Below are positions 1-64,000 of a stretch of DNA of 64,000 bases, piece after piece (position 1 is the first letter of the stretch; each line of letters starts with the position of its first letter). A program made the translations under genes and the position numbers. The notes beneath the pieces were generated by a model. It did no database searches. It had not been told where the DNA came from and saw only the letters and a program-made list of their open reading frames with translations. The stretch is from Hypomesus transpacificus (Eukaryota > Chordata > Actinopteri > Osmeriformes > Osmeridae): the NCBI RefSeq assembly GCF_021917145.1, contig NC_061068.1, positions 9,241,724 through 9,305,723 on the forward strand, given 5' to 3'.

Positions 1-1004
1 CCTTAAAACTGATGTGTATATAAGAATGTGTCTGCATCTGCATTCTCACTCACTCAAACACACACACCCCTCCCAGTTTAGCAGCATCAGTTTACTCGAG
101 TAGAGAGGCTTTATATAACACAGTGAGCAGCACAGGGGTAGGGGGCTGTCCAAATGGGTGTGCGTGTCTGAAAGACGAATCTGGAATAATCTGGATTAGA
201 CCTGTGGAGCAAATCCAAGCAAGGGTATAGTGAGTGCAGTAAGATTATCCATCAATATTAAAACACACACACACACTGTTGAACTAAAGTGTTTCATCTG
301 TACACATCATTGCCCAGAACAGGCCAGCGATCAGTTTCCCAGCATTCTCAAAAGCTCAGAAAACTGTTCTAATGGTAAGCCTGAGTGTGTGCGGGGGTGT
401 TTGCAGAAGATTCAGTCATGACGAGTGAGTGTTTGTTTTATAGCTTCCTGTCATTTCACTTCACACCTTCTTAGAATGAACAAAGCATTGATGTCACTAA
501 GGACTAAGACTAATCTACGTCAGACTCCCGTCAGGCCACTGGTGTGCTGCCCAATAGGTTCCCGTTTTACACTCTCAACTTGTTTGAATACAGTATTGTT
601 GTGCCAATTGTTCTCATTGAGATATACTGTATGTTACCAAGAATCCTGAGTTGTATGCCCGTTTTTTTTCAATGTGAAAATGCAACTGTGTGCGTTCTAC
701 CATTGATAGGAATAATAGATTATAATAGGTATGCTTCTTTACAAAAGCTTGTCCTTTGTTTTCTTTATTAACTAGTTGTTTACTATTTGCTGGGAGTTCT
801 GCATGTTGGTCATAATAAATCACTGTGTTAAACAGAACAAATGAGAGCTAGTAGGTATCAGGCAATTGAAAATTGAGATTCATACTGAATACAGTATAAC
901 TCATTTTTGCCAAGCATACCAGACAGGGAACAGCATTTGTGTTTATATTAAGCAGGTAGAGGAGAGCAATGCATCATGAACACACCAGGCATCTATTCCC
1001 CTAT

Positions 1005-1021
1005 TTCTCTCTCTCTCTCCC

Positions 1022-1066
<45 letters not shown>
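1005..1066. repeat. (CT)n microsatellite
   Basis: About 60 bases of nearly pure CT dinucleotides, broken by a few CC steps. Read in one frame it gives a false run of Leu-Ser, which is not a protein. Confidence 0.95.
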
Positions 1067-1072
<6 letters not shown>

Positions 1073-2304
1073 TGTGGATATTCTGAAGATTGGATTAATC
1101 CCATTGAAACATAGACACACAAAACACTGTGGTATTTTGCATTATATTACCAGTGTTACTGATGAAGACCATAAGACAAAGGCAGGAGAACGGTCTCTAA
1201 TCAATCTATAAAATGTTTATTTAATCCAGGGCCAAGGTCAGGGACACAATGTTCCCCTGTCTGTCGGACAGCTACAATGTAGTAAGGGAGAGATTAAGCA
1301 CTCTATGGGAATCACTGCCACACCGACCCTGACCTTAGTGTTATATTGGACAGCTGTCCAGAACTGGGACACATCAATAGTGAATAGTGGAGCCAGAGAT
1401 CAGGATGGATGTTTACTTGATGCCTGTTCCCACGGTTCAATAAGAAGATGAAGTCCAAAGACTTCATACAGGGGTTATCCAATCACAAAGCACCCATCCC
1501 TCTTTGGACATCATAATTCAACCCAGCCTGTGATTCTCCATCATATTCCGAAGGTTTGATATGCATTCAAAAGTAAAAGCATAACTTGAAATTATCCTTA
1601 GAATAGTTCAGTGGGCATTGCGAAAGAATAATAGAGATATTTTGCTGTTTGACCCAGGAAAGCAATGGTAAATTACTCAAAATAGCACACATAGCCTAAT
1701 AGAATATAATGAATATAATGATTAAAAGAGCTGGAATCGAATATAACTGACTCAAGTCTGTTCCTACAGGACTATTCCAGGCATTAAGCAGGAAACAGGA
1801 GGAGCAGGATAAAACAGCCAGGCTTGGAGAGACTCACAATGCTCAATCTCATGGTGGTCTTGTGACTACAACTCCCACTCTCTCTCACTCTCACTCTCTC
1901 TTACACACACATGCACAAATATACACACAATCTGTATAAAATATATTACACAGAAAGAGCAAGGAAGGGGGTAAGCAGCCCTGACAATATCTGTATCCGC
2001 AAAACCAGCAACATATTTAACACATTGTCTGACTTCTGACCTCCATCTTGTCTCTCTTCCTCAGATACCTGATTTTCACCTCACTATCTTCTGCTTTAAC
2101 TTTCTTAGACTACGGTTGTTTTAGGTCTGGGAAGAAAAAAAAATTGAAATCTGTTCTTATATTGAATAACATCACACGGGTGGCCAAACAATTATTATTA
2201 ATTTTTAAGATAGCTACAAGATTTCAGTGCTCATACTGCATGAGGACCGAACGTCAAACACTCTGTGAAGGTGACTGAATTTGATATTTGAATTGAATTG
2301 AATT

Positions 2305-2416
2305 GATGTTTATTTGCCATGAAAGTTTGCACAAACACCGAATTTACTTTGGCAGGAGAGCCTGCCTAGGCCAAAGTAAATTCCGTGTTAGTGCAAACTT
2401 TCATGGCAAATAAATC
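2305..2416. repeat. Fold-back of two LINE-like 3' tails
   Basis: The left arm (2305-2355) reads gtttatttgccatgaaagtt and onward. The right arm (2361-2416) is its reverse complement with a few changes, and only a few bases separate them. An AATTG-type simple repeat lies at the left edge. The same core (gaaagtttgcac, then ctttggcagg) recurs at 27475-27525, so this is a dispersed repeat tail present here twice, head to head. Confidence 0.7.
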
Positions 2417-3297
2417 ATATTTGAATACAGAAAGGGACAGTGTTTCAGCTGTGTGACCTAATTTAGGTGAATGACAGTCCAGCTGATCCTAGAAGAAATA
2501 CAAAGAAACTCACCTGGACAGTTAATATAATCAACTAGTGGTTGTATGCAGTTGGGTTTGGGTTGATATATTTCACATCTCTGTAAGCATATTTCAAATC
2601 TAGAATATTTCATGCTTGTACATACAACTAAATTATGTTCCCTCTTTACACACTGGATATACTTACCATATTGACTTTTCCCTTCAAAATCAAAGGATTG
2701 GTTTCACTCTGCCCCATGCTGGAGAGTTTGAGTGTTGTCAATCAGACCTACTGTACATCTTGTAGCATCTGTGATAGAGACCTCTGCTGGTAACGGTTTA
2801 ACCAAGGGTTGTCTACATTTGTTACACAGATTTACATGACAGTAGTGACTGAATATATCGAAAGACATCAATGCAATTTTTTTTTGAAGAACATTAAATC
2901 AAATATGGAACGAATCGTTGTTCTTCTTTGATTACTTTATTTTTGTGTTGCTTAAATTATTTCCGATGTCGAATAGACACTGGGTTGTGACCTACATTAT
3001 TATTTTTATTATTATTATTATTTCTTCATTCGGGACACACAAAAAACTGTCCATAGCACAGTCTAAATGGTTGTGACCCGCATCCCGACGTATCTTTTGC
3101 AGGCTATTCCTTTATCAAGGAATAAAGGCAAAAACTAAACAATGAATGTTTGAGGATTGACACTTTACATTGTAGGCTACTAGTAAAATTATAAATAAGA
3201 AACAAAAAATTATAATCTAATAAAAACTACCCCTCTTGCATATTTTTTGTCTTAATCGCTTAGCTATTCATGAAACTAGCGATTGTCGCAGTTAATC

Positions 3298-3330
3298 TGA
3301 CGTGTTGAATTTGCCTGTAGTGGTGACGTG
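3298..3330 (+). promoter_or_regulatory. Two TGACGTG boxes in the sec61a1 promoter
   Basis: TGACGTG occurs at 3298-3304 and again at 3324-3330, about 110-140 bases before the start codon. This is the core of the unfolded-protein-response element bound by XBP1 and ATF6 in vertebrates. SEC61 subunit genes are known targets of that response, so the match is plausible, but function is inferred. The transcription start probably lies between about 3340 and 3430. Confidence 0.45.
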
Positions 3331-3438
3331 TCTCTAAAGTGCGTTCCTTTCAGCGGTGAGGTTTTCGCCGGTAGTATCTCGGAACCTGGACGGACACTAG
3401 CAGTTGAAGCAAGACCGCAGGCCTATACAGAAGACACC

Positions 3439-7154
<3,716 letters not shown>

Positions 7155-8275
7155 AAGATCCATAGACACCTTCTCACCAACTTTGTAATGCACATGGACA
7201 CACCCCAGAGCAGTCCCACCATCGATCTTCAATATAATTCACAAATTTTGTTTATTTTAAAATGTACCCAATCTGTATCCATATTGTGGAAAGTTTTTCA
7301 AAAATATTATAAGGTGGCTCTTAGCAGGCATACTTGAAGACAAACTGTTGAAGTATGGAGGTGGTATAGAAGGTCTACATCCTGACATTCACAACAACTC
7401 GGTTTATCTTTTTAACATCCAGACCCACTTCTGTCTTTCATTTTATCTTTTTACATCAGTTTTCCTGATGCCTGGGATAGGTTGACTACTCCAATAGTCA
7501 GTGTCAGGCTGTAAGGAATGAGTTGAACATGAAGTGTTAATGATGAAGCAGCTTTGTCTGTACCCAGACTGTGATCAGATGCCTTTAAATACAGGCTGAC
7601 TAGGCTTAGTTTAGGCCAGTCATTAAACAACAGTTCAAAATAGTATGCGTTGGAAAAAATTTTTTTCTTCTCATTATCCCCCATTACCTTCATTTGTATA
7701 GTGTCCTTTACAGTATCTTTTTACAAAACATTCTTTTTGGGTTGTGTTGAAGGACCACTGATGGTATGCAAGGTGTGGTTTGGCCAGGCTTATACATTAG
7801 AATTCATACCAGTCTGTCTGCCTACCTTGTTGCAAAACTGACCTTAAAAGTGGGTTGGTAAAAGTAGTGGAGGGTACAGGGCCCTTAATGTGGTCCAGAT
7901 TTGTCAAATACAAATGTTCACTTGTTTTGTGTGTGTGAATGTGTGCATTGGCAGTGACACTGACAGTGGGGCTTATTCTGTTGAGTAGTGTTATGAATCT
8001 TAATGCCACGTTCCTTCCCATCACCCACTTGTAAGATTTGGGTGAGGAGATCTGTTTTCTGTTTGTGTGTTTTTATTTTTTATTTGTCTGCTTTGAGCAT
8101 GACCGTAAGAAACACTTTCACACCATGTGAATGTTGGTTTTCTGTATATATGCCATGCATTGAGAAGTGTAAAATAGACGTCTTTTGAAACTGTAAAAAA
8201 AAAAAAAATGCTGTCCTGAACAAATGTATTCCGGAGAGAAAATATAATTCTCAATTAAAGCTCATTTTGTGGAAC
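7155..8275 (+). other. sec61a1 3' untranslated region
   Basis: AT-rich sequence after the stop codon with no coding signal. A variant polyadenylation signal ATTAAA lies at 8254-8259, which would give a 3'UTR of about 1.1 kb. An A-run sits at 8196-8208. A second possible signal, AATAAA, lies near 8430. Confidence 0.6.
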
Positions 8276-8976
8276 ATTTCTGTTATTTTTCTTTGAGATG
8301 AGGATAAACCAGTAGCCACATTTACTACTCAATAAGTCAGTCGTAATTTGCAGTATGACTGCTTCAAAATAATGGATCAAGATTACAGATTATATAGTTA
8401 GTAATTTAGTTTATCTGTATCCAATAGGAATAAAACCTCAGGACCAGCATGAAATAACTAGAGTTAAACAGAACGTGGATATGCTAACAGCTGCAATATC
8501 AAATGAACAATTAAATAGGTGTTGTCCTAATTTAGTAGTCATTAACAACTCAAACTGTGAATGCATTAACATGTGGAGGTCGTGCAGTCCAGTAATCTGT
8601 TTGTACTATTACTCGCCTACTAACGTCTATGTTCACGTTTATCTTGGTGGATTTAAAATTCAGTTCAAGGCTCTCTTATTCTTTTTCTGAGTAGAATTGG
8701 TGATTTTTCTACTTTCTAATTCTACTTTTGTTCAGGAACATAGAACGGCTGCTCAATGGGGCTTTCCACAATACGTACTGACGTCATTGTGCACGCTGTG
8801 GCGACAACGTGAGTTGTGTCAGTAGAAGGGTAGTTGTGAAACCGGCTCTGACAAGACCAAAGTTGCATCTTCAAGATTGGGTTGTAAGCTGTCAACCCTG
8901 AGAATAACTTCGGGAAACCCGGGACCGTGGTGATAAATTGGACAATAAAAGATTGCACGATCAAATCTGGACGAAT

Positions 8977-10042
8977 ATGTCCTCGATCAAGGAGGAAGGT
9001 AACAGACTTAGCTAAAGTAGCTAACATCAGTAGCTAGCTAGCTAGCAAGCTAACCACTACTACTACTAGAACCATGATGAACACTGTAGCTCATTATTAC
9101 GACTTGTGACATCCATCGATTCTAGCTTGTCGTAGCTATGATAATGCTTAAAGTGTTGTATATTGATCATCTACTTTTCAGTAGGCTAGATCTATTGATC
9201 ATGCTTAAAGTATTGATCGATGAAAATCCTAACTTTCCTGTAACCCACACAGGTAAAGACCGTATCATCTTTGTCACCAAGGAGGAACATGAGACTCCGA
9301 GTAGTGCAGAGCTCATAGAGGAGGATCCCAACGATCCCTATGAGGAACGGGGTGAGTGTGGAGACAAAGTATATTCTGTTGATCAACTAAAATGAACTTT
9401 TTAACATGTTATGCTACCTTGTGTTAACACACTCTGTTTGACCCCCTTCAGCACTGTGTATGGACAGTATTTTGTATTTTTTTTGTTAATTTTGTGTTGG
9501 TATATTTATTTGGAACCTGCTTTTTATAATTTGTATTTCCTGATATCATGCCACAATGTACCTACTAATACAATGATGCTACCCCCTCCCTTCTTGTCTT
9601 AGGTCTGATCCTGCCAAGCGGAGAGATCAACTGGAATTGCCCGTGTTTAGGTGGGATGGCAAGTGGTCCTTGTGGGACAACGTTCAAAGATGCCTTCTCC
9701 TGCTTCCACTACAGCAAGGAGGAGGTGAAGGGTTCTGACTGCCTGGAGCAGTTTAAGGGCATGCAGGAGTGTATGCAGCGCTACCCTGAGCTTTACCCCC
9801 AGGAGGACGAGAAGAAAACACAAGCAGGGGCTGCTGAAACACAGCCATCCTTGCAAGACTCTTCCACTGACCCAACCACAGATTCTGAACCCACAACATC
9901 CCCTGAACCCACAACATCCCCTGAATGCACAACATCCCCTGAACCCCCAACATCCCCTGAACAAGACACTAGCCCCACACTGTCCTCCCCCCCTGCTGAC
10001 ACCACAATACCACTCCATTCAGAAAGCTCTGTGTCAGGCTAA
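8977..10042 (+). CDS. chchd4: Mitochondrial intermembrane space import protein CHCHD4 (MIA40)
   Basis: Oxidoreductase that imports and folds small cysteine-rich proteins in the mitochondrial intermembrane space by disulfide transfer. Exons 8977-8998, 9253-9351 and 9603-10042 give 186 residues; human CHCHD4 has 142. The N-terminus [18 protein letters not shown] aligns with the human one. The catalytic CPC motif lies in NWNCPCLGG, followed by the twin CX9C helices ([11 protein letters not shown] and [11 protein letters not shown]). After LYPQEDE the acidic human tail is replaced by a Pro/Thr/Ser-rich tail built partly from an 18-base repeat (9884-9962), which explains the extra length. The redox core is complete. 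A probable polyadenylation signal AATAAA is at 10682-10687. Confidence 0.96.
9884..9962 (+). repeat. 18-bp coding minisatellite in the chchd4 tail
   Basis: Four tandem 18-base units plus part of a fifth, each encoding (S)EPTTSP or a close variant (SECTTSP, SEPPTSP). The unit length is a multiple of three, so copy-number change keeps the frame. One unit has gained a cysteine, outside the redox core. Confidence 0.9.
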
Positions 10043-11349
10043 AGACTGATCTTTCTCATCATTTCAGTGGAAGTGGGGTTATTTCTTGTGGGTCTTCATT
10101 TATTTACTGCTCAAATGCTTGTATTTGCGAAGGTGTTGGGGGGTGTTACTGATTATACAAAAATATGATAAATGAAAGTATTTACTACCCACCCCCAATA
10201 GTCTGCACAAGTTGTCTCTTTTGTTACCCCTGTAAACAATTTAAAACATTTAATTGTAAAAGTCTCCCCCCAAATGAGTTTTATATAATTACATTTATAA
10301 TAATATAGTTTAATTGGTTGGTGTTTACCTACTACTTTTGTACATCCGTTCATGCCTGTGGCTTTCCTTTTGTATTTGTAGATTTTCACGTGCCATGTTT
10401 GGCAGTGAATCCAGATAAATGTAGCTCAGTCGATCAAAGCCTGCAGAAGACTGTCAAATGGGAAAATGCTGTAAAATTCCATTATCAGCAAATAATTTTT
10501 GCCATTCTCTGCCCCATGGGACTTGAGCTTGAATAGAAGCACTAGAATTGAGATTCTTACCTCTTTTGACTTTGTTTGACTGACTTTTGAACTGGCTGAT
10601 TATTGCATAATGAGATATTACAAAGTAAAATGACTGAACTGGCTTGAAGTAAAGGATGAAGTAAGGGGTTATAGATGTGATAATAAATTGTATTATTTAT
10701 TTGTGTTTCTTGAGAATGTGTAACCTCAGGGTAGAACCTACTGTTGAACCAAGCTCACCGTTGTATTACAGAGGAATGTTTTAAGCTGACGTAGACAGCA
10801 GGAATCCTAGCTGGGGCTAGTAGTATTGTTAGAGGGGCCAGTTACATGAAAGATTATTGTTTTCATAGTTTTCTTCACTGCATTGCAGACATTAACTGGA
10901 AAAAGACCAAATTAATAATTGTTCAAACTCTACATTTAGGGCCACAAGGGGGTCCAAGCTTGTTGTTACAGAGGCACTGGCCCCCACTGGTCAAAGGTTT
11001 CTGTGACATGTTGATGTGAATGAGGTTTTTTGTGTGTAACAGTTACATATTTTAGCCAGGGAGGTCAGAGATCATCTGCAGTGTTTGTCCACTGAAGTGT
11101 TTCTGACAACATGTTCAACATTAGGTAAATTATTTCCAGACACACTGCTCTGTTCCACCCCTGCTATTGGCAGCCCAAAAACCCAAACAGCCAATGAAAG
11201 TGACATGAGGGTGACCCCCACCCCAACCGTAGCTGTTCTAAAGAGGGTGCTTATCTGAGACTGTGGACACTGCAGTGAGGTTCAGAGCTGCCCTTTCACT
11301 CTGTACAACCTGATCTCTCATCTCTAAGTGTGACTGCACAGTATACAGG
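10043..11349. other. chchd4 3'UTR and spacer to uroc1
   Basis: Contains the chchd4 3'UTR with AATAAA at 10682-10687, then about 650 bases of non-coding spacer and the presumed uroc1 5'UTR. I see no further gene. Short open frames here are not supported. Confidence 0.6.
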
Positions 11350-14300
11350 ATGTCAAACCTGAAGGAGATTTGTAGTGGGCTTCCCTTGGACCCTATGCCT
11401 GTCAACCAGGGTCGAGATCCCAGCATACCACATGCACCTGTCCGGACCCCCAACCTCACGCCAGACGAGGAGCGGGTGAGTAAATACTATATCGGTTGGA
11501 TTTATTTAGGATAGATTAGCTTTCAAAGAGAAGTTTTTGATCTTCACTTTGTACATATCCAACATCATTTGAACTCTCTACAAATCATATAATCCTGAGT
11601 AGGATCACAAAAGTGTGATGATTCTTTATGAAAGTATTAGAAAACACGCCAAATAAATGATTGGTATGATATCATGCTGAACACCCGCATGGGGGTTAAA
11701 GACTGGCTTATGTTTTCTCCCAAACAAGCAGATTCTTCTAGACTTTAAATTAGGAGCAAAGACCACAGTCAATGATTAAGAGAGAAAAGAGAGGTGTTCC
11801 AACTGTTGGGAACACAAAAGAGAGAGGGTTGAAGATTCGTTAGTGCCGTCTCCTTTAGGCATTATGTGGTTTCCATACACATACACCTTGCATATAAGGA
11901 AATACAAAAATATCTGACTAGCCAATATTCAAACTGCAACTAAATATTTCTGTCTCTCCCTCTCTGTTTAGCTGGCCTTGAGGAACTCCCTGCGTTACTT
12001 CCCTCCTTCTCACCACTCCATGCTGGCTGCTGAGTTTGCGCAGGAGCTCAGACAGTATGGACACATCTACATGTACCGTTTCTGTCCCTGCATTCTCATG
12101 AGGTGATGTCATATACGGGTTAAGTTCAGAGCTTTCATGTAATCTCCCTTTACATGAAACACCAGACCTGCTGTGACACACATACTTGAGAACCAACCCC
12201 CACATCACATTCATGGTGTATTCTGTGTTTGTGTGTGCAATCCCTCAGGGCTTACCCAATAGACCAGTACCCCTGTCGAACACGTCAAGCAGCCTCCATC
12301 ATGCTCATGATAATGAACAACCTGGATCCAGCAGTAGCCCAGGTAACTAGTCTCTCATCAGCTCACCTCCTCCGGCCAAACCTTGCCTTAAAGGCCAACA
12401 TGGGCAGAGCTATTTGTCACGCTGTATACACCAATGCTATTACCCTGTTAAAGGTGCACGTCCAAACATGCACTATCCAAATGCTGTGGGCAGTGATACA
12501 GTTGTCACTGAACTGAATGTCAGACATTACAATGATGTAACATGTCTCCATAAGAGTCTTGACCTCTTTACTCTATACCTCTTTTGTTCAGTATCCTCAA
12601 GAGCTGGTCACCTATGGAGGAAATGGACAAGTGTTCAGTAACTGGGCCCAGGTAAGCCTAGGGCGAAATGGTCCTGGTCAAATGAATTTGCCTTTGAGCA
12701 GCGAAGAATACATATAGTCTGACTTAGTGTGTGTACGTCTTCATGTGTGTGTGTAGTTCCGTCTGGTGATGCACTACCTGAGTGAGATGACAGAGGAGCA
12801 GACTTTGGTGATGTACAGTGGTCACCCGATGGGGCTGTTTCCCAGCCTGCCCTCCTCTCCACGCGCCATCATCACCAACGGAATGGTAAGGCTGACACAT
12901 CTCCTCACCGCAATGTGCTGATATCAGATTGGTTGTTTCATGTTACAAGTTTTTTTCACCTTACGCCCTTCTCAGGTCATCCCAAATTACTCCTCAAGAG
13001 AACAGTATGAAAAGATGTTTGCTCTAGGAGTATCAATGTAAGTACTCCTCTTATATACTCATGCCCCTCTTCTCCTGTGAGTTTTCTCCTGTGTTGACCA
13101 CATTTATAAGTGTGTGTGTTCCCCAGGTACGGTCAGATGACTGCTGGTAGTTATTGCTACATTGGGCCTCAGGGGATTGTCCACGGCACCCTGGTGAGTC
13201 CATTCAGTCAACAGTAAGTGGTGGTAATACCTTGGAAACCCTTGATATTGGTTTAATTTCCCTTTATCTCTCTCTCCCTCTCTGTAGCTGACACTGTTAA
13301 ATGCAGGACGGAGATACCTGGGGTCAGGGGACATGCAGGGCCGTGTGTTTGTGACCTCAGGTCTGGGGGGCATGAGCGGTGCTCAGGCCAAGGCAGCTGT
13401 CATCGCTGGCTGTATAGGAGTCATTGCTGAGGTCAGTTAGCCCAATAAGGATCTTACAAATGACCGGTTAATTGTATTATAATGACTGATGTTTAAAAAT
13501 CAATATAAGATCAGTATGTTTAAACAATCTGTGGTTTGGTGATGACTGGGTCTACTCTAGGTGGATGAGGCTCCTTTGAAGAAGAGACATGAGCAGGGCT
13601 GGTTGATGGAGGTCACCAGTGATATGGATCGATGCATCCAGCGCATTAGGTAACATTGTGAATGTAAAATGTAAATGTAAATTGTGACAGCAGAAAACCT
13701 TTAGAAATTCACATCCTTAACCAGTGACAATGTAGCCTGTGTATATTTGTTGTGTCTTCATACTGTTAGTTTCAGTACTAGATTGTCCTTGTGATTCTAC
13801 AGAGAGTGTAAGACCACAAATACTCCACTCAGTCTGGGTTACCATGGCAACATAGTGGACCTTTGGTAAGTAGGAGATGGCACTCACATATAAAGTTTCA
13901 TTACCCAGGTCAGAATCACATTGTATTGCTTAGTATAGACCATTCCATCATCTCCCCGGTGACAGGGAGAGACTGTTGAAGGAGTATGAAAGGACAGGGG
14001 AGCTGCTTGTGGACCTGGGTTCTGACCAGACTTCGCTTCACAACCCCTTCAGTGGAGGCTATTACCCTGTCCAGCTTACCCTCCGCCAAGCCAACCGAGT
14101 CATGACCACCGACTCCAGTCGCTTCCACACCATGGTGCACGAGAGGTCAGAACGGAATGTTGACAAACACACCACATAAGGGCTGATAATGACTCAGTTG
14201 TGCTCTGTGTATATCCAATTAAAAGGATTAACATAAATCTATAGATACATGTGGCTATTTAATAGAAAGTGAGAGGAACAAAAGTAGGTCTGTTTTTGTT

Positions 14301-16132
14301 AATGGGTAAGAGGATAATCTATCTTTCTTTTTCTCCAGTCTGTGTAGGCAGGTAGCAGCCATCAACAAGCTGTCAGATGCCGGAATGTTCTTCTGGGACT
14401 ATGGCAATGCCTTTCTTCTGGAGGCCAAGAGAGCTGGTTAGTCTCACAGTACTCACAGAACACACGCACCAAAACACTACTGGGTCCATTGTCACAGGTG
14501 GACGGTTAAGCTGGTTTCCGTCTCTCTGTTTTCAGGGGCAGAGGTAGAGATGAGTGGAGGTGGAGCCACCGAGTTCCGCTACCCCTCCTACGTGCAGCAC
14601 ATCATGGGGTGAGGGTTTTAGAAGGTCATACTTTAAGCAGGCATTGAGCAATAAAGGGTCTACAACCAGGCATAGACTGTCAGAGATCCTTTGGAAATAT
14701 GACATCTCTGAACCCCTATAGATTTGTACACAAACCATAGACTCTTCTCCCCTCAGTGACATATTTTCCCTGGGTTTTGGGCCCTTCCGCTGGGTCTGCA
14801 CTTCTGGGAAACCCTGTGACCTGGCGCTGACTGATGACATTGCCGCCACCGTCCTGGAGGAGATCAGCGCAAACGTGACTGAGCGTGTGCGGCAGCAGTA
14901 TGATGACAACATCCGCTGGATCCGTGAGGCGGGAAAACACAACATGGTGAGACTTTTCAATCATTCACAAAACTTTAATCTTATTGTGCAAATTGTCATG
15001 ATATAAATGCTGTGGTTGACTTGGTGCCTGTGCATGTGTAGGTGGTGGGTTCTCAAGCCAGGATCCTCTACTCAGACCAGAAAGGCAGAGTCTGCATCGC
15101 CTTAGCCATCAATCAAGCTATTGCTGATGGAAGGGTTTCGGTAAAATAATTTAGTTTGTGTTCAATTTTTATTCTGTCCATGCTATAAGGCTCTATAGTG
15201 TTTGGCTTAGGGCTCAGTGAACGTTATTCACTGAAGTGTACCACTTCTCTGTCTAGGCTCCTGTTGTTATCAGCAGAGACCATCATGATGTCAGTGGCAC
15301 AGACAGCCCCTTTAGAGAGACCTCCAATGTGTATGATGGGTCAGCCTTCTGCGCAGGTGCACCACAGTTCTACACACCAACCAATGATCAAACACGCTCG
15401 AATAATTTGCCTGTAAATGACAGTAGTATCAATCTACTATAACCACAGCAGATGTTAGATTGATCAAACATTGGGACCATGACACGCTCCATCTCTCTCC
15501 CCTGCCAGACATGGCTGTCCAGAACTTTGTAGGCGATGCATTCCGAGGAGCAACCTGGGTTTCCCTGCACAACGGAGGAGGAGTTGGCTGGTAAGGCCTG
15601 AGTCCTGCCTCCTTTATCTATCCAGTCTATCATCCATGAAAGTGTTCCTGATGTGTACAACACAAAGCCCACAAATAACACACTTTGTAGAGAACCTGAG
15701 ACAGATTGCTGTGTGTCCCTCCAGGGGTGAGGTGGTCAACGGAGGCTTTGGCCTGCTTCTGGACGGATCCAGAGAGGCAGCCAAGCGGGCCACTCTCATG
15801 CTAAACTGGGATGTGTCCAATGGGGTAAGGCCCTAAACAGGATGTGTGAAGGATCTGTGTTGGGCAAATCACAGGTTAATGACACATGAAATCATTAGAA
15901 TGTGTTAAAAACCTGTAGTTTTGTGTGGGATCGGTAGCTACAGTATGCACTTCTTCCTCTACTCTAACCTTCGTTTGTCTGGTTCCTCCAGGTGGCTCGG
16001 CGGTGCTGGTCTGGGAACTCTAACGCCTATGAGACCATTCAGCGCACTATGGAGACGCAGCAGCAATTGCGTGTCACTATGCCCTTCCATGTTCAAGATG
16101 AACATGTGTTAGACCGTGCCCTACAGGGATAG
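11350..16132 (+). CDS. uroc1: Urocanate hydratase (urocanase)
   Basis: Second enzyme of histidine breakdown; it adds water to urocanate to give imidazolonepropionate, using tightly bound NAD+, in the cytosol. Nineteen exons: 11350-11475, 11972-12102, 12249-12342, 12592-12651, 12757-12885, 12976-13037, 13127-13193, 13288-13431, 13561-13649, 13803-13865, 13966-14145, 14339-14436, 14536-14608, 14757-14946, 15042-15140, 15257-15356, 15509-15590, 15725-15824, 15992-16132. They sum to 2028 bases, 675 residues; human UROC1 has 676. Motifs seen: GNGQVFSNWAQ, the NAD-binding SGLGGMSGAQAKA, DLGSDQTS, SRDHHDVSGTDSPFRETS, and the active-site block with FCADMAVQNFVGDAF and HNGGGVGWGE. All borders are GT-AG and frame is kept throughout. 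No defects seen. Confidence 0.97.
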
Positions 16133-16581
16133 CCCACACCAAACTCAAAGAACACTGCAGAGACCAATTGTAACAACTTGTCATTCATGCCAATCAACTT
16201 GATAATTGTATATGCATCAGAAGGAAACCCCCAATGTATGTTCATCAACTGCCTTAGTTTAGTGAACTAGTTTTATTAACAATAAATTAACATATGCTAT
16301 AATGCTTATAGATGACTGTAGTGTGGCTGTGGCTATTACTGCGTTCAACTTAAAAAAATACACGAACCAATTGTTCTTTGATGTACATGTAGGCCTATTT
16401 TCTCTGGTGTAAACTGAATTGCTTTGTAGAATTCTAACTAGGCAAATGGAATGGCGTTGCGCAATACAAGGACTATTGCCAAGGTTACCATGCGCAAACA
16501 AGCCTCAGGCAGATCCCACGAAAATAACTGACTGGGTCTGTGAATCCACGTCCCTGAAAGTCGTATTTTTTACCTAGATGT

Positions 16582-19563
16582 ATGATGTCAACCAATCACA
16601 TAGAAAATATGGTTGACTTGGAGATAGAAGAGCAACTAAAAGGAATAAAAAAGAGAGACTTATCACAGACATATTTTTATAAGATGGCATGCAGAGCGTT
16701 CGGCCCAGCCAAAAGACGAAACAGGGTTATTATTGCACAACCAATGCGTAGGTTGAATTCCATTCAGGTGCCTTCGAAGCAGATGACAAGTAGCAAAAAT
16801 CGAAGTGTTCCTGTGGTTGCGCCTGGATTAGGGGACCGAGACCACCACGGGGCATTGCTGACAACTATGCTACTAGGAAAAGATGTTGCTAATCATCGAG
16901 ACTGGGTTGAGCAACGGAGGGTCTTTCGCAAGGAGCTCGATAATATCGGGAACTTGTCAAAGTGGCTTCACGCCAAGCCAACAGTAACCGAGCTTGAAAT
17001 GCTTGTAGTTGAGAGAGAAAAAAACACAGAGAAAACTACCTCACCAAAGGTTTGGAGTTCTTTTGTATACATCCCCAGATAGGCTACTTGCAAGGTGGGA
17101 TTCGTTTGTATTGTCTATATAGCCTGCTGAAAGTTCTGAACACATTTAAGACGAGTTCAAAAAAGTATTTTCTCTCCAGAGCGGAGCAGGTGCCCTCGAG
17201 ACTCATCCAACGCTTTGGAACACTGATTTAAGGGAGTGGAAGGGTAGGCCTAATTCCCAGCAGAGCGAACTGAAAGAAATTAAACGGTATCTCACCAACG
17301 AGCTATGCACGAATGAGACAGCCAAACGTCTAGACAAACTTGGCACCGGGAAGATCATTAGCCGTGAGGACCTGCGATCTGCTTTGGAGAAGGTATTAAT
17401 CTAATTCAAGACTTTAATTGCCTGAACCCAAATTGTGATGTCATGATCTAACAATGAAGTCTATTTGTGACCAGGAGGGAATCCCGATGGCTCGTGGGCG
17501 CCTGGATAAGATGGTGTCCTGTCTGATCGGAAGGGAAGGGGACTCATTGACAGTGAAGAACCTGGCTAAGGATATCAAGGCTTGGAGCCAGGACATTGTG
17601 ACCAGGACAAGCGATGCCAAATGCAGTCTGGCAGAGACAGATGATCTTCCCCTGTACTTGCCAGAGGACACTTGCCTGGAGAGGGGGGTCGCCATGGGAG
17701 AGACAGAGAATGTGAGGATCAGTGAGCAGTATGCCCCTTGTTTTCCAGGTAGGTAGCCTATTCAACACCAGTTCTAATCCTGAATTACAGCTATAAAATG
17801 AACCTTTGTCAGCCCTTCACCCCCCCCCCTCACTTTTGTTCCTCCACTTCTGTCCATGTATCTCAGAGCAACAGCTATGGAACCAGAGATCTCTGCCAGC
17901 TCGGACGGGTCACCACTGTCCCCAGCGACTGTCCAACATCAAAGCTGAGCTGTGTCCAAGTACGCCACCGTGGTCGCAGGAGGAGCAGGCTTGCATCCTG
18001 CAGCACCGGCGCTCCAGGGGGATGGTGAGGGATAAGAGCTACTGTTGAGCTGGGCTTAAAGAATGCAGGCCTTGTTGACTGGTATCGATCTCTTTCTCTA
18101 TGTGTAAATTGCCCTTCATCTTGGGTTTCAACAACACAAGGTGTGTTGTAGTTTCAGACGGTTGGAGACTATATAGGAATGGCCTGTCACTAGACTTAGA
18201 ATGGCGCCGTGGTTCAAATCTGTCCACTGGCATCCTGACCTCTTGTTCCTTGTTTCCAGGAGGGCATGCGTGATGAAGAGGTGCTGGCTATCATGAGGAT
18301 GCTATGCCAGATTGATCCCAAGCAGGACGCCCACTCCCAGCCGTCCTCTCTGGGAGGGAGCACGGGCCTGGCTGTGGACCGCTTCAGGAGGCAGTGTTTA
18401 GGGGAGTACCTGGATACACTGGATCAGTGTCGCAAAAAGGGAGTTTCTGTCAGTCAGTCCTCATTGGAGAAAGGTGAGCCAGACAATACAGACATTGCAC
18501 ACACATGCAGTACACAGACAAGCATGAGACATCCAAACGTGGAACAAATACTACTAATGCAACTGATCTAAAAAGATATATATCATTGGCAATTTGCAAC
18601 ACATTTATCTCAGCTGCTTGAGTACAGAGCTTATGACCATCGCCTTTGAGAAGGATCAAAAGTATTTCAATCCAAACATTGTGTACTCTCCAGTGCTCCT
18701 GCACCCGGGGGATTGTAACATGAGGGGTCCAGAGCGTCCTGTACTGAGGCAGGCAGGGTCCACCCCGCTCCCAGGCTGTGGGGGCCGTCTGAGGGGCTGG
18801 CTCAACTGGGACCATGGAGCCACCCCCCAGGACGAGAAGGAAGAGCAAGATAGCCAAGAGGAAGCAGCCACACACAAAGTCCCTAAACTGATGTGAGTTG
18901 TGGATGGTTGTTGTATAATAACACTAACAACGGGAGAATAACACAGTTATTAGCAACAATGCATGGCACAGACTGTATTTTATGTGTATATCACATTGTC
19001 ACATAACACCTCCCCTTTCCCTTCCCAGGCCTGTGTACCCCTCCAGAAGATCAGTCCACCGCAAGCCCAAGATGATGACGCTGTCTACTGGTCTTGCTGA
19101 GGTTGGGCATAAGACTGAGTGCTGGATGACAAGGGAGGAGTATATTCGTATGTCTAGGTAGGCATGACACATCCTTAAAGAGTAACAGTGTGGGTACATT
19201 TTCAATATTCAGGAACTTTGTGCATCGATAGGGTTGAGATGATCACTTGATTTTCTTTTCTTTTGCGAATGTATTCAAACCACAAGTTAACATAGTACTC
19301 TGGACTCTAATACAATGTATGTGTGTTGAATTCGAATCAGAAACAAGGAGCCCTCCTACAGACGGGCCAACCCTAATGCTTTCTGGCCTGGCCAGGATGA
19401 CCATGTCAGACTCTATCTGCCCCAGGTGGGCATTTCCCCTCAGGAAGTTCTCTTCCAGCACATCGTCCGCTCTCCAGCTCCCAGCCGTGGGAACTGGCCC
19501 ATTGACAGCCAAGGATACTCCACCTCAGGAGACATTGATGGACATAAGGCCTACACTCTGTAG
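16582..19563 (+). CDS. efcab12: EF-hand domain-containing protein 12 (complete copy)
   Basis: Likely cilium- or sperm-linked EF-hand protein of unknown biochemical role (family knowledge is thin). Exons: 16582-17049, 17180-17392, 17475-17748, 17867-18024, 18260-18473, 18694-18892, 19029-19157, 19341-19563; 1878 bases, 625 residues. Family-like features as I recall them: RRNRVIIAQPM, then DWVEQRRVFRKELDNIGNLSKWL, and a C-terminal block with NAFWPGQDDHVRLYLPQVG and a final SGDIDGHKAYTL. Exon 2 carries one degenerate EF-hand-like loop (DKLGTGKIISRE): position 1 is Asp and position 6 Gly, but position 3 is Leu, so calcium binding is doubtful. Exon 1 ends at a weak donor (gtttgg). Exons 3-8 recur 15 kb downstream as a damaged partial copy. 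Gene name rests on memory of the human protein. Confidence 0.75.
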
Positions 19564-19805
19564 ATCTAGGTCAATCCTCTCGATTGATCCAATATGAATT
19601 TTTCTATTGAGTGCGTATTATACCAAATGATGTTTATTTCGTTTTTGAAAGGTAATCAATGGCACATTGCAGAAGTATTTTTGAAGGGTCATTTTTTATC
19701 TTCACCAGCGTAGTGGGAACTGAGGGTATACTCTAAAAAGACTGTTTTTTTTTTACGATGTGTGAATAAAAAAATGTTTTTAAAAGAAGGGGGTATACTC
19801 TGTAT
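17455..19805 (+). repeat. Segmental duplication, unit A
   Basis: This segment, from just before efcab12 exon 3 to just after its 3'UTR, matches 32345-34842 in the same orientation with only scattered differences, introns included. Homology begins around the shared ctatttgtgacca and ends after gaagggggtatactc. Unit A holds the intact exons. Confidence 0.95.
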
Positions 19806-19860
19806 CAGAATCATCTTTATTGGCCAAGTACATTTCCACATACAAGAAAGAAAGAAAGCT
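19801..19860 (-). mobile_element. Short LINE-like 3' tail
   Basis: The sequence atcagaatcatctttattgg followed by ccaagtacatttccacatac resembles the reverse complement of the 3' end shared by fish LINE-type repeats (ending in TGATTCTGA units). It starts exactly where homology between the two duplicated efcab12 segments stops. Only the tail is present. Confidence 0.5.
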
Positions 19861-20938
19861 TAATAGTTAGACTTACCATAGCTTACTGTCAACTTTAAAT
19901 TCAAACGAAATGCCATGAAATTCACACTGCCTTCAATTTATCATCAGTGTAGAAATGTGGCCTGTGTTTTATGTTCATCATACAAAACCAAACGCCTATT
20001 AATGGATATAACATGATCTAACAAGACTTGGTAATAATGTAATAAATAAAAGCTTGAGAACTGTGCCAAAAATATATTTTATTGAACATTTGCCTTTGAA
20101 AGGGGCATATTCACAGAACCATAGGCTAGGCTACAAAGACGTTTCCATCAGATGTAAGTGGGGGTGAAACATAGTCACTGAGGACCTTCATTGTCCCACA
20201 AAAGCAGTCTGGCTTGATGACACGATCAGAAAAAGAATAATGGGTGTGTTTAACAAAAGCTTCTGAAGGCAAGACTAATATTATTTAAATATATATCATT
20301 TCCTATTGTGGTTAACAGTTAAAGTATTAATCTTCGTCTTTGCTCCAGATAGACATGTCAACAATCTATGCTAGCGCTTAACATAATAGCCTATATTTGC
20401 CTTCATGTCATGAACGATTTTAAGAAAAATCACATCTGTTTTAAAATAACGGGAATAAACTATATTAACAACATTTCATGTATGTGTGAGTGTGACAACG
20501 ATTTGCTAAACTTGCTACAACAAGGCAGGCAACTCAAGCCATTTCTCCTTGTGCTCATTCAATATAAGTCTATGGCTCATTCATCTCAATGTAAATCGGC
20601 TATAGGCCAATGTGAACTTTTGTGCTCGTGCCCTGTTAGTATCCGCGAGCACATTTGCAGGCAACTTTTATTGATGTAGGCAATTAAATGGGGTGCTAGT
20701 TTACCCATTTCGGATTGGTTTCAAACTTAGCAAAAATCAGGAACAATTATTCAATGAAAAAGCTAGTAGTATGAGCCAGGTTCGAGAATCGAACACAAAT
20801 TATTGGGGGAGATAGTTTTGTAAATGTTGACTGGAGTTAATAGAATAAAAACGACCGGAAGAGTCGGGAACCTAACCGTAAATGCAATACCACCTACATC
20901 CACCGGGGTCGTTGCTTCAAGCCGAGGGGTGGGGGTCT
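19861..20938. other. Non-coding spacer
   Basis: AT-rich sequence with no gene I can support. One open frame of about 100 codons at 20368-20679 shows no family resemblance and no splice or start context. Confidence 0.5.
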
Positions 20939-20990
20939 GGTCACGGGCAGAGCCATAGAAAAAGATTTTTTCTATGGCTCTGGTCACGGG
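20939..20990. mobile_element. Tiny palindromic insert 1 with 9-bp direct repeats
   Basis: A near-perfect palindrome (20948-20982), arms cagagccatagaaaaa and its reverse complement around a 3-base loop, sits between two copies of ggtcacggg (20939-20947 and 20982-20990). The layout is that of a roughly 34-base insert with a 9-base target-site duplication. A second insert with the same arms lies 180 bases away. Length, palindromy and 9-bp duplication would suit a minimal Mutator-like MITE, but no such family is known to me. Confidence 0.7.
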
Positions 20991-21122
20991 TAGCCACATG
21001 GGTAGCCATCGTTCTTTTCCTCTTCTTCTTGAGCTTGAAGTTTCCCGCTTCCCAGGAGTGCTTGACTGAAGGGCTGTGCTCTGATAGGTCAGAAATTGGT
21101 TCGATTGCATTGAGGCTCGATT

Positions 21123-21178
21123 GCTGTAGGCCAGAGCCATAGAAAAAGAAAATCTTTTTCTATGGCTCTGCTGTAGGC
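21123..21178. mobile_element. Tiny palindromic insert 2 with 9-bp direct repeats
   Basis: The insert spans 21132-21169. Its 17-base arms (agagccatagaaaaaga and the exact reverse complement) flank a 3-base loop, and it is bounded by gctgtaggc at 21123-21131 and again at 21170-21178. It shares the arm sequence, the leading C and the 9-bp direct repeat arrangement with insert 1, while the flanking duplicated sequences differ, as expected for two independent insertions. Confidence 0.75.
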
Positions 21179-21204
21179 TACCTGTTCTCGATATCCCGGA
21201 TGTT

Positions 21205-21375
21205 AAAAAACAGAATTTTTTAAGCTCTAACATTTTCGGGTCGAATTTGATGGACTCGAATTTTTTGGGCTCGAATTTTTTCAGCTCGAAAATTTTCGGA
21301 TTGAATTTGATAGGGTCGAGTTTGTTATGGTTGAATTTTTAAGATCACATTTTTTGGGCTCGAATTTGAGCAACC
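21205..21375. repeat. Degenerate tandem repeat around (g)gctcgaatttttt
   Basis: Roughly ten imperfect units of about 15-20 bases, each built on gctcgaa or gtcgaa followed by a T-run and then tttcgg, ttgggc or ttcagc. Spacing is irregular. No coding potential. Confidence 0.7.
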
Positions 21376-21637
21376 TGAATTTTATTTTACATTGAAATAT
21401 ATTCAGATGAGAATTCAGTGTTGTTTCAATTTCAATATTACGTATTCGATGCCTTTTAAAATTCAAAACATTATGGCACTGATTTGCTCCCATAGCGAAT
21501 CCGCTTCCAGGATGATGATCTAATATTGTTTTGATTTGAATTCATGACAACTATATAAGAGCTTGATTCATTCGCAATCTGCTCCAACGGTCTTCAGCGA
21601 AGTCATCGATACGTAAGGTTGGCGACGATATTTAGCC

Positions 21638-22757
21638 ATCACATCTAGGGTTGCCACCCGTCCCGTATAATACGGGACCGTCCCGTATTGAACAATACAA
21701 TTTACCGTCCCGTACTGAGTCAATACGGGACGCAATATGTCCCGTATTTTCGTGCTAAACCTACTCTAATGCTTATGTTACGTTTTCACATGCTCCTACA
21801 TGAGAAATAATATCATAAAACCAAGAGTTTCACGAGACATGGTAACAATGACGTTGAGTAACAGTGACTGCCTGTCATTCTGATAATCAAAATAAGATAG
21901 TCCCACGTGTAGCACGTCGATGATGATTGTAATGACTTGGCATTCTAATAATCAAGTTCCTGCCTCGATCTCTTAAAGGAGCCCTGCTCTTTTAACAGTT
22001 GTTCTGATCAGCTTGATGCATTTATCTTCACAACTAATTGTATTGTTAATTTAATTTCACAAATAAATTAAATATCCATCATAGTGGTCTTTGGTGGTCA
22101 ACCAGGTCATTTGCTATTTTTGAGTTTATCAATGGTTTCTTGCTTCTTCCAAACTAAATAGTAAATTTTGACAGACCAAACAAATTTCACATGTCCAGGA
22201 TCTGGTGTTTTAATCCTTAAAGCCCCCACAAACAATCAAAACAATACTTAACTGTGATTCATATTTTGTTCAACAGTAGACTTCCAGTATAGGATTCAGT
22301 ATAGGATTGTGAAAGAAAACTCTTCAAATTGCACAGATGCCAGTTTAATTATGTTTAGTCATGGGTCAGATGGCTGAGCAGTTAGGGCGTTGGGCTATTA
22401 TTCAGAAGGTCGTTGGTTCGATTCCAGGCCGTGCAAATTGACGTTGTGTCCTTAGGCAAAGCACTTCACCCTACTTCCTCGGGGGGAATGTCCCTGTACT
22501 TACTTGAAGTTGCTCTGGATAAGAGCGTCTGCATTAATGTTATGTTTAGAGTGGCAGAGGAATTTAAGTTGATGCATAAAAAGGCACAATTTGGTTAAGA
22601 AAACAATCACCAGAATGCAGGAAATGAAGTATTTAACACCGAAAATCTCCTGGGGGGACAACCCCCAGACCCCCGCTTAAATATTTCCCCCCGACATTGG
22701 CCACAGCCAAGGCGTCCCTTATTTGACCACATTGGAGGTGGCAACCCTAATCACATC
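21638..22757. mobile_element. Non-autonomous hAT DNA transposon
   Basis: The element (21646-22749) has perfect 13-base terminal inverted repeats, tagggttgccacc and ggtggcaacccta, flanked by identical 8-bp target duplications ATCACATC (21638-21645, 22750-22757). An 8-bp duplication is the hAT signature. Near the left end, several copies of tcccgta/tacggga in both orientations form subterminal repeats. There is no transposase frame. A SINE is nested inside at 22359-22539. Confidence 0.9.
22349..22549 (+). mobile_element. tRNA-derived SINE nested in the hAT element
   Basis: The SINE body is 22359-22539, with a 10-bp target duplication TTATGTTTAG on each side (22349-22358, 22540-22549). The head has an A box (tggctgagcagttaggg) and a consensus B box (ggttcgattcc), the two internal RNA polymerase III promoter parts. 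The tail ends in ggataagagcgtctgc, shared by a common fish SINE group. Another copy, reversed, lies at 33084-33274. Confidence 0.9.
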
Positions 22758-24302
22758 CTTTGAGAACAAATTAGCTACAGTACCTAACATTAGATAGCAG
22801 ATAGGGAGATACTTTTCAATTAAACAATTTCACTCTCGAAGTAGGCTAGCCTACTATTGATGATTGATTGTCTAATAATGCCAACCGAATCACAGCTTTG
22901 CTAGCTAATTATTAGCAATGTATACTGTACAGTACTGTACTCTTAACTAAAATGCATTCGGTCAATTTAAGAATTTAAGATAGAAGTAATCTACTCAGCA
23001 ATTATTTTCTCTTTTGTAATTTTTATTAAAATTACAACGTTAGGGTAAAATATACACACATTTGGGAAAAGTCAGGCTCCTATTGTAATTTTTTTTTTTT
23101 AACTGTTATTACAGTTGCTAAATTTAACAGTCAAATGGACTGAATTGCCTATATATGCCACGTACCTCCGCTCCACGGTCTCAGCCACCACGTTCAGTTC
23201 CTGTCTCTCTGTCAACGCAATAACAATGGCTGCATTTTTCACCCGCTCACTCCTGGATCTCCCAACAATATCCCTGACAGATGTGAGCAGAATTATCCAG
23301 GCTAATTCAGCCACAGCCACCGCAAGAAGGGGGAAAAGGATTTAAACTCTACGTTTCGAATTATGTCCATAATTATGAAGGTACGGTTAAAATTAAGTGT
23401 TTGCCTAGCGTACATGTTAGCGAGAGTAGCTAACGACGTTACTGTAACGCTCAGTTGCACTAATCATCCTTATTACTGTTGTATTTTGTCCAGTGTCTTA
23501 TTGGTATAATGTATTAAACCGTAATTCAATGTTAATCACAGTTTCAAACCAGGGTCTGGCAGGGCTAACAATTAGGTGTCAGTGCTACCGATCAATGAGG
23601 ATAAGTCAACCTTTATTAAGTTGTAAACAAATGTGATGCATTCCCAACTATCTTTTGTCATGAATTTCACCAACATTGCAGGTACCGGTAGACATTATCC
23701 TGATATTAACCACAGAAGAATTCACCTGGCATGACGTTTGAACAGTAACACAATGTTGGCATGTCGACTGTCCATGTGATGTCGATTCAACCTGTAGCTT
23801 CTCATGTAGCGAGCCACTTCAAAGCTAACAAGCACAACAAAAGTAGCTCAATACACGCTACAGGTTAAATCGACATCACATGGAGACTTAGATTGCTACA
23901 ATTACTGGTAGCTTAGCTCACTACATTTTCCAAGTACCTTACCCAACACTTATTTTTAGGCTACACGTAGCCACGTACCCAATACACTGTCTTCTACAAT
24001 CTAGGTAACATTAGATTACATTGCAGCGGAAGTAAACGTGGTGACTGAGAGTTTTAGGCGGAAGTACGTCAGCTCACCGTGGCATATAGGCAATTGTTAA
24101 AAGTCCTAGTGATGTTATCTCAACATTCATGGAATGCTTGCTGTCCAATCAAATGACTTGAACATTTGGTTGAATGAAGAACCCACGTAAAAAAAATACA
24201 GCATTTTCTTTATTTCGAGCCTTGTCTCTGGTGTTTGTTTTCTCGTTACGCCGTCACAGTGGAGCCGTAAAGATATAGGTGTCATACAAACGCTCACAAT
24301 AG
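22758..24302. other. Non-coding, AT-rich spacer
   Basis: No gene supported. Open frames of 73-76 codons overlap on both strands at 23099-23345, without family match. The segment holds the fold-back at 23771-23884. Confidence 0.5.
23771..23884. repeat. Inverted repeat, 28-bp arms
   Basis: Left arm 23771-23798 begins tccatgtgatgtcgatt; the right arm 23857-23884 is its reverse complement with one mismatch. The loop is 58 bases. I see no clear target duplication. Confidence 0.85.
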
Positions 24303-25674
24303 GAAGCGGTTCAACGGGACATACACCCAAGTCCTGGGGAAACCGTGAGTCATCAATACAAGGCAGACCTATCCAGGCTCCCTCTCCAGATTCTCATGTG
24401 CTTCAGAGACCATCCCTTTTTTTGTGTCTCACATTGATGTTCTATGTGTGTGTCTTGCAGGCCTGTGGTGGTGTGTGGGCACCTTTCCGGGGAGAGGTTT
24501 ACACTGACCTTCTCTTCCTGGGGGAGTGAGTACAGCTCTGACAGCCTCTGTCAGCTCCACCACTTTATCTGACCCCCCCAAACACGTCCAGTTTCAGGCT
24601 TATATGCAACAGTTGTTGGTTCTGCTCCCCTCCACTGATTCCTGGCAGTCTGTATATCCAAAGTCTTACATGGTTTAGTATTTTAATTCTCAGTCTCCCC
24701 CCTTCCTCTCTCAGCTTCTGCCCTGATACTGGACTGGAGGACTTTCTGGGCAGTCTCTCGGGGCATGTCAAGTATTATCAGGGCTCAGTGAAGACGAGCA
24801 CAGGACAACAACACACTGAACAGGTACGCACACACACTCACAGACATGCTCACACACACACACAAATCTCCACACATCAACGCCGTCTCTCCTGTGTCGT
24901 CTCATTCTAGTATGATCACCGTCAAGACGTATCATCCCGAAAACAAGGGTGATTGTCAAAATATTGAAGCCCAGCAACAAGGTAATACCTCCCCACACAG
25001 TCTGCTCTGTGTTCCTGTGTGTGTGTGTGTTAGGGTGTCAAGTGTTCCTGTCCCTGTGTGTCCTAGTTCCTGGTACAGAATATCCCAGACTGGAAGTGGA
25101 GCTTTGGCGATGCGGCCTTGTGTCCGATGGAGCTCTAGCTGGGCTTCATGGCACAGAGCTGCAGGGTGCCAGGACTGTCTAGGCTGCTGGCTAATCTGTT
25201 CACAATGCAGAGTAAGGTGGAGGTAAGGAGTCAGCAATGGCTACACACACACACACACATGGGCCAAAGACTCTTTAGATCTATTGCGATTCAAACAACT
25301 TTATTGAACCCTAAAAGATCAGTTTATCTGCAGCTCACACAGCCCACGCACACAACTTAACAGCTCTCTATGTTTGTGACCTGCAGCAGGAAGGTGACTC
25401 GTGGAAGAACCTCTACAGAGAGGGGATGTACAACGAGGTCTACACAGAGCACCTCTCCTGGCCTTTTAGAGGCATGACCTTCGCCCAAGCCAGCAAGTGA
25501 GTCACTGCAGCCCAGCTTCAGCCTGAGGGGAGAGTGTAGTCCTGTCCCCACAGAAACATGCTAGTTGAACGTGTGTGTGTGTGGTGTTTGTGTTGGGCAC
25601 TTCAGGCTCTGCTTCCTGAAGCTGGGCGTGCTGCTCATCGGCATAGCAACATACAGCGAAGACAACGAGATGAG
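24303..25674 (+). pseudogene. Fragment of a Slo-type (BK/Slo3-like) potassium channel gene
   Basis: Six to seven exon-like blocks with splice signals, in order, match the RCK1 region of Slo channels: 24303-24344 (KRFNGTYTQVLGKP), 24461-24525 (VVVCGHL), 24715-24823 (EDFLG...HVKYYQGSV), 24911-24981 (ITVKTYHP, then KTRVIVKILK in the next frame), 25067-25222 (NIPDWKWSFGDAALCPMEL, a TAG, then LGFMAQSC...LSRLLANLF), 25387-25496 (SWKNLYREGMYNEVYTEHLS, FRGMTFAQAS), 25606-25674 (LCFLKLGVLLIGI). Family order is as in KCNMA1/KCNU1. MTFxQxSxLCFxKL and VPGL lean toward Slo3 (KCNU1). Defects: one in-frame TAG, one clear one-base frameshift, and one RCK1 exon missing. No pore, voltage sensor or RCK2 is in the window. 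It is therefore a relic of a host gene, in unusually readable condition. Confidence 0.8.
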
Positions 25675-25776
25675 GTGCTTGACTTCCTGTTGACACCCCA
25701 TGCATTTTCTGTTCAAAAGATATGTTGGTTGTGTCTCATGTTATCATACATAACAAAAATGATCTTTTCTCTCTCT

Positions 25777-25830
25777 CACTCACTCACTCACTCACTCACT
25801 CACTCACTCTCACACACACACACACCTTCT
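25777..25830. repeat. (CTCA)n then (CA)n microsatellite
   Basis: About nine CTCA tetranucleotides followed by CA dinucleotides, just beyond the last Slo-like block. Confidence 0.95.
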
Positions 25831-27906
25831 ACACATGTCAGGCCTCTGAACATCGTCAGAGAATAAGTAGACTGCAGCTGCTTGCCCTGGCGCTCAGCAC
25901 TGCGTAAGCACTAAGTGGAGGAGGTGCGGCGGGGGCTTGTGAGCGCCGCAATTCTCAAATAAATGCCCCGTCAGATAACGAAACACATTTGGGGGGAATT
26001 GATGACAGAGTAATTTTATACTTAAATATTGATGAATGAAGAAAAGATTTGGCAAAAGGACACATGCATGAGCACCACTAGAGGTCTGTCTGTGCACGTG
26101 CTGCAGTAAGCAAAAGAAGAAATGAATGCACAATCACTTAGCGCCTAATATGAACAGGGCGGGGCTATTGTGACACAGACCTGCTTGAAAAATGAGTAAT
26201 TTACAACTTGTAATACAAAACTGTATTTCTCAATAAAACTTTGGCATGATGTGAAGTTTTACGGCGGCATATTAGGGCCAGTGTAAGTTTAAAAAAAAAA
26301 GACGGAGGAGGGGTGTTCTGCATGTTTTAAAGTCACACATTTGCTAGAAAAATAATTGTACATTTGCGAGAAAAAAAGCAATTAAGTAAACCAGTCATTT
26401 TCCTTTCCCCCCTTAGAACATGATTGAGTAAGCAAAACTCCTATCTACCACACACACACACACACCCTCCCTTCTCACTCCTCAATAAATAAAGACGTAC
26501 TTTGAATATGATGAAAGTATTTGCAAGATGGTTATATTGTTAACTAGTCTGCTCTATGTCTGAACATAATATATTACTGTCAGCTGCAACAGCGCCCCCC
26601 CTGGCCCCTGTGATTTGACAGAGCTCTCCATCAGTGCACTTCAACAGCGGCCGTATGACAGTCTGGACTATGGCACTGAGGATGGAGATAGTTACATCTA
26701 TGAGCATCAACAATAGGTTTACTAGCACAATCACGTTGCTCTGTTTTACATCCATGTTGTGAATCTAGGACTAGCCTTATGGCTTGAGCACCCCTAAAAA
26801 GGGTCTAAAATCGCCACTGAACTAGACATAACAAAGAATACGTCTTATGTTGGAGAGTCTTCATGTTCAGACAGTTGTGTTTTACTGTAGCTTACTATAA
26901 ATGCCTCGATATAGCTCAAACTAATAATTTTCTAATTTACCTTTCACGTCGCTGACTTCAAGTCAAAGAACGCCTTGCGAGTTATTCAATCTGGTTGAAT
27001 TAACCAATTAGGTGAAGCCTACTCAGGCGCAACCAATAGTTGCATTCAGTGGGACAACCAATTCCGAAGAAGGAGAATAGGTGCATTGTGGGATTCGTCG
27101 TTTTCAAACGGCCAACAAACACATTCACATGTGATTTCAGTGTTGTGGAGGTTGCATTTTCTGTCTGATTCCCCCATTCGTTTAATACAATTGTATGGAA
27201 ACTTTGATAACACAATATGCATAGAGTAGGGCCTAGTCTACATATTTGTTTTTCTATGTATACTTTCAGAGTACAGCGATCTCACAGCTTTCTAGGCTGC
27301 TACTTCAGTTTCTTTATCTGTTGGTTGGTGTGCACTGATCCCATGAATAAACGTTTGTGTTTGATCTGCTATGCAGCCGGTTTCATATTAGTCTGTCCAA
27401 CAACAGGGAATGTAAGGCTAACAACGAGGTCAGGGTTGGTCATGATCTTCAGAATCAGTATCAGAATGGGATTTATTCGCCATTGAAAGTTTGCACAGAC
27501 AAGGAATTTGCTTTGGCAGGAAGGTGCATACAATAAACATAGGAATCTCACATTTAAATATGTGGTCTAACTATACTAAGGATACATAAACTGGCAATAC
27601 TAAGTGGAATACAACAAAATAAAATATAAGTGGGCATAAAATAAAATACAAGTTGCCAATTTACAATATTAAATACAATCTTTATATCTTTAATATAGGC
27701 CTAATATGAATATCACATAATACACATCTCACATAGCCAGAATGCAAGAAATGCAGCAGTAAGTCATTTGTACAAATACAGTAAAATAGCAAGAATAAAC
27801 AATTTATTTATGTAAATAATAATTCAAATGTTTCTATTCCAAATAGCTATTTTCAAGTCATTTTCAGTACAGTAAAGTAATCCAGAGGTAATAGAAGGTG
27901 CAGTGT
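25831..27906. other. Non-coding spacer
   Basis: No gene supported. Contains a short CA run (26447-26466), A-rich spots (26290-26300) and a LINE-like tail (27451-27545). Confidence 0.5.
27451..27545 (-). mobile_element. LINE-like 3' tail
   Basis: Starts with cagaatcagtatcagaatgg, a simple-repeat end, then gaaagtttgcacagacaagg and ctttggcagg. It is the same tail as in the fold-back at 2305-2416 and related to 19801-19860. Only the tail is seen; no reverse transcriptase frame is present. Confidence 0.5.
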
Positions 27907-30900
27907 CTAATCCAGGTCAGAAGCAGCTCGTCCACAGCCACAGATGAGCCCTCGCTGCACAGCCTTCCATGCCCTGCGTAGAAACCCTCTCACGCCTCTC
28001 TTGGAAGACTTGCAAGGTCCCTCTGGAAGGTTTATGGGAAAATATTTCATTTGACTTTCTTTGTCATTTCCTTCTGGATCAATACAAGGAATTTTAATAC
28101 AATATATTTGAGCATTGTTTAGCCTATACACCTGCTTTCACATGTGCTTAAGAAAAGTATTTGAATGTTAGTGAATGACTCACTGGTTGAGAGGCTTGGT
28201 TCCTCTACAGTGGGCATAGTTTTGCCACTGATATAACAGTCAGGGAAGTTTGTTCCAAACTGTAAAGAGGAAGAACAACAATATTTTAAACATCAGTACA
28301 AGCTTTGATGTGGAAAAAAGTACTATATGCACACTGTATTTAGAGTAAAGTGCCTACCGTGGCTTTTTCCACCTTCACTTCCGTTTCCAAAGCTGATACG
28401 AGGTCAACTGGGTTGTGATTAAAGCAGTTGCTTACAGAAGGGGTCCAGTGGTTGAGGAGGTTTTCAACAACCATGCTGGAGACAATAAAGCACAGCTCCT
28501 CGTCCTCGATAAAGGCATCGATATCCAGAGGACGTTCTGACCGGAATGCCTCAGAGTACTCAGCAAAGAGCATATCTCCAAGCATATAATCCATTTCCCC
28601 CATGTCTTGTTCAGAACAGGGCAGATTCAACAGAGCCTGATGGAGAGCTTTACTCTTCGGTGTTTTGGCCCACAGTTCCTGGATAACAGCCCAAAGCTGC
28701 TGCGACAAGCAGAAGTGCTTCCTTATATCTTCCCCCAACATCGATACGGCAGGGTTGACAGGGAAGATGTTGCTCACTAATCTGTCAATGGTGTGCAGAA
28801 ATAGAGCATCGCGGATAGTGCCAGTGGATGCCAAGGTCCAGTAGTCCTCAACTTTGGGCCCGTCTACCCTGCAGTGCTCTCCACAGTCACCAGGGGTCAT
28901 AGAGTAGCCTCCAGAGAACAAGCTGGAGCCTCCAGAGATCAAGGCCCTCACAATGAGGCAGGCAATATCTCTGGACACCATCTGGGTCTTAGAAAAGACA
29001 CTGGTCTGCAGGATCATCTTGGAGCCTGAGCGCTGCGCTAGCTGATCGTAGACAGAGTCCACAATCCTCTGTACCTCGGCGAGCTCCAAAGAGAAGCTGG
29101 CCTTTCTCTCGCTGCTGCTCACTGACATCCCTAGGACCGTAGACAGGTGGTTCTCCAGGTCAACCAGAAAGGGACTGTCAAGCAGGATTAACGAGACTAC
29201 CTTGCGGGGTGCATCAGTGAATATCTTAACCAGCAGTTCGGCCATGATGGTGTTCAGTGTTGCAGAATCCATCACTGGAATCTCGGCATGGCAGACAGGG
29301 GACTTCCTGTCAAGGAGAGACTTGACATTCTGGACACCGCAGGAGTCTCTACTGAGCAGAGGCCCAGTCCAGCCAAAGGAGGGACATCTGTTCCAATCCA
29401 TCAGGCTGATGACATTGATCACAATGCTGCTCAGGATGCTTCCCATCAGGGCTTCCTCTCCGACACTCAGGAGTCTCTTCAGGGCAGCGGGTCCCCCAGC
29501 CACACTCAGCAGATCTCCGAGTAAGGACTTCACAATTCTGACGCCCACAGGCTTGGAGAAGCAGATGCGAGTCTGATTGGCTGCTCGGAAAGCATCGGAG
29601 AAATTCCCGGTGGTGAAAAGCTCCTGCAGGGCTTTCATAATCACCCACATGACCAGGTCGACCAGCGGCACGGCCTCCTTGAAGGTGGGGTCCGTGCCTA
29701 TGCTGAGTAGCAGCTGGGTGGCCAGGTCCACCACCACCACTGAGAGTCTGTGTGGACGGGATGCCGGGAGGTAGGTCAGGTCATTGACCATGTCCTCAAG
29801 GGCCTGATGAACCACGTCCGGGGTAGCAGCCTCTTCTGCCCGCTGTCTCTGAGACACCGATGGGTCGCCATTCTCAACGTCCACTCTACAACAAAGAAGG
29901 CAGAAACATAAAACACCACGTCAGACTAACAGCCCGGCAGCAGAAATACAAACCACAACTTTAGCTTCCATAGCAGAAGAAAACTATAGAAACACATTGT
30001 TTTTAATGTCAGACTCACTGGTTCGGTGTGGCATGAAGAGACGGTAGTGACTCCCTGACTGGCTTGATGGAGGGGCTGTTCCCGTTGGAACCAGAGGAGA
30101 CTGGAAACATGGTCCCATGCTTCTGCTCTTTCTCCATCTCATCAAGCTTTAGGCGAGTGTTCACTTCCCACGTCTGTATGTTAGCAACACCACAAAATAT
30201 AGCAAACCTTACAACATTATTTGCAAGCTTAAACTTGTGGTACTTCTGTGTGAGTTCAGCAGGTTCAGATACGCTGGTTATTAGTTCAACAGCTATGTGT
30301 GTGTCTTTATCTCATGGCTTGCTTACCAGCTGGGCAACACAGAGATCTTTGCCCTGACTGATTTCATTCTGAAATCTAGGGATTCAATAAAGAAAATAAT
30401 GTTATCTATTTGCCCCTAGGTCTTTCTTTTGAACCTTTCAGACAAGTGATTACTGTCAAATCATAGAAGTAATGATTGTGAATAGCAATGCTCTCTCACC
30501 TGTCACTGAAAGCTGCAGTAGCCTTTGAGGTGAGCCAGGACTTCATGTCCTCAGTGGTGACATGAGGGGGAGTTTCCTCCCGTGCCTTCAAGGCCATGAA
30601 AGCCTTCAGGACTCTCCTCTGAAAAAAAGAAAGGGTCTAGTCAGAAGATATATAGCATCTATTCATATATAGGCCTAATATCTATGTTTGAGACATGTTT
30701 AGCTGTTTTGTGATTTTTGACGTTGTTTGTGGTTTTATGGCTAACCTGGTGAGCGTAGTAAGTATGGTCCCAACCAAGCTGTATGGCGCTCAAGTTATCC
30801 AGGCTGGATCTACTGTCGGAGCAATAGGCCTAAAATTGGAAAAGTTGTTGATCAGAACCAGCAAATTATTATAAATACAATTGGTAGAACATGTTAGAAG

Positions 30901-30946
30901 TGTATCTCACCCGACGAGATCCTATCTCTTGCGACATCGAACTCAT
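27907..30946 (-). CDS. Unrecognised 720-residue protein, 8 exons
   Basis: Reading on the minus strand: exons 30946-30911, 30829-30746, 30618-30500, 30375-30327, 30173-30019, 29885-28358, 28259-28184, 28022-27907. All junctions are GT-AG and in frame; total 2163 bases, 720 residues. Start MSSMSQEIGSRR; then a Lys/Arg-rich part (RRVLKAFMALKAREE); a charged linker (TWEVNTRLKLDEMEKEQ); and one 1.5-kb exon coding a largely helical, Leu/Val/Ser-rich domain with repeated short helices (ALEDMVNDLTYLP, VVDLATQLLLS, AELLVKIFTDAP, RDIACLIVRALISGG). The C-terminus is basic and amphipathic with cysteines (RGFLRRAWKAVQRGLICGCG). No signal peptide, membrane segment or catalytic motif stands out. A continuous 1.5-kb open exon with perfect splicing argues for a live gene. 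I do not recognise the family; a weak likeness to repeats of FSIP2 came to mind but I cannot support it. Confidence 0.8.
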
Positions 30947-32344
30947 GAAATTGTGTAAGCTATATAAATAACTGTGTAAGAACAAAATGTTAGTCGTATT
31001 CGTTTCTGCCTGTCGACGAAATGATGTTTGATCAAATTCTCAAATGTAATAGAATGCATTTTAGAATGGTTTCATTGTGACCTTTACCAAAACATTCGAA
31101 TGATAATATCAAACGACATGATTTCACTAGCATACTTAGCGCCACAAATGACGTTAGTTGTTAGATTTATAAATACAGGCGACGACTGTCCTTTAGTTTC
31201 GTAAATATAGGTATTATCTATAGACGCATTAAACTAGGTAAACGTATGCAAATGTGTCAAACAGTATGCACAGCAGTATTTTACCTTGGAACTAAACTGT
31301 AGAAGACATTTAATTACAGGCATAAGCCAGCAGTGATATACAATACATAAACTTGTAGTTCAATCAACTATTAAACTCGTTTGTGACTAGCCTATATATA
31401 GGCCTATCTTGAGTTAAAGTGGACTGTACTCAGTATCAGTTCATCTAATCCAAGAGGTTGGTTTTTGTTTTTGGTGGTAGAAGATAGACAACCTCTCTCT
31501 AATGGATTACAAATAAAATCCTAATACAGAGAACAAAATAAAAGAAAGAGTCTCAAGTAGCAATAAACTCTTGTAGTAAGGTCCAAATAAACAGATTAGG
31601 GGTCATGAAGACAAAACCATAGGCCTAAATAGAGAACACACTCCTGTATTGGAGATAGAGGCAGAGGAAGAAAGGAAGCGGCTGTTTATGAACATACCCA
31701 AGTTAGAGAAGAAGATTGAGATGATGGCCAGACATCCAGTTGGAGAAAAATGTGTATTCTATTATCGCTGAAGGAGATGGAGTAGTCACAGCGAGAGATG
31801 GACGAGAAAGTATGGGTCTCTATTTCTTCCCGTTATCACAGCATGAGAAGGGGAAGAAATACATTTTTGTTCAAAAATGAAAACTGCTTAACTCCACACT
31901 TTCAGGTATGCTACAATAGTCCAGTTGTTGTGGCTCTAATAATCTGATACTCATTTCAATTATGTTTTTTTTCAGCTGCTCATGTATTTGTTTACAACAC
32001 TGACCCCTACAATTGCAACAATTCCTCTCTTTACCACAGTTATATAAGCCATCAGCCCATCTGATTGTGACTGGATCATGCAATGATTTGGCAGAACATG
32101 ATAGCAAGATAAATACAAATTATGATCTCATGGTGGCCAGCATTGCACGGCTGTTGCACTAGGACTCACCTGAACTTCCTCCCTAGAACATTAGAGGGCA
32201 CCAGACACCAACCTTATACCCAACTATGGCCTGGTTTAAAAGATATACTAGTAGTAGTAATTTCTTAATAGTTAGGATGAAAGTCTTTACTTGTAAACTT
32301 GCTATATATTATCCATTGTAATTCTGATATTTTATTGCAAAACA
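30947..32344. other. Spacer upstream of the minus-strand gene
   Basis: Promoter side of the 720-residue gene, then AT-rich sequence. It includes one coding-like relic (31633-31880); nothing else is supported. Confidence 0.5.
31633..31880 (+). pseudogene. Coding-like relic of unknown origin
   Basis: Two adjacent stretches read like protein in frames offset by one base. The first (31634-31730) gives EEERKRLFMNIPKLEKKIEM; the second (31731-31880) gives DIQLEKNVYSIIAEGDG, then ESMGLYFFPLSQHEKGKKY, ending at TGA. The amino-acid pattern (charged heptads, then a compact mixed segment) is more protein-like than chance shadows nearby. An AG at 31631-31632 could be an acceptor. Either it is a decayed exon with one frameshift, or the second part begins at a splice acceptor (ccag at 31729-31732). 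Family not recognised. Confidence 0.3.
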
Positions 32345-32371
32345 ATCTAAAAGGCTATTGAAAACTATTTG

Positions 32372-34604
32372 TGACCAAGAGGGAATCCCGATGGCTTGTG
32401 AGCGCCTGGATAAGCTGGTGTCCTATCTGATTGGAAGGGAGGGGGACTCATTGACAGTGAAGAACCTGGCTAACGATATCAAGGCTTGGAGCCAGGACAT
32501 TGGGATCAGGACAAGCGATGCCAACTGCAGTCTGGCAGAGACAGATGATCTTCTCCTGTACTTGCCAGAGGACACTTGCCTGGAGAGGGGGGTCGCCATG
32601 GGAGAGACAGAGAATGTGAGGATCAGTGAGCAGTATGCCCCTTGTCTTCCAGGTAGGTAGCCTATTCAACACCAGTTCTAATCCTGAATTACAGCTATAA
32701 AATTAACATTTGTCACCCCTTCACCCCCCCCCCCCCCTCCTCACTTTTGTTCCTCCACTTCTGTCCATGTATCTCAGAGCAACAGCTATGGAACCAGAGA
32801 TCTCTGCTAGCTTGGACGGGTCACCACTGTCCCCAGCGACTGTCCAACATCAAAGCTGAGGTGTGTCCAAGTAGGCCACCGCGGTCGCAGGAAGAGCAGG
32901 CTTGCATCCTGCAGCACCGGCGCTCCAGGGGGATGGTGAGGGATTAGAGCTACTGTTGAGCTGGGCTTAAAGAACGCTGGCCTTGTTGACTGGTATCAAT
33001 CTCTTTCTCTATGAGTAAATTGCCCTTCATCTTGGGTTTCGACAACAAAAGGTGTGTTGTAGTTTCACGGTTGGAGATTATATTTACATTTAGTCATTTA
33101 GCAGACGCTCTTATCCAGAGCGATTTACAGTAAGTACAGGGACATTCCCCCCAAGGCAAGAAGGGTGAAGTGCCTTGCCCAAGGGCACAACGACATTTGG
33201 CACGGTCGGGAATCGAACCAGCGACCTTCTGATTACTAGCCCGATTCCCTAACCGCTCAGCCACCTGACTCTCCTATATAGGAATGGCCTGTCACTAGAC
33301 TTAGAATGGCGCCGTGGTTCAAATTTGTCCACTGGCATCCTGACCTCTGTTCCTTGTTTCCAGGAGGGCATGCGTGATGAAGAGGTGCTGGCTATCATGA
33401 GGATGCTATGCCAGATTGATCCCAAGCAGGACGCCCACTCCCAGCCGTCCTCTCTGGGAGGGAGCACGGGCCTGGCTGTGGACCGCTTCAGGAGGCAGTG
33501 TTTAGGGGAGTACCTGGATACACTGGATCAGTGTCGCAAAAAGGGAGTTTCTGTCAGTCAGTCCTCATTGGAGAAAGGTGAGCCAGACAATACAGACATG
33601 CAGTACACAGACAAGCATGAGACATCCAAACTTAGAACTAATATTACTAATGCAACTGATCTAAAATATCAGTGGCTATCTGCAACATATTTACCTAAGC
33701 TGCTTGAGTACAGAGCGTATGATCATCGCCTTTGAGAAGGATCAAAAGTATTTCATTATCAAAACACTGTGTGCTCTCCAGTGCTTCTGCACCCGGAGGA
33801 TTGTAACATGAGGGGTCCAGAGCGTCCTGTACTGAGGCAGGCAGGGTCCACCCCGCTCCCAGGCTGTGGGGGCCGTCTGAGGGGCTGGCTCAACTGGGAC
33901 CATGGAGCCACCCCCCAGGACGAGAAGGAAGAGCAAGATAGCCAAGAGGAAGCAGCCACACACAAAGTCCCCAAACTGATGTGAGTTGTGGATGGTTGTT
34001 GTATAATAACACTAACAACGGGAGAATAACAAAGTTATTAACAACAATGCATGGCACAGACTGTATTTTATGTGTATATCACATTGTCACATAACACCTC
34101 CCCTTTCCCTTCCCAGGCCTGTGTACCCCTCCAGAAGATCAGTCCACCGCAAGCCCAAGATGATGACGCTGTCTACTGGTCTTGCTGAGGTTGGGCATGA
34201 CACATCCTTAAAGACTTTTCTGTAACAGTGTGGGTACATTTTTTATATTCAGGAACTTTGTGCATCGATAGAGTTAGAGTTGAGTTGATCACTTGATTTT
34301 CCTTTCTTTTGGGAATTCAAACCATAAGTTAACATAGTATCTGGACTCTAATACAATGTATGTGTGTTGAATTTGAATCAGAAACAAGGAGCCCTCCTAC
34401 AGACGTGCCAACCCTAATGCTCTCTGGCCTGGCCAGGATGACCATGTCAGACTCTACCTGCCCCAGGTGGGCATTTCCCCTCAGGAAGTTCTCTTCCAGC
34501 ACATCGTCCGCTCTCCAGCTCCCAGCCGTGGGAACTGGCCCATTAACAGCCAAGGATACTCCACCTCAGGAGACATCGATGGACATAAGGCCTACATTCT
34601 GTAG
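32372..34604 (+). pseudogene. Partial second copy of efcab12 (exons 3-8)
   Basis: Exon equivalents lie near 32372-32652, 32779-32936, 33364-33577, 33780-33979 and 34117-34200, and the last exon ends at TAG 34602-34604. Exons 1 and 2 are absent. The AG acceptor before exon 3 has changed to AA (ccaagag for ccaggag). Exon 7 has lost its last part and donor, so reading runs on to a TAA within about 12 codons. Exons 3-6 and 8 remain open, and the last exon differs at only a few residues (ALWPG for AFWPG, PINS for PIDS). No promoter or first exon is seen, so a normal EFCAB12 protein cannot be made; a short transcript cannot be excluded. Confidence 0.8.
33079..33279 (-). mobile_element. tRNA-derived SINE in efcab12 copy B
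   Basis: SINE body 33084-33274, minus orientation, between two TATAT copies (33079-33083, 33275-33279). The B box reads ggttcgattccc on the minus strand (33208-33219), and the A box ctgagcggttagggaatc follows upstream of it. The empty site is visible in the other copy near 18165-18180. Same family as the SINE at 22359-22539. The insertion therefore came after the duplication. Confidence 0.92.
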
Positions 34605-34842
34605 ATCTAGGTCAATCCTCTCGATTGATCCAATATTAATTTGTCTATTGAGAGTGTATTAAACAAAGTTATGTTTATTTCGTTTTTGGAGGTAATCACT
34701 GGCATATTGCAGAAGTATTTATGAAGAGTCACTAGATCTTCACCAGCATAGTGGGAACTGAGGATATCCTCTAAAAATACATTTTTTTTTACGATGTGTG
34801 AATAAAAAATGTTTTTCAAAGAAGGGGGTATACTCCGTATTC

Positions 34843-39545
<4,703 letters not shown>

Positions 39546-40272
39546 GAGGCTGAGGGGCAATATGATGATTTTAATCTCAAAAGGACAGAAGGATTCAGTG
39601 TCAGAAGTCTTCCCTCACCTCCTCAGATCTGTCCTAGTTACACCCATACTTACTTTTAATAAAGAAGGGAATATAGTAAAGGATTCAGAGGAGGAATTTG
39701 AGCTCCTATTCAGCCAGGAGTATTAAGGGACCTTGGAGAAACTATATGGTAACTTGTTATCATCTTTTGGCAACAACCAGTAAGATGTGTAATGGAGGTC
39801 TTGTCTTATCTTTAACCTTTAGATCTCTGTCACCAGCATCCATGACTTCAAAATGATGTATTTTGTAGGTGTTGGATTGAATTGATTTTAGTTATTTTTC
39901 TTGTCTTTGGCACTGTTTTAAATAAATGTTTTAATAATATTCTGTGTATCAGTTTTTGGGAGCTCTATGGACTACTTAAATGTATATAGTTTGTAATGAA
40001 CAATGTATGCTGTCAGTTACATCAATATGGCAATGAGAGGCAAATGTTGGCATTCGAGACAGGCATGCAAGTTTTTTACATTCCAGCTAATATTTGCATG
40101 AGGAAGTACAGGTCAATTTTACTGGGATTTCACTGGGAAGTAATTTTGCACACTAGGAACGTTGGAGTCTGACATGACAACATAACAGACTGTTTAGACA
40201 AAATAAACAAATTATAGCCAAAAAGTATTGATAGAACTGGACACCTGGATACACATACAGTATATAGACAAG

Positions 40273-43200
40273 ATGTTGAAGAAAGAGGGAGGGATGGAGA
40301 GCAGCGAGGGATCCGGATCTCGAGTGTTGAGTGAGTTGCTGTCGGTCCGTGAGAACGCTCTGCTCTTCTTACTGCTGGGGCCCCAGTGTCAGGTCAGTTG
40401 AGCTGCTCCTTAGAGTCTCCCCTGACACTCTCTTCAAGACCTCTCTGTTACACATTGTCCACATATGTCATTCTCTCCTACAGTACCATTTTGCCTTTGT
40501 TCTTATTAAAATTTTATCTCTGGGTTCTGAACATAGATCCTTATCTCATAAATGTCAAATTAAAGGTGCTAGAGTGGAAATAAGAACCAGCAACAGAGGA
40601 TATAACTGGAAACCCCAATGTTTAAATGGGAATATCCAGACCTTTTAGAAAAGCCTGTAGAGGGACACTCTAGATGTCCACTTCCTAACAACAAAGAATA
40701 GTTGTAAAATGGCCCAGTTAACAGTCCATAGGATATGAAGGTAGGAGGGCTGTGTGAAGATAGTGGGGCATATTTGGTTGTAGATATACAATATGTACAC
40801 CGTAGTATGACATCTGGTTTGGCTACAGTACCACTTGCATACACTGCACTGACTTTCACTAGTATAAGTAAACAATGCAAAATGTTAATACATGATTCTC
40901 AACTGCCCTGTGTGGTTACTTCTAAGTGTGTATCTGGCTTGTGTGTTCGTCTCCTGTATGTCAATGTGTTCCAGGCAGAGACCTCTGCTGTGGCTCAGGT
41001 GGTCCTTGCCTCAGGGTCAGGCTCAGGACATCAGGTGTGGAGCTCCAGGGGCTCTGGGGTGTTGTGTCTAGTCAAAGACCTCTCCATGTGCTCTTATTTT
41101 CTACGTCTCTACTGTGTTAAGGTGAGAAAGCAAAACATGTATAATGTACCAGCAGTTAAAGGTCTGGAATGTCACCTGTAATTTGCCTAATTCCATTCTC
41201 CCACCCCCCTCAAACCTCTCTCTCTTTCTCTAACTAATGAAATACAAATACAAATTAGTGTAACAATCATATTAGCGCTACTATTCAGTGGTTCTTGTTT
41301 TGAAGCAGGAAATGCTTCAGATGTCTGGAAAGATGCCAAATGTTCTCGTTTAGCCACTGCCCTAGCCTAGTGTTGTGTGTGTGTGTATTTGAATATGAGT
41401 GAGTGTGTGAGGACGTGCATAAGGTCATGTGTGCACATATCTGCATGTGTAAGCATGCATAAATGTAATCTTGGGCAGGTTCTTTGGAAAGCAATAAGTT
41501 TTGTGTTTATAGGTGTGTGATCTGTACAGTCATGCTCCTTTCATTTCAACATAGTTACGCTATTGTACTGCATGCAAGATGACTGTTGTAATCCTCTTCC
41601 TTATTCTAACCCCACACTTAGCGATCTACATTACTATGGGAACAAGAACTGTATATTCAATTTAAGTACACTGCAGTCTGCCCCTTCTTCCACACTTTTC
41701 CCTCAGATGTGAGTATGAACTGAAGTGTATAGAACAACCACACCAGATCTCAACATTATGGTCACTTCAAAAATCTCCTTGACTAACAGCCAAGTCCCTA
41801 CCCTCACAATAGTGACCAAAACACCAGATAGTCATGGAGTGTGTTTACCATGGCATAGCCAAACATCTGAAAACCCTCTAGATCCGCCTCAGATCAGTGT
41901 CCTCACTGGCTTGTGATCTGATGATACCCTTGTGAGATTGTCTGTTATTAGTGTTTAGCAGACTTTCACAGAAAGAGCACATGAGTTAGCCATTAATGTA
42001 GTTTTGAGTGTCTGTGTGAGGCTATTTGGTGCAACTGTATAATGTGTGTGTGTGTGTGTCCAGGACTGCCAAGCAGGTATAAACTTTGCAGATGAGGCAG
42101 AGGCAGAAAGGTTCCATGCTGCTATGGTGAAACAAATCCAAAGAGCCCAAGGTTTGGGGAACAAAACACTCACACACACACATCAGATTCCATTACATCA
42201 AGGTTGAGTTTGCTCTCTCCCCCACAGGCTAGAGCTCTTCTTTCTCTTCTACAGTCTCTTCCGTAGATTCATCTATTCATAGGTTAATTGTTCTATTTGT
42301 GCTTTCCTTTTGAATGTCTTTCTCTGCTCTCTCTCTCTCTGGTCCCTCTGTCACCTGCACCCTTCCAACCACCTCCCCCTCCCCTTTCTCCTTTCCATAT
42401 GCCCATTCTTACTCTTTATCTCTCTCTTCTATCTCTCCTAGAGAGAAGGAGTGAGTGGACACAGATGACCCATAATAACAGACTGCAAAACTCAGCAGGC
42501 AATTTCTCCAGACAGGAACAAGGCAGGCCTGGGAGCAGTACATCTGTTCACTCAGAGTAATGCAACATTTGCACACAGATACACGGTCATCTTTTATCTA
42601 CATACTTTGAAATAGTAATGTTAAGTGGGGGTGGGTAAACCTAACCTGCGATAAACTCATTTTCTATTCTCCATAGACATGAAGAAACTATGGATCCGGA
42701 GACAGGCTTCAGTGTGAGCACCATCCACTTTTACTTTCAGTAGCATTGACAGTTCAATACTTTACAGCAAAACAGAAAATTCACACACACATCATTCATT
42801 CACATGTATCAGTCATGACTTCAACAGTATCAGGGTTTCCCGCTGCACTTTATAGTTAAGGCGGCCGCCTAAGCAACACACGCCTGCCGCCTTAACTGCG
42901 TTGGAAAGAAAAAATAAAAATACTTTTTTTTTTAATAGCGATATCCGCCGTGTTACTCTGTCCTGTTTTCTCCCTTCCATTCCAAAACGCCAGTCTCCCT
43001 TCATTAAGCTATCGCACAAACTACCCCCCCCCCCCCCCCCCCCCCCTCAGTCTGATGACGGCACCCCACCCTGCCACCTTAACTAACACATTTTCTGCAG
43101 GAAACCCTGAGTATCCTTGTAACAAGACCTCTCACTGTTGTACTGATGACAACCCAGGCTTTGTGTATGTCCTTCATTCCTGTGTGCAGCTTGATAATAT

Positions 43201-44169
43201 AACTCCATCTATGAAGAAGCTGTTAAGGGAGGCAGGGTTTAGTGAGGAGGACCTGAAGGACAGAAACACTTACAAGGTCGTCTGCCACATCATTGACAGA
43301 TTTGGGGGACTGGAGACTATCCAGAAGGAGATGGGGAGCAAAGGTAGGCAGAGAGTAATTAAGCTTTGTAGCTATAAATATCAGGTAAAGTTAATGTCTA
43401 TGTCTCATTAATCTTTCTTAACTACCTATATCATGTCCCCATGTCATGACATCAAAACATCATACATGGGACTACAAGGAGATGGTGAAACAGCTTCATA
43501 CAACAGACAGCAACAGTGTATTCACCATTATGTCCTCAAAGGTCCAGGCGTCCAGACCCTACCCCGGTCATTTGGGGCTTCCCTTACTTTGGCCCTCAAG
43601 AAAGGACCTTTGCCACCAGTGCCGTCCTTCAAACCCACCAGCCGAAAATCTCTGCCCCCCTCCATCCCCCAGCCTTCCTCCACACCACCTCCCCCACCCC
43701 CTGAGAGGATCAAAAAGAGCTACAGTTGCAAACCAGTAAGTGTACCAAGACTCTATTCTCACACCTGGGTTGAGGAGGACCATAAATACTTGTTGATGGG
43801 TGTGATGTTTATGTGTGAGAGAACGAGAAGAAAGTAAAAGAGTGTGGGAAAGAGAGCAGGGGGGGGGGGAGATTAAGAAAGAGACAGAAGACAGAGATGA
43901 AGATAAATCGGAGTGTTTGATTTGTTATAGATGAGCTCACCTATAGCTGGTGAGTCTGACCTCATCCTAACTTCCCTGCGAGAGGCCTTCCAAAAGAGAT
44001 TGAAACTACAGCACCATACAGGTAATTATAGATTGTTAGTGATCCCCCCCACTATTCACTCTTGAATACCACTGTAGCCATTGGCTATTGTTTATGCCCT
44101 GTCCTCAAACCTGCAGGTACTAGGAGTGACCTGTCGGAACAGGATTCAGACTGTGGATTGAAGCTGTAG
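40273..44169 (+). CDS. Divergent WASP-family protein (EVH1, GBD, Pro-rich)
   Basis: Exons: 40273-40392, 40975-41121, 41622-41708, 42064-42151, 42442-42556, 42677-42713, 43190-43343, about 43542-43735, 43931-44021, 44117-44169; about 361 residues (human WASP 502). EVH1/WH1 domain: ENALLFLLLGPQC, AVAQVVLAS, GVLCLVKDLSMCSYFLRLYCV, LLWEQELYIQFKYTAVCPFF, DCQAGINFADEAEAERF. GTPase-binding part: MDPETGFSLDNITPSMKKLL, LREAGFSEEDLKDRNTYK, RFGGLETIQKEM, close to N-WASP WDPNTGFDLNNLDPEL. The CRIB consensus ISxPxxFxHxxHVG is degraded to SVHSEHEET. A Pro-rich part follows (KKGPLPPVPSF, STPPPPPPERIK). The end has a C-helix-like LREAFQKRLKLQ but no visible WH2 and no acidic Trp-Asp tail; it stops at SDCGLKL. 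Exon 8 start is uncertain (43479 also keeps frame). Cdc42 and actin/Arp2/3 coupling may be lost. Confidence 0.8.
42831..43109. mobile_element. MITE-like DNA element in the WASP-like gene intron 6
   Basis: About 279 bases bounded by inverted ends cagggtttcc and ggaaaccctg. AGTAT stands immediately outside both ends, a short target duplication. The left part includes a GC-rich palindrome (aaggcggccgcctaa). A run of 23 C lies at 43024-43046. The ends resemble hAT-type MITEs, though a full 8-bp duplication is not seen. Confidence 0.75.
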
Positions 44170-44488
44170 AAATACCAGAGGATATACCTGGAAACCCCAA
44201 AGTGAAAAACCAAATATGCTTCATATTTATTGCTTCAGGAGCATAGGGCTTTCATAGATAAAATACATTGTGGTGGTTAATTATAGCCTGTCTCTAGAGT
44301 GTGATAATTGAATCGTTATGGAGCTTGACCTGGTGATTGTCAAAATACAAACAATTCCACAAGTAAATAAAGATGATATTTATGCATGTGATTGTTTTTT
44401 TTACACAACTATCACCCTATCATTGCTGAGATTTTCGGGCTGCGCATCTGAGTACGCGCGCTCTAAAATATCCCTCAGAAGAATCTAG
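44170..44488. other. 3'UTR of the WASP-like gene and spacer
   Basis: AATAAA near 44366-44371 may be the polyadenylation signal. A CpG-rich segment around 44436-44462 (tgcgcatctgagtacgcgcg) may mark a promoter for the exon-like stretch that follows. Confidence 0.4.
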
Positions 44489-44681
44489 TTGGACGGGAGT
44501 GTCGAGCCCCTCAAGACTCCAGTCCTCTCTACACTTGACTTCATTGATTCCTACAAGCATCGCGTCGAGAAGTGCAGACTTGACGAAGCATTTACTACAA
44601 CGCTAGGAACAATTGTACATCTTTCAAACCTGGACGATGAGGGGTTCCTGCCGACCAAGAAGCACGCGAGACAGGGCAGGT
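44489..44681 (+). other. Possible orphan first exon
   Basis: An open stretch ends at a good donor (ggcag then gtaagc at about 44682). It gives VLSTLDFIDSYKHRVEKC and TTLGTIVHLSNLDDEGFL. A stop codon lies directly upstream and no ATG starts this frame, so either it is an internal exon, it is non-coding 5'UTR, or the start is upstream. Codon pattern looks protein-like. It might be an upstream exon of pfkfb4, 6.7 kb further on, or belong to a gene I cannot see. Confidence 0.3.
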
Positions 44682-45335
44682 AAGCTAAAACACCGTTGAA
44701 TTCGATGCACAGTTTATGACCACATTTCATGCAGAATGTAATGAGGCATTTTGAACGAGGACAGTCAATGTGCAGCTATAGTGCGGGGGCTAACACACGG
44801 CTGAGGAAGTAAACAAGCCCGTCACGATGGCATGGGTCAGTTTACAGGGCCGTATAGCCTATTGAAAGAAATAAAAAGGAATGTGAGCGCAAGGCTTTTT
44901 CTGGAAAAGGACATGTAATTATTTCAGCTATAAAACACGAATTTGTTTTTAACAAGTAGGTTATTTAAAGCTATCCTCTTACTAGCTAGCGTTGCAAACT
45001 ACAATAGCTAGCAAGGCACTCTACATCCAGCGGTTGGTTACATGTTGCGTTTCTATTATACGTAAATGTCATGCAACTTTTGTATTCATTCTTCATTCAT
45101 TCATGTATGCCTTTTTTTATCAATAAACTAATGAGGAAATATTTATGTTGTACGATGAAAATACAACGAAGTTTGGTTCAAACTGATGGCAATTTTGCAA
45201 TGCTCATTCATCGCCCAACATTGGTTAAAATCGAGCTTGCAACCGACAGCTTGCTTAGAAGAGGGGATGTAGGGAGGCGTATTGAATGTGTACAGCAAAG
45301 CCACATGCTTATGTTGTTCTGTGTGTGTTATGGGG

Positions 45336-45338
<3 letters not shown>

Positions 45339-45366
<28 letters not shown>
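45339..45366. repeat. G28 homopolymer tract
   Basis: Twenty-eight consecutive G, preceded by TGGGGATT. Able in principle to form G-quadruplex; length is likely unstable or poorly sequenced. Confidence 0.95.
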
Positions 45367-45370
<4 letters not shown>

Positions 45371-45761
45371 AGGCAGTAATGTTGGTAATGTTGTTGAGAC
45401 GCACTTTTTGTAATTGTTTCTGAAATAGACTTCACATCCTCATAAAAACCAATATATCTAAAGGTTGGACAGTAACATTTTAAAAATCCGATATCTGTGG
45501 GCGTCTCAGGACTGTAATGAATAGGACCAATCATTTTAGTTCGGAAAGGAATGATTGGATAGCATTGACCGAATGCAATGATTGGACGGGATACTTGTCC
45601 GTCTACTTCCCGGCAGTAGTCAGGCAGCGCGTTCATGTGTTTTAGGAGTGATTTTGATGGGAGGGAGTGGAACATTTTAGTTAAAATTCTTTCTAACTCA
45701 AGCCAAAATTGCTATTTCACATAGCTTGCCTTTAGTCCGTGGACCTCAAATTGTTTAAGAG

Positions 45762-45872
45762 AATATATATATAGCTTATATATATATTATATAAGCTATA
45801 TATACAAGTTTATATAGTTATATATATAATATATAGTTATATATCTATATATACAAGCTTATATAGTTACAA
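45762..45872. repeat. AT-rich palindrome cluster
   Basis: About 110 bases of TA-rich sequence with repeated agcttatata / tatataagct and tatagttatata units in both orientations; many local hairpins are possible. Confidence 0.9.
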
Positions 45873-46346
45873 GTTAATGTTTTATTTGAAGTTCTGTCTT
45901 TGTATAAATGAATGCTTATCACAAGTCTAAATCCCATGGACCACCCAAACCCCATAAACACGCTAGTTTGGACTAGGCAAAACCTTAATGTCAGACAAGA
46001 ATGGGTGTTGGACGTTGCAAATGTGTGACATAAAACCGAATAACTATTTGTCTTCTGTGCCACACACACACACAACCACTATTTAATCATTCCAAACTTT
46101 AACCTATTTTTCACCTCTAACGTGAGTTTGATTTTGAAAAACCCCGGCCATTTTCTCAGCACATCATGGTTATTAGTTTGGCCTTTTTAATGTCACAGTT
46201 TGACAAAATGTTATGACATCATTATCATCTGTCAGCATTGTCTGTTTAAAATGTTGCTCACACAGAATTATGAAATAGTTGCCAACGGACTGACATGATA
46301 ATAAGCACGCACCCTGGAGCCTGGCAGTCTAAATTAGTTTGACAAT

Positions 46347-47071
46347 GTCTTTACCAGGCTGTGTTTACGCACTGTTGGTGGTGGTGTAACTTTTAAGGTG
46401 TAGAAGGAATGAACCAAGCTCATGATGTGTTGAGGACGAGTGGCCGTTCTCCCTCTGTGGGCAGTTTGGAGGTGGATAATATATGCATACTGTATCTTAG
46501 CTACAAATGGATCATGATTCAATGTCACCCTGGCATACCTATTTAGTTGTACTGCCATCTTTGCTTGCATTCTTTGGCAAATCAACAGGCTGTGAGATTC
46601 CCCAATAACTACAGTAGAAAGACTAAGCTCAGTTTTTGAACTGGACCATCTCTTTGAATTTAAACCATGGTTATTAATTGTCACCAAACTTCCTGCCCGT
46701 CTGGATGCCTGGCCTGTTATTGTACAGACTAATAGGCCTTCATCCCTGTGTCAAGGCTCTGTGTTGCTAGCACAAGCTTGTTTCCTGAAATGTAGCCTCA
46801 CCTTCTACCTATAAATATGTTGTTATTCTTGTTATTCTAAAATGAACGAGTGTTCTGGACTGGTTGATTTTAAGGATTGGTTGATTTTTTGGAATTTTGA
46901 CAAACCAATAGCATGGAACCTTAACTGAACAATTCATCAGAAGCAACTTGTTTAGAAGGTAGTGAAAGCCACACAAATATTATACAATTATTGATGCAGC
47001 CTAGTGCTGATGGGACCAACCTGATAACAATCCCCGATTGGGGGCAAGTTTAGCTAAATGTTTTGCCCTTT
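46347..47071. repeat. Old tandem duplication, copy 1
   Basis: Starts tctttaccaggctgtgttta; its first 115 bases match 47072-47199, and 46475-46860 matches 48110-48415. Differences are many, so it is old. No coding potential. Confidence 0.75.
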
Positions 47072-48415
47072 GTCTTTACCAGGCTTTGTTTATGCACTGT
47101 TGGCAGTTGTGTAGCTTTTAGCCTATGTAAGGTGTATAAGGGATGAACAAGGCTCATGATGTGTTGAGGAGGAGGGGCCATTCTCCCTCTGTGTGCAGAG
47201 TGTAGTGAGAGAAGGCTGGTCTGAGCTAGGCTGGAAAGGGAGAGGATTAGCCCTGGCAGAGCCTGTATCCCAGAGACTGTGTATCCAATGCAGTAGGCTG
47301 TCCCACAGGACACTCATCTCAATGCATTGCCTAATGCCTAGACTGCAATCTCCCATGGATTATAAATCTCTCTCCCTCTGTTTCTCTCTCAAGTCTCCCC
47401 TTGCCCTATCCCTTCCTTCTTCATTCTGCTGAACAGTCTTGTCACAAAATCACAAGGACAAAATCTTACTTTAACCCACCACCTCTCCTACTTTCTCTTT
47501 TTGAACCCTCTCCACCTGCCTGCCTGCCTACTTCTCTGTCTGTCTCTGTCTGTCCGTCTGTCTGTCTGCTAGCCTCCCTCTATCTGTGTGAAAGTTCAAC
47601 CCCATGCTCTGAATCCCATTAAAGGCTCCAGGGAGAGATTTGTGTGTGTGCTGCATCTATGCGCACTACAGCATGTTTTAGTCTGTGTTTGTTGAGGTAT
47701 TTGTAATATGTGATTGTGTGTGATCAAGAATCTGTTTGTTTGATGAATGTGTGTGTGTGTGAAATTCTCTTGAGCTCTAGGCTTCCATTCAGACCGTTTT
47801 CTTCTCATTTTACAGTGATGTTGAAAACTGAGACCGAACATGGAAATGCAATGTAAACATTTTGTTCATTTCAAATAATAATTTGTTAAATAACTACAAC
47901 CTTTTTATCTGGATGACTGGCAAGGACTGTATGTTGGTATAAAATCACTCTGCTACTACTAATGGGTGTGCCTCTGCTTAAATCAATATTAGTTGAAGGT
48001 CTGCGGGAGAATGGGTGATATTGCCCCAACTGTTACCATGGATGTGCGTCTGTGTGTTAATCTACTTTTGAGGCCTGCACTACAGAATTTTTAACTTAGT
48101 TTTTTGGGAGATATGCATAATGTACCTTAGCTGCAAATGAAACATGATTCATTTGCACACGTGTGCAAGACTAAGCTTAGTTTTTTAACTGGAGCATCTC
48201 TATGACCTCAAACCATGGTTAGTAACTGTCCATTGAGACAAAACTTGTCTATCTAGAGGCCAGGCCTGTTATTGTAAACATTAATAGGCCTAGGCTACAT
48301 CCCTTTGTCCTTATTTACAGTACAGCTCTTTGTTCCTGTTTCCTTTAATATAGTCTCACTTTTGACCTTTAAGTATGCTATTATAAAATGAAAGCATGTC
48401 CTGGATTGCATTTTC
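47072..48415. repeat. Old tandem duplication, copy 2, interrupted
   Basis: Starts tctttaccaggctttgttta directly where copy 1 ends. The match is split by about 0.9 kb (47200-48105) absent from copy 1: either an insertion here or a deletion there. The interrupting part is rich in CT, TCTG and GT simple repeats. No clear terminal repeats bound it. Confidence 0.7.
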
Positions 48416-51350
48416 CTGGCATCATCAGACTAATTTGAAAATGTGTATTAATCTGGAACCTCTCAGTTAATTTTCGATGTCCAAGGGGTGTTATCAACGG
48501 GTGCTGATCAAATGCTGGTCTTAATAATAAGATGGACGCAATTAATAATCTTGATGCAATTGAATAGAATTGGATAGATACAACCGATCAGAGCAACAAA
48601 ACGTCATCTTGGCTCCCTTAGAAAAATGCTTCAACAGCGCTCCACTGTCTGAATGAGAGGGCGGTCTGCCAGAGCACATAACACATCAACTTGCAGATTC
48701 GTCTGGTTCTCTGTCTAGGATTGGATGGCACAGAAACCTAACTAACCAATTTCTCAAGCGGACACGTTTAGCCTTTTCAGACGTAACCTGTTGGAGCTGG
48801 TAGACCAGGTTATCCATGCAGCAAAAGCCGCTGTCTGCCACAAAGACATTATGTTACAAAGTTGACTACAGAAACAGATTTGTAGCTTGTCCTTGTCGTG
48901 CTTCAGACAAGTTGTTCCATACTATCCCTCCCTTCCTCTAAATTCTGTAAATAGTGTTCAGAGGCTGTCTAGATGACGTACATACCGGCAGCCTGTTAAG
49001 ACTGAAGGATTATGATTATGATGAGTAATGCTGAAGACGCATGGGATTCCGACATCTGTCCATCCTATCTACCTGTGAATACAGGTAGTGCATACAGAAT
49101 GCAGGGGAATGTTTTCGGTTTGGGGTGAGAGTCTGAACAATTGCATGTAGGCATGGCGTACGGATGGAAAACAAGGATTGGAAGAGCATGGAAATGAGTA
49201 TGAAGCAGTTAGAAAACAAGAGATTCTGCAGCCTTTAGGAAGCAAGATGTATATGCACTCTATTTTTGTCTTGGGTGTCTAGACAGCATTAATCCACCTT
49301 TGTCATGTTTTGTTTACACTGTCACTGCTCTTGTATAGAGTGGGTAGTCATATGTCAACAAGTACAGTGAAGGAGAGACGGCTAATTACACTTATCTAAG
49401 TGGGTGTGTTTGTGTTCCTTTATAAAAATATACAAAGGAGTACATCAAAATTGTGTAGACTCAGTGTGGGTGTGTGTCATAGTCAGGTTACCTGAGGGTT
49501 TTGGTTGCAGTAAATGTATAAACCACACCAAATTATGAGATTCATTCTGACACACTTGACTAGTAGTCTGGGACAGCCATCTGATGACAATAACATTAGA
49601 AGACAACTGTTGTAAATAAAAACTTAGGTGAACACTACCACCTATTGGAGCAACATTTACATTGCAACTTGTGTACTAGGAACATTTGCTGTCTGATCTA
49701 GTATTAATAATATATGTACTTGTTGGTGCCTTCAACACACTGAATGATATAACAAATTAATTATGAATTCATAATCAAATATGGTCAACTATTTTGTCTA
49801 AACAAAGTACTCCTCTACTGTGTTTCTTTAAAATAGAAGTGCAATACAAAAGAAGGAGTTCTATAAGGTAGGCTGTATAGCTGAATTACCTATTCGCATA
49901 CCTATGGTGCTGAGACAGATAGTGAGGATGAAGAGCAGCTGAGTGATAACTTGAAGAATCATACTGATACAGGAGCCTAGGGCTCTCAGGCAGTGAAGGG
50001 CAATAAGTGAAGGGCAATGAGCAGGATGATAAAGGACTGCAATTTAAGATCAACATTTGGTCATATGCCTACAAAGGTGTACTAGAGTTGTATTGGCCAC
50101 ATGGGGGCGCTGCTTTACTGTCAAGTAATTGTGTTTTGGGGTCATAAGGTGTACGATATCAATATGTATCGTTGAGTCCTTGCTTTGGGCCGATTTCACA
50201 ACTCAAGATTGAATATGTTGTACGCTGAGAGCGTTTAAGGCCATGTAGAACAATAACACATACTAGTAGGCTAGTATTACTACCACTATAGTGTATCTTA
50301 TGTAACTTATTAGCAGTATCAGTATTAAGTATCATTAACCTTAGTCTGATCTTGTGTTGTTCTGTGTACCTGACAATAAAAGACTTGAACTACTTCTGGT
50401 CACTTCTAGTACATGTGACAGAGGCGTAGGTTTCAGTATACATAAACGGCATGCAATTTTCCCACGGAAATTCAAAAATGTTGCATTTGTGTGTACATTT
50501 ACAGTTTTCAAACATTCTTGGGAACTTTTAATCATAGCCTACTTTGACTTGTGTAGATCAGATCCCGTGCAACGAGCACGTCCTAAAGATCAATGTACCA
50601 GACCTTCTATTGGACGGTGCATTTCCTTTCCATATTTCTAATTGGTTACATTTACATCAACATTTGCTGGACATGCGCTGTACATGTGCTGTACATGTGC
50701 TGTACATGGGCAGCGAAAACTGTTTTTCTCTCAAAACACCCCCCCCCCCCCCCCCCCTTCCATCCAAGTTACCCTTGCCTAGCCCCCACGGCCATACTGA
50801 ATTACCGTAGCTAACTAGTTAACGGGCGCAATTCTTCTTGTGAAAGGGGAATTCTTATTCTTTGTAGTTTTGCTGTTGTTGGTTTAATGTTTATTCACCT
50901 GGCAACGTGGCGTTAGTAGCCTAATGCTTAATATGTGTCACTTGTCAATTATCACTTCAAATGGAACGTACAGTGACGCAATACATTCTAAAGCATTTTA
51001 ATGCAATGCTACATTTTCCAATGCACTTTTTGAGCATGTAAGCTGTACCATTATACATTCACATCATAAAATATAGATAACATTATTATTCAATACCTGA
51101 ATATTTCAAAATAGAAATATAAACAATTTATAGATCAATTTTAGCGTTATAGAAACATTTAAATGTCCTTTTTCATCAACTTGTGCGATCAGTTTAGCGC
51201 AATTACGGTAATTATATGCCGATGTTTCTCAGCCGATATGACATCCAAACCCCGCAGCGCCACTGTCTCTTCACTGTTCAGGTTCAGCCCAACAATATCC
51301 TGCTTAACTACCGCTGTCACAAAGAAACGGGACATGGTGCAGCATAAAGG
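48416..51350. other. Non-coding stretch before pfkfb4
   Basis: No supported gene. Simple sequences: three 11-base units catgtgctgta (50672-50704) and a C19 tract (50739-50757). The last few hundred bases should include the pfkfb4 promoter. Confidence 0.5.
50672..50704. repeat. 11-bp tandem repeat (x3) next to a C tract
   Basis: Three head-to-tail units of catg(t/c)gctgta, followed 35 bases later by nineteen C. Confidence 0.9.
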
Positions 51351-57290
<5,940 letters not shown>

Positions 57291-58245
57291 TCCCTGACAA
57301 CACCCAAGATACCTGTGACATCTCTCACCATTGCCACTTTCACTGGAACCACTATCAGCGATCAGTCTTTTTCTATTTTTTTTTCTTCCTCAACGGGATA
57401 GAAAAGTGCGTCCTGTCCTTTTCATTGGACAGTTTTTCTTTAAATTGTAATTGTTTAACACTTTACACCTGCTCCTTCTTTCCTCGGCAATGAATAAATA
57501 GACAACTGGAATCCAGTTCTTTGGTGAATGACCCCACTGTTGGGGTGTGTGTGTTTGTGTAGGTATGGCCATCCCAAGGAGCATCTCCTGATGTAGTGAT
57601 TTTTTTTAACCTTATGACTTAATAAACAAAGTATTATTTTCATAAATGCGTTTTTGCACATAATCATATTAATTCCAACATTGTCTTCATCAATGTAACC
57701 TGGGCTGATTGTCATGTCTTTTCATAACTGAGGTGATCTACCTTCTAACATGTGCTCAACCTTGTTGTTCAATGTATTGTGATAACATGACATTTAATGT
57801 CTAAGAAGCTGTTCTGAATTGTGCAGTTGTCATTGACATGGCCTCTAGTCATCAAAATCAATGCAATCAAGAAAAGGATTGCCTGTCTCTTTATTCATAA
57901 TTTTCCATTTAAAATCATGCTGATTTGGTAACCTGCCTGTTATATGCTTATTTTTTTAAAGATACTTTGTTTCATCTTAATGCACAAATGTTAGAATTTA
58001 CATCCAAATTCAAGAAATAAATATTCCAAGTTGACTCTGGCCTCAGGTGAATGATGAAATGTCCTTGTAATTGTTGATTGGTAGTGCTGTAAACCTAGGC
58101 CCATATGTCCTCTTAAATTTTAATTTTTTAAGTTTCAAAAACATACACAATATTGTCTTAAACAGTAATCAGATTTTGTGGCGTTTGAGTGTGAATGTGC
58201 AGCGCAGCAAAGATGCTCTGCAGACTGTCCCAGCTCACCTCTGAT
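57291..58245. other. pfkfb4 3'UTR and AT-rich spacer
   Basis: AATAAA at 57493-57498, and another at 57621-57626. Beyond that, AT-rich with no gene or recognisable repeat. Confidence 0.55.
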
Positions 58246-58599
58246 CAGGGTCCCTGCGGGGTCTTAAAAAGTCTACAATTCTTAACTTTACAATTGTTTT
58301 ATTTAAGGCCTTAAAATGTCTTAAAACAGCACGATTTTCATCCAAGGTCTTAAATGTCATTTAGTCAGGTCTTTAAAAAGGTTTTACCCTCGTTCGTTTC
58401 CAGAAACGCTGCCTGCAGAAAGTTATTACAAAGTAGCAAGAAAGTATTGTCGTAGCCTACAAAGCGGAGCTCTAGAGTGAACTAAAAAGAGAATCTTCCT
58501 GAGATTAACAAGTGTTTGGCAGAGAGGAGAGAGACGATATTTATGAAACTGAAGTCGAAGTCCCACATGACCACAATGTTAGAATAAACAATTTAAAAT

Positions 58600-58689
58600 G
58601 TGGATGTGAACCCAGGTTGTTGCAGTACTGCCCCAACATGTCTGAAAGAGCATGCACACTAACCCAGTGAGTTAACAGGGGAGCCCTGC
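58600..58689 (-). repeat. tRNA-like segment
   Basis: Minus strand shows taactcactgggttagt (A-box-like) and gggttcacatcc (B-box-like) about 45 bases on. Stems are incomplete; not a functional tRNA. Confidence 0.45.
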
Positions 58690-58779
58690 TTTCTTTTGGT
58701 TTTCTGACACCCCAACTCTGCAGGTTGTTACAACTAGATAATTAAATGTTAAATTTTATGATGAGTGGAGATTGTTATG

Positions 58780-58845
58780 ATCCCTGATAGCTCAGTGGTT
58801 AAGGATGTGGACTACTGTGTGAGGGGGTCTTGTGTTCAAATATTC
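58780..58845 (+). repeat. tRNA-like segment
   Basis: tagctcagtggttaagg is a good A box; gtgttcaaat is a weak B box. Acceptor stem not closed. Confidence 0.5.
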
Positions 58846-58924
58846 TTACAGCATAACATATACTACTTAACTGATATCAGTTAAATGAATTATCAATTGG
58901 TTTGAGTGAAATTTCAACCAGAGT

Positions 58925-58986
58925 GCCATGTTAGGCAGTGGACTCAATGGTACACGTTTACCCACTGAGTCACAGAGGTCTCCTGC
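58925..58986 (-). repeat. tRNA-like segment
   Basis: Minus strand has gtgactcagtgggtaaacg, an A-box-like start, and an otherwise degenerate body. Confidence 0.4.
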
Positions 58987-59184
58987 AAAGTTACGACGAG
59001 ATCGTTTAATTGCCCTTATGACACTACTAAATGCCAATGACTGACTTAATTGAATTAAGATTTTTTCAGAATTACGTTGATTTTAATATTTTTTTGGTAA
59101 TGTGTCATGTAGGTCTTAAATTTCAATCTTTATGGTCTTAAAAAGGTCTTAAATTTGACTTACTGAAACCTGCAGGAACCACTG

Positions 59185-60198
59185 TACCTCCAGTAAGATG
59201 GCACCTCCACTCAGAACCCCACTCCTAACCTCAAAACACACAAGTTTAAGACCTTCATCGAATGATATCAGGACATGTCATGTGAAGCACTTTGAAATAC
59301 GTTGTATTATTGTTTTAAGTCATTCTGGATCATAAAGGGAAGTGTACTGATGTGACATTTTCTGTCTTGTGTACCATTTTGTTGAAGTGAACCAAAATAC
59401 AAATGTTTATTGTAACTAAAATACATTCCTTCTGAAAGTATGTCATGTTTGAGGAGTTTCATGCTTTTGTTCTCTCCAGTTAATATTATATTTGTGTTTA
59501 TGACAGCATACTAGAACCATTGCTGTATCATAACTGATTTGCTTTTGGATTCTGTTTAAACTGCAAAAAAAAATCTTTAACATGCTGTTTGTGGTTACTT
59601 AAATTGAATATTTGCATTAGTTTTTGCAAAAGAGAGGAACCAGAGAACAGAATAAACATACAAACAAGCGATAAAGGGATTTATTTCTCAATTTCAGCGC
59701 TAATCATATTTATTTCCATCAATGATAGGGTCGACTCTGTGTATTAAGACAATAAACATGTGCACCAATTTGTTTAAGGTCTGTTGTAACAAAAACTTTG
59801 CAAAAAAAATGATATATACGTGGTCATATAATATTCATATAAAAAAAAAACATTTAAATTATCAGAAAGAAACTCTTGTTTTCCTGTGCTCGTCAAAATT
59901 GACTGAGGGTTTCATTTTAAGGACCCGCCCTGATTTTATGTTTTGTTCTAAAGGCAGAAATTAAATGAGGCTGTGAATATTCATTATGTACAAACATCAA
60001 TAAATCTGAGCACAGGGAAACATTGATGATGAAGGACAACATCCACATTGGTCAGATGCACTTCATAGATGTCATCACTGTGGTTGGCTTGACAGACTAT
60101 TGCTCCGCCTCTTCCATTTCTGTCCTGTGATGGGCTCCATCCAAGAAACCATGGTGACTTTTGTGATCATGGTGAGGAATGTTTTGGGGGGTTTGTTT
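59185..60198. other. Spacer and presumed arpc4 3'UTR
   Basis: AT-rich. Part is the 3'UTR of arpc4 read on the minus strand. An open frame at 59722-59964 is not supported. Confidence 0.45.
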
Positions 60199-62116
60199 TT
60201 AGAACTGCAAAACAAGGACACGGTCAAATCGTTGTTCAAGATTTGAACAACATGAAAGAAAAGATTTTTGAGAAACCAAAAAACAGACTCACATTTTTGA
60301 GGAACTCCTCTGCGACAATACGGGCCCTGGCATTGACAGACAGCTTCATCTCACTAATCTCCTTGTCAATCTCTTCCATGAAATGAATGACAAAGTCCAC
60401 CAGCTTGTGCTTGTACATTTGTTCAGTGTGGAAGTTGGTTATGAGGAAACTGATGTCGTAACCCTGTGGAACAAAAAGACAAGGGGAGAGAACTGATTGA
60501 AATGGAAGAAGTATGCAAATGGAGAAAGTATGCAAATAAGATATTTTATAATTCTGTATCTCACCTCCACTGGTTTCCTCCTCAGGATGAAGAAGTTCTC
60601 TGCCCTCATCATCATGAAGCGCATGAACTTATGACAGAGGATCTTCTCAATCTCATCCGCCTGAATGGACACAAATCACAAGACCAGCATTTTCATCATA
60701 AGATAATTACATGACAGAGCCATGGTAAACTTTAAATCTCTGTAAATAACGAATCATAAGTTTTAACAATGCATCTGGCCAAGTATAGCCAAGAGATCAT
60801 TTGAGTGTTTTACAGTCTACACTGGTGAGGAAGAAAGAGGTAGTGAGAGCTTCCTGACCTGCTTAACAGAGATGCTGACTCGGACTGAGTTGATAGAGCC
60901 CTCGATCAGCACCTTCTCCTTCTCATTACGACTAATAATGACAGGCTGAAGAAGCAACTCTTTACTGCTCCTGTGAGTGTACAGCAAAAACAACATTAAT
61001 TATGAATGTGATGTGTACACGATCACAAAGTATATCAGCTCAATACAGCCCCTTGAGAAAGGTACAGTCCCACCCACCTATAATGTAGAAAGAGACACTT
61101 ACCGAACCTCCACCTCTGGCTTGTTGTGGCGCTCTACCACCTGAGAGGAGAAGTTCTCCAGACAGAGGGCAGCCTGCAGTGTGGCACGCACAGCGTTGAG
61201 GTATGGGCGCAGAGTCGCTGTCTGAGAGAAGAGAGACAATTTCAATAGAAAACAGATTACGTATAAAGGTTTAAAAGGAATAATATAGATGGCCAGCCAC
61301 AGTAAGCTACCTCCCTTAAAATGTTAACCTCCTCCACACTATCCTACTCTAGCCAATAAGCCCTCTACACTAAAACAGGTCTAAACATGCCGGTAGGATT
61401 CTTAGCACTGAGGAATTTCCTCAGTGTCTCATCCAAAAGCTGCAGACTGAACATAGCGAATTCCAAAACGACATCACAGGAAAAATATTTTATCAAAAGC
61501 GTTAAACAACACACATTAAATAAATAAATGCATAAAAGCACATAACACAATATGGCAGTGCAAGTAAACTCACACATTAATCTACCAGAGACTAAGCTGT
61601 AATTGCATTTTATCTATCGTGAGTTTGTCAAACGTCATTAGAATAAAGTTATATTTGGCAGTAACTTGTAAAGTGAGGTCAAAACCAGCTGTGCAACTCT
61701 CATCCCTTCATGAGAGACATGACAGCTGGCTACCTAGCTAATTCATCTGATTTAGAAAAGATACGTTTATAAGGAAAGTACACAGCTAGCTACCCAGTCA
61801 GTCCACGGCACACTTGTGTTATACGTTACCTTCTCTTATACACTATTAAATATACATGACCGTGATTTTAGATGGCAAGCTGACGTTATGATTTACGTCG
61901 CTCGCTAGATAGCTACAGTACTGTAGCTAGCTACTGACTGCAAAAAAATGCCAGCAACTAGGCTTACCCGCTGCTAATCTAGAAAGGCAACATTAGCTTG
62001 CTACCTCAACTTTCTTAACATCGGGTACATAAAGTGTAAGTCAAATACATTTCTCATCGTGTGATGTGGTATCTTATCCTTACTTGCACGACATAAACCT
62101 TTGATTATCTTACCAT
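60199..62116 (-). CDS. arpc4: Actin-related protein 2/3 complex subunit 4
   Basis: Structural core subunit (p20) of the Arp2/3 complex that nucleates branched actin. Minus-strand exons: 62116-62114 (only ATG), 61221-61103, 60970-60859, 60660-60565, 60463-60293, 60204-60199 (Phe and stop). They total 507 bases, 168 residues, exactly the human length. Sequence [79 protein letters not shown] and EEFLKNF is nearly the human one. A start codon alone in exon 1 and a two-codon last exon are unusual but keep frame and GT-AG borders. Confidence 0.97.
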
Positions 62117-63412
62117 TGCTCTGTATGTGCAGGACCAGAAGACGGAAGTGCTCTCGCCAGGTCTCTTCCGCGAGCCTGTGCTCGCAGTGGGATATACCAC
62201 TTAAATTCCTCATAGGGGAACATAATTGAGGGTGGAAATGTGATTGATCCATTGCTACATACTTATATAGGCTATTTGTTTTCTTGCATTTTTCTATTGT
62301 ATTGTAGTAATTGTATACGTATTTTACACAATTAATACATTGTTCACATTGTTTAATATTTGGCTCAACCATATGTAACATTTCTGTCGGACAAAGCATT
62401 AAAGTAAACAATGTGGTGTACTTTTTCTACGATTCTTTTGCGTTTTAAAAATAGATACAATGCAATACATACTCTTATGTCTGTATGTGCATTTTAACTG
62501 TTTTCAGTCAACGATTATCAGATATATCTTAAATGAATGAATCGTGAGTTACAAATGTTTTCTTCCTTATAAGGTAAAAGGACTTCTCCATTTCAGTTCT
62601 ATTGGGGGGTGTTGGTAAAGGTGTTCAATTCCTACCATTTCATTGAATTCATTTTTCATAAAGACGTCGCTTATAAGATGTATTGCACCGACTCATTTCA
62701 TTAAAACCATTTTCATCTGGGTATTTTCATTCAATTGGGACATATGTTGGAATGTTCCAATCCGGTGTTGGCAGGACTGTTTTAGATGTCTAATAGTTTT
62801 CATTTCAGGGTTTTGTCTGAGAATCGTATAGATGCAATGAAGAACTATATAGCCTACCAGTAGATGTAATATTGAGTCGTATGTTATCAAAGCAAGACAT
62901 CTATACGTTTTTTTTCAATGGTTATTTCCTAACTACCGTCTGTTGAAAATAATTTGAGTCATTAAAACCATCCTTTTAGATTGCAATTTATTTACAGAGA
63001 ATTTAACTGCTTGAGGCAACAAAGGCTACATGCCTACATTACACATACAAACATTTTAAACGAAACATAAGTTCCAGATAATGCCGTCTTTTATTTTTTA
63101 CTTTAGTTACAGTAATTCAGCAAGCCTCGTCAACTAGTGTATTTCCGACAACTGGGGGCGTTGCCCACAATTCAAATCTGGACTGGGCGGTTTGACTCAT
63201 CGATGCCCCGTCGTAAATGTTTTCACAATTGTTTACACATCATACCATAATTTGCTGAAGATATAAAAAATAATATAAATGAAAATGTTGGCCAAACCTA
63301 ACATTTGGGCCACACTTGGATGCGAATAAAAAAGTCCAATCATCGTTTAAACCACAACATGTACAAAAATAAATGAAGTCTTTTTTCCGGTGTTGGGTTG
63401 GGTACTAGTATA
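62117..63412. other. Spacer between arpc4 and h1-10
   Basis: arpc4 promoter side just above 62117, then AT-rich sequence without a supported gene. On the minus strand AATAAA at 63095-63090 could end the h1-10 transcript. No histone 3' stem-loop was found, in keeping with a polyadenylated linker-histone gene. Confidence 0.5.
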
Positions 63413-64000
63413 CTACTTCTTTCTTGGAGACTTGGCGGCAGGTTTGCTCGCCTTCTTCGGCTTTGGCTTCTTACTCTTAACCGGAGTTGCCTTTTTAGCC
63501 GCCAGCTTTTTTGGTTTGGCGGCCGGCTTCTTTTTGGGTGTCGACTTCTTTTTCGGGCTAGCCTTCGGTTTCGCCTTAGTTTTGATGGCTGCCTTTGCCT
63601 TCTTAGCTGGTGCTTTTGTTTTGACAGCCTTAACAGGCTTTGGTGCTTTTTTCGGAGCCTTTGTCTCAAACTTCTTTTTGTTTAGTTTGAAAGAACCGTT
63701 AGCACCCGTACCCTTTACCTGGATCAGGGTATCGTTCAGAACTAGCGCGCATATAGAATATCGCAGATAGGTTCGTCCATGCTGCTGATCGAACCAGATC
63801 ACCTCCTTGGCTTTGTTGTAAATCTTCGCCAACGACGAACCATTTCTCTCGCCCAGTTGTTTAATCGCGTCAACCACCAGTACGCTGTACTTCCCTGGGC
63901 CCTTTCCCTTGCGCTTCTTCTTCTTGGCTGAGCTGGTGGCTGTAGTCGCTGGTTTTGCTTTTGGTTTAGGTTTGGTGGGTGTCCTTTTCTTTGACTTCGC
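63413..64000 (-). CDS. h1-10: Linker histone H1.10 (H1x), cut at window edge
   Basis: Replication-independent linker histone that binds nucleosomal linker DNA. Minus-strand frame, intronless, stop TAG at 63415-63413; the N-terminus lies outside the window (195 codons are present). The globular winged-helix domain is whole: [86 protein letters not shown], WFDQQxGRTYL and [19 protein letters not shown] distinguish H1x from the replication-dependent H1s. The tail is rich in Lys, Ala and Pro ([20 protein letters not shown] and similar), ending AKSPRKK. Confidence 0.95.

Follow-up and report, generated by a model that had tools for sequence, protein, structure and literature searches.

Paired palindromes in a 64,000-nucleotide stretch of DNA as probable excision footprints of a P-superfamily transposon

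Two short palindromes with shared arms, each enclosed by its own direct repeat, raise the question whether they are very small mobile units in their own right or the remains of something larger. In the window, i.e. the whole 64,000-nucleotide stretch of DNA that was analysed, the initial annotation had placed two inserts of 34–38 bp with 3-base loops and 9-bp flanking duplications. Both palindromes are indeed present at these places, with perfect arms and middles of 3 bases. Each was found to extend one base further to the right (CAGAGCC...GGCTCTG), so that their lengths become 35 and 39 bp once the terminal G is counted. The duplications were likewise corrected, from 9 to 8 bp: exact 8-bp direct repeats flank both palindromes, and the apparent ninth duplicated base is a G which precedes both left duplications and is the same as the palindrome's own terminal G. 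The resulting anatomy of the two palindromes, hereafter scar 1 and scar 2, is given in Table 1; in scar 1 the assignment of the middle T to an end or to filler is ambiguous owing to A/T runs.

Table 1. Positions in the window of the two scars, their target-site duplications and the surrounding repeat
Feature	Position	Strand	Remarks
Left 8-bp target-site duplication GTCACGGG, scar 1	20940-20947		Single and insert-free in two aligned paralogous copies
Scar 1, 35 bp	20948-20982		Transposon end of 18 nt at 20948-20965, single T, opposite end of 16 nt at 20967-20982
Right 8-bp target-site duplication GTCACGGG, scar 1	20983-20990		Exact repeat of the left one
Left 8-bp target-site duplication CTGTAGGC, scar 2	21124-21131		Paralogs 5 bases shorter here; empty site not exactly matched
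Scar 2, 39 bp	21132-21170		Transposon end of 18 nt at 21132-21149, filler AAA at 21150-21152, opposite end of 18 nt at 21153-21170
Right 8-bp target-site duplication CTGTAGGC, scar 2	21171-21178		Exact repeat of the left one
Host repeat receiving both insertions	20840-21250	+	Parts recur elsewhere in the assembly

The window palindromes are not a product of chance, since five Markov simulations of the window contained no hairpins of this kind (perfect arms of at least 12 bases, loop of at most 10), and a scan of the window for exact 8-bp duplications around ends of the form C[AT][AG][AG], with inverted termini at most 5 kb apart, yielded these two alone. Other perfect hairpins in the window are limited to two overlapping AT-rich ones, at about 45.76–45.80 kb.

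Several further repeats were seen in the window. Beside scar 1 lies a 12-base tandem duplication (20985-21008) that is absent from both aligned paralogs, and near scar 2 a tandem array (21213-21369) with a 15-base unit, 10.4 copies and 65% matches, which can alternatively be described with a 60-base unit. At a greater distance, 17455-19805 and 32359-34840 form a direct duplication about 15 kb apart, with 90.7% identity over 1,645 bases and 94.4% over 727; the second copy adjoins the 3' tail of a UnaL2 LINE at 33088-33141.

We propose that the two palindromes are very probably excision footprints of a P-superfamily transposon, and not mobile micro-units. A long element with the 30-bp inverted repeat CAGAGCCATAGAAAAAGAGAGTTGCGACAC would have inserted with duplication of 8 bp of target, and transposase would later have cut it out in a staggered manner, on one strand at the edge of the element and on the other about 18 nt into the repeat. 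Each chromosome end would then keep an 18-nt tail of transposon sequence after departure of the element, and these tails would be trimmed slightly, sometimes padded, and joined end to end. In the product, the two copies of the duplication would enclose no more than 18 nt from each end of the element, with little or varied filler in the middle, and the whole would be palindromic because the two tails have the same sequence in opposite orientation. This strand geometry, including the 18-nt stagger, is patterned on that of Drosophila P, and both the timing of the breaks and their repair by end joining are presumed to belong to the germline. An origin by repair or fill-in had been offered in the initial annotation as an alternative to integration, and it is this alternative that the evidence below favours.

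The initial annotation had also called for a search for further copies in the genome, and such copies exist, most of them with flanking duplications. Judging from its genes and a UnaL2-type LINE tail, the genome is probably that of a ray-finned fish. In the assembly searched (437 Mb; 437,198,280 bases in 376 contigs), the 16-base palindrome end has 246 and 234 matches on the two strands, against 0 and 0 for the backwards control, and among the first 100 matches the inverted partners lie either at about 20–50 bases or at 1.5–9 kb. A search pattern of two inverted exact 11-base ends with 0–30 bases between them identified 79 palindromes of 22–52 bp (42 and 37), more eroded or one-sided scars (e.g. 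L015, L018, L022 and L029) escaping this requirement for 11 exact bases at both ends. With 31–60 bases between the ends, the same search added six palindromes; these span 53–65 bp and are the only ones in the size class of 53–82 bp, the flanks being fetched for one of the six. Of the 79, 77 were parsed together with their flanks, and two mutually identical ones (C368 and C369) fall outside the parsed set.

A single 46-bp form accounts for 25 of the 77 parsed palindromes. Since all 25 share the same duplication and, apart from a few base changes, the same 40-base flanks, they represent one scar that has been copied along with its host repeat. Counting this class once, together with the 52 other palindromes, gives 53 events with 106 ends, a count in which the 20 loci L106-L125 are represented by 40-base flanks only, so that shared descent of some scars may escape notice. 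Among the 52, the 8-bp duplication is exact in 43 and has one mismatch in five. The remaining four have no good duplication (two mismatches in L098, four in L114, four in L035 and six in L120), and accommodating L114 requires that an additional copy of the end be counted as filler. The tracing of the inserts to transposition events with target duplications, as in the initial annotation, stands. Scars and long elements also share a target preference, with G at position 1 of the duplication (31/43 and 12/17, respectively) and C at position 8 (34/43 and 12/17).

The strongest rival to excision is a mobile unit of 35–50 bp, built from two inverted ends, which a transposase acting in trans would cut and paste, much as the initial annotation had supposed when it invoked independent integration of a 34–38 bp unit. 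The same palindrome does occur within independent 8-bp duplications: outside the 46-bp class, seven palindrome sequences are each found twice, at different duplications, and both window scars have a counterpart in this set (L114 and L090). The presence of the 46-bp form at 25 places could also be read in this way, were it not that its constant duplication and flanks show the host repeat to have carried all these copies. A transposed unit should moreover keep its middle, whereas here the middle varies, 45 of the 52 sequences outside the 46-bp class being distinct, and what is fixed is the depth in the 30-bp repeat at which the retained ends break off. An internal sequence common to the copies, as in MITEs, is not seen outside the hitch-hiking class. 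The twins have fillers of 0–5 nt, and simple junctions recur among Drosophila excisions too, single junctions having been recovered in 14, 5 and 3 isolates (PMC2895639, Table 1). As a single Drosophila junction can recur in up to 14 isolates, seven identical pairs do not demand transposition of the palindrome. We therefore regard a transposing micro-unit as very unlikely, and independent integration of such a unit is not needed.

Empty sites were found as well, in line with what the initial annotation had asked for; the existence of homologous sites without a scar does not refute its observation, which is re-read here as the outcome of excision. The host repeat of the window scars has at least 50 matches in the assembly, of which two correspond to the scars read on the opposite strand and one to the query. 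Two aligned copies of this repeat lack both scars, and at site 1 a single target sequence reads through; in the assembly, five empty copies of site 1 were found, three of them exact. For site 2 a search of the assembly for an exact empty copy gave no matches, and the paralogs fall short of the expected empty site by 5 bases. A reciprocal case is provided by L039 and L101, two copies of one repeat whose scars differ in position; the site scarred in either copy is intact in the other (47/48 and 48/48 bases). The host repeat of the amplified 46-bp scar is present in 97 scar-free copies versus 25 filled ones, so that sites of this kind are known both empty and filled. An unexcised element at the site of the amplified scar was not found, the search giving 25 matches, each with three mismatches and all on the 25 scars. 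Finally, L082 and L117 have one flank in common and the same target position with different fillers, a pattern that fits either a single insertion duplicated before two separate excisions or two hits on the same site.

Two further observations concern the genomic distribution of scars. The 46-bp scar at G000:C1:7085258-7085303 and at 24 other places is a passenger, spread by a different repeat. At L092 (G000:C19:1931650-1932488) two scars lie about 330 bases apart, in a stretch that partly resembles the window region; here, as in the window, the same neighbourhood received two hits.

Longer elements with the same ends, another target of the search suggested initially, were found. Twenty long end pairs were fetched and share the 30-bp terminal inverted repeat, which with up to three mismatches has 165 and 165 matches in the assembly, against 0 and 0 for its backwards control. 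Exact 8-bp duplications flank 17 of the 20 long elements, while L046, L050 and L057 deviate, L057 by one base. Fifteen elements of 1.5–1.9 kb are 94.3–99.5% alike across 105 pairs (median 98.6%). They match the 6.5-kb element L048 mainly at its two ends, and look like internally deleted forms of it.

The length of transposon sequence retained in the scars is sharply limited. Among the 106 ends, the match to the 30-bp repeat covers 11–15 bases in 23, 16 in 26, 17 in 14, 18 in 41 and 19 in two, and none is longer; both ends are exactly 18 nt in 14 of the 53 events. The same limit is seen in an unselected set, the first 30 matches to the 16-base end, of which 23 traverse the whole 30-bp repeat with 0–1 mismatch and seven end at 16 or 18, with none in between. 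A 17-nt stagger, as in Drosophila, is not what the scars display: of 57 ends that reach base 17, 43 match base 18 too (p 4.9e-7 in a binomial test with base 18 taken as random filler). This disfavours a 17-nt tail, with which base 18 would match by chance only, and points to a cut 18 nt inside the repeat, if the geometry of Drosophila P applies. Between the ends, filler is absent in nine events, 1–3 nt long in 14 and longer in 30, with a maximum of 23 nt and varied sequences. The palindromes thus have the composition of an excision footprint, namely a duplication, a stagger-limited part of each end, filler and the duplication. Templated filler is a mark of polymerase-theta joining. For the 20 fillers of at least 6 nt, the summed longest match was 109 versus 94.3 in shuffles, which is not significant (Fisher p 0.30); two of the 20 (L086 and L094) reach p <= 0.002 individually.

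These retained lengths also bear on a second rival, in which the palindromes are internal-deletion derivatives, left when gap repair within a resident element was interrupted, and not products of the joining of bare transposase-cut ends. This rival has in its favour the 1.5–1.9 kb elements, with their resemblance to an internally deleted 6.5-kb element. Of the six longer palindromes, as read from their letters, one of 56 bp keeps 36 bases at one end, as partial repair synthesis before joining would give, and another keeps 19 at both, the remaining ends being at most 18. Break points made by gap repair should, however, spread through and past the 30-bp repeat, whereas 0 of the 106 ends exceed 19 nt and just six palindromes occupy the next size class, so that we consider such an origin extremely unlikely.

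The nature of the parent element is indicated by L048, in which a putative transposase gene is represented by three stop-to-stop pieces. Pfam matches were obtained to the TNP-like RNase H N domain (PF21787, 97 bits), the GTP-binding insertion (PF21788, 26.1 bits; cut-off 24.8) and the RNase H C domain (PF21789, 28 bits; cut-off 24). The largest open piece matches the Drosophila P transposase structure 6p5a over 320 of 349 residues (E 1.4e-15), and recurs at three more places at 98–99% over at least 346 of its 349 residues, some of these frames carrying a stop. A THAP domain (PF05485) was matched on a 53-aa piece with 18.6 bits (E 0.0033), below the Pfam cut-off of 23.9, and the C-terminal transposase piece gave no match to solved structures. 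The long elements thus combine an 8-bp duplication, inverted repeats of about 30 bp and a split RNase H fold with a GTP-binding insertion, characters of the P superfamily; terminal inverted repeats of Drosophila P are 31 bp. Further marks of the superfamily are a THAP DNA-binding domain at the N-terminus and GTP-dependent staggered cleavage, for which the scars suggest a stagger of 18 nt. It is probably the P-type transposase of these elements that did the cutting. More distant P-type transposase matches (32% and 31%) were seen at G000:C46:361712-362494 and C23:14649646-14650128, in open frames of 351 and 506 aa, and perhaps represent other families or domesticated genes.

The Mutator-like transposase postulated in the initial annotation was rejected, as the duplication is 8 bp and not 9, and the transposase domains are P-type. 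An 8-bp duplication with CAGAG ends would also suit a hAT element, and excision scars of hAT elements are expected to derive from flanking DNA, not from transposon ends; a hAT footprint or element, which has duplication length and terminal bases in its favour and nothing more, can practically be dismissed, since scars made of transposon ends are not what hAT excision would leave, and the 11 open pieces of L046-L048 that were scanned contain no hAT domain in Pfam, the transposase pieces matching P-type models.

Against the excision-footprint reading itself we count the four poor duplications, the seven identical pairs, the longer palindromes with 36 and 19/19 nt, scar 2 without an exact empty copy, the lack of an unexcised insertion at the amplified site, the non-significant templating of filler, the THAP match under the Pfam cut-off, and the C-terminal piece without a structure match.

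Palindromes of this type are largely explained by a known process, and what is new is their scale, in a genome that is probably that of a vertebrate, together with a cut that apparently lies 18 nt deep. In the part of the literature covered by our search, natural excision footprints of P elements were not found reported for any vertebrate genome, nor was a published cut position for vertebrate P-type (THAP9-like) transposases. On balance we favour the wider view that a vertebrate P-superfamily transposase cuts 18 nt into its repeat, exceeding the depth of the Drosophila P cut by one base, and that germline breaks have been end-joined often enough to leave several dozen independent scars in the assembly, next to about 165 resident end pairs, forming a natural archive of cutting and repair from which one scar was spread to 25 places by a different repeat. 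Excision footprints reveal both the cut position of a transposase and the way in which the cell mends the break. The 53 natural junctions collected here point to an 18-nt stagger and would give a spectrum of germline end joining without experiment. They also call for caution in annotation, as a short perfect palindrome flanked by target duplications can be a scar instead of a MITE. Other genomes with P-type elements could be searched in the same way.

Among known systems, zebrafish Pdre2/zfTHAP9 is likewise a vertebrate P-type transposon with an 8-bp duplication, excised by a P-type transposase (PMC10983969, cited from part of the text). Its repeats are 13 bp and start with CATACCTG, in contrast to the 30-bp repeats starting with CAGAGCC described here. 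Cell assays with Pdre2 were reported to give small or larger deletions, and the portion of PMC10983969 consulted holds no mention of a genomic scar set.

The closest comparison is with Drosophila P, the transposase structure of which (6p5a/6pe2) is matched in sequence by the largest piece of L048. According to the portions consulted of Chan et al. 2010 (PMC2895639), 17-nt 3' tails remain at the chromosome break after cleavage by Drosophila P transposase, and joining gives products in which the two duplications enclose at most 17 nt from either end with an insertion between them (Table 1 of that paper); when the insertion class of these junctions was parsed, as distinct from the microhomology and blunt classes, its 36 ends had a maximum of 17. 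The Drosophila junctions are laboratory excisions from flies without Rad51, whereas those described here are natural sequences in an assembly. Joins at long microhomologies with loss of most of the tail are, in the same source, common in Drosophila, and would be invisible here to a pattern requiring 11 nt at both ends. Both systems have in common the 8-bp duplication, a palindromic remnant of the two ends, a sharp limit to the retained length, short filler and recurrent simple junctions. They differ in the position of that limit, which is 17 nt in Drosophila, in agreement with the 17-nt stagger given for P in the consulted part of a review (PMC7776569), and 18 nt here, where the stagger would be 18 nt, with the cut one base further into the repeat.
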